From Rhizobium sp. BK399 (lineage in GTDB: Bacteria > Pseudomonadota > Alphaproteobacteria > Rhizobiales > Rhizobiaceae): a stretch of 64,000 nucleotides of DNA. The stretch lies in contig NZ_JACIAH010000001.1 of NCBI RefSeq assembly GCF_014194695.1, positions 62,001-126,000 of the forward strand, written 5' to 3'. Position 1 is the first letter of the stretch. Each line of letters begins with the position of its first letter. Position numbers and translations under genes: made by a program. A model generated the notes under the pieces. It was not told the origin of the DNA. It ran no database searches and saw only the letters and a program-made list of their open reading frames with translations. Shown here one piece after another: positions 1 through 64,000 of the stretch.

Positions 1-174
1 GTCACGGTCAAGCTCGCAGAGGCTATTCCGCTTGCCGGTGCGCTGCGTTTCGAGGTGATCAGCGAAGGGCGAAAGATGCCGGCCGCTGTGCGTTCGTTCC
101 ATAAGGCTGGCCGGCGCGACGCAAGCCGCGCGCGCAAGCAGGCCGGAACGAGGCCGCCAAGAGGGCGGCGATAG
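1..174 (+). CDS. rnr: Ribonuclease R, C-terminal end only
   Basis: The window opens inside this gene; 57 codons remain before the TAG. The visible part reads as the last beta strands of an S1 RNA-binding domain (VTVKLAEAIPLAGALRFEV), followed by a very basic Arg/Lys-rich tail, which is how alphaproteobacterial RNase R (3'-5' exoribonuclease) proteins end. The DUF983 gene begins 32 bases downstream on the same strand, a common neighbour of rnr in rhizobia. The catalytic RNB domain lies outside the window, so the call rests on the tail and the context only. Confidence 0.75.
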   Translation, partial: VTVKLAEAIPLAGALRFEVISEGRKMPAAVRSFHKAGRRDASRARKQAGTRPPRGRR

Positions 175-206
175 GCGTGTAGGGACGCCGCGAAAGGAAA
201 CGGACG

Positions 207-659
207 ATGACGACCACTTCCAGCGACCAGCCAATCCGTTACGGAAGCAGTGAAGAGGTGGAACGTCCGCTCGGCCGTTCTATCAAGCGCGGTATGCTGA
301 ACACCTGCCCCAACTGCGGCAGCGGCAAACTGTTCAAGAGCTTCCTGAAGCCGGTGGACAATTGCGCCGCCTGCGGCGAGGCCATGTACCATCATCGCGC
401 GGACGACCTGCCGCCCTATCTTGCCATCGTCATTATCGGCCACCTCATCATCGGTGGCTACATGGCGACTGACCTCGTCTGGCCCATGCCGCTCTGGCTG
501 ACCTTTACAATCTGGGCGCCGATCACGGTCCTTGCCGCTCTGCTAGTCATCCAGCCAATCAAGGGCGGTGTTATCGGCCTGCAATGGGCACAGCGCATGC
601 ACGGCTTCGGCGGGCACGGCGATGACGAGGAATACGAGATTCCCGGCCGCAACCGGTGA
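207..659 (+). CDS. DUF983 family membrane protein
   Basis: This 150-aa protein has an N-terminal CPNCGSG...CAACGE pair of CxxC motifs (about residues 34-58) that looks like a small zinc ribbon. Two hydrophobic segments follow (about 72-92 and 97-116). This is the layout of the DUF983 family, whose function is unknown. A purine-rich GGAAA lies just before the ATG. It follows rnr by 32 bases and is probably cotranscribed with it. No regulatory signal was recognised. Confidence 0.85.
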   Translation: MTTTSSDQPIRYGSSEEVERPLGRSIKRGMLNTCPNCGSGKLFKSFLKPVDNCAACGEAMYHHRADDLPPYLAIVIIGHLIIGGYMATDLVWPMPLWLTFTIWAPITVLAALLVIQPIKGGVIGLQWAQRMHGFGGHGDDEEYEIPGRNR

Positions 660-747
660 GCACCGCCCACCTTCACCTTCACGACACAATTGACGTGTAG
701 TGGCACGCCCCAACTGCCCTGCTGTTCAGCGGCCGCAGGGCGAAATC

Positions 748-843
748 TTAGGCGTATTCGGTAAGCTTCTTTGATTGAATCAATTCAAGATCATCCAGGT
801 TATTGCCGCCAGCGCGTTTCATCTTGTAAAGCACAGCCGTCAT
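748..843 (-). pseudogene. Possible remnant of a GGDEF protein C-terminus
   Basis: A 31-codon minus-strand frame reads MTAVLYKMKRAGGNN and ends in KKLTEYA. The LYKMKRAGGNN piece resembles the last helix of GGDEF domains (usually LYxAKxxGRN). A TAG in frame only five codons upstream of the ATG rules out a longer protein. It lies alone in the 224-base gap between the DUF983 and MFS genes, and no ribosome binding site is obvious. It is either a decayed fragment or a chance frame. A 13-base palindrome (771-783) falls inside it. Confidence 0.3.
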
Positions 844-922
844 TTGGATTTGGCACTACCGTGCCTTTCTATGGTGCTTTGCGGTGAGCGATTCTCCGCA
901 GCCAGTCTCTAAGGATGGATAC

Positions 923-2110
923 ATGTCTCAGCCGCGAAACGGCACAACACCAGGCGATGTCGAGGAAATCCATTGGCCTTCCCTGGTGGCAGCCGTCTCG
1001 TCCATCTCGGCTGTCGGCATAGCAATCGGCCTCGGACTTCCACTTCTCAGCATCATTCTCGAAAAGCGCGGCATTCCCTCGACGCTTATTGGACTGAATA
1101 CGGCGATGGCGGGCGTTGCCGCGATGGCGGCGGCTCCGATCACCACGAAGCTGGCACACAAATACGGCGTCGCTCCGACCATGATATGGGCCGTGCTGAT
1201 CTCAGCCGTAAGTGCGCTTGGGTTCTACTATGCCCAGGATTTCTGGATGTGGTTTCCGCTGCGTTTCGCCTTTCACGGCGCAACAACGACGCTGTTCATC
1301 CTGTCGGAATTCTGGATCAACGCAGCCTCGCCGCCCTCCAAACGGGGCTTTGTGCTCGGGATCTATGCCACCGTTCTCTCACTGGGGTTTGCGGGCGGAC
1401 CACTGCTCTTTTCTATTCTTGGCAGCGATGGCGTGCTGCCGTTTGCCGTCGGCGCCTGTGCCGTCCTACTGGCTGCCATTCCGATCTATATCGCACGGTA
1501 CGAGAGCCCGGTCCTCGAAGAGAAGCCGGAACTGCATTTCATGCGCTATGTCTTCTTGGTACCGAGCGCAACGGCTGCCGTCTTCATCTTCGGTGCCGTC
1601 GAAGCCGGTGGCCTGGCGCTGTTCCCGATTTACGCAGTGCGCGCCGCCTTTACCGAATCGCAGGCAGCCCTGCTGCTGACGGTAATGGGAATCGGTAATG
1701 TGATCTTTCAGATCCCCGTCGGCTTGCTTTCAGACCGGATGAAGGACAAGCGACCGCTGCTGGCCGCTATGGCCTTCATGGGCCTGATCGGTTCTCTGAT
1801 GCTGCCGATCCTCGTTCACAGCTGGGTTCTGATGGCTGCGGTTCTGCTCTTCTGGGGCGGCTGTGTCGCAGGGCTCTATACCGTTGGCCTCAGTCACTTG
1901 GGCTCGCGCCTGACCGGTTCGGACCTTGCTGCCGCCAACGCGGCCTTTGTGTTCTGTTATGCAGTAGGGACCGTGGCTGGGCCGCAGGTGATCGGCGCCG
2001 CCATCGACGTTGCCGGCAACGACGGTTTCGCCTGGGCAATCGCCGGATTCTTCGGCCTTTATGCCCTGCTTTCCTCCATCAGACTGCTTTTCCTCCGAAA
2101 GCGGGCTTGA
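923..2110 (+). CDS. MFS transporter
   Basis: This major facilitator superfamily permease has about 12 hydrophobic segments spread over 395 aa. The loop between helices 2 and 3 carries the ATKLAHKYG-like stretch, and the loop SDRMKDKRPLL marks the second half, typical of sugar or drug MFS exporters of the YcaD/UhpC-like type. Substrate cannot be told. I chose ATG 923 because AAGGATGG sits 6 bases upstream. The frame could extend to a GTG at 884, which has no such site. The gene stands between two short gaps and probably has its own promoter. Confidence 0.85.
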   Translation: MSQPRNGTTPGDVEEIHWPSLVAAVSSISAVGIAIGLGLPLLSIILEKRGIPSTLIGLNTAMAGVAAMAAAPITTKLAHKYGVAPTMIWAVLISAVSALGFYYAQDFWMWFPLRFAFHGATTTLFILSEFWINAASPPSKRGFVLGIYATVLSLGFAGGPLLFSILGSDGVLPFAVGACAVLLAAIPIYIARYESPVLEEKPELHFMRYVFLVPSATAAVFIFGAVEAGGLALFPIYAVRAAFTESQAALLLTVMGIGNVIFQIPVGLLSDRMKDKRPLLAAMAFMGLIGSLMLPILVHSWVLMAAVLLFWGGCVAGLYTVGLSHLGSRLTGSDLAAANAAFVFCYAVGTVAGPQVIGAAIDVAGNDGFAWAIAGFFGLYALLSSIRLLFLRKRA

Positions 2111-2203
2111 CTTTTCGAGCGAGATTCGTAGTTTCGCGCCAGAATTTGCCGTGGAGCCAATCCGGCCTGCCACGGCTTTCATTTTATTGAAGGCAGGACG
2201 ACC

Positions 2204-2371
2204 ATGGCCAAGGCTACCACAATCAAGATCAAGCTTCTGTCGACGGCCGACACCGGTTTCTTCTACGTCACGACGAAGAACAGCCGCACGATGACCGACA
2301 AGATGACGAAGACCAAGTACGACCCGATTGCTAAGAAGCACGTCGAGTTCAAGGAAACCAAGATCAAGTAA
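2204..2371 (+). CDS. rpmG: 50S ribosomal protein L33
   Basis: A 55-aa basic protein that starts [20 protein letters not shown] and ends ETKIK. It matches L33 of the large ribosomal subunit in length and sequence. Alphaproteobacterial L33 proteins of this type lack the CxxC zinc motifs, as here. A GGCAGGA element precedes the ATG. A strong hairpin terminator follows 21 bases after the stop. rpmG lying beside pleD is the known rhizobial order. Confidence 0.95.
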
Positions 2372-2392
2372 TCACCTGATCTGACGTTCTTC

Positions 2393-2426
2393 AAAAAGGC
2401 GCGCGCCCATGGCTGCGCGCCTTTTT
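2393..2426 (+). terminator. Rho-independent terminator of rpmG
   Basis: A 12-bp stem (AAAAAGGCGCGC pairing with GCGCGCCTTTTT) with a 10-base loop and a U run. It lies 21 bases after the rpmG stop. Confidence 0.9.
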
Positions 2427-2460
2427 GTTTGCCGGCTCTACAGGTTTGGTCTCGATGCCA

Positions 2461-2659
2461 GAAAACAGAAACGCCGTCCTTCCCGAAAATGCGGAACGGA
2501 CGGCGTTTTCTTGAAAGGGGGTCGACCAGCAAGCAACGCGGCACGAGGAACCGCTGAATGTTGCAAACCAGCCGACCGACCCCACGACCCAGGAGATGCG
2601 GCGGACCTGAGCATCATGGGGTATCTCGGACTCCTCACACGGAGTGCTTATCTCTTATG
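2461..2659 (-). ncRNA. Candidate structured small RNA, rpmG-pleD gap
   Basis: Reading the minus strand from about 2659, the sequence folds into successive strong elements. A small ACTCC/GGAGT hairpin comes first. An ACCCCA/TGGGGT stem follows. Then comes a long arm closed by GGGGTCG/CGACCCC that contains nested GCAAC/GTTGC and GCGG/CCGC stems with TTCCTCGT at the tip. It ends in a hairpin (AACGCCGTCC with GGACGGCGTT) followed by TTTCTGTTTTC, a plausible terminator. A promoter-like TTGATT-17-AAATTA lies at the right place upstream. No coding frame explains the pairing. I cannot assign it to a named sRNA family, and expression is not shown. Confidence 0.45.
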
Positions 2660-2665
2660 TGCCGA

Positions 2666-2694
2666 TAATTTGCTCGAAAATGAAAGAAAATCAA
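2666..2694 (-). promoter_or_regulatory. Putative sigma-70 promoter of the sRNA candidate
   Basis: On the minus strand, TTGATT (2689-2694), a 17-base spacer and AAATTA (2666-2671) would start RNA near 2659, just ahead of the paired elements. Confidence 0.4.
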
Positions 2695-2781
2695 CAAATT
2701 CTTAATGGTTAGATTTCCGAGGTTGATTTTATGGTTAAAAGTACGGCTTTGGGACAGCTTTTAGACCGCCGAATCGGATAC

Positions 2782-2818
2782 ATTGGCAAGAATAGCGCCA
2801 AATTGGCAAAGAATGGCG
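2782..2818. repeat. Direct repeat, possible operator
   Basis: ATTGGCAAGAATAGCG (2782-2797) and ATTGGCAAAGAATGGCG (2802-2818) are near-identical and start 20 bases apart, about two helical turns, inside non-coding DNA. They lie about 90 bases upstream of the minus-strand sRNA promoter. The rest of 2700-3059 is A+T-richer than its surroundings and holds no supportable gene. Confidence 0.35.
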
Positions 2819-3029
2819 GAACTATAGACCAATAGTATTAGCCTACTTGGCCGCGGCCAGCAGGTCAGTTCGCGTCACTATTTCCGTATAATGCCGGCTA
2901 ATATGATTAATCCTCACATCTGTCCTAGGCCGGCGACGGATCTGCTTGTGACGATATCGAATGCCAATAAATCAACGTTTCAAGCGACCGGCTATGCAGT
3001 CAAATTACTTGGCTGGTTCGCAGCTGTGG

Positions 3030-3048
3030 ATGACACGAAATGTGTCAT
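3030..3048. repeat. Hairpin just after pleD
   Basis: Perfect 7-bp arms ATGACAC/GTGTCAT around a GAAAT loop, 12 bases past the pleD stop. There is no U run, so it is more likely a 3' stabilising or Rho-dependent end than a classic terminator. Confidence 0.4.
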
Positions 3049-3059
3049 GGAAGCGTTAT

Positions 3060-4430
3060 TCAAGCCGCCGCGACGACACGATTCCGGCCGCCCGTTTTTG
3101 CTTCATACAGTGCGAGATCGGCCTGCTTCATCAACTGTCCTGGAGTGATGACGGAGGAGATCCTTGACGAAATTCCGAACGAAGCGGTAACGCTCAATTC
3201 CTGCCCTGATGACTTCAGCAAGAACGGCACTGTCTCGACCGCGGAACGCAGCCGCTCCGCGACAGCCGCGGCTATCTCGGGCGACGTGTCAGGCATGACG
3301 ACCACGAATTCTTCGCCACCATAGCGGCAGGCAAGATCGGCACCGCGGACGGTGGAGCGAATGCGGCTCGCAAACTCCCGCAGCACATCATCGCCGGCAT
3401 CGTGCCCGTAAGTGTCGTTGACCTGTTTGAAGCGATCGATGTCGGTGATCAACACGGACAGCGGGCGGCCCCGTGCCATCGATCGATTGAAGAGTGTGCT
3501 CAGGTGATTATCCAGGTAGCGACGGTTGCTAAGCCCGGTCAGTGGATCTGTGACCGCGAGTTCGATTGTCTGCTTCACGCTTGCGCGCAGGCGATCATTG
3601 TAACGCTTGCGGCGCATTTGCGTGAGGCTGCGAGCCACCAGTTCGTTGGGATCGACCGGCCTTACGATATAGTCGTTGACGCCGAGTTCCAGCGCCCGGA
3701 TCACCATGTCGTCATCGCCCTGCTCGGTGATGATCAAGATGGGCAGAAAACGCGTGCGCTCCAGCGAGCGAAGCTGAGAGCACAGGCGGAGCGGATCGTA
3801 GTCGTCAAAGTTGGCATTGACGATGACCAGCTCAAACGGATTTTCCGAGGCCTCGAAGAGCGCGGCTTGTGGGTCCGAAATCGCCGAGACATCGGCGACA
3901 GGCTTCAGGGCCTTGATGATGCGCTCCTGGGAATTGGCACGCCCATCAACCAGCAGCACTTGGCCGGATTCATCGCTCCGCCCCTCGCCCGAACGGAGCA
4001 GCTCGTCGATCCCCATAGTATGGGCAGTCTCGGCGCGAATGCGCAATTCGTCGCTGAGCGTCTTCAGCCTCAGGAGGCTTTTCACCCGGGAAATAAGTTG
4101 AAGGTCGTTGACCGGCTTGGTGAGAAAATCATCGGCGCCGGCCTTAAGGCCACGCACGCGGTCGGTCGGCTGATCCAGTGCGGTTACCATGACCACGGGT
4201 ATGTGCGCGGTCTTTGGATTGGCTTTCAGCCGCTCGCATACTTCGAAGCCGTCCATCCCTGGCATCATGATATCGAGAAGGACGAGATCGACCTGGTTAC
4301 GCTCGCAGATTGCCAGCGCCTGATAGCCGTCACTGGCGGTCAATACGTCGAAATACTCGGCAACTAGCCGAGCCTCGAGCAACTTGACGTTGGCCGGAAT
4401 GTCATCAACCACGAGAATGCGCGCAGTCAT
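3060..4430 (-). CDS. pleD: PleD diguanylate cyclase response regulator
   Basis: At 456 aa it has the PleD layout: receiver 1 (about 1-120), receiver 2 (about 150-270) and GGDEF domain (about 290-456). Receiver 1 carries the phosphoacceptor Asp in LVLLDIMMPGMDG. Receiver 2 has Asn-Ala-Asn at the matching place (LVIVNANFDD) and looks like an adaptor that is not phosphorylated, as in Caulobacter PleD. The catalytic RYGGEEF motif is intact. The RGAD upstream fits the RxxD product-inhibition site. It makes cyclic di-GMP when phosphorylated and links cell-cycle signalling to surface behaviour. It lies 18 bases after divK and shares its operon. Confidence 0.97.
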   Translation of the reverse strand: MTARILVVDDIPANVKLLEARLVAEYFDVLTASDGYQALAICERNQVDLVLLDIMMPGMDGFEVCERLKANPKTAHIPVVMVTALDQPTDRVRGLKAGADDFLTKPVNDLQLISRVKSLLRLKTLSDELRIRAETAHTMGIDELLRSGEGRSDESGQVLLVDGRANSQERIIKALKPVADVSAISDPQAALFEASENPFELVIVNANFDDYDPLRLCSQLRSLERTRFLPILIITEQGDDDMVIRALELGVNDYIVRPVDPNELVARSLTQMRRKRYNDRLRASVKQTIELAVTDPLTGLSNRRYLDNHLSTLFNRSMARGRPLSVLITDIDRFKQVNDTYGHDAGDDVLREFASRIRSTVRGADLACRYGGEEFVVVMPDTSPEIAAAVAERLRSAVETVPFLLKSSGQELSVTASFGISSRISSVITPGQLMKQADLALYEAKTGGRNRVVAAA

Positions 4431-4448
4431 AGGCTTCTTTCCGATGCG

Positions 4449-4820
4449 TCAAGCATCGCCCAGATAGGTCTTGATCGTCTCAATGAATTTAGGAACGGAA
4501 ATAGGTTTCGAGACATAGGCCTCGCAACCGCCTTGGCGAATGCGCTCCTCGTCCCCCTTCATGGCAAATGCTGTAACGGCGATAACGGGAATGACGTGCA
4601 GATCATCGTCTTCCTTCAGCCATTTGGTGACCTCGAGACCAGAAACCTCGGGGAGTTGAATATCCATCAAGATCAGATCGGGCCGGTATTTGCGCGCGAG
4701 ATCGAGCGCTTCCATGCCGTTTCGGGTCTGAATCGTCGTGTAGCCGGACGCCTCGATAAGGTCGCGAAAGAGCTTCATGTTGAGCTCGTTGTCTTCTACA
4801 ATCATTACCTGCTTGGGCAT
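4449..4820 (-). CDS. divK: DivK single-domain response regulator
   Basis: A 123-aa stand-alone receiver. The acidic pocket (VEDNELN), the phosphoacceptor Asp (LILMDIQLP), the Thr in VTAFAM and the Lys in VSKPIS are all present, and there is no output domain. In alphaproteobacteria DivK is phosphorylated by DivJ and PleC-type kinases and controls the CckA-CtrA pathway. The frame could be extended upstream by 24 codons, but [12 protein letters not shown] is the family start and gives the usual length. It is the first gene of the divK-pleD operon. Confidence 0.97.
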
Positions 4821-4924
4821 GACACGCGTCCTACGTCTGTTCTGGTACCGCTTCCCCGCATGAAGAAGACTTCTGCGATGGCATGGTTCCATAGAACCGA
4901 TGGCTGCACACTATCGGTATTTGG

Positions 4925-4939
4925 TTGAAAAATAGGTAA
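4925..4939 (-). promoter_or_regulatory. Degenerate CtrA-like site upstream of divK
   Basis: The minus strand reads TTAC-N7-TCAA, six of eight matches to the CtrA box TTAA-N7-TTAA, about 105 bases before the divK start. A GGTTC/GAACC hairpin lies between (about 4884-4897). CtrA control of divK is known in other Rhizobiales; binding here is only inferred. Confidence 0.25.
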
Positions 4940-4952
4940 CTTACCCAGAGAA

Positions 4953-5261
4953 ATGCAAAGCAACTTCAAGACTTCGAAACAACTCGCTGCCGATCCGCAG
5001 CAGACCGCGATCGCCGTGCTTGCCTGGCTTGCCAACGAACCGGATTTGTTCGGCCGTTTCCTTGCATTGACCGGCGTCGAGCCGGCGCAGGTGCGCCACG
5101 CGATCAACGATCCTGGGTTTCTTTCCGGTATGATGGACTTCATCATGCAGCACGAGCCAACGGCGATGGCCTTTTGCCAGGCGACCGGCACCGCGCCCGA
5201 CGCATTGAATGCGGCATGGCTGCATTTTTCGCCGCCGGGACTTGGCTCGGGAGAATATTGA
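4953..5261 (+). CDS. DUF3572 family protein
   Basis: A 102-aa helical, soluble protein with the AIAVLAWLANEPDLFGRFLALTG core of DUF3572. This small alphaproteobacterial family of unknown function is usually found beside divK-pleD. There is no signal peptide. It is divergent from divK, so the 132-base gap (4821-4952) must hold promoters in both directions. The next gene starts 2 bases after its stop, so the two are probably translated from one mRNA. Confidence 0.85.
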   Translation: MQSNFKTSKQLAADPQQTAIAVLAWLANEPDLFGRFLALTGVEPAQVRHAINDPGFLSGMMDFIMQHEPTAMAFCQATGTAPDALNAAWLHFSPPGLGSGEY

Positions 5262-5263
5262 GC

Positions 5264-5935
5264 ATGGATTTTGCAACTAGCGTCGGCCAGGTGCGGCTCG
5301 CCGACCGGCCTTTGGTCGTCTGCGACATTGACGAAGTGGTCCTTGAGTTCCTCACTCCGTTTACCGCTTTCCTGCGCTCGCACAATTACGACCTCCTGCC
5401 TCGGTCGTTCCGCCTCTACGGCAATATCGTATCGCTCCTCGACGGCAGCGAATTGGACAGAGCCTCGGTCGATTCGTTTGAGGAAATGTTCTTCGCGAAC
5501 CAGCACCTCTGGCAGAAGCCGGCGGAAAAGGCCGTCGAAACACTGCAGTCGCTTTCGGTCGACGCCGACATCGTCTTCTTGACCGCGATGCCGCCTCGGC
5601 ACCACGGCATCCGGCGCGAATTTCTCAATCAACTCGACCTCTCTTTCGACCTGATCGCCACCGAGGAGCCCAAGGGCCCTGTCGTGGCAACACTGCATGA
5701 TCGCCGAAGCCTGCCGGTTGCCTTCATCGATGATATGCAACGCAATCTCCTTTCCGTTGCCGATCACGTGCCCGACTGCCTGCTCCTGACCATGATGGCT
5801 AACGCCGACTTCAAGCCGTTCGCGCCGCCGCCTGTTGGAAGCATCGTAGAGGCGGCCGGCTGGGGCCACGCCGCAGAGTTACTAAGGGCACATTTCGCGG
5901 CGGATGTTCTCACGAGCGCAAATCCAGCCGCATAA
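5264..5935 (+). CDS. HAD superfamily-like hypothetical protein
   Basis: A 223-aa protein with the landmarks of a haloacid dehalogenase fold. VVCDIDEVVLEF (motif I, DxD) lies near residue 18, VFLTAMPPRH (motif II) near 105 and VAFIDDMQRN (motif IV, DD) near 155. The substrate is unknown; such proteins are usually phosphatases. ATG 5264 follows the DUF3572 stop directly. An upstream extension in this frame would run inside DUF3572 and is rejected. Its last 26 bases overlap the convergent GNAT gene. Confidence 0.7.
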   Translation: MDFATSVGQVRLADRPLVVCDIDEVVLEFLTPFTAFLRSHNYDLLPRSFRLYGNIVSLLDGSELDRASVDSFEEMFFANQHLWQKPAEKAVETLQSLSVDADIVFLTAMPPRHHGIRREFLNQLDLSFDLIATEEPKGPVVATLHDRRSLPVAFIDDMQRNLLSVADHVPDCLLLTMMANADFKPFAPPPVGSIVEAAGWGHAAELLRAHFAADVLTSANPAA

Positions 5936-6497
5936 GCGGTCGGCCATCCTTGCGTTTTGCCACGGTCTCGAATCCGGCAGCTTCGAAAACCGCGGTCGAG
6001 CCAGTACAGAGCGTCACCGATTTCGATTGCTTGACGTGGTCGATCGGACAGCCTTCAAGATAGCGAGCGCCGTGGCGTCGGGCATAATCGATCGCACCGG
6101 CAAGGAGACGGTGGCTTAGCCCCTGCCCCCGCATATGCGACGTCAGGAAGAAACAGCTCACCGCCCAGAACGACGGATCGTGCGCATCCGCATCCTCGAC
6201 CGGTCGCGAAACCGTCCGCGGCGAATTGAATTGCGGCACGTCGTACCGCGGCCCGACCTGAACCCAGGCGACGGGTTCGTCATCGTCATAGGCCAGAATG
6301 CCCGGTGGCGGCCCGACGGCTATCCGGCCGAGCATATGCGATTTCCGGTCATCCGGCCCCATTTTGGTGCGGACGGAATGAGGCAAGCGAAGCGCAACAC
6401 ACCAGCAATCATAAAAGGCTCCACGGGGACCGAAGAGCCGTTCGAAGTCAGTCCAACGGTCTGCCGTCACCGGCTCGAAACGGAGATCGATGTCCAA
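5910..6497 (-). CDS. GNAT family N-acetyltransferase
   Basis: A 195-aa protein. The stretch AVSCFFLTSHMRGQGLSHRL (about residues 112-131) is the acetyl-CoA-binding beta4-alpha3 region, with R-G-Q-G-L at the pyrophosphate loop. AVFEAAGFETVAKR near the end matches the last GNAT strand and helix. The N-terminal DCWCVALRL segment is typical of a Cys-rich subgroup of unknown substrate. It converges with the HAD-like gene and overlaps its 3' end. Its 5' end is close to the dinB promoter, which points the other way. Confidence 0.8.
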   Translation of the reverse strand: MDIDLRFEPVTADRWTDFERLFGPRGAFYDCWCVALRLPHSVRTKMGPDDRKSHMLGRIAVGPPPGILAYDDDEPVAWVQVGPRYDVPQFNSPRTVSRPVEDADAHDPSFWAVSCFFLTSHMRGQGLSHRLLAGAIDYARRHGARYLEGCPIDHVKQSKSVTLCTGSTAVFEAAGFETVAKRKDGRPLMRLDLRS

Positions 6498-6517
6498 TGC
6501 AAACCTCCCAGCCTCTC

Positions 6518-6567
6518 TTGAGACTCAAAAGTTTAGAGGCTAATGTTGCAATGTTCAATCTTTGTTC
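6518..6567 (+). promoter_or_regulatory. dinB promoter with LexA (SOS) box
   Basis: TTGAGA (6518-6523), a 17-base spacer and TAATGT (6541-6546) make a good sigma-70 promoter. GTTCAATCTTTGTTC (6553-6567) is a perfect alphaproteobacterial LexA box, GTTC-N7-GTTC, placed over the expected transcription start. Confidence 0.8.
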
Positions 6568-6572
6568 TCATC

Positions 6573-7862
6573 ATGACACTTGTGAGCGCCACGACATCAG
6601 GCTTCTGTCGCGACTGCCTTGCCGAGCAGAAGGCAGAAATGCGCCGCTGCAGGGCCTGCGGTAGTCCCCGTCTTGTACGCCATCAAGAGCTCTACCAGCT
6701 GACACTGGCGCACATCGACTGCGACGCCTTCTATGCGACAATCGAGAAACGCGACAATCCAGAGCTTGCCGACAAGCCCGTTATCATCGGCGGCGGCAAG
6801 CGCGGGGTGGTCTCGACCGCCTGCTACATTGCCCGCATCCACGGCGTTCGCTCCGCGATGCCGATGTTCAAGGCCTTGGAAGCCTGCCCGCAGGCAGTCG
6901 TCATTCGACCTGACATGGAAAAATACGCCAAAGTCGGGCGTGAAGTCCGCACGTTAATGCAGGAGCTGACGCCGCTCGTTCAGCCGCTTTCGATCGACGA
7001 GGCATTTCTGGAGCTTGGTGGCACCGAGCGGCTGCATCACGATCCGCCGGCGCGCACCCTCGCCAAGTTCGCGCAGCGCATCGAGAAGGAGATCGGCATA
7101 ACCATCTCCATTGGCCTGTCCTACTGCAAGTTTCTCGCCAAGGTGGCGTCCGACCTGCATAAGCCTCGCGGCTTCTCAGTGATCGGTCGAGAGGAAGCGG
7201 TTTCATTCCTCGCACCCCGACCGGTGACGACAATATGGGGCGTCGGCAAAGCATTTGCGGCCACTTTGGAGGCTGACGGTATTCGCACCATCGGCCAGTT
7301 GCAGACAATGGAGGAGAACGACCTCATGCGCCGATATGGCAGCATGGGCCAACGACTCGCGCGCCTTTCTCGTGGGATCGACGATCGCGAGGTGCACCTG
7401 AACGATGCGGCAAAGAGCGTTTCGTCGGAAACCACCTTCTTCGACGATATTTCCCGCCACGATGAACTCGTTCCGATCCTCCGCAGTCTTTCCGAGAAGG
7501 TCGCCTGGCGGCTGAAGAAGCACGATATCGCCGGCCATACGGTGGTTCTGAAAATGAAGACGGCGGACTTCAAACTGCGCACCCGCAATCGCAAGCTCGA
7601 AGACCCGACACAACTTGCCGACCGGATCTTCCGCACCGGGCTGGAGCTGCTCGAGAGGGAAACGGACGGGACGAAGTTTCGCTTGATCGGAATCGGCGTG
7701 ACGGATCTTTGCGATCCCGCTCGCGCCGATCCGCCCGACCTCATCGATGTGCAATCGGGCCGCAGGGCAGCTGCCGAAGCTGCAATGGACAAACTGCGCG
7801 ACAAGTTCGGCAAAGGCACTGTTCAGACCGGATACACCTTCGGCGGTAAGCGCGATCACTAA
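6573..7862 (+). CDS. dinB: DNA polymerase IV (translesion)
   Basis: A Y-family polymerase that bypasses lesions and makes -1 frameshifts under DNA damage. The N-terminus has a small zinc-ribbon-like CxxC...CxxC (CRDC and CRAC, about residues 12-30) that enteric DinB lacks. The polymerase motifs follow: [12 protein letters not shown] with the first metal ligand, SIDEAFLE with the catalytic Asp-Glu, then the HhH region and the little-finger domain up to about 390. A clamp-binding QxxLF motif is not obvious at the C-terminus. The frame opens at 6543, but that ATG lies in the -10 box; ATG 6573 is the first one downstream of the LexA box. 429 aa. Confidence 0.95.
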
Positions 7863-7956
7863 TATGTGAGCCGTACTCAAGACCCATCATTTCAAGTTTT
7901 CATTAAGCTTCGCCGCTTAGGCTGGCGCTTCAGGTATTGCGTATCGGTTGAATCAT

Positions 7957-9192
7957 ATGTTGTCGCGTCTCGTCCTTGGCCTCGGCTTGCTGTCGGCCAC
8001 TGCATTGGTGCACCCCGCGCTCGCGGCGGATGCACGCACGCTGCAAATCTTCGTTTCGAAGGATGCGCAGTCGCTCACGCTCTACGACGGCGCCGAGGTT
8101 GTAGCGACCTCCAAAGTGTCGACGGGCAAACCAGGGCATACGACGCCGAGCGGCATCTTTTCCGTCATTGAGAAGCAGAAATATCACGAATCCAACATCT
8201 ATTCGGCTGCGCCGATGCCGTTCATGCAGCGACTGACCTGGTCTGGCATTGCACTTCACGAGTCGAACGCAGTGCCGCGCTACCCTGCATCGCACGGTTG
8301 CGTTCGCATGCCGGCAACCTTCGCCAAGCAGCTCTACAAGATGACGGCGATGGGGGTGCCGGTTGTCATAACCGACGCCGAATTGACACCTGAAGCAATC
8401 GATCATCCGACGCTCTTCCGGCCGGACACGCCGGCGTCCCCAGCGCTGCTGTCCGATGCTGCCCTGCGACCAGCGATCGGGCAGATGCCCGTTCAGGTCG
8501 CCATGAACGACGTCGAAATGTCGTCTCACGAGACCCCGACCGCAACCAGGCCTGAAAACGACACGCCGATCCGCATTCTCATAACGCGCCGCAGTCAACG
8601 AGAGGAAGTCCTCGACCTCCAAACCTACCTCAACGAGCTGGGATTTGCAGTGGGTGAACCCGACGGTCTCCTCGGCACGGCGACGCTGCAGGCGATCAGC
8701 GATTTCAGGTTGAAGTATCCGGTTGAACCGACGGCAGACAAGTCACCAATGAGTGACACCCTCCTCAAGGCCGTCTATGCCGCGGCTGGCAAGGGAACGC
8801 CACCGAACGGCGTCATCATGATCCGCCAAGGATTCCAGCCCGTTCTTGAAGAGCCGATCTCGATCGCAAACCCCGGCCTCGCGCTCGGCACGCATTTCTT
8901 CTTTGTCCATGACGTCGATTTCGAAACCGGCTCGGCGGCCTGGATGGGTACGACCCTTCCCAACACACTCTCGCGCGCGACCATGACAAGGCTTGGTATT
9001 AGCAGTCTCGAGAGCTCGATCATATCGGGCACGCCGATCGCCAACGCATTAAACCGTATCGATATTCCGGAGGAGACGCGACACAAGATCAACGCGATGT
9101 TGACCTCAGGATCAACATTGACGATCTCCGATACCGGCCTCGGACCCGAGACCGGCAAGGGAACGGACTTCATTACCCTCACAAGGGGTTGA
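7957..9192 (+). CDS. L,D-transpeptidase with peptidoglycan-binding domain
   Basis: A 411-aa exported enzyme. A signal peptide (MLSRLVLGLGLLSATALVH, cleavage near ALA-AD) is followed by a YkuD domain with the catalytic SHGCVRM at about residues 112-118. A peptidoglycan-binding_1 repeat follows (LDLQTYLNELGFAVGEPDGL, about 220-240), and a C-terminal region of about 140 aa was not recognised. Rhizobiales use such enzymes to make 3-3 cross-links at the growing pole. An upstream TTG at 7948 is in frame, but ATG 7957 begins the signal peptide. The stop lies 2 bases from the dnaE stop on the other strand. Confidence 0.9.
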   Translation: MLSRLVLGLGLLSATALVHPALAADARTLQIFVSKDAQSLTLYDGAEVVATSKVSTGKPGHTTPSGIFSVIEKQKYHESNIYSAAPMPFMQRLTWSGIALHESNAVPRYPASHGCVRMPATFAKQLYKMTAMGVPVVITDAELTPEAIDHPTLFRPDTPASPALLSDAALRPAIGQMPVQVAMNDVEMSSHETPTATRPENDTPIRILITRRSQREEVLDLQTYLNELGFAVGEPDGLLGTATLQAISDFRLKYPVEPTADKSPMSDTLLKAVYAAAGKGTPPNGVIMIRQGFQPVLEEPISIANPGLALGTHFFFVHDVDFETGSAAWMGTTLPNTLSRATMTRLGISSLESSIISGTPIANALNRIDIPEETRHKINAMLTSGSTLTISDTGLGPETGKGTDFITLTRG

Positions 9193-9194
9193 CG

Positions 9195-12695
<3,501 letters not shown>

Positions 12696-12775
12696 AACAT
12701 GCCTTCCGATCACCTGAATCAATCAGGTCTATTCTCAGCATTGAGGGGTCGATGTCCAGAGAAGCGATCGGGTTC

Positions 12776-12800
12776 GGACCGCATGGCAGCCATGCGGTCC
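12776..12800 (-). terminator. Hairpin ending the small SOS transcript
   Basis: An 11-bp perfect stem (GGACCGCATGG with CCATGCGGTCC) and a 3-base loop, 10 bases after the stop of the 28-aa gene. There is no U run, so termination is inferred from stem strength. Confidence 0.5.
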
Positions 12801-12809
12801 CCTGAATTC

Positions 12810-12896
12810 TTACATTGCCATGCAGATCAGCGAGAAGCTGGCAACGAACATTGCGATGGAGGTGAATGCTGCGATATCACGGATCATGTCAGTCAT
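12810..12896 (-). CDS. SOS-controlled 28-aa single-helix membrane protein
   Basis: Twenty-eight codons. The charged start MTDMIRD is followed by about 20 hydrophobic residues ending in SLICMAM, long enough to cross the inner membrane once. AGGAG lies 8 bases before the ATG. Upstream, TTGACA-17-CAAACT has a perfect LexA box in its spacer, and a strong hairpin follows the stop, so this is a compact one-gene SOS unit of about 140 bases. Size, topology and control match the design of SidA (29 aa), the LexA-repressed Caulobacter protein that blocks division by binding FtsW. I do not claim sequence homology. It is too short for most gene finders. Confidence 0.7.
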   Translation of the reverse strand: MTDMIRDIAAFTSIAMFVASFSLICMAM

Positions 12897-12923
12897 TTGG
12901 CTCTCCTGTTCTCTTATGTTTTC

Positions 12924-12952
12924 AGTTTGTTCCGCTCTTGTTCTATTGTCAA
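12924..12952 (-). promoter_or_regulatory. Promoter with perfect SOS box for the 28-aa gene
   Basis: On the minus strand, TTGACA (12947-12952), a 17-base spacer and CAAACT (12924-12929). The spacer and -10 edge contain GAACAAGAGCGGAAC (12929-12943), the reverse complement of GTTC-N7-GTTC. The LexA site therefore covers the polymerase site. The divergent gene at 13000 could be affected too. Confidence 0.75.
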
Positions 12953-12999
12953 CAGGATTCTTTTCCGCTCTGCTGGCTGCATGGCACGGGGAGAAAAGC

Positions 13000-13584
13000 A
13001 TGCTTAAGTTTGTCTTAATTGTTGGATTGGCTTGGTCGGCAGCGTTTACCGCTCGGGCCGAACAAATCGATCCCGCGCGCATCATTGACGCGACGACGGG
13101 CGATTGGGACGGCGACGGGCATGAGGATCTCGCGCTGCTGGTTGCTCCGGAAGATGACGCCAGCGACGATCAGATCGGCATCTACCTTTACCTTCGCGAC
13201 AGCGATCACGAGCTTCTGCGACTTTCGCTTACCGCGCCCGACAAGATTTGGGGCAGCACCAATGCCAATGGCGTCTTCGGGCAGGAACCGTCATTGAAAG
13301 CCATTGGCAAATCCTCGATCGCCATCCACTCACAGAACAGTGCGATCGGACGCGACCGCTGGGACCAGACGCTGACAGTGGCCTACCGCAACGAGCAGTT
13401 TGTCGTCGCCGGCTATACCTACAATCACTACGACACGCTCGACCCGAATGCCGCCGGCTCCTGCGACTACAACGCGTTGACCGGGAAGTTGCAGAAGGAT
13501 GGCAAGGACGTCAAAGCCGAGCCACGTGTCCTCCCGATCGCTGAATGGAACAACGAGACCGGGCAATCCATCTGCGGCCAGTGA
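13000..13584 (+). CDS. Exported hypothetical protein with Asp-rich repeat
   Basis: A 194-aa protein. A clear signal peptide (MLKFVLIVGLAWSAAFTARA) precedes DWDGDGHEDLALLV, an FG-GAP/VCBS-like calcium-loop sequence near residue 38. The rest is beta-rich with two late Cys residues (about 158 and 192), so it is probably a periplasmic propeller-fragment protein of unknown role. GGGGAGAAAAGC precedes ATG 13000; the longer open frame from 12820 lacks a start signal and overlaps the small SOS gene. It lies between two LexA boxes. Confidence 0.75.
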   Translation: MLKFVLIVGLAWSAAFTARAEQIDPARIIDATTGDWDGDGHEDLALLVAPEDDASDDQIGIYLYLRDSDHELLRLSLTAPDKIWGSTNANGVFGQEPSLKAIGKSSIAIHSQNSAIGRDRWDQTLTVAYRNEQFVVAGYTYNHYDTLDPNAAGSCDYNALTGKLQKDGKDVKAEPRVLPIAEWNNETGQSICGQ

Positions 13585-13589
13585 AGCAT

Positions 13590-13604
13590 GTTCCCTTTTT
13601 GTTC
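13590..13604 (+). promoter_or_regulatory. SOS box upstream of the DUF5680 gene
   Basis: GTTCCCTTTTTGTTC, a perfect GTTC-N7-GTTC LexA box, 50 bases before ATG 13655. A clear -35/-10 pair was not resolved around it. The GAGGGGG ribosome binding site follows at about 13640. Confidence 0.65.
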
Positions 13605-13654
13605 TTTACAACTGGCAGTCTTTTTGAGACGTTGCCGAACGAGGGGGATAGGTC

Positions 13655-14119
13655 ATGGATATTGCTGCATTGAACCGGTTCATCGTTGAGGCGAAGGCCC
13701 GTACCTATGTTGGCGGCGGAACCCCTGCACCCGCCTGCCGGACAGGATCGCATGACATCGGTTATCAGCGTGGACAGTGGCGCTATCTCGACAGCTATTT
13801 CGGCGGCGCCGATTTCGCCGGGCAAGAAGTGGTTTGGCTGGACGGCGAACCGGTCTGGGCGATGAACTACTTCGGACGCATCGTCGAGCATTCGTTGATC
13901 GACGGGAAAAGAGCGGGAACGGTGATTAAGGCTGCACTGTCAAAAATGTATGCCGAGTACCGACGTTTTCTCGGCGGCATGGAATTCGAGCATGCTTTCG
14001 GTTTCTATGCCGATCAAAACACAGGCGACTGCAGCCATTTCAGCGGTCGTGAAGTGATCGTCGTGAATGAGCGCAGGGCCTATGAACTGGACTACCGTGG
14101 CGGTCTCATCCAGCCCTGA
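13655..14119 (+). CDS. DUF5680 domain protein, likely SOS-regulated
   Basis: A 154-aa soluble protein. The core WRYLDSYFGGADFAGQEVVW followed by PVWAMNYFG is the DUF5680 signature. That domain is often attached to transcription regulators of the XRE type; here it stands alone without a DNA-binding part. Function unknown. GAGGGGG lies before the ATG. A perfect LexA box 50 bases upstream puts it in the damage response. Its stop codon abuts the stop of lolD on the other strand. Confidence 0.8.
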   Translation: MDIAALNRFIVEAKARTYVGGGTPAPACRTGSHDIGYQRGQWRYLDSYFGGADFAGQEVVWLDGEPVWAMNYFGRIVEHSLIDGKRAGTVIKAALSKMYAEYRRFLGGMEFEHAFGFYADQNTGDCSHFSGREVIVVNERRAYELDYRGGLIQP

Positions 14120-14803
14120 TCAGAAATCCACGACCTTGCCGTCGGTGATCGTGACGCGGCGGTCCATGCGCCCGGCGAGTTCATGATTATGGGTGGCGAT
14201 GAGTGCCGCCAGGCCTGATTGGCGCACCAGCGCCTCCAGTGCGTCAAAGACATAGCTCGCCGTTTCTGGATCGAGGTTGCCCGTTGGCTCATCCGCCAGA
14301 AGCAGGCTTGGCGCATTGGCGACGGCACGGGCAATCGCCACGCGCTGTTGCTCGCCACCGGAAAGCTCCCCGGGGCGGTGCGCACCGCGATGGCCGATAC
14401 GCATGTAGTCGAGCAACTGGCCGGCTCGTTCCTTCGCCTCCTTGCGCGGCAACCCGGCGATCATCTGCGGCATCATGATATTCTCGATCGCAGAGAATTC
14501 CGGCAGCAGGTGATGGAACTGGTAGACGAATCCGATTTCGCTACGGCGGATCGCCGTACGCTTATCATCCGGCAAACCGTCACAGGCATTTCCGTTGATG
14601 ACAACCTCGCCGCCATCGGGATGCTCGAGCAGGCCAGCAACGTGCAAAAGCGTCGACTTGCCGGTCCCTGATGGAGCGACGAGCGCAACGATTTCGCCGC
14701 TGTTGAGCGTGAAATCGGCACCCTTCAAGATCGAGAGCAGCGTCTCGCCCTGGCCATAGTGGCGCTCGACGCCGGAAAGCTTGAGAACGGGATTCCGCTT
14801 CAT
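14120..14803 (-). CDS. lolD: Lipoprotein-releasing ABC transporter ATPase
   Basis: A 227-aa ATPase. Walker A is APSGTGKST, the signature is LSGGEQQR, Walker B is [12 protein letters not shown] and the H-loop is IATHNHEL. It powers extraction of outer-membrane lipoproteins from the inner membrane with the LolC/E permease encoded just upstream. ATG 14803 ([19 protein letters not shown]) lies 14 bases after the lolC stop. A 21-codon upstream extension in the same frame overlaps lolC and is rejected. Confidence 0.93.
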
Positions 14804-14817
14804 GAAGAGAGCATTCC

Positions 14818-16125
14818 TTATTCGTAGCGCAGGGCTTGCACGGGATCGAGCTTGGAGGCTCGCCATGCCGGAAAGATCGTCGCGATGAAGGACAGCGTCA
14901 ACGCCATGATCACCACGGACATGGTCTCGCTGAAGCTCATCTCGGCGGGCAGTTGGCTGAGGAAATAGAGCTGCGGGTCAAACAGCACCGTGCCGGACAC
15001 CCAAGAGAAAAACTCGCGGATCTTCTCGATATTGACGCAAACAAGAACCCCGAGCAGCACACCGGCGAGCGTCCCAACGAGGCCAATGGCAGCGCCCGTC
15101 ATAAAGAAGATGCGCATGATCGCGCCAGAGCTCGCGCCCATCGTCCGCAGGATCGCGATGTCACTGCCCTTGTCCTTCACCAGCATGATGAGGCCGGAAA
15201 TGATGTTCAGCGCCGCAACGAGGACGATGAGCGTCAGGATCATGAACATCACGTTCCGCTCGACCTGCAGCGCGGAGAAGAAGGTCTGGTTGCGCTGGCG
15301 CCAGTCAGTAATCGCAATCTGGCGGCCCGCGGCGGCCTCCACCTTCGGCCGCATATTGTCAATGTCGTCGGGATTGTCGACGAAGAGTTCGATGGATTGA
15401 ACCAGCCCCTCGGCATTGAAATAGAGCTGCGCTTCCTCAAGCGGCATATAGATGATCGTCGCGTCGTATTCCGACATGCCGATCTCGAAGATACCGGAGA
15501 CCTTGTAGGACTTGACCCGTGGGTTTACACCCATCGGCGTGACATCACCTTCCGGTGATATCAGCGTGATGGTGTCACCTGCCTGAAGGCCGAGCTGTGT
15601 CGCCATACCCGAGCCGATAAGGACACCCTGTCCCGCGGCAAAACCGACAAGATCGCCGGACTTGATGTTGCCCGAGACCGTCTTAACCTTTTCAAGGTCC
15701 TCGGGCCGGATGCCGCGCACCAGAGCGCCCGTGCCCGCACCGCCCTGACCTGAGGCCAGGGTCTGGCCCTCGACCAGCGGCAGAGCAAGCTTTATGCCCG
15801 GCACGCCGGCAAGCTTGTCGGTCAGCGCCGGATAATCGTTGAACGGCGTATCGACCGGCTGAACGATCATGTGACCGTTGATGCCGAGAATGCGGGAGAT
15901 CAGTTCCGTCCGGAAGCCGTTCATGACAGCCATGACGATGATGAGCGTAGCAACCCCAAGCATGATGCCGATGAAGGAAAAGCCGGCGATCACCGAAATG
16001 AACGCTTCCTTGCGGCGGGCGCGCAGATAGCGCCACGCCACAAGCCGTTCGAAGGCGGAAAATGGCCGGCTGGCCGGCGCCGAGCCGGATTTAGAACCCT
16101 GCTGGCTCACCGCTACATCTGCCAT
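14818..16125 (-). CDS. lolC: Lipoprotein-releasing ABC transporter permease
   Basis: A 435-aa FtsX/MacB-type permease. One helix near residues 45-65 ([20 protein letters not shown]) is followed by a large periplasmic MacB-like domain, then three helices near residues 295-430. The [15 protein letters not shown] start is typical of LolC/LolE. Most alphaproteobacteria have a single such permease acting as a homodimer. It lies 16 bases after proS and 14 before lolD, so the three form one operon. Confidence 0.93.
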
Positions 16126-16141
16126 CCTGCCTCCTGCCTTC

Positions 16142-17464
16142 TCAGCCCAAGAGCTTGTTGATCGCCGCGTCGATGGTCATCGTTTCGCGGGCGCCTGTCT
16201 TGCGGTCCTTCACTTCGACTTCGCCGCTCGCGACCGCACGCGGGCCGGCAATGATCTGCACCGGAACGCCGATCAGGTCGGCGGTCGCAAACTTCGTTCC
16301 GGCGCGGTCGTCCGTATCGTCGTAGAGGACGTCCTTGCCGGCGTTCGACAGCGCCGCATAGATCTTCTCGCAGGCAGCATCGCACGCCGCATCACCGGCC
16401 TTCATGTTGATCACCACTGCATCGAACGGCGCGACCGACGCCGGCCAGATGATTCCATTCTCATCATGCGATGCTTCGATGATGGCGGGAACAAGGCGAG
16501 TTGGGCCAATCCCGTAGGAACCCATGTGGACTGTATGCTCCTTGCCATCCGGACCCTGCACCTTCGCGCCCATCGGCTCGGAATACTTCGTGCCGAAGTA
16601 GAAGATGTGGCCGACTTCGATACCGCGGGCCGAGAGGCGATCGCTCTCAGGAATGGCATCGAATGCGGCCTCGTCGTGCATCTCGGAGGTAGCGGCATAA
16701 ACCGACGTCCACTTGTCGAAGATTGCCTGCATGCCGGCGACGTCGTCGAAGTCGATATCGGCTGCCGGAATGTCGAAGTTCACGAAATCGCGGTGCGAGA
16801 ATACTTCCGACTCGCCGGTGTCGGCGAGAATGATGAACTCGTGGCTGTGATTGCCACCGATCGGGCCGGTGTCGGCACGCATTGGAATGGCGCGCAGACC
16901 AAGGCGGTCAAAGGTGCGCAGGTAGGCCGCGAACATCTTGTTGTAGGAGTGGACTGCGTCTTCCTTGGTCAGATCGAAGGAATACGCGTCCTTCATCATG
17001 AATTCGCGCGAGCGCATGGTACCGAAACGCGGACGGATCTCGTCGCGGAACTTCAGCTGGATATGGTACAGGTTGAGCGGCAGGCTCTTGTAGGATTTCA
17101 CGTAAGACCGGAAAATATCCGTGACCATTTCCTCGTTCGTCGGACCATACAGCATCGGGCGATCCTGGCGATCCTTGATGCGCAGCATTTCCTTGCCATA
17201 GGCGTCGTAGCGCCCGCTTTCCTGCCAGAGTTCGGCAGATTGCAGCGTCGGCATCGACAGTTCGATCGCACCGGCGCGGTTCTGCTCATCGCGAATGATG
17301 TTGTTGACCTTGTCGAGCACGCGCTTGCCGAGCGGCAACCAGGAATAGATGCCCTGCGACTGCTGCCGGATCATGCCGGCGCGCAGCATCAGCCGGTGAG
17401 AGACGATCTCCGCCTCCTTGGGATTTTCCTTCAGGATGGGCATGAAATAGCGAGACAGGCGCAT
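16142..17464 (-). CDS. proS: Prolyl-tRNA synthetase
   Basis: A 440-aa class II aminoacyl-tRNA synthetase. It charges tRNA-Pro and has the class II motifs (motif 2 around [21 protein letters not shown], motif 3 around GSYGIGPTR). It is the short alphaproteobacterial form without the editing insertion found in the 570-aa enteric enzyme. [13 protein letters not shown] is the family start; 18 further codons upstream are open. The gene heads the proS-lolC-lolD operon. Confidence 0.96.
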
Positions 17465-17712
17465 GGCGAATTCCAGAGCTGTTGAGACACCGCATGGCGC
17501 GGAATCGAAGGCGTTCACAAATATTGGCAGCGTTCATAACTGCTTCGTGAAAGGAAAGAAACCCGCGACGGACTTAAGCGGCCTTCCGTTAAAGCATGTT
17601 CGCACTTGCGAAGCAGACAATCTAAGAAAAAGGCGAAATTATAATGGCTTGTGCGAAATTCTTATCAACAGAAAAAAATTGCTGAAGTGTAGCAAAAATG
17701 CAAAAAAAGCTG

Positions 17713-17741
17713 ATGACAAAGCCCATTCTTTGAGCTAGTTT
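17713..17741 (+). promoter_or_regulatory. Putative promoter of the alpha-r9 sRNA
   Basis: ATGACA (17713-17718), a 17-base spacer and TAGTTT (17736-17741). This would start RNA near 17748. Confidence 0.45.
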
Positions 17742-17747
17742 TAGCCC

Positions 17748-17892
17748 ACAAAACAGGCAAGGAGCTCAAATCCTTGTCGATTTCGCGGTCAAGTCTTGGG
17801 AGGATCAGATCTTAGGCGCGCTCGTCGCAGCCCCGGCAACGGATAAGGATCACGCGATACTTAAAACAAGGCTTTTAGCCTTGTTTTTTTTT
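17748..17892 (+). ncRNA. alpha-r9 family small RNA (Smr9C-like)
   Basis: A transcript of about 145 bases fits between a promoter-like element and a clear terminator (10-bp stem AAAACAAGGC/GCCTTGTTTT, then U9). It includes the internal GGGAGGATC. In Sinorhizobium meliloti the trans-sRNA Smr9C, founder of the alpha-r9 family, sits in exactly this place between proS and the DUF1467 gene SMc01933. Identity is therefore inferred from position, length and terminator, not from an alignment. The stretch before it, 17465-17712, is A+T-rich and shows no gene. Confidence 0.75.
17863..17892 (+). terminator. Terminator of the alpha-r9 sRNA
   Basis: Stem AAAACAAGGC (17863-17872) with GCCTTGTTTT (17878-17887), loop TTTTA, then a U run. 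It also reads as a weaker terminator on the minus strand. Confidence 0.85.
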
Positions 17893-17984
17893 GCTTTTTA
17901 TTACTCCAAACAGCCCGATGAATTGGGCCTTCTAACGTAAAGCAATGTCCATATCACGTTACGGCAACTCCATGCCGCAACTTG

Positions 17985-18002
17985 ATGACAGGTGTATGAC
18001 AG
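17985..18002 (-). promoter_or_regulatory. Perfect Pho box pointing toward alpha-r9
   Basis: The minus strand reads CTGTCATACACCTGTCAT, an exact CTGTCAT-N4-CTGTCAT PhoB site. No protein gene lies downstream on this strand before the bidirectional hairpin at 17863-17887, so a PhoB-activated RNA of about 100 bases is possible. A good -10 box was not found. Confidence 0.6.
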
Positions 18003-18040
18003 TCGAAATCCGCATTCGCCCAAAAACTGGGCAAACGCCC

Positions 18041-18322
18041 TTAGACATTTGAGAACGAAGGGCCGATTTGTGGTAGGGCGTCGAAACCCCATCCGAAGTA
18101 ATTCGAAGCGATATACCAGAGAGCATATATGATGGCGGAAATGAGCGTCGTCATCGAAAAAACGAAGACAGCCCTAAAGCGGGTCGGCGCGCTGTGAACC
18201 GTTCCCAGCACGATGTCGTTGTCTTCCGCTTGTGTGCGCAGACCGATCGGGAGAACGGCAAAGAGCGTCATCCACCACACGATAAAGTAGACGGCGAAGC
18301 CCTGTAGAAATATCTGCAGCAT
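18041..18322 (-). CDS. DUF1467 family membrane protein
   Basis: A 93-aa protein with two transmembrane helices (about residues 5-27 and 55-75) and the GLRTQAED motif between them, the hallmark of DUF1467. Function unknown; in many alphaproteobacteria it is the last gene of the nuo-birA-rnj-mce cluster, as here. It starts 133 bases after the mce stop. It corresponds in position to SMc01933 of S. meliloti. Confidence 0.88.
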   Translation of the reverse strand: MLQIFLQGFAVYFIVWWMTLFAVLPIGLRTQAEDNDIVLGTVHSAPTRFRAVFVFSMTTLISAIIYALWYIASNYFGWGFDALPQIGPSFSNV

Positions 18323-18455
18323 CGAATTGTCCCGCTAGGCTCTCTGCGACGATCGCAATTGCCGTGCTTATAAGCCGAAATACCGGCCAACTCAAAGCCG
18401 CTTTCAGGCACCTTGCCGACTTTCGGCATTTTCGGTCACTCTGCCGCAGGCCTGC

Positions 18456-18860
18456 TCAGACCTGCTCGAGCTCGATCAGGGTGCCGAAGAAATCCTTCGG
18501 ATGCAGGAAGAGCACCGGCTTTCCGTGCGCGCCGATCTTGGGCTCGCCGGCGCCAAGCACCCTCGCCCCACCTTGGATCAACTGGTCGCGGGCCGCGAGG
18601 ATATCGCCAACCTCGTAGCAAATATGGTGCATCCCGCCGGACGGGTTCTTGTCCAGAAAGGCAGCAATCGGCGAGTCCGTTCCCAGCGGCTGCAGCAGTT
18701 CGACCTTCGTGTTCGGCAACTCAACGAAGACAACGGTAACGCCGTGTTCCGGCAGAGCTTGCGGGGCCGAAACGGTCGCGCCTAGCGTATCGCGGTATGA
18801 CGCCGTTGCGGCCGCAAGGTCGGGAACTGCAATAGCGACATGGTTGACCCGACCGAGCAT
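18456..18860 (-). CDS. mce: Methylmalonyl-CoA epimerase
   Basis: A 134-aa vicinal-oxygen-chelate protein. It interconverts (R)- and (S)-methylmalonyl-CoA in propionate and branched-chain amino acid breakdown, feeding methylmalonyl-CoA mutase. MLGRVNHVAIAVPDL gives the first metal-binding His; GGMHHICYEV and TLIELEQV supply the other His and Glu ligands. It starts 3 bases after the RNase J stop, so it is translated from the same mRNA. Confidence 0.92.
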   Translation of the reverse strand: MLGRVNHVAIAVPDLAAATASYRDTLGATVSAPQALPEHGVTVVFVELPNTKVELLQPLGTDSPIAAFLDKNPSGGMHHICYEVGDILAARDQLIQGGARVLGAGEPKIGAHGKPVLFLHPKDFFGTLIELEQV

Positions 18861-18863
18861 CCG

Positions 18864-20534
18864 TCACACCTTCGTAACGAAGACCGTGACGACAGGCTTC
18901 TTGCCCCAGGTCTGGTTGGCCGTCGCTCGGATGGCACGGCGGACCGACTCCTGCAGCAGGTCGAGATCCTTCCGTCGGGCCCGTGGTATACTCTCGATGG
19001 CGCCAACAGCCGCATCGTAAAGCGTATCTTCCATCTCGTCGCCTTCGTCGTCATAGACAGGAAGGCCAATCGCGACAAGATCGGGATCACCGACGATATC
19101 GTAGCGGCTATCGATCACCACGTTGACGGCGACGTGGCCGACATAGGAGAGCTTCTTGCGCTCGCCAATGCCCATCTCGTCGAAATCGCCGATCAGCGAG
19201 CCGTCCTTATATATACGGCCATGCGGCGCCTCGTCGATTACCTCGACGGGTCCTGGTGCCAGCCGGAGGATGTCGCCATTGCGCACGCGCGGTACGATCG
19301 CGATACCGGACTGCTCCGCAAGTTCCTTGTGAGCCGTCAGGTGCGTCGCTTCGCCATGCACCGGCACAACGATCTTCGGCCGGGTCAGCTCATACATCTT
19401 CTGCAGCTCGTTGCGGCGAGGATGTCCGGAAACGTGAACGAGGGCCTCGTTGTCGGTGATCACGTGGACGCCCTGCTCGATCAGGCCGTTCTTGATATCC
19501 TGGATCGCCTTCTCGTTACCGGGGATAGCGCGCGAGGAGAATACCACGATGTCGCCTGATGCCAGCGCCACATTGCGCATCTCGTCGCGCGACAGTTTCG
19601 CAAGGGCAGCGCGTGGCTCGCCCTGGCTACCGGTCAGAATGACCACCACCTTGTCGCGCGGGACGTAGCCGTATTCCTCCTCGGAAATGAACGGCTTGAT
19701 GCCTTCCATCAGTCCGATATCGCGGGAAACGTCGACGACCCGCTTGAGCGAGCTGCCAAGCAGAAGGACTTCGCGGCCTTCAGCCTCGGCCGCCTCGGCC
19801 ACGGTGCGAATACGGCCGACGTTCGATGAGAATGTCGTTACCGCAACCCGGCCTTCCGCATTCTCGATGATCTTGCGCAGGCTCGCGGAAACGTCCTTCT
19901 CCGACGGCGATACGCCATCTCGCAGAGCATTCGTGGAATCGCACATCAACGCCAGGACACCTTCATCCCCGAGTTGGCGGAACCGTGTCTCGTCGGTCAG
20001 CGGACCAAGCGAAGGCTCATGATCGATCTTCCAGTCGCCGGTATGGATCACATTGCCGAGTGGCGTACGGATCACCAGCGACATCGGCTCGGGAATGGAA
20101 TGGTTGACCGCCACGCCCTCGACACTGAAGGGGCCGGCATTGACAGTGTCGCCCGCCGTAAACAGCGTCACCGGGATCTCGCCAATGGCCGATTTCTCGA
20201 AGTTGCGCTTTGCCTCCAGCAGGCCAGCGGTAAAGGCGGAGGCATAGACCGGCACATTGAGGCCCGGCCACAGATCGGCGAGCGCGCCGTAGTGGTCCTC
20301 ATGGGCGTGGGTGATAAAGATCGCCTTGAGGCTCTTGCGCTCACTGGCGAGATAACGAATGTCCGGCAACACAAGATCGACTCCCGGCAGGTCCGGTCCC
20401 GGGAAGGTGACGCCGCAGTCGACCATGATCCACTGGCGGTGGTCCGGCGGGCCGTAGCCGTAAAGGGCGAGATTCATTCCGATCTCGCCAACGCCGCCCA
20501 ACGGCAAAAATACCAGTTCGTCCTGCTTCGCCAT
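18864..20534 (-). CDS. rnj: Ribonuclease J
   Basis: A 556-aa metallo-beta-lactamase/beta-CASP nuclease. The zinc motif is FITHAHEDHYGAL near residue 70; HVSGHPRRNEL lies in the beta-CASP part. It has 5'-exonuclease and endonuclease activity. In Sinorhizobium RNase J is needed for rRNA 5'-end maturation and works beside RNase E. ATG 20534 (MAKQDELVFLPLGGVGEIG) is the family start; an in-frame TTG at 20555 would overlap birA. It shares the birA-mce operon. Confidence 0.93.
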   Translation of the reverse strand: MAKQDELVFLPLGGVGEIGMNLALYGYGPPDHRQWIMVDCGVTFPGPDLPGVDLVLPDIRYLASERKSLKAIFITHAHEDHYGALADLWPGLNVPVYASAFTAGLLEAKRNFEKSAIGEIPVTLFTAGDTVNAGPFSVEGVAVNHSIPEPMSLVIRTPLGNVIHTGDWKIDHEPSLGPLTDETRFRQLGDEGVLALMCDSTNALRDGVSPSEKDVSASLRKIIENAEGRVAVTTFSSNVGRIRTVAEAAEAEGREVLLLGSSLKRVVDVSRDIGLMEGIKPFISEEEYGYVPRDKVVVILTGSQGEPRAALAKLSRDEMRNVALASGDIVVFSSRAIPGNEKAIQDIKNGLIEQGVHVITDNEALVHVSGHPRRNELQKMYELTRPKIVVPVHGEATHLTAHKELAEQSGIAIVPRVRNGDILRLAPGPVEVIDEAPHGRIYKDGSLIGDFDEMGIGERKKLSYVGHVAVNVVIDSRYDIVGDPDLVAIGLPVYDDEGDEMEDTLYDAAVGAIESIPRARRKDLDLLQESVRRAIRATANQTWGKKPVVTVFVTKV

Positions 20535-20551
20535 ATTTTTCGTTTTTCCAA

Positions 20552-21316
20552 TCAACCAAAGAAGACGTCGCCGGCGGCAATCGTCATCATCCTGCCTGCG
20601 CCGGTATCGAGCATCAACAGGCCATTATCATCAATTCCGGCGAAGTGGCCGGAAATCGACCGGTCCGGCAGGTTCACAGTTATCTTTTCGCCGATACCAC
20701 AGGCGACCCGGCGCCACCGCTCCGTGATTTCCCGTACACCGCGGCCGCGATCCCATGCCTCCAGGACCTCAGCCATCGATGCATAAAGATGGGCGAAAAC
20801 CTCTTCGGGGGAAGCCGAGCTCCCCTGCTCGCGCAGGCAGGTGACCGGGTAGAGCGGGTTATCAGGCATGAATGCGACGTTGATGCCTATGCCGATGACG
20901 AGTGAATGACGCCCGTCCGGGAGGGCTTCGCCCTCGACAAGAATGCCGCAAGTCTTCTTTCGTCCGACCAGGATATCGTTCGGCCACTTCACTTCGAGCG
21001 GCTCGGCCGTATGCGGCAGCACATGGCGAACGGCTTGGTGAACCGCGACGGCAATTGCCAGCGGCAAAGAGCCAAGGCGCTCCAGGGGCGCCGGATCGAT
21101 AAGAAGAAGCGAGGCATAGAGATTGCCCCGCTCGGAAACCCACGGGCGTCCCCGGCGGCCACGGCCGCCGGTCTGTTTTTCCGCCGTGATCCAGAGAAGA
21201 CCGCGGTCCCCTGCCCGCGCACGGGCAAGGCATTCGCTATTCGTGGACGATGTCTCCGACAGAGCCTCGTGCCTGAAATCGTCGAGCGATATCCGGCGCC
21301 GTGCCTCAGAGTTCAT
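20552..21316 (-). CDS. birA: Biotin-protein ligase, single-domain
   Basis: A 254-aa group I biotin ligase. GGRGRRGRPWVS near residue 52 is the biotinyl-AMP loop and KWPNDI the second active-site motif; a C-terminal SH3-like domain follows. The N-terminal winged helix that makes E. coli BirA a repressor is missing, so it only attaches biotin to carboxylases. Its ATG overlaps the nuoN TGA by one base (TGATG), which implies translational coupling. Confidence 0.93.
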   Translation of the reverse strand: MNSEARRRISLDDFRHEALSETSSTNSECLARARAGDRGLLWITAEKQTGGRGRRGRPWVSERGNLYASLLLIDPAPLERLGSLPLAIAVAVHQAVRHVLPHTAEPLEVKWPNDILVGRKKTCGILVEGEALPDGRHSLVIGIGINVAFMPDNPLYPVTCLREQGSSASPEEVFAHLYASMAEVLEAWDRGRGVREITERWRRVACGIGEKITVNLPDRSISGHFAGIDDNGLLMLDTGAGRMMTIAAGDVFFG

Positions 21317-22761
21317 CAAAAGAGCGTCGCAGCTGCAAGCTCGGCCGCGCCGCCGATCGGACCGCCGATGAAGACATAGGCGAGAATGAAGAGGCCAGAC
21401 AGACCAAAGACAAGACGGAGCGACCCCGAGACCCGCGCGAACTCGCCGGTGGCTTCATCGAACCACATCAGCTTAATGACGCGCAGGTAGTAGTAGGCGC
21501 CGACGACCGAGGCGAGAACACCGATGATCGCAAGAGCATAGAGCTTCGCTTCGATCGCAGCCACAAACACGAAGTACTTCGCAAAGAAGCCTGCGAGCGG
21601 AGGAATGCCCGCCAGCGAGAACATCAGGATGGTCATAACCGTCGCCATGAACGGATTGGTGGTCGACAGGCCAGCCAGGTCGTTCACTTCTTCGACGACC
21701 GTGCCGTCCTTCCGCCGCATCGACATGATGATCGCGAAGCCGCCGAGTGTCATCACCATGTAGATGACCATGTAGAGCATGACGCCCGAAACGCCGGTCT
21801 GGTTGCCGGCAGCTAGGCCAACAAGCGCATAGCCCATGTGACCGATCGACGAATAGGCCATCAGTCGCTTGATGTTCTTCTGGCCGATTGCGGCAAAGGA
21901 ACCAAGCAGCATGGAAGCGATCGAAATGAAGACCACGACCTGCTGCCAATCAGCCACGACCGGCTGGAAGGCAGTGATCACAATACGGGTCAACATAGCC
22001 ATCGCCGCAACCTTCGGAGCGCTGGCAAGGAATGCCGTGACCGGGGTCGGCGCGCCTTCGTAAACATCCGGTGTCCACATATGGAACGGAACAGCGGAAA
22101 TCTTGAAGGCGATACCGGCAAGGATGAAGACCAGGCCGAAGATGAGACCGAGCGAACGCGCGCCGTCAACGCTCAATGCCTGGGCGATCGCAGCGAACTG
22201 GGTGTGACCGGTGAAGCCATAGACCAGCGACATGCCGTAAAGCAGCATGCCCGAGGAAAGCGCTCCGAGTACGAAGTACTTCAGGCCGGCTTCCGTGGAC
22301 TTGACGCTATCGCGATTGATTGCAGCAACGACGTAAATCGCGAGCGACTGCAGCTCAAGGCCGAGGTAGAGCGAGATGAGATCGTTGGCCGAAATCATCA
22401 GCAGGATGCCGAGCGTGCAGAGCACGAGCAGGACCGGAAACTCGAACTTGTCGAGCTGGTTTTCCTTGGCCAGACCAAGCGACATGAAGAGGGCTGCAAT
22501 CGAGCCAACCAGCGCCGTGATCTTCATGAAGCGACCGAAGCCGTCCGACAGGAAGACACCGCCGTAGGCAAGGCCTTCGCTCGGCAGGAAGATCAGCCAC
22601 AAGGCGGCTGCCGCCAGCACGATCATCGCGAGAACGCTGACCATGCGGCCAGAGCGCTCCCCCGAGAAGACGCCAATCATCAAGAGAACCAAGGCGCCGA
22701 CCGCGAGGATCAGCTCCGGAATGGAAAGATGGAGGCTTGCGAGAATAGTTTCAGAGGTCAT
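21316..22761 (-). CDS. nuoN: NADH-quinone oxidoreductase subunit N
   Basis: A 481-aa proton-pumping membrane subunit of complex I, with about 14 helices and the broken-helix [20 protein letters not shown] motif with its conserved Lys near residue 225. It is the last canonical nuo gene, 18 bases after nuoM, and is coupled to birA. Confidence 0.97.
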
Positions 22762-22779
22762 GTCCCAAAAGTCCCGTCA

Positions 22780-24291
22780 TCATTTCATCGACAGCGCAAC
22801 ATCCTGCGCTGCCTGGACTGCGGCCGTATAGCTATGGATCAGCTGGTCAACCGATGCCGCAGTGACATCGAAGACCGGAGCCGGATACACGCCGAAGAAG
22901 ATGGTCAGTGCGATCAGCGGATAAAGGGTCAGCTGTTCACGAGGCGAAAGATCGAGCAGCGCCTTGAGCTTTTCCTTTTCCAGCGCGCCGAAGATCACGC
23001 GGCGATAGAGCCAGAGCGCATAAGCGGCGGAGAAAATTACGCCTGTTGCAGCGAAAAGTGCGACCCAGCTGTTGACGCGGAAGACGCCAATCAGGGTTAG
23101 AAACTCACCGACGAAACCCGAGGTGCCCGGAAGGCCGACGTTCGCCATCGTGAAGACCATCATCGCAACGGCGTATTTCGGCATGTTGTTGACCAGACCG
23201 CCGTAGGCCGCGATCTCACGAGTATGGGTTCGGTCGTAGATCACGCCGACACAAAGGAAGAGAGCGCCCGAGACGATGCCGTGCGACAGCATCTGGAAGA
23301 TCGAGCCCTGCAGACCCTGCGCGTTCGCTGCGAAGATGCCCATCGTCACGTAGCCCATGTGGGCCACCGAGGAATAGGCAATCAACTTCTTCATATCGTC
23401 CTGCATCAGCGCCACCAGCGAGGTGTAGATGATGGCAATGACCGACAGCGCGAAGACGAGCGGCGCGAAGAACTCCGAGGCAACGGGGAACATGCCGAGC
23501 GAGAAGCGGATCAGGCCATAGCCGCCGAGCTTCAGAAGGACGCCTGCCAGGATGACCGAGCCTGCGGTCGGTGCCTGGACGTGCGCATCCGGAAGCCAGG
23601 TGTGAACCGGCCACATCGGCATTTTCACCGCGAAGGACGCGAAGAAGGCAAGCCAAAGCCATGTCTGCATCTGCGGCGGGAACTTATAGGCAAGCAGCGC
23701 CTGAATATCGGTCGTGCCGGCCTGCCAGTACATCGCCATGATGGCCAGCAGCATCAGAACGGAGCCAAGCAGCGTATACAGGAAGAACTTGTAGCTAGCG
23801 TAAACGCGATCCTTGCCACCCCAGACGCCGATGATCAGGAACATCGGAATGAGGCCGGCTTCGAAGAACACGTAGAAGAGAACGATATCGAGCGAGACGA
23901 AGACGCCAACCATCATGACTTCCAGGATCAGGAAGGCGATCATGTAGTCCTTCAGGCGCTTCTCGATCGACAGCCAGCTCGCCAGTACGCAGAACGGCAT
24001 GAGGAAGGTCGTCAGGATCACGAAGAGCATCGAGATCCCGTCAATGCCGAGATGATAGCTGATGCCGGTGCCGAGCCAGCCATGCTTTTCGATCATCTGG
24101 AAGCCCGGGTTAGCATTGTCGAAGCCGATCCAGATGAAGAGCGACAGAACGAAAGTGGCGACCGTCGTGATCAACGAAATGTTGAGCACGTTGCGGCGGC
24201 CACTCGGACCGTTTTCATTCATCAGCAGCAGGAGCACCACGCCGACGAGCGGCAGGAAGGTGACCGTTGAAAGAATAGGCCAATCGGTCAT
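22780..24291 (-). CDS. nuoM: NADH-quinone oxidoreductase subunit M
   Basis: A 503-aa antiporter-like pump of complex I with about 14 helices. [20 protein letters not shown] near residue 225 holds the channel Lys and [17 protein letters not shown] carries another key Lys/His region. Its start overlaps the nuoL stop by one base. Confidence 0.97.
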
Positions 24292-26291
24292 CAGACGGAA
24301 CTCCCGAGCATCATCCAGGTAACAAGCGCCGCAACACCGATCAGCATGGCGAACGCGTAGTGATAGAGGTAACCGGTCTGCAAGCGCACGACGCGGTTGG
24401 TGACATCGACAACGCGAGCAGCAACGCCGTTCGGGCCATAGGTGTCGATGACGCCGACGTCACCCTTCTTCCACAGGAAGCGACCAAGCGCCTTTGCCGA
24501 ACGGACGAAGAGGAAGTCGTAGAGTTCGTCGAAGTACCACTTGTTGAGCAGGAAGTGGTAGAGCACCCGATGCTGCTTCGCCAGGACACGCGGCGTCGAC
24601 GGCGACTTGATATACATGTACCAAGCGGTGATGAAGCCGACGAGCATCGCAATGAACGGGCTCAGCCCAACCCAAGCCGGAACGTGATGGAATTCTTCCA
24701 ACAGTTCGTTGTGCTCCGAGGTGAAGAGCGCGCCCTTCCAGAACTCCGCATACTCTTCGCCATAGAAGCGGCCCTCGAAAAGGACGCCTGCGAGTACCGC
24801 ACCGGCAGCAAGAATATACAGCGGCACCAGCATGACCTGCGGAGATTCATGAACGTGGTGCATCACTTCGTGTGAGGCGCGCGGCTGGCCAAAGAAAGTC
24901 AGGAACGCCAAGCGCCAGGAATAGAAGCTGGTGAACAGAGCGGCGATCACCAACAGCGTGAAAGCAAACCCCGCGACCGGCGAGTGCGATGCGTAAGCCG
25001 CCTCGATGATCACGTCCTTGGAGAAGAAGCCGGCAAAGCCGATTGGCGTGAAAGGAATGCCGACGCCCGTCAGAGCAAGCGTACCAATCGTCATCATCCA
25101 GAAGGTGACCGGGATATGCGTACGCAGGCCTCCCATGTAACGCATGTCCTGCTCACCATCGACGGCGTGGATCACCGAGCCGGCGCCGAGGAACAGCAGG
25201 GCCTTGAAGAAAGCGTGCGTGAACAGATGGAAGATGGCAGCGCCGTATGCACCGACACCGAGCGCAACGAACATGTAGCCAAGCTGCGAGCAGGTCGAGT
25301 AGGCGATGACGCGCTTGATGTCGTTCTGCACCAGACCGACAGTTGCCGCGAAGAACGCCGTGATCGCACCGATCGTCGTTACGAATACCAACGCGTCCGG
25401 TGACAGTTCAAACAGCGGCGACATGCGGGCGACGAGGAACACGCCTGCGGTCACCATCGTCGCAGCATGGATGAGCGCCGACACTGGCGTCGGGCCTTCC
25501 ATGGCATCCGGCAGCCAGGTGTGCAGCAGGAACTGTGCCGACTTACCCATCGCGCCCATGAAGAGCAGCAGGCAGGCGCCGGTCAGTGCGTGCGCCTTGT
25601 CGAGATGCATGCCGAAGAGGTTGAGAACGACCTCGCCGCCTTGGCCACCGGCTTCCGACGGCGCAAAGGTCGCCGCGTTTGCGAAGATGGTATCGAAATT
25701 GATCGCACCGAAAAGGACGAAGAGGCTGGCAATACCGAGGATGAAGCCAAAGTCGCCAACACGGTTGACGATGAAGGCCTTCATCGCGGCGGCATTCGCC
25801 GACGGCTTCTTGAACCAGAAGCCGATCAGCAGATACGAGGCCAGACCAACGCCTTCCCAGCCGAAGAACATCTGCGCCAGGTTATCGGCGGTCACCAGCA
25901 TCAGCATCGCGAAGGTGAAGAGCGACAGATAGGCAAAGAAGCGCGGACGATGCGGATCGTGATGCATGTATCCGATCGAGTAGACGTGCACGAGCGTGGA
26001 GACGGTGTTGACGACGATCAGCATGACCGAGGTCAGCGTATCGACGCGCAGCGACCAGGACACGTCGATGCCGCCGGACTGGATCCAGCGCAGCACTTCG
26101 ACCTTGATGGGGCCGCCTTCGTGGTGGCCCATGCCGACGGTGATGAAGACATACCACGACAGGACCGCGGCAATGATCATCAGGCCCGATGTGACGTATT
26201 CCGATGCCTTGGCGCCGATCGCGCGACCGAAGAGGCCAGCGATGATCGCGCCGATCAGGGGAAGAAAGACGATAGCCTTATATAAAAACAT
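24291..26291 (-). CDS. nuoL: NADH-quinone oxidoreductase subunit L
   Basis: A 666-aa distal proton pump of complex I. The core motif [20 protein letters not shown] lies near residue 250. The C-terminus has the long amphipathic HL helix and last helix that clamp the membrane arm, visible here as hydrophilic stretches near residues 510-600 followed by a final membrane segment ([17 protein letters not shown]). It lies 7 bases after nuoK. Confidence 0.97.
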
Positions 26292-26298
26292 AGCCTTA

Positions 26299-26607
26299 TC
26301 AGCCCTTCATCATGTTGACGTCTTCGACGCCGATCGAGCCGCGGTTACGGTAGAAGACGACGAGAATTGCAAGACCGATAGCCGCTTCAGCCGCAGCGAC
26401 GGTCAGAATGAACAATGCGAAAACCTGGCCGACGATGTCGTTGAGGAACGACGAGAAGGCGACCATGTTGATGTTGACCGCAAGCAGAATGAGCTCGATC
26501 GACATCAGGATAACGATGATGTTCTTCCGGTTCAGGAAGATACCGAAGACGCCGAGCGTGAAGAGGATGGCGCTGACCGTCAGGTAATGGGAAAGTCCGA
26601 TGACCAT
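26299..26607 (-). CDS. nuoK: NADH-quinone oxidoreductase subunit K
   Basis: A 102-aa protein with three helices. The essential membrane Glu is seen in [13 protein letters not shown] (about residue 37) and a second in [11 protein letters not shown] (about 73), both part of the proton path. It lies 29 bases after nuoJ. Confidence 0.97.
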
Positions 26608-26636
26608 TGTATTTGTTCCTTAAGCTCGCGCCTGCT

Positions 26637-27251
26637 TCAAACGCCCTGTCCCGGCTTCACCTTGACCACCTCAACGGCGGTCTTAGGATTGCGGGCAACC
26701 TGATTGGCGATGTTCTGTCGCTTGATGTTCTGGCGATGCTTGAGCGTCAGCACGATCGCACCGATCATTGCGACGAGCAGCACCAGACCAGCGATCTGGA
26801 AGAAGTAGACGTAATTCGTATAGAGCACGTCACCGAGTGCTGCGGTGTTGGTGCGCTCTGTCAGCGCCGGGATCGGCATTGCCACCGAGTTGGCGATTTC
26901 CGGCGAGATTACGCTGCCACCCACAACGACGATGAGCTCGGCCGCGAGGATCAGGCCGATGACCGCACCGATCGGCGCATATTCGAGAACCCCTGCACGC
27001 AACTCCGTGAAGTCGATGTCAAGCATCATGACCACGAAGAGGAAGAGAACGGCCACGGCGCCGACGTACACGACGAGCAGGATCATCGCCAGGAATTCAG
27101 CGCCCAGCAGCAGGAAGAGGCCAGCCGCGTTGAAGAAAACCAGGATCAGGAAGAGAACGGAATGAACCGGATTCTTCGACCAGATGACCATGAACGCCGA
27201 CGCTACCGCGACAAAGGCGAAAAGATAGAAAAATAGAGCCTGCAGACCCAT
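26637..27251 (-). CDS. nuoJ: NADH-quinone oxidoreductase subunit J
   Basis: A 204-aa subunit with five helices. The helix-3 motif VYVGAVAVLFLFVVMMLDID, whose pi-bulge region moves during turnover, is clear. ATG 27251 (MGLQALFFYLFAFVAVASA) gives the family length; the open frame continues 45 codons upstream through a G+C-rich gap and is rejected. The 141-base gap to nuoI (27252-27392) contains a GGGCAG/CTGCCC hairpin and no gene. Confidence 0.95.
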   Translation of the reverse strand: MGLQALFFYLFAFVAVASAFMVIWSKNPVHSVLFLILVFFNAAGLFLLLGAEFLAMILLVVYVGAVAVLFLFVVMMLDIDFTELRAGVLEYAPIGAVIGLILAAELIVVVGGSVISPEIANSVAMPIPALTERTNTAALGDVLYTNYVYFFQIAGLVLLVAMIGAIVLTLKHRQNIKRQNIANQVARNPKTAVEVVKVKPGQGV

Positions 27252-27392
27252 GTTGGTGCCTTTTTCATCTTCCCCCGGGCAGCCGGGAGTTTCCCTGCCC
27301 GATGAAGCTTCGCACGGAACTCGCCGGCAAAGCCTCGGTGCATGTTGACCGGAAGCCGCGCGAGGGGCGGCACTCCGGCATTTCAATTTCGA

Positions 27393-27884
27393 TCAACGGT
27401 ACGGTGCATCCAGCGCGATGTTGCGCGCGATCTCACGCTCCCACCGGTCGCCGTTCTCCAGAAGCCGCGCCTTGTCGAAGTAGAGTTCTTCGCGGGTTTC
27501 CGTTGCAAATTCGAAATTCGGACCTTCGACGATCGCATCGACGGGGCATGCCTCCTGGCAGAAGCCGCAGTAGATGCACTTTACCATGTCGATGTCGTAA
27601 CGAACTGTGCGGCGCGTGCCATCGTTGCGGCGGGGGCCGGCTTCGATGGTGATTGCCTGGGCAGGACAGATGGCCTCGCAGAGCTTGCAGGCGATGCAGC
27701 GCTCCTCGCCGTTGGGATAACGACGCAGCGCGTGTTCGCCGCGGAAGCGCGGGCTGACCGGTCCCTTTTCGAACGGGTAATTGATCGTTGCCTTCTGCTT
27801 AAAAATGTACCGGAAGGTCAGCCAGAACGCACTGACGAATTCCTTCAGGAACAGCGAGCTGACCGCGTTGGACAAGCCTGCCAT
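27393..27884 (-). CDS. nuoI: NADH-quinone oxidoreductase subunit I
   Basis: A 163-aa 8Fe ferredoxin-like subunit holding clusters N6a and N6b. The two CxxCxxCxxxC motifs are [12 protein letters not shown] and [12 protein letters not shown]. An amphipathic N-terminal helix ([20 protein letters not shown]) docks it on NuoH. GGAGG lies 6 bases before ATG 27884; a TTG two codons earlier would spoil that spacing. Confidence 0.97.
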
Positions 27885-27924
27885 CTTCAACCTCCAATAT
27901 TGCTTGAAACGAGGGCCGGCATGA

Positions 27925-28968
27925 TCACGCCCAACCCGTCAGCTTCAGCACGAATGCAACGATTACGACCATGGCGAGCGACAGCGGAAGGAAAACCTTC
28001 CAGCCGAGGCGCATCAGCTGGTCGTAGCGATAACGCGGGACGAATGCCTTGACCATCGCGAACATGAAGAACACCAGGCACGACTTCAGCGTAAACCAGA
28101 TGACGCCCGGCACCCAGTTCAGGAACCATACGTCGACCGGCGGCAGCCAGCCCCCGAGGAACAGGATCGTCGTCAGCGAGCACATCAGAACGATGGCCGC
28201 ATATTCGCCGAGCATGAACATCATGTAGAGCGAGGAACCGTATTCGACCATGAAGCCGGCGACGAGTTCCGATTCCGCTTCCGGAAGGTCGAAAGGCGGG
28301 CGGTTCGTTTCGGCAAGTGCGGAAATGAAGAAGACGATGAACATCGGGAACAGCGCCAGCCAATGCCAGTCGAGGAACGACGCCGGCAAACCGAGGCGCG
28401 TACCGAGGCCGGACTGCTGGGCATGGACGATGTCCGTCAAGTTCAACGAACCCACGCAGAGCAGAACAGTGACGATAACGAAGCCGATCGAGACTTCATA
28501 GGAAACCATCTGCGCAGCGGAGCGGAGCGCGCCGAGGAACGGATACTTCGAGTTCGAAGCCCATCCGCCCATGATGATGCCGTACACTTCAAGCGACGAG
28601 ATCGCGAAAATGTAGAGAATACCAACGTTTATGTTGGCGATCACCCAGCCATCCGCCAGCGGCACGACAGCCCAGGTCGACAGCGCCAGCAGCACCGTCA
28701 CGAGCGGTGCCAGAAGGAACACGGCCTTGTTGGCGCCAGCCGGAATCACCGGCTCCTTGAAGACGAACTTCAAAAGATCGGCGAAAGACTGGAAAAGGCC
28801 CCACGGCCCCACCACATTCGGACCTCGGCGCAACTGCACGGCTGCCCAGACCTTACGGTCCGCCAGCAGAATGTAGGCGATGAAGACGAGCAGGCAGACG
28901 AGGAGAAGAAGCGACTGACCGACCATAAGGAGGCCAGGCAAGAGATAAGTTGAAACAAACGATTCCAT
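27925..28968 (-). CDS. nuoH: NADH-quinone oxidoreductase subunit H
   Basis: A 347-aa membrane subunit that forms most of the quinone chamber. [21 protein letters not shown] (residues 43-62) and the Glu-rich loop [20 protein letters not shown] (about 218-237), which links quinone chemistry to proton movement, are intact. It follows nuoG by 12 bases. Confidence 0.97.
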
Positions 28969-28980
28969 AGTCCCCTGCCC

Positions 28981-31062
28981 TTACTCTGCCGCGACTTTGA
29001 AGTTGTTGCGGGCCAATGCCGAGCACTCTGCCATTACGGCGGAGGCGCGCGCGATCGGGTTCGTCAAATAGAAGTCTTTGACCGGCGACGCAAACCCGGA
29101 TTTATTCATCTTGCCGGCTTTTTTAGCGACTGCGGCAATTTTGGCGCTGTCGCTTTCGGCGATCTCATCAAGTGCTGCGAAATGCGGGAATGCCGCGTAA
29201 AGCCTTGCGCGCAATTCGCCAAGCGAATCAAACGGAAGCTTCTTGCCGAGCACGTCGGAAAGCGCACGCAGGATCGCCCAGTCTTCGCGGGCATCGCCAG
29301 GCGCAAAGCCGGCGCGATTGCCCATCTGGACGCGCCCCTCGGTGTTGACCCAGGTCCCGGACTTTTCGGTGTAGGCCGCAGCCGGCAGGATGACGTCGGC
29401 ATTGTGGGCGCCGTTGTCGCCATGCGAGCCGATATAGACCGTCAGCTTTGCCTTCTTGGCAGCGAAATCAAGCTCGTCGGCGCCAAGCAGGAAGAGAACG
29501 TCCATCGACGACAACATTTCGGCAGCGTTGACGCCCTTTGCGCCCGGAACGAAGCCGAGATCGAGGCCGCCGACGCGCGATGCCGCGGTGTGGAGTACGG
29601 CAAAGCCGTTCCAGCCTTCGACGACTGCGCCGACAATGCCCGCAAGCTTTGCAGCAGTTGCGAGAACACCAGCACCATCGGCGCGCGACAGAGCGCCTTG
29701 GCCGATGAGGATCATCGGCTTCTTGGCATCCGTCAGAACCTTCGCGAAGGCATGGCTGCCGTCGGCTAGATCTTTCAGCGTGTCCGGGCCGGCGCCGAGA
29801 TATTCGTAGTCGTAACGCAGCTCGCCTGCCTCACCGATCACGCCGATCGGGAAGTTGCCGCGACGCCAGCGCTTGCGGATGCGAGCGTTGAGCACGGCGG
29901 CCTCGAAACGAGGGTTGGCGCCAATGATCAGCAGCGCGTCTGCCTGTTCGATGCCTTCGATCGTCGGGTTGAAGACGTAGCTTGCGCGACCGAGCGACGG
30001 ATCGAGTGCCGTCCCATCCTGGCGACAGTCGAGGTTCTCGGAACCCAGCGACCTCACGAGCTCCGACAGGGCGTACATTTCTTCGACGGATGCGAGGTCG
30101 CCGGCAATCGCGCCGATTTTCTCGCCGTTGGTTGCAGCAACGGCAGCCTTGATCGTTCCGAAGGCTTCGCCCCAGGTCGCTGCCTGCAGGCGGCCATCCT
30201 TGCGAACATATGGGCGGTCGATACGCTGCGTCTTCAGGCCATCCCAAATGTAGCGGCTCTTGTCGGAGATCCACTCTTCATTGATCTGGTCATTGACGCG
30301 CGGCAGTACGCGCATGACTTCACGGCCACGTGTATCGACGCGGATTGCAGAACCGAGGGCGTCCATCACGTCGATCGATTCGGTCTTGTTCAGCTCCCAC
30401 GGGCGGGCCGTGAAGGCGAAGGGCTTGGAGGTCAGCGCGCCGACCGGGCAGAGGTCAACGACGTTACCCTGCAGCTCGGAGGTCATCGCCTGCTCGAGGT
30501 ACGTGGTGATTTCGGCGTCCTCGCCGCGGCCGATCAGGCCGAGTTCGGAGATGCCAGCCACTTCGGTCGTGAAGCGAACGCAACGAGTGCAGTGAATGCA
30601 GCGGTTCATGACCGTCTTGACGAGCGGTCCGATATACTTGTCTTCGACGGCGCGCTTGTCTTCCTGATAGCGCGAGCTGTCGATACCGAAGGCCATCGCC
30701 TGGTCCTGCAGGTCGCATTCGCCGCCCTGGTCGCAGATCGGGCAATCGAGCGGATGGTTGATCAGCAGGAACTCCATCACGCCTTCGCGGGCCTTCTTGA
30801 CCATCGGCGTGTTGGTGAAGACCTCAGGAAGTTCGCCATTCGGGCCGCCGCGGATATCGCGCACGCCCATGGCGCAAGATGCCTGCGGCTTCGGCGGGCC
30901 ACCCTTGACCTCAACGAGGCACATGCGGCAGTTGCCGGCGACCGAAAGGCGCTCATGGAAGCAGAAGCGCGGAACTTCAGCGCCGGCTTCCTCACACGCC
31001 TGAATGAGGGTGTAATGATCCGGGACTTCGATCTCGTTGCCGTCAATCTTCAGTTTTGCCAT
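28981..31062 (-). CDS. nuoG: NADH-quinone oxidoreductase subunit G
   Basis: A 693-aa iron-sulfur subunit of the peripheral arm. The N-terminal 2Fe-2S ferredoxin part (CFHERLSVAGNCRMC) is followed by the His-Cys 4Fe-4S motif (HPLDCPICDQGGECDLQ), the C-x2-C-x2-C cluster (CIHCTRCVRF) and a long molybdopterin-oxidoreductase-like domain that no longer binds Mo. ATG 31062 starts MAKLKIDGNEIEVPD; a GTG two codons earlier is in frame. The upstream gap 31063-31279 holds an 8-bp GTTTGCCG/CGGCAAAC hairpin (31083-31103) and no gene. Confidence 0.96.
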   Translation of the reverse strand: MAKLKIDGNEIEVPDHYTLIQACEEAGAEVPRFCFHERLSVAGNCRMCLVEVKGGPPKPQASCAMGVRDIRGGPNGELPEVFTNTPMVKKAREGVMEFLLINHPLDCPICDQGGECDLQDQAMAFGIDSSRYQEDKRAVEDKYIGPLVKTVMNRCIHCTRCVRFTTEVAGISELGLIGRGEDAEITTYLEQAMTSELQGNVVDLCPVGALTSKPFAFTARPWELNKTESIDVMDALGSAIRVDTRGREVMRVLPRVNDQINEEWISDKSRYIWDGLKTQRIDRPYVRKDGRLQAATWGEAFGTIKAAVAATNGEKIGAIAGDLASVEEMYALSELVRSLGSENLDCRQDGTALDPSLGRASYVFNPTIEGIEQADALLIIGANPRFEAAVLNARIRKRWRRGNFPIGVIGEAGELRYDYEYLGAGPDTLKDLADGSHAFAKVLTDAKKPMILIGQGALSRADGAGVLATAAKLAGIVGAVVEGWNGFAVLHTAASRVGGLDLGFVPGAKGVNAAEMLSSMDVLFLLGADELDFAAKKAKLTVYIGSHGDNGAHNADVILPAAAYTEKSGTWVNTEGRVQMGNRAGFAPGDAREDWAILRALSDVLGKKLPFDSLGELRARLYAAFPHFAALDEIAESDSAKIAAVAKKAGKMNKSGFASPVKDFYLTNPIARASAVMAECSALARNNFKVAAE

Positions 31063-31279
31063 CGTCACTCAGTCCTGTTTTCCGTTTGCCGGATGGCGGC
31101 AAACAAACCCACTTTGCAACAGTTTCGCTGCCAGGCCGGATTCTTATCCCGTTGGCATCGGTGTCGCTCAAATTCTCTGCCCACCCCGAGACCCGGGATC
31201 GGCTTTCGGCCTCTGCAGTTTCGGACCCCTGCCCTCCACTCTTCAGCCTTGACCTTGCTCCGGCCGTTCGGCCGAAAAA

Positions 31280-31912
31280 TCACTTCCGCTTTCGCCCCTT
31301 GGCAAGAAGCGCCTTGGCCTGCGCAACCCAGCCATCGCGGACGATCCGCCCATCGAAACCGAATTCGGCGTCTATGCGTGCCGCATCCTCGTCAGACCAG
31401 CCGGCAATCACCGCAAAGGAGCGAATGCTCTTGGCGTTCAAAACCTGCTCGATTTTCGGGCCGATCCCGGAAATCTGCTTCAGATCGTCGGACTTGCGGG
31501 GGCGCGAAGCGGGCTTGGCCGCCACTTCAGGCTTTACATCCGGCTTCGCGGGAACAACCGACAGCTTGACCTTGGTTGCGGCGTTCGTGGCAGGCGCCGG
31601 GCGAACGTTTTCCGGCCGGATTTCCACTTCAGGCTTGGCCTCATCAGGCGGCGTTTCATCGAGAACGGCGGCAAACTTGCTCGTTGCGTCGAACGCACCC
31701 TGCAGCGCTCCGAAGAATGCGCCCGCCATCTGCGTCGAAAAGCCGAGGCCGATCGCCGTCGCCGCAGCCATGGCCGCCGCCGGATTGACCATCACAGGCG
31801 GCACCGGCAACGCGCGGGCATTCTCCAGCATCTCGGCAGCAAGACGACCGAAGTCGGCCGAAAAATCAGCCGCTCCCTCTTTTCTCATGCTGTCCGATGC
31901 CTTCGTCGTCAT
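31280..31912 (-). CDS. Complex I operon protein with HhH-like domain
   Basis: A 210-aa protein between nuoF and nuoG. Residues 1-60 resemble a short phasin-like amphipathic stretch. An Ala/Pro/Lys linker follows, and the C-terminal 65 residues (DDLKQISGIGPKIEQVLNA, then WVAQAKALLAKG) form a helix-hairpin-helix-like domain. The same domain ends NuoE two genes upstream ([19 protein letters not shown], then [12 protein letters not shown]). The gene is conserved in rhizobial nuo operons but its role is unknown; an assembly or arm-stabilising factor is a guess. ATG 31912 lies 5 bases after nuoF. Upstream frame extension overlaps nuoF and is rejected. Confidence 0.8.
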   Translation of the reverse strand: MTTKASDSMRKEGAADFSADFGRLAAEMLENARALPVPPVMVNPAAAMAAATAIGLGFSTQMAGAFFGALQGAFDATSKFAAVLDETPPDEAKPEVEIRPENVRPAPATNAATKVKLSVVPAKPDVKPEVAAKPASRPRKSDDLKQISGIGPKIEQVLNAKSIRSFAVIAGWSDEDAARIDAEFGFDGRIVRDGWVAQAKALLAKGRKRK

Positions 31913-31917
31913 CGCGC

Positions 31918-33222
<1,305 letters not shown>

Positions 33223-33232
33223 GCTTCACCTC

Positions 33233-34369
33233 TTACCGCGGCTTCTTACCGAAGACCTTGATATATTCCGCTTCGCCGCCCTTGGCGAGCGCCTTGGCCT
33301 GCTTGACCCAGTCGTCGCGCTCGATGCGGCCCTTGAAATTCAGGTAGCCGTCGACCCATTCGCGTTCAGCCTTTTTCCAACTCGCGACCTGCGCGAAGGT
33401 GAAAATGCCGATCTCATGCAGGGTAGCCTCGATCTTCGGGCCCACGCCGGAAATCATCTTCAGATCGTCTAGTGTCGCGGGCTTTTCGATGCCAGCCGGA
33501 CGGTTCTTGTCGGTCAGGGACGGCTTGGCTGGCGCCGCAACCTGCGCGGCCGTGGCGGGTGCCGGCTGCTCTTCCGCAGCCTTTGCATTCTTCGCAGCCG
33601 CCTTCGGAGCCGTGACCGGGGTCTTCAGGGCGGCATTGGTCTCGGCGTCGGTGCTCTTCGCACGGGCTGCCTCAGATGGCGGAACCGGTGCCGCGTCGAC
33701 CTTTGCCGTAACGGCTTCCTCGACGGCCTTCTTGGCCGAAACCTTCTTTGCCTTCGGCTCCTCGGTCAAAAGCGACGTCGGACCGCCTTCCGGCGATGAG
33801 AAGTGACGGTCGATCTGCGGACCGACCTTGATGCTTGCGCCGTTGCCAGCTTCAAACGTGTCGATGATTTCCTCGAGGCGTTCTGGCGTCAGATCCTCGT
33901 AGGTGTCCTTGCCAATCATCACCATCGGTGCGTTGACGCAGGCCCCAAGACATTCGACCTCTTCCCAGGAGAGCGTGCCATCGGCATTCCGCTCAAAGGG
34001 ATGATGGTGGATCTTGCTCTTGCAGACCGCCATCAGGCTTTCCGAGCCGCGCAGCATGCAGGGCGTCGTGCCGCACACCTGGATGTGGGCGCGCGTGCCG
34101 ACCGGGCCGAGCTGGAACTGCGTGTAGAAGGTCGCAACTTCGAGAACGCGGATGTAGGCCATATCGAGCATGTCAGCGACCTTTTCGATCGCGGCACGCG
34201 TGACCCAACCATCCTGCTCCTGCGCCCGCATCAACAGCGGAATAACCGCGGATTGCTGACGGCCTGCGGGATATTTCTGGATCGTCTTATCCGCCCAAGC
34301 TGCGTTCTCGTCATTGAAGGCGAACGCGGCTGGCTGGAATTGATCTTCGGCTAATCGACGAACGGACAT
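33233..34369 (-). CDS. nuoE: NADH-quinone oxidoreductase subunit E, extended
   Basis: At 378 aa this is more than twice the usual NuoE (about 165). Residues 1-195 are the thioredoxin-like 2Fe-2S subunit with CGTTPC and CLGAC. Residues about 195-300 are a low-complexity Ala/Lys/Pro linker. Residues about 300-378 are a helix-hairpin-helix-like domain ([19 protein letters not shown]) that recurs in the separate protein at 31280-31912. The cluster ligands are intact, so the electron function should be normal. The tail is probably a lineage-specific addition, since no frameshift or stop separates the parts. Confidence 0.93.
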
Positions 34370-34385
34370 TCTTCCTCACGCCTTG

Positions 34386-34658
34386 TCAGTTTATGGTCCC
34401 GCACTGCGATGCCGTCAGAGACTTCATCTCGCATGCGTAGGCCGACTGGTCTTTTTGCAAAAACACAACGAACTTGCCGCCGTTCGGAACGGCGGCCTTG
34501 ATTTCATAGCCCTTGGACAAGAGCTCGCCCATAGAGGCCTTTGCCGCCGGCGGCTGCACCTCGCCCTGGCCCAACTTCGGACCCATTCCACCCACCTCCT
34601 GGGCAAAGGCTCCGGAGGCAGCAAAAAGAACGATCGCGACAAGCGGCAGCAGCTTCAT
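34386..34658 (-). CDS. Small exported protein inside the nuo operon
   Basis: A 90-aa protein with a strong signal peptide ([20 protein letters not shown]) and a mature part of about 70 aa with two Cys that could form a disulfide (ACEM and SQCG). The mature sequence contains GGKFVVFLQKDQSAYACEM. Its ATG overlaps the nuoD TGA, so it is translationally coupled to complex I. Its stop lies 16 bases before nuoE. The function is unknown; being periplasmic it cannot join the NADH-oxidising arm and may touch the outer face of the membrane arm. Confidence 0.82.
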   Translation of the reverse strand: MKLLPLVAIVLFAASGAFAQEVGGMGPKLGQGEVQPPAAKASMGELLSKGYEIKAAVPNGGKFVVFLQKDQSAYACEMKSLTASQCGTIN

Positions 34659-35848
34659 CAGCGGTCCACCTCGCCGAACACGATGTCGAGCGAACCGAGC
34701 ACGGCCGTCACGTCCGCAAGCATGTGGCCCTTGCAAAGGAAGTCCATTGCCTGCAGGTGAGCATAACCCGGTGCACGGATCTTGCAGCGGTACGGCTTGT
34801 TGCTGCCATCGGCGACGACGTAGACGCCGAACTCGCCCTTCGGCGCTTCGACGGCCGCGTACACTTCGCCGGCAGGGACGTGGTAGCCTTCGGTGTAAAG
34901 CTTGAAGTGGTGGATGAGCGCTTCCATCGAACGCTTCATCTCGCCGCGCTTCGGCGGAACGACCTTGCCGTCGATCGACGACACGGGGCCGGTCTTGGCG
35001 CTGCCCATGAGGCGCTCGACGCACTGCTTCATGATGCGAACCGACTGGCGCATCTCGATCATGCGGATCAGGTAACGGTCGTAGCAGTCGCCGTTCTTGC
35101 CGATCGGAATATCGAATTCCATATCGCTGTAGCATTCGTAAGGCTGCGAGCGACGCAGGTCCCAGGCTGCACCCGAGCCGCGAACCATGACGCCGGAGAA
35201 GCCCCACGACCAGGCATCCGCCAGCGACACCACGCCGATGTCGACGTTACGCTGCTTGAAGATACGGTTGTCCGTCAGCAGGCCTTCGATATCGTCGAGG
35301 ATTTTCAGGAACGGGTCGCACCACTTGCCGATATCCTCGACCAACTCCGGCGGGATGTCCTGATGGACACCACCTGGACGGAAATAAGCCGAGTGCATAC
35401 GGGCGCCGCAGGCGCGCTCATAAAACACCATCAGCTTTTCGCGCTCTTCGAAACCCCAGACCGGCGGCGTCATCGCGCCGACGTCCATGGCCTGCGTCGT
35501 CACGTTCATGATGTGCGACAAGATTCGGCCAATTTCCGAGTACAGAACTCGAATCAGCTGACCGCGAATTGGAATTTCGAGCTTCAGCATCTTTTCGACG
35601 GCGAGCGCGAAAGCGTGTTCCTGATTCATCGGCGCGACGTAGTCGAGACGATCGAAATAAGGAACGGCCTGAAGGTAGGTCTTCGTCTCGATCAGTTTCT
35701 CGGTGCCGCGATGCAGCAGTCCGATATGCGGGTCGACGCGCTCGATGATTTCGCCATCGAGCTCGAGCACGAGACGCAGAACACCGTGCGCGGAAGGATG
35801 TTCCGGTCCGAAGTTGATCGTAAAGTTGCGAACGTTATGTTCAGTCAT
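34658..35848 (-). CDS. nuoD: NADH-quinone oxidoreductase subunit D
   Basis: A 396-aa 49-kDa-type subunit derived from [NiFe]-hydrogenase large subunits. [13 protein letters not shown] holds the quinone-pocket His; the final FGEVDR is the family end. The start [18 protein letters not shown] is chosen; ten more codons are open upstream. The 73-base gap to nuoC shows nothing notable. Confidence 0.97.
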
Positions 35849-35921
35849 AGCGACGCGCTCCGCGCTGGCAATTGGCATGAGACGGCGAGCAGAGAGGCTT
35901 CAAGAAATCCGAGCCTCATCT

Positions 35922-36524
35922 TCACTTCGCCGCCTTCTCGTCTCCCGGCAGCACGTATTCGGTGCCTTCCCAGGGAGACATGAAGTCGAAATTGCGGAAT
36001 TCCTGCTTCAGTTCGACGGGCTCGTAAACGACGCGCTTGGCAGCATCGTCGTAACGCACCTCGACGTAACCGGTCGTCGGGAAGTCCTTGCGCAAGGGGT
36101 GACCTTCGAAGCCGTAATCAGTGAGAAGACGACGCAGGTCGGCATGGCCCGAGAATGGAATGCCGTACATGTCCCAAGCTTCGCGCTCGAACCACTCGGC
36201 GCCCTTGTAGACTGATGTAGCCGATGGAACCGACTCACCATCGGCGACGGCAACCTTCACGCGGATGCGCAGGTTCTGCTTCGGCGACAGGAGGTGATAG
36301 ACGACATCGAAACGCTTTTCGCGCTGTGGCCAGTCGACGCCGCAGATATCGATCATGCTGATAAAGCCGCAACGCGCGTCGTCACGCAGGAACGTCAGCA
36401 GCGCCAGAATCGTTTCCGGCGTAGCGGTTGCGTTCAGCTCGTCGTAGCTGATGGATGCATCAAGAAAGAGATCGCCACGCATCTCACGAAGATACGAGGA
36501 CAGTTCGCTCAAGGCTTCACTCAT
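35922..36524 (-). CDS. nuoC: NADH-quinone oxidoreductase subunit C
   Basis: A 200-aa 30-kDa-type subunit. The signature around [20 protein letters not shown] and [17 protein letters not shown] is intact. C and D are separate genes, as usual in alphaproteobacteria. It lies 15 bases after nuoB. Confidence 0.97.
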
Positions 36525-36539
36525 GACAGTCCTCCGCCC

Positions 36540-37124
36540 TTAGCGCTCGATCGTTCCGGTTCGACGGATCTTCTTCTGCAGAAGCAGCACCCCGTAGAGC
36601 AGCGCTTCTGCCGTGGGGGGACAGCCCGGCACGTAGATATCGACAGGAACGACACGGTCGCAACCACGAACGACCGAATAGGAATAGTGATAGTAACCGC
36701 CGCCGTTGGCGCAGGATCCCATGGAGATCACGTAGCGCGGCTCAGGCATCTGGTCATAGACCTTACGCAGCGCGGGCGCCATCTTGTTGGTCAGCGTACC
36801 GGCAACGATCATGACGTCGGACTGGCGCGGCGAGGCGCGCGGAGCAACACCGAAGCGCTCCATGTCGTAACGCGGACCGGAGACCTGCATCAGGCCTTCA
36901 ACGGCGCAGCAGGCGAGACCGAACTGCATCCACATCAGCGAGCCGGTACGGGCCCAGGTGATCAGGTCGCGGGTCGAGGTAACAAGAAAGCCCTTGTCGG
37001 CCAACTCATCGTTGATTTCGCCGAAGAACGCACTGTCGCTGCCGATCGGCTTGCCCGTTGCCGGGTCGATGACGCCTTTCGGATGCGGCGCCACGAGCGC
37101 CTTGTCGGTTGGGGCTACTCCCAT
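36540..37124 (-). CDS. nuoB: NADH-quinone oxidoreductase subunit B
   Basis: A 194-aa subunit that carries the terminal cluster N2. The ligands are the tandem Cys pair in FGLACCAVE, the Cys in [10 protein letters not shown] and the Cys in [11 protein letters not shown]. After CCAVE the loop reads [11 protein letters not shown], not the common MMHxSMPRYD, one residue longer by eye. ATG 37124 ([13 protein letters not shown]) has a GGGAG site; an upstream ATG at 37145 is in frame. Either start overlaps the end of nuoA. Confidence 0.95.
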
Positions 37125-37480
37125 TCCAGGGCTCCCTTTTTCCATTCATAAATAAAGCCGATGGTCAGCACGCCAAGGAAGACCATCATGGACCAGAAGC
37201 CGAACCAACCGATCGCACCGAAGGACACTGCCCACGGGAAGAGGAAGGCGACTTCAAGGTCGAAGATGATGAAGAGGATCGACACGAGGTAGAAGCGGAT
37301 ATCGAACTTCATACGAGCGTCGTCGAATGCGTTGAAGCCGCATTCGAAGGCCGAGAGCTTTTCCGAATCGGGCGCCTTGAAAGCAACAGCAAACGGCGCA
37401 ATCAACAGCGCCAGGCCGATGACAAGGGCGATACCAATGAAAATAGCGATCGGAATGTAGGAACTGAGCAGTCCAGTCAT
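37115..37480 (-). CDS. nuoA: NADH-quinone oxidoreductase subunit A
   Basis: A 121-aa subunit with three helices. The [20 protein letters not shown] loop holds the conserved Cys that is exposed in the deactive state of the enzyme. It is the first gene of the operon. ATG 37480 starts [14 protein letters not shown]; 16 codons upstream are open but lack support. It overlaps nuoB by 10 bases. Confidence 0.95.
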
Positions 37481-37625
37481 CAGGTTCTTCCCTGCTTGCG
37501 GGCTGCGCCGGGAGGCGCTAGTGGGCAATTGCCCGGCAAGCGAACGTGCGTTGCAACAGAGCCGTGGTTAGCGCAGGCAGCGCCACGGCGCAAGACTTTT
37601 AGAGTAGCAAATTCGACTGTCGAGG

Positions 37626-37662
37626 CGCGACATTATCAAGCAGATGCAATGATGTCGCGACA
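37626..37662. promoter_or_regulatory. Inverted repeat upstream of nuoA, possible operator
   Basis: CGCGACAT (37626-37633) and ATGTCGCG (37652-37659) are 8-base inverted arms 18 bases apart. The right arm is also part of the palindrome TGTCGCGACA (37653-37662). They lie about 150 bases before nuoA, where the operon promoter must be. A convincing -35/-10 was not resolved. The rest of 37481-37813 holds no gene. Confidence 0.4.
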
Positions 37663-37813
37663 AATCCACACAAGTTGATTCAGGCTGCATGCCAGCCCAC
37701 CGGATATTGCATGGCTCACGGCAAAAGATAAAGCCAAAGCTAAGCGACGACAACGAAACGGCAATCGTTCATGACTGCGAATAGAGAGGGCAGATACCCA
37801 GCTTGGGAAGGAA

Positions 37814-37890
37814 TGGCGCGAGTGACGGGGCTCGAACCCGCGACCTCCGGCGTGACAGGCCGGCACTCTAACCGACTGAGCTACACCCGC
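37814..37890 (-). tRNA. tRNA-Asp (GTC), copy 1
   Basis: A 77-base tRNA that includes an encoded CCA end. The acceptor arms GCGGGTG and CACTCGC pair, the D-loop is AGCTCAGTCGGTTAGAG, the anticodon loop is CTGTCAC (anticodon GTC) and the T arm is GGGTTCGAGCCC. It is identical in sequence to copy 2, 52 bases away. Confidence 0.97.
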
Positions 37891-37942
37891 GCATGATGGA
37901 CAGAAGGACCGGACCAAGCGCCAACTGGCGCGTACCTTGAAA

Positions 37943-38019
37943 TGGCGCGAGTGACGGGGCTCGAACCCGCGACCTCCGGCGTGACAGGCCGGCACTCTAA
38001 CCGACTGAGCTACACCCGC
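37943..38019 (-). tRNA. tRNA-Asp (GTC), copy 2
   Basis: Identical to the 77-base copy at 37814-37890, with anticodon GTC and encoded CCA. The two are in tandem, and this copy is promoter-proximal on the minus strand. Confidence 0.97.
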
Positions 38020-38088
38020 ATTCATTTCAAGCGATCCGGAAGCTTTCGCATCCGTGTCAAAGCAGCCTCGCCGCTTCGATGAGCGGCT

Positions 38089-38116
38089 AACTAAGGGGTT
38101 CGCATTTGAGTGTCAA
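38089..38116 (-). promoter_or_regulatory. Putative promoter of the tRNA-Asp pair
   Basis: TTGACA (38111-38116), a 16-base spacer and TTAGTT (38089-38094) on the minus strand. A second TTGACA occurs at 38055-38060. The remainder of 38117-38365 shows no gene. Confidence 0.45.
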
Positions 38117-38365
38117 GCAGCTTTGGAGACAAAACGATGACACTCCGCGAATTGTTTTTGGAGAACGAAAATCCGCGGGCAGATTCAGTGCATTATTAAC
38201 AGAGTGACATTCGGTCTGCGCGCTAACGATCAGTTTCCCCAGCTCCTCGCCCTCCCCGCTTGCAGCTTGCAGGCTCGATCGAGGGTAGCCAATCGCCCGA
38301 GAGGCCCGCTATATGGAGGACCGCGGCTCGGTCCCGGGCATTCTACAAGCAGCAGAGACATCATC

Positions 38366-38971
38366 ATGAAAACACGCGAGGAACGGCAAGCACAAAGAGC
38401 GAGCATGCCGCGCACACAGTTGAGCGCACACCATTTGGAGAATGCGCGGTTGCTGCCGGATCGCGGCGAGCTCCTCTATCGCATTCCCAATGGTGGCATC
38501 GGCCTAGAGATCGGGGCGGCGTTCGGAGAATATACCGCTGAGATACTGGAGAAGAATCGGCCTTCGCAGCTTTATCTGATCGACCCCTGGAGCATGGACC
38601 GCTACAGCTCGGGTCTGGATCAGATCCAGACGCAGTTCAGAAGCGAGATCGAACGTGGACAACTGCACTTGATGCAGGGCACCTCTCTCGAAAAGCTCGC
38701 CGAGTTCGACGACGACTTTCTCGACTGGGTCTATATCGACACCGATCATTCCTTCGAGCTTACTTGGCAGGAACTCCTGCTCTGCGAGCGGAAGGTCAAG
38801 CGGACCGGAAGAATCGCCGGGCACGATTTCTGCACTGGAAACACCGTCAAGCCGATCGTCTATGGCGTCGTCGAAGCGGTCACCAAGTTCTGCAAGGATT
38901 ATGGCTGGCAATTCGAGTTCCTGACGGTCGAATCGCACGCGCACTTTTCCTATTGCCTGAAGCGCCTCTGA
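38366..38971 (+). CDS. Class I SAM-dependent methyltransferase
   Basis: A 201-aa protein. IGLEIGAAFGEYTAEILEK (about residues 44-62) is the glycine-rich SAM-binding loop. LYLIDPWS supplies the acidic ribose-binding residue, and DWVYIDTDHSFE is motif II/III of the Methyltransf_24 type. The substrate is unknown. ATG 38366 precedes the conserved part by about 40 residues; an open frame of 54 codons upstream has no start signal. It converges with the cupin gene with a 6-base gap. Confidence 0.75.
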   Translation: MKTREERQAQRASMPRTQLSAHHLENARLLPDRGELLYRIPNGGIGLEIGAAFGEYTAEILEKNRPSQLYLIDPWSMDRYSSGLDQIQTQFRSEIERGQLHLMQGTSLEKLAEFDDDFLDWVYIDTDHSFELTWQELLLCERKVKRTGRIAGHDFCTGNTVKPIVYGVVEAVTKFCKDYGWQFEFLTVESHAHFSYCLKRL

Positions 38972-38977
38972 TCCGCG

Positions 38978-39379
38978 TCACGCCTTTCCAGCGTACTCCT
39001 CGTCGCTGACCTGTTCCATCCAGTCGGCGGCGCTGCCGTCCAGCGCTTCGTGGATCGCGATGTGGGTCATTGCGGTATCGGGTGCTGCGCCGTGCCAGTG
39101 CTTTTCACCCGGGGCAAACCAGACCGTGTCGCCCGCGCGGATCTCGCGAAGCGGGCCGCCTTCGGTTTGCGCCAGACCCTTTCCGGCGGTGACGATAAGC
39201 GTCTGACCGAGCGGATGTGTGTGCCAGGCGGTTCGGGCACCAGGCTCGAAGGTAACGCTGACCGCCCTCACCCGTGCCGGGCTCGGCGCCTCCATCAAGG
39301 GATCCTGACGGACCGAACCGGTGAAATATTCTGCGGGCGCCTTCATCGAGGGCCGTGATCCGCAGGGTTTGATCTCCAT
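38978..39379 (-). CDS. Cupin domain protein
   Basis: A 133-aa single-domain cupin. Motif 1 is [17 protein letters not shown] (two His and more), and motif 2 is [16 protein letters not shown], so a divalent metal can be bound. Such (R)-mandelonitrile-lyase-like or carboxymuconolactone-type cupins are often found beside aldo/keto reductases, as here, where the reductase gene diverges 203 bases away. The substrate is not known. Confidence 0.82.
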
Positions 39380-39523
39380 CTGATTTTCCCTTCCATCCCT
39401 AACTTTGCGTTTCCGCCGACCGCCCGCCAGTCACCAAGCGGTGACCGATAGATGTGTGGCAAGGCCGCTGTTCGAAGAAATGCCGACGCTTGCGGCTCGT
39501 CGCCCTATCTCCGCTTCAGGCGC

Positions 39524-39557
39524 TTGCTAGTGGTCGGGGTGACTGCTAGTGCCGGGG
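39524..39557 (+). repeat. Direct repeat before the aldo/keto reductase
   Basis: TTGCTAGTGGTCGGGG (39524-39539) is followed by TGCTAGTGCCGGGG (39544-39557), about two helical turns apart, in the divergent gap between the cupin and reductase genes. It is a possible regulator site. Confidence 0.3.
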
Positions 39558-39581
39558 CATTTCATCACGCGGAGAGTTTCC

Positions 39582-40568
39582 ATGAAACAGCATTCTTTCG
39601 GCCACCTGCCCCATACCGTCACAAATATCGGCTTCGGCGCATGGCAGATCGGCGGCGCCTGGGGCGACGTCAGCGAGGCCGACGGCCGCGATGCGCTGAA
39701 CGCGGCGCTCGATGCCGGCATGACCTTCATCGATACCGCCGATGTCTACGGAGACGGCCGGTCGGAAAAGATCATTGCGGACGTTCTCGATGGCCGCGGC
39801 GGTGAGCGGGCGATGGTCGCCACCAAGGCGGGTCGCCGGCTCAACCCGCATGTCGCCGAGGGCTATACCAAGGCCAACCTCGAGGGCTTCATCGATCGAA
39901 GCCTGAAAAACCTGCGTGTTGAAAGCCTCGACCTTGTGCAACTGCATTGCCCTCCGACCGAAGTTCTCTATCGTCAGGAGGTCTTCGAGGGCCTGAACGA
40001 GCTGCAGAAAGCCGGCAAAATCATGGGCTACGGCGTCAGCGTCGAAAAGGTCGAGGAAGCGCTGAAGGCGATCGAGTATCCTGGGGTCGTCAGCATCCAG
40101 ATCATCTACAACATTTTCCGCCAGCGGCCCGATCACCTGTTTTTCCAAGAGGCTCGGCGGAAGAACATCGCCGTTATCGCACGCGTGCCGCTCGCAAGCG
40201 GGCTACTGTCCGGGAAGATCAGCCGCGAGACGAAATTTGCGAGCGATGACCACCGCAATTTCAATCGCCATGGCGAGGCCTTCGATGTCGGCGAGACGTT
40301 CGCGGGGGTCCCCTTCGAGGTCGGCCTGCAGGCTGTAGAGGAAGTGCGTAAGCTCGTTCCTGCCGGTGCGACAATGGCGGCCTTCGCATTGCGCTGGATC
40401 CTGATGAGCGATGCCGTCACTGTCGTTATTCCCGGCGCACGCAACGCCGAACAAGCACGCGCAAATGCCGCGGCGGCGAGCCTCGCCCCCCTCTCTCACG
40501 AAGTGATGGACGCCACACGCGAGATCTACGAGCGGCTGGTCGCTCCCCATGTCCACCAGCGCTGGTAA
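39582..40568 (+). CDS. Aldo/keto reductase
   Basis: A 328-aa (alpha/beta)8 NADP(H)-dependent oxidoreductase. The catalytic set is visible: Asp in FIDTADVYG with the Tyr, Lys in VATKAG, and His in LVQLHCP. The C-terminal IPGARNAEQARAN binds NADP. It is most like the YajO/Tas group acting on small aldehydes or sugars. ATG 39582 has GGAGAG upstream; 11 earlier codons are open. A strong terminator follows. Confidence 0.9.
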   Translation: MKQHSFGHLPHTVTNIGFGAWQIGGAWGDVSEADGRDALNAALDAGMTFIDTADVYGDGRSEKIIADVLDGRGGERAMVATKAGRRLNPHVAEGYTKANLEGFIDRSLKNLRVESLDLVQLHCPPTEVLYRQEVFEGLNELQKAGKIMGYGVSVEKVEEALKAIEYPGVVSIQIIYNIFRQRPDHLFFQEARRKNIAVIARVPLASGLLSGKISRETKFASDDHRNFNRHGEAFDVGETFAGVPFEVGLQAVEEVRKLVPAGATMAAFALRWILMSDAVTVVIPGARNAEQARANAAAASLAPLSHEVMDATREIYERLVAPHVHQRW

Positions 40569-40584
40569 GGCAAACGAGCACAAG

Positions 40585-40616
40585 AAAAATGGCCGGGCAT
40601 AGACCCGGCCATTTTT
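40585..40616. terminator. Bidirectional terminator
   Basis: A 13-bp stem AAAAATGGCCGGG/CCCGGCCATTTTT with loop CATAGA. It ends the reductase gene on the plus strand and the phytase-like gene on the minus strand. Confidence 0.92.
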
Positions 40617-40636
40617 GTTTCATAGCTCAACCAATC

Positions 40637-42835
40637 TCAGTTCGTGCCGACGAGGTCGACTTGGAAGAACAGCGTTTCACCCGAGGAGTCGTCGACGCCA
40701 TCATTGTCCGTGGCGGCATAGGCCTTGCCGGAAGCGTCAAAGGTAAAGCCTTCCAGCTTGTCGAGGACATAGCCATTGGTGGCGGTCTTCAGTTCCGGAA
40801 GGAAGTCATGGGCTTCCGTCTTCTTGACGAGCGGCAGCTCGCCGCCGAGCTTGGCGGGCTTCAGATCCGATACCGCGACCTTGTAGAGCTTCTTCAGTTT
40901 GGCTGCGTCACCGACAAGGTTGTCACGCTCGATGATGTAGACGCTGTCGCCCTGCGCGGAAATTTCGGAGAGGCCGACCCAGCCTGCGTCCGATTTGTCG
41001 AGCGGATAGCGAACGGCGCCCCACCCCTTGCTCTTCGGGTTGTAAGAGACGAGCTTTACGAAACCCTTCGCATCATCCTTCCACTCGCGCTGAACAGCCA
41101 TCCACAATGTCGCGTCGTCACCGGAACCGACGATCGCCACGCCTTCGAACCCGTAGCGGATTTCGTTGGCGGTCAATTCGCTCGGCAGAGCGATCTCTTC
41201 CTTGATCTCGCCCTTCGGGTTTACGTGATACAGTGCGTGCGGCACGAGCTTCTCGCTGTTGCCTTCGGAGCCCAGCCAGAACCAGCCCTTATCGTCCACG
41301 GCAATACCTTCAATATCGAGCTTCTGCGCGGGCTGGCCATCGCGCTTGACGGTCAGCGTTTCGGTGATGACGGCCGGCTTCTTGGTTGCGTCAATGGTGT
41401 AGATCGTCGGCTGCATGCCGAGAACGCTGTCGCTGACTGCAAACAGCTGGCCCGGGTTTTCCGGAACGGCAGCAAGACCGGAGAGTGCCGCAAAGCCGAC
41501 GGGATTACCATCCTTCTCGGCCGCAACGATCTGCGGATAGGCCATTTCGCCTTCGCCGAGCTCATAGATCATGACGTGGGACCGCGGGCCGCCATCCTTG
41601 CCGAGATCGACTTCGTTGGCGGTGGCGAGGAGATTGCGGGACGGCACGGCTACGCCTCCCTCGGGCGACACACCCGACGGAAGAATCTGGACGAGTTGTG
41701 GTTCGGCGCCGGTATCCTTGAAGACGCCGACGACCGAGGCGCGTTCCGAAAGCAGGAAGATATACTTCTGGCCGCCGAAGGTCGCGACCTCCAGACCTTC
41801 CGGCTCGACACCCTTGGCGGACGAGCGCTTGTCCGGATAGTGCCCGATATTGGCGACCGCGCGCTCGAACGAAGCGCCGGATTCGTAGAGGACCCTGCCT
41901 GTCTTGTCGAAGATCGTGAAGCCGCGCGAACCGCCTTGGTAGTCGCCTTCGTTCGCGACGACCAGACGGTCGTTGTCCAACCACTTCACGGCGTCGGGTT
42001 CACGCAGGACACCCTTGAGTTCGCTGGTGAACTTCAGCGCGCCGTCGCGCTTCGTATCGATGCCGGTCAGATCGACGCTGCCGGCAGAGAAGTGTGCCTT
42101 CACCGCCGCGGTCGCCGCATCGATGATGACGATCTCGTTGTTTTCCTGAAGGGTCAGGGCGATCTCGTTCTGATCGTTGAAGGAGACGAATTCTGGTTCC
42201 GGATCCTCCGGCGCAATCCCGGCAAGGCCGGTCAGTGTCACGTGCTTGATCGAACCGCAATCGACGGCGCCGTTCTTGACCTGGAACACGACAAGGTCGC
42301 CTGCCGGCATCTGCGGTATCTTGCCATCGTTGACGTCTTCGTCGCGTTCGTTTTCGATCGCAATCGTGCCAAGCGTCTTGTCCTTGTTGAGCGCGATCGA
42401 ATCCGGCTGTCCTCCGAGGTCGCAGGTGTTTTCGATCTTCTTGGTGGCAACGTCGACGATCGCGAGGCGGCCCGATGGCTTTGCCTTGCTCTCCGACGTG
42501 TTGACGGCAACCAGCGCCTTGCCGGCCGCGGAGGTCACCGATGTCGGCTCACCGTCCATCATCAGCGCCCCACCGGCCTTCGGCGCCTTGGCGTTGGAAA
42601 TGTCGACGAATCCGATCGCACCGAGCGGGCTGTCGCTGTAGATCAGCGTCATGCCGTTGTCGGTGGCCGTGATGATTTCAGCCGACGTGATCGAAAGCTT
42701 ATCCTTTCCCTCGGGCAGGTTGGATGCCACCGGAAAGGTTGCGATGCGGTTGAAAACGGGCTCTGCGGCGGCCGGAAACGCGGCCGTCGCAAGAAGCGCC
42801 GCAACGAGCACTGTCTTGCGCGATAAAGTTGTCAT
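40637..42835 (-). CDS. Exported phytase-like esterase-domain protein
   Basis: A 732-aa secreted protein. The signal peptide MTTLSRKTVLVAALLATAAF ends near AAA-EP. The N-terminal half is a beta-propeller with LVIVD-like repeats, and the C-terminal half is the 'esterase-like activity of phytase' domain (KLDIEGIAVDDKGWFWLGSEG, GFEGVAIVG). It probably releases phosphate from organic esters in the periplasm or medium. A Pho box 45 bases upstream fits that role. GGGGGA lies 4 bases before ATG 42835; earlier in-frame starts lack it. Confidence 0.85.
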   Translation of the reverse strand: MTTLSRKTVLVAALLATAAFPAAAEPVFNRIATFPVASNLPEGKDKLSITSAEIITATDNGMTLIYSDSPLGAIGFVDISNAKAPKAGGALMMDGEPTSVTSAAGKALVAVNTSESKAKPSGRLAIVDVATKKIENTCDLGGQPDSIALNKDKTLGTIAIENERDEDVNDGKIPQMPAGDLVVFQVKNGAVDCGSIKHVTLTGLAGIAPEDPEPEFVSFNDQNEIALTLQENNEIVIIDAATAAVKAHFSAGSVDLTGIDTKRDGALKFTSELKGVLREPDAVKWLDNDRLVVANEGDYQGGSRGFTIFDKTGRVLYESGASFERAVANIGHYPDKRSSAKGVEPEGLEVATFGGQKYIFLLSERASVVGVFKDTGAEPQLVQILPSGVSPEGGVAVPSRNLLATANEVDLGKDGGPRSHVMIYELGEGEMAYPQIVAAEKDGNPVGFAALSGLAAVPENPGQLFAVSDSVLGMQPTIYTIDATKKPAVITETLTVKRDGQPAQKLDIEGIAVDDKGWFWLGSEGNSEKLVPHALYHVNPKGEIKEEIALPSELTANEIRYGFEGVAIVGSGDDATLWMAVQREWKDDAKGFVKLVSYNPKSKGWGAVRYPLDKSDAGWVGLSEISAQGDSVYIIERDNLVGDAAKLKKLYKVAVSDLKPAKLGGELPLVKKTEAHDFLPELKTATNGYVLDKLEGFTFDASGKAYAATDNDGVDDSSGETLFFQVDLVGTN

Positions 42836-42879
42836 GAAATCCCCCATGAATTCAAACAGAGCGGTTTTGCGGGATTGGC

Positions 42880-42897
42880 ATGACACCGGAATGACAC
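42880..42897 (-). promoter_or_regulatory. Pho box of the phytase-like gene
   Basis: The minus strand reads GTGTCATTCCGGTGTCAT, two TGTCAT direct repeats with an 11-base period. It matches CTGTCAT-N4-CTGTCAT except for the first base of each half. It lies between ribN and the phytase-like start. Confidence 0.7.
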
Positions 42898-42904
42898 GGC
42901 TGTC

Positions 42905-43819
42905 TTATTCTGACGGTGCCAGGGGGGTCCCCTGCTCCTTCTTCATTTCGTTCCGCATGATGAAGAGCGATGCCCCAAGGATGAGGAATGCGCCCACCCA
43001 GAGATAGCCGCTTGGCGCGTAGCCGAAGACCAACCACCCGGCGAGAACGTTCAGCGGGAGCTTGAGATCGTCGAAAGGCTGGACGTAAGCGGCATCGGCG
43101 GTGGAATAGGCGAGCGTCAGGAAATATTGCGCCAGTACGGTCAGCAGACCCGCCGCGGCAAAAAGCAGCAGTGTGGTACCGGTCGGGACACTGAAGCCCG
43201 CGGCCATCGCCAGTCCACCATTGATCGGCGTCAGAAGAGCCAATAGCCAGACCGTTATGGTTTCCGGCCGCTCGACACCCGTCAGGCTCTTGGTGATAAG
43301 TGACGACGCACCCCAGAGAAGTGCCGAAACGATCGGCAGGACCGCCGCCCAACTGAAACTGTCTGACCAAGGTTGAAGAATAATCATCGCTCCGACGAAA
43401 CCGGTGGCTGTCGCCGCCCATCGCGCGGAACCAATGTATTCCCCAAGGAAGATCCGTGCGCCGACGATGATGAAAAATGGTGAGGTCATCACCAGCGCGA
43501 TTGCCTGCCAGATTGGTACCGACGCGAGCCCCGCGACCCAAGTGGTCACACCAAAGGCCGCCAAGGAGACGCGTACGATGTGTCGCCAGGGATAACGCGT
43601 CCTCATTGCCCGGAGACCGACGCGCCGGAGAAAGGGCAGCGAAAAGACCAGCGCAAAGGCATACTGCCAAAAGGCAGCCGAGGCGGCGGGGAAAGCGAGC
43701 TTCATTGTCAGCCATTGCGTGACGACATTGAGGATCGAGAAGGCGATGCCCGCGGCAACCATCCAAGCAGCGCCGGCCATTGCTCGCGAAGCGGAAAACG
43801 TAGGGGAAGTCTGATTCAT
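42905..43819 (-). CDS. ribN: Riboflavin transporter of the RibN type
   Basis: A 304-aa drug/metabolite transporter with about 10 helices in two EamA halves. DMT proteins alone cannot be given a substrate, but the FMN riboswitch directly upstream is decisive, since RibN, the rhizobial riboflavin importer, is a DMT protein under such a switch. GGAAAG lies before ATG 43819 (MNQTSPTFSASRAM); 15 more codons upstream are open but unsupported. It runs in the same direction as the phytase-like gene, which has its own Pho box. Confidence 0.85.
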   Translation of the reverse strand: MNQTSPTFSASRAMAGAAWMVAAGIAFSILNVVTQWLTMKLAFPAASAAFWQYAFALVFSLPFLRRVGLRAMRTRYPWRHIVRVSLAAFGVTTWVAGLASVPIWQAIALVMTSPFFIIVGARIFLGEYIGSARWAATATGFVGAMIILQPWSDSFSWAAVLPIVSALLWGASSLITKSLTGVERPETITVWLLALLTPINGGLAMAAGFSVPTGTTLLLFAAAGLLTVLAQYFLTLAYSTADAAYVQPFDDLKLPLNVLAGWLVFGYAPSGYLWVGAFLILGASLFIMRNEMKKEQGTPLAPSE

Positions 43820-43901
43820 GTTTTTCTTTCCGAAACCAACACAAATCAGGACGCATGAGCGCAATACTGCAGCCAGGACGGATTCCGCCCTCGCCCGTTC
43901 C

Positions 43902-44051
43902 GCTCATTCTCTTTCATCCGGACTGTAACCGTCGGCTCCGGAATTGCACCGGATCTGCTGACCCTTTCGACATTTTCGACGAGAGGCGCTCGCGGGCTCG
44001 AGCAAAGCTCTTACCGCCGGTGGGGACTTTCACCCCGCCCTGAGAACGAGC
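43902..44051 (-). promoter_or_regulatory. FMN riboswitch (RFN element)
   Basis: The minus strand carries the conserved blocks in order: GGGGTGAAAGTCCCCACCGG, CGGTAA, AGCCCGCGAGCG, GGTCAGCAGATCCGGTGCAA, TTCCGGAGCCGACGGTTACA and GTCCGGATGAAAGAGAATG. The closing P1 stem pairs both ends (CTCGTTCT with AGAATGAG). An 82-base expression region before ribN has a short GGCGGA/TCCGTC hairpin but no U run, so control is probably translational. Confidence 0.96.
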
Positions 44052-44095
44052 ATTTCGTAAGGCATCCCCAGCGTGCCGACAAGGGCACCAAATGC

Positions 44096-44122
44096 AAAAA
44101 GGGTCCGGCCATGGCCGAACCC
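44096..44122 (-). terminator. Terminator of hupB
   Basis: The minus strand has GGGTTCGGCC/GGCCGGACCC arms around a central AT (with one G-U pair), followed by U5. It lies 52 bases after the hupB stop. Confidence 0.75.
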
Positions 44123-44173
44123 TCCGAAACTTGTGCCGCCGGTCTCGTTGCCCGGCCGCCAAGCAAATTCACA

Positions 44174-44449
44174 TCAGCCGTTGACGGCGTCCTTCAGGCC
44201 CTTGCCGGGCGTGAACTTCGGCACGTTGCGAGCCGGAATATCGACTTCTGCGCCCGTGGACGGGTTGCGGCCCTTCGTGGCAGCGCGATGGGAAACGGTG
44301 AAGCTACCGAAACCAGCGAGGCGAACGTCGCCCTTGCCCTTCAGTTCAGCCTGGACAACTTCGAAAACAGCGTCAACTGCGGAAGCAGCGTCAGTCTTCG
44401 AGAGTCCTGCCTTTTCAGCAACTGCGGACACGAGTTCATTCTTGTTCAT
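44174..44449 (-). CDS. hupB: DNA-binding protein HU
   Basis: A 91-aa histone-like protein. MNKNELVSAVAEKAGLSKTD and the beta-arm region GRNPSTGAEVDIPARNVPKF are typical of HU-beta; it bends DNA and compacts the nucleoid. A GAAAGGGG site precedes the ATG. It follows lon by about 200 bases in the same direction, with a terminator between. Confidence 0.97.
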   Translation of the reverse strand: MNKNELVSAVAEKAGLSKTDAASAVDAVFEVVQAELKGKGDVRLAGFGSFTVSHRAATKGRNPSTGAEVDIPARNVPKFTPGKGLKDAVNG

Positions 44450-44583
44450 GTTTCCACCCCTTTCTAAATGGTTCGAAACGACTCAAATCTATAAGCTAGG
44501 CGCAGAATAGAGTTCATCAGGCCCGCCGCACCCCAAAGACCCTGCAAATCAAGGAAATGCAAGAGTCCGCCGGTCAATTTCAC

Positions 44584-44614
44584 AAAAAAAGGCTGGCGAA
44601 AACGCCAGCCTTTT
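44584..44614 (-). terminator. Terminator of lon
   Basis: Stem GGCTGGCG/CGCCAGCC with flanking A/U pairs and loop TTTT, followed by U7 on the minus strand, 43 bases after the lon stop. Confidence 0.9.
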
Positions 44615-44656
44615 CAGGGTTTTTAAGCAATTAGGCGCGAATGTGGCAAACATGGC

Positions 44657-47071
44657 TCAGTGAGCTATGGTTGCGCCTGTTTCATCGAGCCCTTCGACCG
44701 TCGCGATGACAGGCGTCTCCACCGTGCCATCCCACTCGATCGCCTCCGGTCTGCGGACCAGAGCATGCTTGATCACCTCGCCCATGCGGGACACGGGGAT
44801 GATCTCCATGTTGTTCTTCACGTTGTCCGGGATCTCCGCCAAATCCTTGGCGTTCTCTTCCGGGATCAGCACCTTCTTGATGCCGCCGCGAAGCGCTGCC
44901 AGCAGCTTTTCCTTCAGACCGCCAATCGGCAGAACACGGCCGCGCAGGGTGATTTCACCCGTCATCGCCACGTTCTTGTCGACCGGAATACCGGTCATGA
45001 TCGAGACGATCGCGGTTGCCATGGCAACGCCGGCCGACGGACCATCCTTCGGTGTCGCGCCTTCCGGCACGTGCACGTGGATGTCGCTCTTATCGAAGCG
45101 CGGCGGCTCGATGCCGAAATCGACAGCGCGCGAGCGGACATAGGATGCCGCCGCCGAGATCGATTCCTTCATGACTTCCTTCAGGTTGCCGGTCACGGTC
45201 ATACGACCCTTGCCCGGCATCATGACGCCTTCGATCGTCAGCAGTTCGCCACCGACTTCCGTCCAGGCCAGCCCGGTAACGACACCGACCTGATCCTCGC
45301 GTTCGGCTTCGCCGTGGCGGAAGCGCGGAACGCCCAGGTAGTCGTCGATGTTTTCGGCCGTCACATGAACGGACTTCGTCTTGCCCTTGATGATCTCGGT
45401 GACCGCCTTGCGGGCGAGCTTCATCAATTCGCGCTCGAAGTTACGAACACCGGCTTCGCGGGTGTACTGCTGGCTGATCGCCATCAGGGCGTCGTCGCTG
45501 ACCGAGAACTCGTTCGGCTGCAGTGCATGTTCCTTGATGGCCTTCGGCAGCAGGTGCCGCTTGGCGATTTCGCGCTTTTCGTCCTCGGTGTAGCCGGCGA
45601 TACGGATGACTTCCATGCGGTCCATCAAAGGTGCCGGAATGTTCAGCGTGTTCGCCGTCGTGATGAACATCACGTCCGACAGATCGTATTCGACTTCCAG
45701 GTAGTGATCCATGAAGGTCGAGTTCTGAGCCGGATCCAGCACTTCGAGCAGAGCCGACGACGGATCGCCACGGAAGTCCTGGCCCATCTTGTCGATTTCG
45801 TCGAGCAGGAAGAGCGGGTTGGACTTCTTCGCCTTCTTCATCGACTGGATGACCTTGCCGGGCATCGAGCCGATATAGGTGCGGCGGTGACCGCGGATTT
45901 CAGCTTCGTCACGAACGCCGCCGAGAGCCATGCGGACATACTCACGGCCGGTCGCCTTGGCGATCGACTGGGCGAGCGAGGTCTTGCCGACGCCCGGAGG
46001 GCCGACGAGGCACAGGATCGGGCCCTTGATCTTGGTCGCACGGGCCTGGACAGCCAGGTACTCGACGATACGTTCCTTGACCTTGTCAAGACCGAAGTGA
46101 TCGGCTTCGAGGATCTTCTCGGCGTTGTTGAGATCCGACTTGATCTTCGACTTCTTGCCCCACGGAATGCCGAGCAGCCAATCGAGATAGTTACGGACAA
46201 CAGTCGCCTCAGCCGACATCGGGCTCATCTGCCGTAGCTTCTTCAGCTCGGCATCGGCCTTTTCGCGGGCTTCCTTCGACAGCTTGGTCTTGGAGATGCG
46301 CTCTTCCAGTTCGGCCATCTCGTCGCGACCTTCCTCGCCGTCGCCGAGTTCCTTCTGGATCGCCTTCATCTGTTCGTTCAGGTAGTACTCGCGCTGGGTC
46401 TTCTCCATCTGGCGCTTGACGCGCGAGCGGATACGCTTCTCGACCTGAAGGACCGAGATCTCACCTTCCATGAAACCGAGCGCCTTTTCGAGGCGTGCCT
46501 TGACGCTGGTGGTTTCCAGCATCTCCTGCTTTTCGGTGATCTTGATCGACAGGTGCGAGGCAACCGTATCGGCCAGCTTCGAGTAATCGTCGATCTGGCT
46601 GGCGGCGCCAACGACCTCTGGCGAGATCTTCTTGTTGAGCTTCACGTAGCTCTCGAACTCGGAGACCACCGAGCGGCTCAGCGCCTCCAGTTCGACCGGA
46701 TCGTCATGCGGCTCTTCGAGAACATGCCCCAGAGCTTCGTAAAAATCCTCGCGATCGGTGTAGGCGTCGATCTCGGCGCGCGCGCGACCCTCGACCAGAA
46801 CCTTGACGGTGCCGTCAGGCAACTTCAGCAGTTGCAGCACGTTGGCGACGGTGCCGACATTGTGGATGGCGGACGGTTCAGGATCGTCATCGCTCGCGTT
46901 GATCTGTGTGACGAGCATGATCTGCTTGTCCGACCCCATGACTTCTTCGAGCGCACGGATCGACTTCTCGCGGCCAACGAACAGCGGCACGATCATATGC
47001 GGGAAGACGACGATGTCGCGCAGGGGCAATACCGGATATGCGATGCTCGCAACTGACGTTTTCTTCGTCAT
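44657..47071 (-). CDS. lon: ATP-dependent protease Lon
   Basis: An 804-aa protease. The N-terminal LON substrate domain starts [16 protein letters not shown] coiled coil (about residues 180-260) follows, then the AAA+ domain with [10 protein letters not shown] and [10 protein letters not shown]. The C-terminal peptidase has the catalytic Ser in KDGPSAGVA and the Lys in [11 protein letters not shown]. It degrades damaged proteins and regulators; in Sinorhizobium and Caulobacter it also removes cell-cycle factors. A heat-shock-like promoter lies upstream. It sits with clpX and clpP, the usual order. Confidence 0.98.
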
Positions 47072-47135
47072 TTTATTTCCTTTCCATCGTCCCGTTTCCG
47101 GGCTCTTCTGGCGCGGCCACTAGAACCGGGCCGCA

Positions 47136-47180
47136 CTCCACTTGAGACAACAAGTGGAGGTTCTGACTATGCTTTTCAAG
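47136..47180 (-). promoter_or_regulatory. Heat-shock-like promoter and hairpin of lon
   Basis: On the minus strand, CTTGAA (47175-47180), a 17-base spacer and CCACTT (47152-47157) fit an RpoH promoter. The -10 lies inside a perfect 9-base inverted repeat (47136-47144 and 47151-47159, arms CTCCACTTG/CAAGTGGAG). The rest of 47181-47420 contains no gene. Confidence 0.45.
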
Positions 47181-47420
47181 CTGCGCCATGGCCGGCGTCC
47201 CCCTGGACATGACAGCTATGCGACAACGGAACACCTTCACTCTGGAGCACCAGCCTGGACCGGCGCTTGCCACTTCCGCGCCGGCTAACACACAAGGCCG
47301 AAACACACCAACGGAATCATTCCATAATTGCCACGGACGTTAGAAACCGCAACGGCAGCAGAGGTGCTTTCAGACCTCTTTAGCAAGATTTATCAGGGTC
47401 GTGCACTGGTTTTGAAATAG

Positions 47421-47446
47421 AAAGGGGCCTGCCGACGGCAAGCCCC
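47421..47446 (-). terminator. Terminator of clpX
   Basis: An 11-bp G+C-rich stem GGGGCTTGCCG/CGGCAGGCCCC with a short U run (TTTC), 41 bases after the clpX stop. Confidence 0.7.
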
Positions 47447-47486
47447 TCAAATTCACGGTTCGTATCGTAAAGATATCTCTAACGGC

Positions 47487-48764
<1,278 letters not shown>

Positions 48765-48928
48765 ATCACTTTCCTTCCAGCACGCCGTATTTCAAGGTGA
48801 AATAACGGTCTACTCATTGGCCTGCTCCAACTTTGGAGCCCCAGCCGGCCAAGGCCGTTAAGGGGTACGAACCGGTCCAAACTAAGCTGTCCTGGCTCCG
48901 GCGGCAACGAATTCCCCTTCCACTGCCG

Positions 48929-48958
48929 ATGCTATGTCATAAAAATTCAACATAGCAT
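48929..48958. repeat. Inverted repeat in the clpP-clpX gap
   Basis: Perfect 9-base arms ATGCTATGT (48929-48937) and ACATAGCAT (48950-48958) around 12 A+T-rich bases, with no U run on either side. It could be an operator of the clpX promoter. Nothing else was recognised in 48765-49057. Confidence 0.4.
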
Positions 48959-49057
48959 TAATACTTGAGATCGCTGCACCCGCCACCGGGTTTCTTCTCT
49001 TGTTCGATCACAAATGAGATAGAACTGTGGCGGATACAACACCATCCCTACTTCTCA

Positions 49058-49687
49058 CTAGGCCGCATCGCCTTCCATCTCGATGCGAGATGTCAGGACC
49101 TTGTCGATAACACCCCAGGCCTGAGCCTCGTCCGCATCCATGAAGTGGTCGCGGTCAAGGGTCTTCTCGACTTCCTCGTAGGTGCGGCCGGTGTGCTTGA
49201 CATAGACCTCGTTCAGACGACGCTTCATCTTCAGAATGTCGCGGGCGTGACGCTCGATGTCCGATGCCTGGCCCTGGAAACCGCCCGAGGGCTGGTGAAC
49301 CATGATGCGGGAGTTCGGGGTGGCGAAGCGCATGTCCTTGTGCCCGGCAGCCAAGAGCAGCGATCCCATGGAGGCGGCCTGGCCAATGCAGAGCGTCGAA
49401 ACGGCCGGCTTGATGAACTGCATCGTGTCGTAGATCGCCATGCCGGCGGTAACGACACCGCCCGGCGAGTTAATGTAGAGCGCGATTTCCTTCTTCGGGT
49501 TTTCCGCCTCGAGGAAGAGCAGCTGGGCGCAAACGAGCGTCGCCATGTGATCCTCGACCGGGCCCGTGAGGAAGATGATCCGTTCCTTCAGCAGGCGGGA
49601 ATAGATGTCGTAGGAGCGTTCACCGCGATTGGTCTGTTCCACAACCATCGGCACGAGGGCCATAGCGGTATCGACTGGGTTTCTCAT
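49058..49687 (-). CDS. clpP: ATP-dependent Clp protease proteolytic subunit
   Basis: A 209-aa serine protease subunit that forms the tetradecameric chamber. The catalytic Ser is in [11 protein letters not shown], the His in MVHQPSGG and the Asp in the KTLDRDHFM region. Rhizobia carry several clpP genes; this one, beside clpX and lon, is the main copy. A heat-shock-like promoter lies 62-91 bases upstream. Confidence 0.97.
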
Positions 49688-49748
49688 GTGCGTCCTTTGT
49701 CAACGTCTGCCGGCTGTGGCCGGGAATCAAAGAAATTGCCTTGTCCCT

Positions 49749-49778
49749 ACATAGAACTTCCCTGCCCTCCTCTTCAAG
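49749..49778 (-). promoter_or_regulatory. Heat-shock-like promoter of clpP
   Basis: CTTGAA (49773-49778), an 18-base spacer and CTATGT (49749-49754) on the minus strand resemble an RpoH promoter. The rest of 49779-50064 shows no convincing gene. Confidence 0.5.
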
Positions 49779-50064
49779 ACGCGCTGACGGATAACGTCAA
49801 GAGGGCTAATGCAGAGCGAATGCTTTTCGCCCGATATAGGTTCATTCATGCAAGCGATGGTGAAGAGCGAGCTGCAATCCTAGTGCCACACAGCTTTTGT
49901 CGGCGTCAGGATAAACGAATTCTGAATCTGCTTGCGGCTGCGCTGCGTTTACAGACCAGAAAGCCTAACACCAACTCAACGCAAAAATGCGCCAAGGGAG
50001 AAGCGCAATTAATGAAGTTGCCAGCTTCTTCCGAAACAATACGCGCAATGCAAGGGGTGTTGCC

Positions 50065-51315
50065 GTGTTCAATGTTACGACTGGATTAGCCATTTGGTGT
50101 TCGGAAGCCATGACGCTCGCGTTGGTGGCGTTCATGGCCTGGCGCCATAACGTCCGAAACAAGACCTATTTCTATTGGGGAATGGGTTTTCTTCTTAGTG
50201 GCGTTGGTTTCGCAATGGTGGCGTTGCGGGGGCAGATACCCGCTATTCTCTCGATCGAGATCGGCAACACGATTGCGCTATGCGGACAAAGTGCATGGGT
50301 TGCCGGGTATCTGGCTCTTGACCATCGCAAGCTCGAATGGTGGGCATTCCTGCCGCCGCTTGTTTGGCTGGGCGGCGTCTTCCTGCCGTGGGTCAACGAC
50401 GACTACACCAATCGCGTCATTCTCTACAACTTGGCCTCAGCCACCGGCGCAACCGCGCTTGCAATGGCAGTCCGCGCGACAGGCCAACCCAACGAAGGCT
50501 CCAGGCGAACACTCGGCGTTATCTTCGTGCTCCAGAGTTTCCTATGCTTCGGTATGGCAATGGCAATGGCAATCATCGGCCCAACCGACGCGGAAGCCGC
50601 CAATTTCGCCGGCGGCGCTGCCATGGCAACGGGCTTCATGCTGACCTTTGCATGCGCCCATACCTGCCTTCTCATCATGGAGCGCTCGGAGAAGCATCTT
50701 CGTATGCTCAGCCTCACCGATTCCCTCACCGGTGTGTTGAACCGACGTGGCCTTTTCGGACGGTTCGATGCCATTCAGGAGAGCGCATTCCACAATAACC
50801 GCCTGGTCGCCGTACTGCTCTTCGACCTCGACCATTTCAAACGCGTCAACGATCGGTTCGGGCATCAGGCCGGTGACATCGTACTGACGGTCTTTGCTCG
50901 CATGGCCCGCCAATTCGTTCCTGCCGGCGTCTTCGGCCGCATGGGCGGGGAAGAGTTCGCCGCCTTCACGACGGTGGCCGACCAAACTGAAGCGGAAGCA
51001 CTGGCGGAATCGATCCGTGCCGAGTTCTGCCGTGTTCCCGTCAGTACCGGCGATGCGATCATTCCGGTCACGGTCAGTATCGGCGTCGCCATGGCCTCTT
51101 CCATCGAGGCAAATAGAGACAAGCTGGTTTCGGCGGCGGATCGCGCGCTTTACGCCGCCAAGGCAGCCGGCCGCAACTGCACCATCATCTTCGGTGAGGC
51201 TGAAGCTGCTGCGCCGCCGCCGGTCGAGCCCGATCATACCGGCGGTGAGCTCGTCCCCACGCTCGACGATCAGATCCACGCGCTTCGCCGCGTCGGATCC
51301 CTGTCGAGAGGTTGA
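50065..51315 (+). CDS. Membrane-bound diguanylate cyclase
   Basis: A 416-aa protein. About six hydrophobic segments (residues 5-200) form a membrane sensor of unrecognised type. The GGDEF domain follows (about 215-385) with LTDSLTGVLNRRGL, FDLDHFKRVND and the active RMGGEEF. No RxxD inhibition site is seen at the usual place; GVFG precedes RMGGEEF. It should make cyclic di-GMP. GTG 50065 has AAGGGG 7 bases before it; the frame opens at ATG 49987, which lacks a site. The P450 gene starts 41 bases downstream and may be cotranscribed. Confidence 0.88.
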   Translation: MFNVTTGLAIWCSEAMTLALVAFMAWRHNVRNKTYFYWGMGFLLSGVGFAMVALRGQIPAILSIEIGNTIALCGQSAWVAGYLALDHRKLEWWAFLPPLVWLGGVFLPWVNDDYTNRVILYNLASATGATALAMAVRATGQPNEGSRRTLGVIFVLQSFLCFGMAMAMAIIGPTDAEAANFAGGAAMATGFMLTFACAHTCLLIMERSEKHLRMLSLTDSLTGVLNRRGLFGRFDAIQESAFHNNRLVAVLLFDLDHFKRVNDRFGHQAGDIVLTVFARMARQFVPAGVFGRMGGEEFAAFTTVADQTEAEALAESIRAEFCRVPVSTGDAIIPVTVSIGVAMASSIEANRDKLVSAADRALYAAKAAGRNCTIIFGEAEAAAPPPVEPDHTGGELVPTLDDQIHALRRVGSLSRG

Positions 51316-51356
51316 GCATCTTTTCGAGGCTTGGCAAATCCGCTAAGCCTCGAAGC

Positions 51357-52601
51357 ATGATGATCCCACCTTTTCTTTCCATCGATCCTGCCACACGCCA
51401 CGTTTCGCTCGACGCCAGCAATCCGGCGTTCTACAGCGACCCGAACGCGGCCTATGCCGCTCTCCACGCGCACTGTCCCACATTCTATTGGGAGCAGCAG
51501 AAGCAGTGGTTTTTCACAGGTTACGACCACGTCAACGGCTTGCTGCGCGATCGCCGTTTCGGCCGCCAGATCCTGCACATCGCAAGCCGTGAGGAACTCG
51601 GCCTTCCCGAGCCGGACCAGCATCTGGCGAATTTCGACCTGGCCGAACGGTACTCCTTGCTCGAACTGGAGCCGCCCGAGCACACGCGTCTGCGTACACT
51701 CGTCAACCGCGCTTTCGTCTCTCGCCACGTCGAGAAGATGAAGCCTGAGCTTGCCGAGCTCGCCAGCAAGCTTATCGACGGCTTCGAGAAGAAGAGCGAA
51801 GTCGAGCTGCTTTCGGCATTTGCGGACGTTATTCCGGTAACGATGATTGCCCGCATGATCGGCATTCCGGAGGAGATGGGACCGCAGCTTCTGAAATGGT
51901 CGCACGCCTATATCCGCATGTACCTATTCGGTCGCACGCGAGAGGACGAGGATGGCGCCGAACGGGCGGCGAAGGAGTTCTCCGACTATGTGAAGACAGT
52001 CATCGCCGAGCGCCGAGCCAACCCTCGGGACGACCTGTTGACCCACATGATCCATACGGAACACAAGGGGCAATACCTGACCGAGGACGAACTCGTCTCG
52101 ACGACAATCGTGCTGCTCAATGCCGGTCACGAGGCGACGGTCCACCAGATCGGCAATTCAGTCCGCATTATCCTGGAGAGCGGGCACAATCCGGCGGACC
52201 TTTTTAAGGACGAGGAGACAACCGAACGAGCCGTGGAAGAGTCTCTGCGTATCTGCGCACCCGTTCACATCTTCCAGCGATGGGCGTTGGAACCGGTCGA
52301 GATCGACGGCATTTCGTTCAAGCGAGGCGACAAGGTGAGCCTCATTCTGGCGGCAGCCAATCTCGATCCGACGAAATACGACGATCCGCTTACCTTCAAG
52401 CCCGACCGCAACGAAGCGCCTAACCTGTCGTTTGGCGCCGGCATCCATTTCTGCATCGGGGCGCCGCTGGCGCGGTTGGAATTGAACGTCGTCCTACCAA
52501 TTCTCTTCGAGCGGCTGCCTGGACTGAAACTTGCCCGGACGCCCGTCGTAAAAGATGTCTATCATTTCCACGGTTTAGATCGCCTCGACCTTGCTTGGTA
52601 G
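51357..52601 (+). CDS. Cytochrome P450
   Basis: A 414-aa soluble bacterial P450. The heme Cys lies in FGAGIHFCIGAPLAR (about residues 354-368), the ExxR pair in EESLRI and the I-helix in LLNAGHEATVH. In that I-helix the usual acid-Thr pair is Glu-Ala, with Thr one place later, so proton delivery may differ. The substrate is unknown and no ferredoxin gene is adjacent. ATG 51357 (MMIPPFLSIDPATRHV) is chosen; a TTG 15 codons upstream is in frame. Confidence 0.9.
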   Translation: MMIPPFLSIDPATRHVSLDASNPAFYSDPNAAYAALHAHCPTFYWEQQKQWFFTGYDHVNGLLRDRRFGRQILHIASREELGLPEPDQHLANFDLAERYSLLELEPPEHTRLRTLVNRAFVSRHVEKMKPELAELASKLIDGFEKKSEVELLSAFADVIPVTMIARMIGIPEEMGPQLLKWSHAYIRMYLFGRTREDEDGAERAAKEFSDYVKTVIAERRANPRDDLLTHMIHTEHKGQYLTEDELVSTTIVLLNAGHEATVHQIGNSVRIILESGHNPADLFKDEETTERAVEESLRICAPVHIFQRWALEPVEIDGISFKRGDKVSLILAAANLDPTKYDDPLTFKPDRNEAPNLSFGAGIHFCIGAPLARLELNVVLPILFERLPGLKLARTPVVKDVYHFHGLDRLDLAW

Positions 52602-52612
52602 GTCAGCAATGG

Positions 52613-52646
52613 AAAAGTCCGCGCCCCGGAGGACGCGGACCTTTTT
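52613..52646. terminator. Terminator between P450 and dctA
   Basis: Stem GTCCGCG/CGCGGAC with loop CCCCGGAGGA, flanked by AAAA and CTTTTT. It can work for both convergent genes. Confidence 0.8.
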
Positions 52647-52674
52647 CGTCGCTTTTGAAAGTCAGGCGGTGAAG

Positions 52675-54009
52675 CTATTCCGCCGCCTGCAGCGCCGGCA
52701 CTCCATCCAGCGGCTCCTGCGGCAGCTTGCCGGCCATCGCGGCAGCAAACTTCGTCTGGTCAAGTTCATTTTCCCAGCGGGCGACCACAACCGTTGCGAC
52801 GGCGTTGCCGACAAAGTTCGTCAAGGCGCGGCACTCCGACATGAAGCGGTCGATACCGAGGATCAGCGCCATCCCGGCAACGGGAACCGAAGGCACCACG
52901 GAAAGCGTTGCGGCGAGCGTGATGAAGCCGGCGCCGGTGATGCCGGCAGCGCCCTTGGAGCTCAACATCGCGACCAGCAGAAGCAGGATCTGGTCTGCCA
53001 GCGTCAGCGGCGTGTCCGTCGCCTGAGCGATGAAGAGCGCAGCAAGCGTCATATAGATATTGGTGCCGTCGAGGTTGAAAGAGTAGCCGGTCGGAATGAC
53101 GAGACCGACGACCGAGCGCTTGCAACCAGCCTGCTCCATCTTGGCCATGAGACCGGGAAGTGCGGCTTCCGAAGACGACGTGCCGAGCACGAGCAGCAGT
53201 TCTTCCTTGATATAGCGGATCAGCGCGAGGATCGAGAACCCATTGTAGCGGGCGACCGCACCCAGAACGACGAGCACGAAGAGCAGCGACGTCAGGTAGA
53301 AGGTGCCGATCAACATTGCCAGATTGGCGATGGAGCCGATGCCATATTTGCCGATGGTGAAGGCCATGGCGCCGAACGCGCCGATCGGAGCGGCCTTCAT
53401 CAGGACTGCCACCAGCTTGAAGACCGGTGCCGTCAGGGCCTGCAGAAAATCGACAACGGGACGGCCGCGATCGCCGACCATGGCAAGCGCGATGCCGAAC
53501 AGGACAGAGAAGAACAGCACCTGCAGAATATCGCCGTCGGCAAAGGCGCCTACGATCGTGTTCGGAATGATGTTCATCAGGAAGCCCGTGACGGTCGAGT
53601 CATGAGCCTTTTCCGCATAGCTTGCGACGGCCTTGGCATCCAGCGTCGCCGGATCGATGTGCATGCCTGCACCCGGCTGTATGACGTTGGCGACCAGCAG
53701 ACCAACAGCCAGTGCCAGCGTCGAAAAGACGAGGAAGTAAAGCATTGCCTTGCCGGCGACGCGCCCAACCTTCTGCAGGTCGGACATGCCGGCGATACCT
53801 GTAGCAACCGTCAAGAAGATGACGGGGGCGATGATCATTTTGACGAGCTTGATGAAAGCATCGCCGAGCGGCTTCAGAGCCGTGCCGATGTCGGGATAGA
53901 AATGACCGAGCAGGATGCCAGCGCAGATGGCGGCAAGAACCTGCACGTAGAGAAGCCGATAAAAAGGAACCTTGCCGCGTGGCTCCGCGACCGGAAGTGC
54001 TGCACCCAT
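52675..54009 (-). CDS. dctA: C4-dicarboxylate transporter DctA
   Basis: A 444-aa symporter for succinate, fumarate and malate of the DAACS family. The hairpin motif [16 protein letters not shown] and the substrate region [17 protein letters not shown] are intact. It is essential for nitrogen-fixing symbiosis in rhizobia. GGAGG lies before ATG 54009 ([18 protein letters not shown]). Frame starts further upstream would fall in or before the sigma-54 promoter. It diverges from dctBD. Confidence 0.97.
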
Positions 54010-54070
54010 GATGTCCTCCATGTGCCCCAAAACCAAAAGCGGCCTCCCGGGGCGATTTGCGTTACCAGTC

Positions 54071-54089
54071 AACAGCCACGCTGGCTGTT
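54071..54089 (-). repeat. Hairpin at the 5' end of the dctA mRNA
   Basis: Perfect 8-base arms AACAGCCA/TGGCTGTT around three bases, beginning about where the sigma-54 promoter should start transcription. It could stabilise the mRNA. Confidence 0.5.
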
Positions 54090-54100
54090 TGGTGAGGTTT

Positions 54101-54117
54101 TGCAACATGCGTGCCAA
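54101..54117 (-). promoter_or_regulatory. Sigma-54 promoter of dctA
   Basis: The minus strand reads TTGGCACGCATGTTGCA: -24 TTGGCACG (54110-54117), four bases, and -12 TTGCA (54101-54105). This is an excellent RpoN promoter. Confidence 0.93.
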
Positions 54118-54190
54118 CTCCGATGCGGACGTCTAAGTGATTGCTTCCTAATCTCTTTTTTTATAATGACCTACGCAACCTCAAGCGAAC

Positions 54191-54239
54191 GAGCGTATTT
54201 TCGCACAAATTGATTTGACGGGAGTGCGGAATTACGCAC
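54191..54239. promoter_or_regulatory. Tandem DctD activator sites
   Basis: GTGCGGAATTACGCAC (54224-54239) is a perfect GTGCG-N6-CGCAC inverted repeat. GAGCGTATTTTCGCAC (54191-54206) is a weaker copy. The centres are 33 bases apart, three helical turns, about 80-120 bases upstream of the sigma-54 promoter, as expected for DctD. The near-perfect site lies just 7 bases before dctB. Confidence 0.8.
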
Positions 54240-54246
54240 AAGTTAG

Positions 54247-56112
54247 ATGATGCTTCAGTCGGCACCGACCACTGGTTTTGGCTCCCTCGACCGCGTCCGC
54301 CGGCGCGCACGACGCCTGTGGATTCTGTTTGCCTCCATTTCGGCTGTGCTCATCGTTGCCGTGCTGTTTGGCGCGGAGGCTTATGGGCGTCGCTCCGCCA
54401 TTGACGCGATCGCGGGCCAAGGTCGGACCGACGCCAGCCTGAAAGTCGCGCTCCTGAACGCAGTCCTGGAGAGGCCACGCGCGCTGCCGTTGCTTCTTGC
54501 CGAAGACCAACAAGTTCTCGATGGCCTTTCGTCCAAAGGCGGCGATGCGATCGACATATTGAACCGGAAGCTCGAGCGGCTGGTCACGGGAACGCAGGCC
54601 GCCGTGCTCTACGTCATCGGCCCCAACGGCATTGCGGTGTCCTCGAGCAATTGGCGGGAGCCCGTCAGTTTCGTCGGCAACGACTACACATTCCGCGACT
54701 ACTTCACAAAGGCGATGGAGGACGGAACGGCTGAGCATTTTGCCCTCGGCAGTGTCAGCAAGCGCCCGGGCCTCTACATTTCTCGCCGCGTGGGAAGTGC
54801 GGCAGCGCCGCTCGGCGTCGTCGTGGTCAAACTTGAGTTCGATCGGCTTGAGAGCGACTGGCGCGACACACATCGCCCTGTCTATGTCACGGATGATCGC
54901 GGCGTCGTTCTCATCACCAGCATCCCCTCCTGGCGCTTCATGATGAACAGCGCTGTGCCGCAGGCTGACCTTGCCGCCATCCGCAACAGCCTGCAGTTCG
55001 GCGATGCGCCGCTGGCGACGCTGCCGGTCATGCGCCCTCGGCCCGTTGACGCCGAGGCGTCGCTCGTTTCCGCCGTGCTACCGGGTAGCGGCGAAGGCGA
55101 GTATTTGCGCCTAACGACACCCGTTCCCACTACGCCTTGGCATCTCGAATACCTTGTACCCACTGATGCGCCAGTTGCGGCGTCCGTTCGCGAAATGCGC
55201 CTGTTGTCACTGGCCGTTCTTCTGCCCGTTCTCGCAATCGCGGCGTTAATTCTGTGGAGGCGCCAAGCGGCAGCAACCAAGATCGCGGAAGAACAGGGCA
55301 TGCGCGAAGAGCTGGAGCGACGGGTCACCGCGCGAACCGACGATCTCAGCCGGGCACGCGATCGTTTGCAGGCCGAAATCTCTGACCATAGAGAGACGGA
55401 AGCGAGGCTGCAGGTCGTTCAGCAGGAACTTGTGCAGGCGAACCGGCTCGCGATCCTGGGACAGGTCGCGGCAGGCGTCGCGCATGAGATCAACCAACCG
55501 GTCGCGACGATACGCGCCTATGCAGACAATGCCCGGGTGTTCCTGGAGCGCAAGCAGACCGCCCCCGTGGACGACAACCTCGAAGCGATTGCCGGCCTCA
55601 CCGAACGGATCGGCGCGATTACCGACGAGTTGAAGGCATTCGCTCGAAAAGGTCGCGTGGCGCCGGAGCCTGTGGAACTGCGTGGCGTTATCGATGGGGC
55701 GGTGGTTCTGCTGAAAAGCCGATTTGCCGGTCAACTGAATGCACTCAGCATCCGGCTGCCGCCAGCGGGCCAATGTGTGCTCGGCAACCGCATTCGCCTT
55801 GAGCAGATTCTAATCAACCTGTTCCAGAACGCCTTGGAAGCGCTCGACGGGCGCGCGGACGCGAAGGTCGATGTCTCTGTTACCGAGACGGATGACGAGG
55901 TTGCGATCGACGTCGCCGACAACGGCCCCGGTATTTCGCCCGCTATCCTGAAATCGCTCTTTACGCCGTTCAACACCTCCAAGGAAAAAGGCCTTGGTCT
56001 CGGTCTCGTTATTTCGAAGGACATTGTCGCCGACTATGGCGGCCGCATCGATGTGACGAGCGACGAAACCGGAACCTGTTTTACGGTCCACCTGCGGAAG
56101 GCCAAGGCATGA
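54247..56112 (+). CDS. dctB: C4-dicarboxylate sensor kinase DctB
   Basis: A 621-aa histidine kinase. Helix 1 (about residues 24-44) and helix 2 (about 318-338) flank a periplasmic double-Cache domain with [15 protein letters not shown], which binds succinate. A coiled coil follows (about 350-395), the phosphorylated His in [13 protein letters not shown], and the ATPase with DNGPGISP and [12 protein letters not shown]. It phosphorylates DctD. The start is ATG 54247 (a second ATG follows at once). Confidence 0.95.
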
Positions 56113-57467
56113 ACGATGCGACGCCGATCTTTCTAATCGATGATGACAAGGACTTGCTGCGCGCAACCAAGCAAACGCTCGAACTCGCGGGTTTTTCGGT
56201 TTCCGCCTTTTCCGACGCCGGCGAAGCCCTGGCGACTTTGAACCCGGATTTTGCAGGCGTTGTCGTTTCCGATATCCGCATGCCTGAAATCGACGGCCTC
56301 CAACTCTTCAGCCGCGTACGACGGCAGGACGAGGATTTGCCGGTTATCCTGGTCACCGGCCACGGGGACATTCCGATGGCGGTCAAAGCCATGCAGGATG
56401 GCGTTTACGACTTCATCACGAAACCCTTCGCGACGGACCGGCTCATTCAGAGCGTGCGGCGTGCTGCCGAAAAGCGCCGTCTCGTGATGGAAAACAGATC
56501 TCTGCGGAAAGCGACAGACGAGGCGCGCGATGACCTGCCGCTGATCGGCCAGACGCCGGCGATGGAACGGCTGCGCCATACCTTGCGGCAAATTGCCGAC
56601 ACCGATGTCGACGTGCTCCTAATGGGTGAAACCGGCAGCGGCAAGGAAGTCGTGGCAAGCCTGCTCCACCGCTGGAGCCGGCGCGCATCTGGTAATTTCG
56701 TTGCCCTGAACTGCGGAGCGCTGCCGGAAAGCGTTGTCGAAAGCGAACTTTTCGGACACGAACCCGGCGCTTTCACCGGCGCGCAAAAGAAGCGTGTAGG
56801 CCGCATCGAATATGCGAGTGGCGGAACGCTCTTCCTCGACGAGATCGAGAGCATGCCGCCGGCAACGCAGGTGCAGATGTTGCGCGTGCTCGAAATGCGC
56901 GAGGTTGCGCCGTTGGGCACCAACGAGGTCCGACCCGTCGATTTGCGGGTCGTCGCTGCGTCCAAGATCGATCTCGGCGATCCCCGCCAACGCGGCGACT
57001 TTCGCGAAGATCTCTATTACCGCCTCAATGTGGTGACGATCTCTATTCCGCCACTCAAGGAGCGCCGAGATGACATTCCGCTTCTCTTCGGTTACTTCGC
57101 CGAGCGTGCCGCGAACCGCTTCAAGCGCGACGTGCCCACGATCCCTTCATCGATCCATCGCCACCTGCGGGAGTACGACTGGCCCGGCAACGTGCGCGAA
57201 CTGTCGCATTTTGCCGAACGGTTCGTGCTCGGCGTCGGGCAGGTCTCAGATCGTGCGGCAGCAGAACCGGTAACGGATGGAACCCTATCGCTCCCGGACC
57301 GGCTCGAACGCTACGAAGCCCACATCATTCGCGAAGCTTTGAACGCCAACGGCGGCGACGTCCGCCGCACGATCGCGGACCTCGGCATTCCTCGGAAAAC
57401 ATTCTACGACAAGCTCCAGCGCCACGGCATCGTCCGTAGCGATTTCGCATCTTCCGACAGCAGCTAG
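56109..57467 (+). CDS. dctD: Sigma-54 activator DctD
   Basis: A 452-aa NtrC-type regulator. The receiver (1-120) has the acidic FLIDDDKD and the phospho-Asp in [13 protein letters not shown]. The AAA+ domain (about 145-380) has [17 protein letters not shown] (the loop that touches sigma-54) and LFLDEIESM. The Fis-type helix-turn-helix is at [20 protein letters not shown]. It activates dctA from the tandem upstream sites. It overlaps the dctB stop by 4 bases. Confidence 0.96.
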
Positions 57468-57535
57468 CTCTGTCAAAACCAGCCAAGATCAGCGGCGATA
57501 CCCTTCGGCATATCCACTATTCCGCTACCCTGAAA

Positions 57536-57880
57536 TCAGAGCCGGATGACGTAGTCCTTGCGAGTTATTTCAACGACTTCCCATGTTCCCTTAAAGCCGG
57601 GCCTGAGGATCATCCGGTCGCCGGCACGAAGATGCACGGCCTCGCCACCGTCCTCCGTGACGATCGAGTAGCCCGAAAGCACGTTAAAATATTCCCACTC
57701 AGCATAAACGATGCGCCACTTGCCAGGCGTCGCCTCCCATATGCCGGAATAGAGGCCGCCATCGGCCTCCTCCAGATTCCAGGTCCTGAACTGCGGGTCG
57801 CCGGCCAATATCCGGTCGGCATCGGGGGCGCCGAATTCCGGTTCGACGTCGTCGATGTCAAAAGTCAGGTAGCTTGCCAT
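57536..57880 (-). CDS. Cupin_3 domain protein
   Basis: A 114-aa small cupin of the DUF861/(S)-ureidoglycine aminohydrolase-like type. GLYSGIWEATPGKWRIVYAE and EYFNVLSGYSIVTEDGGEAV form the barrel, and RAGDRMILRPGFKGTWEVVE the second motif. Catalytic function is unknown. The gene starts 3 bases after the end of the sulfhydrylase gene, so the two are cotranscribed. Confidence 0.83.
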   Translation of the reverse strand: MASYLTFDIDDVEPEFGAPDADRILAGDPQFRTWNLEEADGGLYSGIWEATPGKWRIVYAEWEYFNVLSGYSIVTEDGGEAVHLRAGDRMILRPGFKGTWEVVEITRKDYVIRL

Positions 57881-57883
57881 GGC

Positions 57884-59167
57884 TCAGATCTTCGCCAGCG
57901 ATTGCTCGAGATCGGCGATGATATCCTTCACGTCCTCGATCCCGATCGAAAGACGAACGACATCGGGACCGGCACCGGCGGCGATCCTTTGTTCATCCGT
58001 CAATTGCCGATGCGTGGTCGACGCCGGGTGGATCACCAGCGAGCGCGTGTCGCCGATGTTCGCGAGATGCGAGAACAGTTCCAAACCCTCGACGAGAGTC
58101 TTGCCTGCCTCATAGCCGCCCTTGACCCCGAAGGTGAACACTGAGCCGGCACCTTTCGGAGAGTAGCGCTGCTGCAGCGCATGGTTAGGATCATCTTCGA
58201 GGCCCGCATAGTTCACCCAGGCGATCTTGCTGTGCGCCTTCAACCACGTTGCAACCGCGATCGCGTTGTCGCTGTGACGCTGCATGCGCAGCGGCAACGT
58301 CTCGATGCCCGTCAGGATCAGGAACGCATTGAAGGGCGAGATGGCAGGACCAAGATCGCGCAAGCCAAGCACGCGGCAAGCGATGGCGAATGCAAAATTG
58401 CCGAAGGTCGAGTGTAGCACCACGCCATTGTATTCCGGGCGCGGGCTGGAAAGCATTGGGTAGTTGCCGGATTTCGACCAATCGAAGGTTCCGCCATCGA
58501 CGATCATGCCGCCCATGGAATTGCCGTGACCGCCGAGGAACTTCGTCAGCGAATGCACGACGATGTCGGCGCCGTGTTCGATCGGCCTAATGAGATAGGG
58601 GCTGGCCATAGTATTATCGACGATCAGCGGCAGGCCATGCTTGTGTGCAACCGCCGCGATCGCCGCAATGTCGACGAAGGTGCCGCCGGGATTGGCGAGG
58701 CTCTCGATGAAGATTGCCCGTGTCTTGCCATCGATCTGACTTTCGAAGCTCGCCGGATCGGCGGAATCCGCCCAGCGAACCTGCCAGCCATAATTATCAA
58801 AGGCATGGCCGAACTGGTTGATAGAGCCGCCGTAGAGCCGCTTCGCAGCCACGAAGTTTTCGCCGGCACGCATGAGCGTGTGGAAGACGACCACCTGCGC
58901 CGCATGGCCGGAAGCAACGGCGAGTGCTGCGGTGCCACCCTCGAGCGCCGCGACGCGCTCTTCGAGTACCGCCTGGGTCGGGTTCATGATGCGGGTGTAA
59001 ATGTTGCCGAATTGCCGCAAGCCAAAGAGAGCGGCCGCATGATCCGAATCGTTGAAAACATAGGCGGTCGTTTGATAGATCGGCGTGGCGCGCGCGCCGG
59101 TCGCGGGGTCCGGCTGAGCTCCCGCATGCACTGCCAACGTATTGAAACCCGGACCGTTCTTGGCCAT
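57884..59167 (-). CDS. metY: O-acetylhomoserine sulfhydrylase (PLP enzyme)
   Basis: A 427-aa Cys/Met metabolism PLP enzyme. It joins O-acetylhomoserine and sulfide to give homocysteine for methionine synthesis. The PLP Lys lies in VHSLTKFLGGHG (about residue 208), and YGGSINQF and ASGHAAQ bind the cofactor. The 425-430-aa length and the HGNSMGG stretch favour MetY over cystathionine lyases. GGAGGG lies 4 bases before ATG 59167; 13 more codons are open upstream. I looked for a SAM-II riboswitch upstream and saw none. Confidence 0.92.
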   Translation of the reverse strand: MAKNGPGFNTLAVHAGAQPDPATGARATPIYQTTAYVFNDSDHAAALFGLRQFGNIYTRIMNPTQAVLEERVAALEGGTAALAVASGHAAQVVVFHTLMRAGENFVAAKRLYGGSINQFGHAFDNYGWQVRWADSADPASFESQIDGKTRAIFIESLANPGGTFVDIAAIAAVAHKHGLPLIVDNTMASPYLIRPIEHGADIVVHSLTKFLGGHGNSMGGMIVDGGTFDWSKSGNYPMLSSPRPEYNGVVLHSTFGNFAFAIACRVLGLRDLGPAISPFNAFLILTGIETLPLRMQRHSDNAIAVATWLKAHSKIAWVNYAGLEDDPNHALQQRYSPKGAGSVFTFGVKGGYEAGKTLVEGLELFSHLANIGDTRSLVIHPASTTHRQLTDEQRIAAGAGPDVVRLSIGIEDVKDIIADLEQSLAKI

Positions 59168-59276
59168 GAAGCCCTCCCCTTCGGTTGATCGAATGGCGGC
59201 GAGCATAGCCGACGGTCGCGAAAAGTTAATCGCGTTCTATTTCAACCCAGGCACGTTATTTGAAAAATCCACCCAC

Positions 59277-59705
59277 TCAGCCGATAAGCCGCGGATATTC
59301 GATGGCCGGGCAGCGATCCATGACGACCTTGATGCCGGCTGCCTCAGCCTTTGCCGCTGCCGCGTCATCGCGGACGCCAAGTTGCGCCCATATCACCTTC
59401 GGCCGCGGGTTCATTGCCAATGCCTCGTCCACTACGCCTGATAGATATTCCGAGGCCCTGAAGACCTCTACCATGTCGACTGTTCCAGGGACGTCGGCCA
59501 GCCGGGCGTGAACCGGCTGGCCCTGGATCTGCTTGCCTGCCTGCCCCGGGTTCACCGGGATGACTTTGTATCCCCTGGACAGCAGATACCCCATCACGCC
59601 GTTACTCGGTCGGGCGGGATTGGGCGAAGCGCCCGTCAGGGCAATGGTCTTCACGGAACGCAGAATGTCGAGGATGTAGTCATCCTCATATCTATCGTGA
59701 TTCAA
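59277..59705 (-). CDS. CoA-binding domain protein
   Basis: A 142-aa protein of the CoA_binding_2 family (YccU-like), a Rossmann fold that binds CoA or a related nucleotide. Landmarks are TIALTGASPNPARPSNGVMGY (residues about 18-38) and GAQLGVRDDAAA-like VIWAQLGVRD. The final VVMDRCPAIEYPRL is typical. The likely start is TTG 59705 (NHDRYEDDYILDIL), with GGAGGT 9 bases upstream; no ATG is suitable. It lies upstream of metY in the same direction. Confidence 0.85.
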   Translation of the reverse strand: MNHDRYEDDYILDILRSVKTIALTGASPNPARPSNGVMGYLLSRGYKVIPVNPGQAGKQIQGQPVHARLADVPGTVDMVEVFRASEYLSGVVDEALAMNPRPKVIWAQLGVRDDAAAAKAEAAGIKVVMDRCPAIEYPRLIG

Positions 59706-59809
59706 GAACGTCGACCTCCAATAACAATCGCGTTTACGTGGCAATTCGCTGAAACCACCAGCTAGTTTGCGCGTATATAGGAACTAGGGCTCCTAAGGAG
59801 GTAGTTTCC

Positions 59810-60139
59810 ATGAAAAAATTCGTTGTTGTAATCGCCTTCGTCATGGCGGCCTCTCCGGCGCTTGCAATCTCCCGATATAATTCGCTCAGTATCAGCTGCC
59901 AGGCGGCGCGCGCCTCGATCCATAACGAGGGCGCGGTGATCCTCCGGTATCCGTCAAAGCGGGTGAGCGGCATGACGTTGTTCGACCGTTACATTCGCGA
60001 CAGCACCTATTGCGACGCCCACCAATATGCTGAATGGACGACCATCCCGACGAAGGACAACCCGAGGTGTCGCGTGCTGAATTGCCAGAATATCGACAAC
60101 TTTGACGGGATGTTTCTCGCCCCTTATAACACGCTATGA
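59810..60139 (+). CDS. Small exported hypothetical protein
   Basis: A 109-aa protein. The signal peptide MKKFVVVIAFVMAASPALA is followed by a mature part with four Cys (SCQAA, TYCDA, PRCRVL, NCQN), likely disulfide-bonded in the periplasm. The domain is not named but similar small proteins are common in Rhizobiaceae. AAGGAGGT lies 9 bases before the ATG, a near-perfect site. It diverges from the CoA-binding gene. Confidence 0.8.
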   Translation: MKKFVVVIAFVMAASPALAISRYNSLSISCQAARASIHNEGAVILRYPSKRVSGMTLFDRYIRDSTYCDAHQYAEWTTIPTKDNPRCRVLNCQNIDNFDGMFLAPYNTL

Positions 60140-60549
60140 AACAGCATGGCTCCAGAGCAAAATCATGATCCACGAGCCTGCGAATACAATCGCGCCCGGC
60201 GCTTACCCGTTTAGGGATCGACCGATTCCGTGACGGCTTTGTCACACTGTTGTAAAATTTGCGGCGACCCAGCTTCGCGCACCATCATTGTTCTATGTAT
60301 ATCCCGTATATGTTCGCATATGTTCACGCGTATGTTAGAGACGCCTCATAGTTGAAATGACGGCTGGGCGATGAATACCTCTGGTGTACGTTCCTCTTTT
60401 TGGTTGGGGGCCACACGGCATCTTCCGGTTGCCGCGGGGCGCAGGAGCTGCTCGAACGCTATTCATCACGTCATCGAACGGGATTGCTTTTTGCCAACAG
60501 CCGCGTAACAAGCATCCAGCGATCAGTTTTCACACCATTTGGTGGTTTT
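60140..60549. other. Intergenic region with short tandem repeats
   Basis: Three similar units, CGTATATGTT (60305-60314), CGCATATGTT (60315-60324) and CGCGTATGTT (60327-60336), lie in tandem. A GTGAC/GTCAC inverted pair occurs near 60231-60246. A GTTC-N6-GTTC is present, one base short of an SOS box. No gene or terminator could be supported. Confidence 0.4.
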
Positions 60550-61386
60550 TTGCCTCTCCACATCATCCTACTCGTTCTGTTTGGTGCTCTGCTGCACGCA
60601 ACCTGGAACGCCATGATCAAGGCGGGCACCGATAAGTCGCTGGATGCAAGCCTGATATCGGCTGGCGGGGCAGTCTGCGCGCTTCCGTTTCTGCTGTTCC
60701 TGCCGTTGCCGAATTCGGCCGCATGGCCCTTCATCGGCGCTTCGGCTATTCTGCAGTTCGTGTATTTCCAGCTCGTCGCCGGCGCCTATCGCGCGGGCGA
60801 TATCGGCCTTGTCTATCCGCTCATGCGCGGGTGCGCGCCGCTCCTGATTGCGGCCACCAGCGGTTTCATCCTGAACGAAACGTTGTCGACAGGTGCCCTC
60901 ATTGGCACGATGACGGTCTGCGCCGGCATCCTGACACTGGCCTTCGAAGCACGAAAAGGCGGCGGGCACGCCATCCGGCTGGCCCTAGCGAATGCCTGCG
61001 TGATTGCGACCTATACCTATGTCGACGGAATCGGCGCCCGCATCTCCGGCAATGCGGTGTCCTATACGCTATGGATGTCGCTGCTACCGCCGGTACTGCT
61101 ATTCGCCTGGGCCATCGTCAAGCGCGGTAGCGTCGCAGTCGCCGTGCATGTCCGCTACAACTGGTGGCGTGGTCTGATTGGTGGCGGCGGATCTATCGCC
61201 TCCTACGGTCTCGCGCTTTGGGCGATGACCAAGGCGCCGGTTGCGACCGTTGCCGCGCTGCGCGAGACGTCGATCCTCTTTGCGCTGCTTATTTCCGTGA
61301 TCGTGCTGAAGGAAAAGGCCAGCCCGTGGCGCTATCTCGCCGGCGCGATCATCGCGCTCGGCGGGCTGGTCCTGAAACTCGGCTAG
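60550..61386 (+). CDS. EamA/DMT family transporter
   Basis: A 278-aa protein with about 10 hydrophobic segments in two EamA repeats. The first is LPLHIILLVLFGALLHATWNA and the second begins near YNWWRGLIGGGGSIASYGL. The substrate is unknown. No ATG fits; TTG 60550, preceded by GGTGG, begins where related proteins begin (xPLHxxLLVLFGALLHATWN). The open frame reaches 60400 but with unlikely sequence. Its stop abuts that of the convergent hydratase gene. Confidence 0.78.
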   Translation: MPLHIILLVLFGALLHATWNAMIKAGTDKSLDASLISAGGAVCALPFLLFLPLPNSAAWPFIGASAILQFVYFQLVAGAYRAGDIGLVYPLMRGCAPLLIAATSGFILNETLSTGALIGTMTVCAGILTLAFEARKGGGHAIRLALANACVIATYTYVDGIGARISGNAVSYTLWMSLLPPVLLFAWAIVKRGSVAVAVHVRYNWWRGLIGGGGSIASYGLALWAMTKAPVATVAALRETSILFALLISVIVLKEKASPWRYLAGAIIALGGLVLKLG

Positions 61387-62220
61387 CTATTCGCCCGTCC
61401 ACTGCGGCATGCGCTTGGAAAGGAAGGCTCCGATTCCCTCTTCGGCATCGGCCGTCAGCATATTGTCGACCATGACCTGAGCGGCATAGCTGTATGCCTC
61501 CTCGATCGGCATTTCGAGCTGGCGGTAGAATGCCTCCTTGCCGATCTTCAGCGTCAGCGGCGATTTGCTTGCGATGACGGAGGCATATTTGGTGACGACC
61601 TGAGTCAGATACTGCTTCGGCACGATGCGGTTCACGAGCCCGAAATCCTTGGCGGTCGAGGCGTCGATCGTCTCACCGGTAAGCAGCATTTCCATTGCCT
61701 GCTTGCGATGGGCTGCCCGCGAGACTGCCACCATCGGTGTCGAGCAGAACAGGCCGATATTGACGCCGGGGGTGCAGAAGGTCGCCGTATCGGTGCAGAT
61801 CGCCAGATCGCAGGAAGCGACAAGCTGGCACCCGGCAGCCGTTGCGAGGCCGTCGATCTCGGCAATGACCGGTTTTGGCAAGCGTGTGATCTCCAGCATG
61901 AGATCCGCAGCCAGCGCAAAGGTTTCCTCAAAGAATGCCTCGCCGTTGTCCTCATCGGCGCGATGCGCGGTCAATTCCTTGAGGTCGTGGCCGGCAGAAA
62001 AGACATTGCCGGTCGATGCGATGATGACCACGCGAACGGCAGCGTCTTCGGCGGCGCTCTGCAGTTCACCGATCAGGGTTTCCATGACGGCGATCGAGAG
62101 CGCATTCGCAGGCGGATTGCTGAGCGTCAGCCGCAGCACGCCATCGCTCAATTGCGGGATGACGAGCGCACCCTCACCCGCTTTGCTCGGGTCCTTCCGA
62201 AAGGATACGACTTCGGCCAT
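61387..62220 (-). CDS. Enoyl-CoA hydratase/isomerase family protein
   Basis: A 277-aa crotonase-fold protein. The oxyanion-hole stretches are VFSAGHDLKEL and GLATAAGCQLVASCDLAI. In GLATAAGCQ the first catalytic Glu of true hydratases is not present, and the second site reads TPGVNIGLF. So it may be an ECHDC3-like or other crotonase enzyme, not a classical hydratase. The substrate is unknown. It diverges from the thioesterase gene. Confidence 0.82.
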   Translation of the reverse strand: MAEVVSFRKDPSKAGEGALVIPQLSDGVLRLTLSNPPANALSIAVMETLIGELQSAAEDAAVRVVIIASTGNVFSAGHDLKELTAHRADEDNGEAFFEETFALAADLMLEITRLPKPVIAEIDGLATAAGCQLVASCDLAICTDTATFCTPGVNIGLFCSTPMVAVSRAAHRKQAMEMLLTGETIDASTAKDFGLVNRIVPKQYLTQVVTKYASVIASKSPLTLKIGKEAFYRQLEMPIEEAYSYAAQVMVDNMLTADAEEGIGAFLSKRMPQWTGE

Positions 62221-62293
62221 GGTCTAACTCCCTGCATTGTTCTTTCGTGCTAATTGTTCTGCCACAGGCGACAAGCAATTTCGAGGCAAACTC

Positions 62294-62725
62294 ATGCAGC
62301 CAATCATGACGATCGATGAGCTTCACCGTTTTTTGGACACGGATTTTCCTCAGATCCACACAGACGGGCGCGTGTTCACGATCACTGCGATCAGCCCAGG
62401 TAGCGTCTCGATGCGGCTCGACCCCAGCGAAAGGCATTTGCGACCCGGCGGCACCGTATCCGGCCCCGCCCTCTTCACCTTGGCGGATGTGACAGCCTAT
62501 GCGGCAGTGCTCGCGCATATCGGACCGGTGGCTCTGGCTGTTACCACCAATCTCAGCATCAATTTCCTGCGCCTGCCAAAGCCAAGACCGACGACCTGCA
62601 CCTGCCGAATTCTCAAGCTCGGAAAGCGGCTCGCGGTCATCGAGGCATCGATTTTCCAGGAAAATGCGGATGAGCTGATCGCCCACGCAACCGCCACTTA
62701 CTCGATTCCGCCCCGAGAAATATGA
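62294..62725 (+). CDS. PaaI-type acyl-CoA thioesterase
   Basis: A 143-aa hotdog-fold protein. The core RPGGTVSGPALFTLADVTAY (about residues 48-67) with its acidic catalytic residue and VTTNLSINFLR matches the PaaI/YiiD group, which hydrolyses acyl-CoA esters. GAGG lies before ATG 62294; 19 further upstream codons are open. It diverges from the crotonase gene, which suggests a shared pathway. Confidence 0.85.
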   Translation: MQPIMTIDELHRFLDTDFPQIHTDGRVFTITAISPGSVSMRLDPSERHLRPGGTVSGPALFTLADVTAYAAVLAHIGPVALAVTTNLSINFLRLPKPRPTTCTCRILKLGKRLAVIEASIFQENADELIAHATATYSIPPREI

Positions 62726-62797
62726 GGTAACATGATACCACACGTATAACATATTGATTTTGCTTTAATATTTTTACGCTCTCGCGATCCATCGTCA

Positions 62798-62826
62798 TTG
62801 ACCGCACAGCCCTTTGTCTTTATACA
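62798..62826 (+). promoter_or_regulatory. Promoter of rplM-rpsI
   Basis: TTGACC (62798-62803), a 17-base spacer and TATACA (62821-62826), starting RNA near 62833. Confidence 0.8.
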
Positions 62827-62832
62827 CACCGC

Positions 62833-62949
62833 CAGAAATGCAGCCTTTCCGGGCTGCTTTCTTTTTGGTGCGTCTTCGGCCCACCAAACCAAGCAACAAG
62901 AAACGCCCTCTCGCCTTCGGGCCGAGGGATCCAAAAGAGAGTAACTACT
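62833..62949 (+). promoter_or_regulatory. Structured leader of rplM with terminator-like hairpin
   Basis: GCAGCC/GGCTGC (62840-62857) is followed by TTTCTTTTT and looks like a terminator. TTGGTG/CACCAA and CCCTC/GAGGG hairpins follow. It may be an attenuator or autoregulatory leader. Alternatively, the first hairpin ends the thioesterase transcript. Confidence 0.5.
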
Positions 62950-63414
62950 ATGGCAACTTTCTCCCAGAAGCCTGCAGAGGTGGAGAAGAAGTGGGTCATC
63001 ATCGACGCCGAAGGGCTGGTCGTTGGCCGTCTCGCTTCCATCATCGCTATGCGTCTGCGCGGCAAGCACAAGGCAACCTTCACTCCCCACGTTGACGACG
63101 GCGACAACGTCATCGTCATCAATGCCGACAAGGTCGTATTCACCGGCAAGAAGTACTCCGACAAGGTTTACTACTGGCACACGGGTTACGCCGGCGGCGT
63201 CAAGGAGCGTACCGCTCGCCAGATCATCGAAGGCCGCTTCCCGGAGCGCGTTCTCGAGAAGGCCGTTGAGCGCATGGTTCCGCGTGGTCCGCTCGGCCGT
63301 CGTCAGATGAAGAACCTCCGCGTCTACGCTGGTTCAAACCATCCCCATGAAGCACAGCAGCCTGTCGCTCTCGACGTCGCCAAGCTGAACAAGAAGAACG
63401 TAAGGAGCGCCTAA
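62950..63414 (+). CDS. rplM: 50S ribosomal protein L13
   Basis: A 154-aa ribosomal protein. Landmarks are [20 protein letters not shown], the [18 protein letters not shown] block and [18 protein letters not shown]. It binds 23S rRNA early in assembly. It lies 2 bases before rpsI, the conserved rplM-rpsI operon. Confidence 0.98.
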
Positions 63415-63416
63415 GA

Positions 63417-63884
63417 ATGGCTGACCTCTCCTCCCTGAAGGATCTCGGCACGGCTACCGAAGCTTCGGCTCCGGCACACGTCCGTAAGGTCGACTCGCTT
63501 GGCCGTTCCTACGCGACCGGCAAGCGCAAGAACGCCGTCGCCCGCGTATGGGTCAAGCCGGGCTCCGGCAAGATCATCGTCAACGGCAAGGAATTCGCGG
63601 AATACTTCGCACGCCCGGTTCTGCAGATGATCCTGCGCCAGCCGATCGTTGCTGCTGCCCGCGAAGGCCAGTTCGACATCGTTGCAACGGTCGCCGGCGG
63701 CGGCCTTTCCGGCCAGGCCGGTGCTGTTCGCCACGGCGTTTCCAAGGCTCTCACCTACTTCGAGCCGGGCCTGCGCTCGGTCCTGAAGAAGGGTGGCTTC
63801 CTGACCCGCGACAGCCGCGTCGTTGAACGCAAGAAGTACGGTAAGGCCAAGGCCCGCCGTTCGTTCCAGTTCTCCAAGCGTTAA
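63417..63884 (+). CDS. rpsI: 30S ribosomal protein S9
   Basis: A 155-aa ribosomal protein with the alphaproteobacterial N-terminal extension. [20 protein letters not shown] is the S9 signature and the basic [11 protein letters not shown] tail reaches the P-site tRNA. It is followed by a strong terminator. Confidence 0.98.
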
Positions 63885-63907
63885 TCGCTTCGGACTATGG
63901 AAATGCG

Positions 63908-63935
63908 AAGGCCGGGCTCTTGCCCGGCCTTTTCT
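63908..63935 (+). terminator. Terminator of rplM-rpsI
   Basis: A 10-bp stem AAGGCCGGGC/GCCCGGCCTT with loop TCTT, followed by a short U run, 23 bases after the stop. Nothing is recognised in the last 65 bases. Confidence 0.93.
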
Positions 63936-64000
63936 TTTGGCCGCCGCTTGAAGCCGCTCGTTCCCTTGCCAGTTCTACCGCATTCCAGGCGCTTCAAGCG

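Follow-up and report, generated by a model that had tools for sequence, protein, structure and literature searches.

Directly upstream of dnaE in Rhizobium sp. BK399, and on the same strand, lies a 28-codon open reading frame (ORF) preceded by a ribosome binding site and a LexA-type box (Table 1). We examined it within a window of 64,000 nucleotides, the whole stretch of DNA that was analysed, starting from an original prediction of a SidA-like micro-gene under LexA control. The frame and its own ribosome binding site are present as that prediction described, as is the perfect box, which lies 47 nt upstream of the ORF start; the dnaE ATG follows 114 nt past the ORF's stop codon. The proposed single membrane helix is also predicted, with a best 19-mer Kyte-Doolittle value of 2.12 (2.06 for the ORF of Caulobacter-like genomes described below). 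Two 28-mers were searched against Pfam and NCBIfam, and neither matched a family.

Table 1. Features of the sidA-like locus and its surroundings in the window (positions count from the first letter of the window).
Feature	Position	Strand	Basis or remark
28-codon ORF, probable sidA orthologue, MTDMIRDIAAFTSIAMFVASFSLICMAM	12810..12896 (ATG at 12896, stop ends 12810)	-	sequence, conservation, pN/pS
AGGAG ribosome binding site	12903..12907	-	sequence
Third LexA-type half-site AAAC, 7 nt past the box	12918..12921	-	[GA]AAC kept in 84/86 unique upstreams
Proposed -10 CAAACT, weak	12924..12929	-	sequence only; CAAAAT in some relatives
Perfect LexA-type box GAAC-N7-GAAC, GAACAAGAGCGGAAC (GTTCCGCTCTTGTTC on +)	12929..12943	-	sequence, genus conservation
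-35 hexamer TTGACA	12947..12952	-	sequence, genus conservation
25-nt hairpin between 28-aa ORF and dnaE, without T-tract	12776..12800	-	folding stability
dnaE (DNA polymerase III alpha), downstream neighbour	9195..12695	-	start taken at ATG 12695
lolD-type ABC ATPase, upstream syntenic neighbour	14120..14866	-	same strand; two other genes between
194-aa protein gene	13000..13584	+	weak FG-GAP repeat matches; divergent from micro-gene
DUF5680 gene	13655..14119	+	
Second perfect LexA-type box	13590..13604		50 nt upstream of DUF5680 gene
dinB-type polymerase IV gene (PF00817/PF11799)	6543..7862	+	
Perfect LexA-type box at dinB	6553..6567		overlaps listed start

By itself the box means little, since the bare GAAC-N7-GAAC pattern is not enriched: it occurs three times in the window against 2.4 expected, and at 213 places genome-wide against 200 for a reversed control pattern. 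Of 86 unique upstream sequences from the genus Rhizobium, 85 carry the exact box at -46 to -48 and 84 a triple half-site array, GAAC-N7-GAAC-N7-[GA]AAC; such conservation at a fixed spacing does not look like chance. The promoter of the original prediction stands in part. Its TTGACA element is present and conserved (TTGAC[ATG] occurs inside the 100 nt upstream in 86/86), but the proposed CAAACT matches TATAAT at only three of six positions and was not called by a promoter scan of the locus. The -20 to -1 stretch, which holds the ribosome binding site, is less variable than the DNA further upstream.

As proposed, the hairpin downstream of the ORF folds with unusual stability (-23.9 kcal/mol, z -3.66), but it has no T-run, and a terminator scan between the ORF and dnaE called none. 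The idea of a stand-alone transcript of about 140 bases closed by a terminator is therefore unsupported. Among 76 distinct stretches downstream of the ORF across the genus, 53 fold with a z below -2, and the hairpin is kept in much of the genus while its sequence changes; it is possibly an attenuator or processing site.

Selection on the 28 codons distinguishes the ORF from a chance frame. The original prediction held that the gene would fall if a synonymous pattern were absent; across 65 distinct coding sequences (from 112 loci) pN/pS is 0.172, and nucleotide diversity is 0.25 at third positions versus 0.025 at second positions. The other two frames contain stops in 65/65 and 55/65 of these sequences. 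The ORF was matched in all 37 genomes of the genus, its own included. From 271 stretches of named genome contigs encoding a relative, we kept the 80 titled Rhizobium or Rhizobiales bacterium, and a dnaE N-terminal motif lies within 900 nt in 73 of them. A chance ORF was rejected on the codon-level selection and, by this pattern of substitution, the 28-codon micro-gene is a real gene.

Other putative SOS-type genes lie nearby. In the 80 named loci we counted 66 relatives of the DUF5680 gene; the start region is visible in 65, and 62 of these have an exact box within 120 nt; judged by its promoter sequence, this gene is probably an uncharacterised SOS gene. Because the listed start of the dinB-type gene overlaps its box, translation probably begins further downstream. 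The genes dinB, divK, pleD and dnaE all fall inside 10 kb.

Beyond the genus, a single-sequence search (E<=1) matched 159 of 297 Rhizobiaceae genomes and left 138 without a match by sequence alone, while an alignment search (E<=0.1) matched 145 of the 297 genomes in 54 of 109 genera; in both searches some matches are spurious or mobile. Sixty Rhizobiaceae loci were fetched, of which 46 of chromosomal type were kept and 11 of mobile type plus three others set aside. Among the 46, the product is exactly 28 aa in 44, and 42 have an exact box, rising to 45 when one mismatch is allowed. The fetched flank holds dnaE in 41, two of these with dnaE more than 1 kb away, and the remaining five have both ORF and box but no dnaE within about 4 kb on either side. 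The unit is present in Shinella sp. PSBB067 and Sinorhizobium sp. K101. In S. meliloti Ak57 (CP090106.1), an ORF and double box lie between a LolD-type ABC gene and dnaE. The ORF is unannotated there, which bears out the expectation that annotation would miss it for the single annotated S. meliloti record examined. Although titled 'plasmid pSymB', that record is probably a mislabelled chromosome, given its length of 3.7 Mb and the presence of dnaE and a gene for proline--tRNA ligase. We also sampled 24 genomes from the order's other families; one of these encodes a 29-aa version, preceded by a box and followed closely by dnaE. The box and ORF unit was not found in Methylobacterium bullatum (searched with the exact box) or in genome G637 of the same order. 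Two further matches were discarded, one (G047) with neither box nor ATG start and one (G101) inside a long frame.

Because sequence searches weaken with distance, we read the DNA upstream of dnaE instead, defining the unit in the class survey as a box followed by a hydrophobic ORF of 24-42 aa. A dnaE match was obtained in 312 of 337 genomes of the class, and 100 upstream regions were read, mostly from the top of the listing. The exact unit occurs in 19 of these 100, spread over ten families (reverse-complement control 1, shuffles 0), and in 21 when one box mismatch is allowed (control 2); it is absent from the other 81 and 79, respectively. At least one of these units (L248) looks unrelated. 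Of the 100 class loci, 59 have a relative of the lolD-type gene no more than about 900 nt upstream of dnaE.

The order most relevant to SidA was found through DivK and PleD, and its choice followed from PleD similarity, with genome G632 scoring 669 bits against a Caulobacter PDB chain and Rhizobium 456. From protein similarity and gene order, family f89 and its order are probably Caulobacteraceae and relatives. As markers for Caulobacter, crescentin (PF19220; 0/55 genomes over cut-off) and MipZ (PF09140; matched in all 14 control genomes) proved unsuitable, and two other candidate orders (those of G677 and G475) consist of one family each and are not Caulobacteraceae. Within the Caulobacter-like order, 286 of 299 genomes were matched and 50 loci read, 30 from the search and 20 from f89; most carry the dnaE nearest to that of Rhizobium, families f171 and f190 were left out, and two of the 30 search loci, being without orientation, were excluded from the count. 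All 20 f89 loci have a LexA-type box and a single-helix ORF upstream of dnaE, with 29 aa in 19 and 31 aa in one; 11 of the boxes are exact and all 20 have at most one mismatch (for this wider count, reverse-complement control 0, shuffles mean 0.1). Among the oriented search loci (f191, f192 and one more from f89), all 28 carry a box with at most one mismatch, against 3 in the control and 0 in the shuffles; 14 of these boxes are exact (control 0, shuffles 0.1). The box and ORF unit is universal among the loci read in this order. In 13 of the 20 f89 loci a nucleoside hydrolase gene adjoins the ORF, which sits between it and dnaE; the other seven have no such neighbour.

This arrangement can be compared with published gene numbers for C. 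crescentus. SidA, 29 aa long, is described as residing in the inner membrane, interacting with FtsW and inhibiting division (PMC4211646); its start codon was re-mapped by ribosome profiling (PMC4117421). Two ftsW mutations, A246T and F145L, are reported as suppressors of SidA (PMC4211646). The sidA gene is CCNA_02004 (PMC11034885), CCNA_02005 is a nucleoside hydrolase (PMC3667746), and dnaE is CC1926 (PMC1839093), which we infer to be CCNA_02003, the CC and CCNA numbering systems being different. By these numbers, C. crescentus sidA is probably beside dnaE, matching the position of the 29-aa ORF in f89.

Rhizobiaceae and Caulobacter-like peptides align without gaps from Met1. The partner here is the positional 29-aa ORF of Caulobacter-like genomes and not the named SidA record CCNA_02004. 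Both sets share R6, A10, S13, F17 and V18, with similar residues at positions 7 (D/E), 11 (F/L) and 14 (I/V). Seventeen registers (-8 to +8) were compared, using 81 distinct Rhizobiaceae peptides of 28 residues, after removal of two that differed in length, and 16 distinct Caulobacteraceae-like ones of 29 residues, after removal of the 31-residue peptide. Register zero scored best at 6.78, followed by 4.02, with column-permutation p values of 0.0002-0.0008; a BLOSUM-scored version (20 and 14 peptides) gave p values of 0.001-0.006. An hhalign comparison gave 70% probability over residues 1-19, with a single-comparison E-value and shallow alignments. The likeness is short, limited to the first 19 residues, and W19/M20 of the Caulobacter-like set are missing from the Rhizobiaceae consensus. 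A comparable start, [basic or polar]-[DE]-x-x-[ASG], is seen in most other families of the class when they are aligned by that motif. Shared position beside dnaE, LexA-type box, size, predicted topology and this start-to-start alignment now favour orthology, in keeping with the original prediction. With good confidence, we regard the rhizobial 28-aa protein as a likely SidA orthologue which, by analogy with Caulobacter, is predicted to halt septation via FtsW/FtsN after LexA cleavage.

In such a system, LexA would bind the double or triple half-site array and silence the TTGACA promoter, and DNA damage would free it through RecA-driven LexA cleavage. SidA would then be made, insert N-terminus-in and, as in the Caulobacter model, could lock FtsW/FtsI/FtsN inactive. 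The lack of a recognised terminator and the presence of an S. meliloti small ORF (sORF) in the dnaE1 5'-UTR make a shared transcript likely, and this would likely raise dnaE too, such that one damage promoter would serve both 'stop dividing' and 'finish copying'. A sidA-dnaE unit is the simplest reading. C. crescentus dnaE has been reported as SOS-regulated, and LexA-site comparisons in multi-chromosome alphaproteobacteria recovered dnaE (both as given in PMC3323433). The case for joint induction is weakened by a 2025 paper on the SOS regulon of Caulobacter, whose main text is silent on dnaE.

The sORF in question, sORF25 of S. meliloti 2011, is reported as ribosome-occupied in the dnaE1 5'-UTR (Hadjeras et al. 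2023, PMC10117765). From its place upstream of dnaE it is probably the rhizobial sidA-like ORF: like the 28-aa homologue of S. meliloti Ak57, it lies ahead of dnaE, although the main text of that paper is without mention of LexA or SOS. The same study (PMC10117765) lists SEP6, a protein of less than 30 aa in the membrane fraction, which could also be a relative.

The fixed place of the ORF ahead of dnaE (41/46 Rhizobiaceae and 73/80 named loci) and the stable hairpin between them could also point to a leader peptide whose translation would do no more than control dnaE in cis, as a uORF or attenuator, the product itself being inert; Hadjeras et al. suggest that sORFs in 5'-UTRs may work as uORFs (PMC10117765). 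An inert product, however, fits poorly with selection on the amino acids and a transmembrane segment (an alignment of 20 sequences has nine invariant columns out of 28), or with the 5/46 Rhizobiaceae loci where ORF and box persist and dnaE is missing from about 4 kb either side. Plasmid-borne sidA, moreover, is reported to restore viability in Caulobacter (PMC4211646). We consider this explanation improbable.

Still less probable is an SOS membrane protein of the TisB kind, which would depolarise the membrane and bring on dormancy with no specific block of the divisome. TisB is a small SOS-controlled single-helix protein, and the rhizobial peptide resembles it by description in size, SOS-type control and single helix, whereas position, box and the start-to-start sequence match all favour SidA. 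Another reading is convergence, in which Rhizobiaceae and Caulobacteraceae would each have acquired an unrelated small membrane protein at this LexA-controlled position. The permutation p values are modest, and the f67, f83 and f141 peptides, which fit the SidA-like start poorly, share little past size and helix. Residues R6, acidic 7, A10, S13, F17 and V18 are nevertheless shared without gaps, and intermediate-type peptides exist, such as KDIAALISVGAFIW in f35, leaving independent origin with a very slim chance.

Some relatives appear outside this setting. At seven loci (L185, L187, L197, L198, L209, L211 and L214), SidA-resembling peptides of 29-33 aa (e.g. MTGFIQDLCAFASMSIFVAVFLTYIGAFS) have no LexA-type box; the two contexts examined hold a RecE-type exonuclease (L197) and exonuclease VIII with RecT (L209). 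Lambda kil is a division inhibitor in a recombination operon, and by analogy the phage-type peptides may be phage-borne division inhibitors. Against phage genome records, one such peptide gave two matches at E=3 and the other none, and an IMG/VR scan with A1 gave 74 pattern matches, none confirmed. One genome (G338) has three similar 44-aa ORFs (L194, L195 and L196) that start MIRDLAALASI, with no exact box and no dnaE in the fetched flank; they represent a repeated, probably mobile relative.

Taken more widely, these patterns could reflect an ancestral alphaproteobacterial checkpoint: a LexA-controlled sidA-dnaE unit joining a divisome brake to the supply of replicative polymerase, retained in Rhizobiaceae, three families of the Caulobacter-like order and ten more families of the class. 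Phage-type recombination modules would have copied it, minus the LexA box, and would block host division much as lambda kil does. We put the chances of this scenario at about even. The open-licence PMC papers that we searched yielded no named SOS division inhibitor from rhizobia or their relatives, no data on damage or division from a rhizobial member, and no SidA orthologues reported outside Caulobacter. If correct, the assignment of the rhizobial ORF to SidA would provide a named candidate SOS division inhibitor in rhizobial model organisms, account for the LexA site apparently credited to dnaE by earlier comparative work (PMC3323433), and suggest a role for a translated, unexplained S. meliloti sORF. 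The FtsW-contacting residues might also be read from the diverged SidA variants (R6, acidic 7, A10, S13, F17).

Among known systems, SulA of E. coli is likewise an SOS division inhibitor but targets FtsZ and, as described in PMC4211646, is not widely conserved beyond gammaproteobacteria. YneA, ChiZ and SosA are damage-induced membrane inhibitors of septal wall synthesis, though from Bacillus, Mycobacterium and Staphylococcus; low-confidence AF3 models place SidA on the other side of FtsW TM7 than these three (PMC13396833). Caulobacter DidA is a small single-helix division inhibitor acting on FtsW/I/N, but it has 71 aa and is reported as SOS-independent and DriD-driven (PMC4211646). The rhizobial protein differs from C. 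crescentus SidA in its C-terminal half, and its promoter has two or three half-sites. It resembles SidA in predicted LexA control, size (28 versus 29 aa), predicted single helix and, by gene numbering, a place beside dnaE, and it shares R6-[DE]7..A10..S13...F17-V18 in register with the positional Caulobacter-like ORF.
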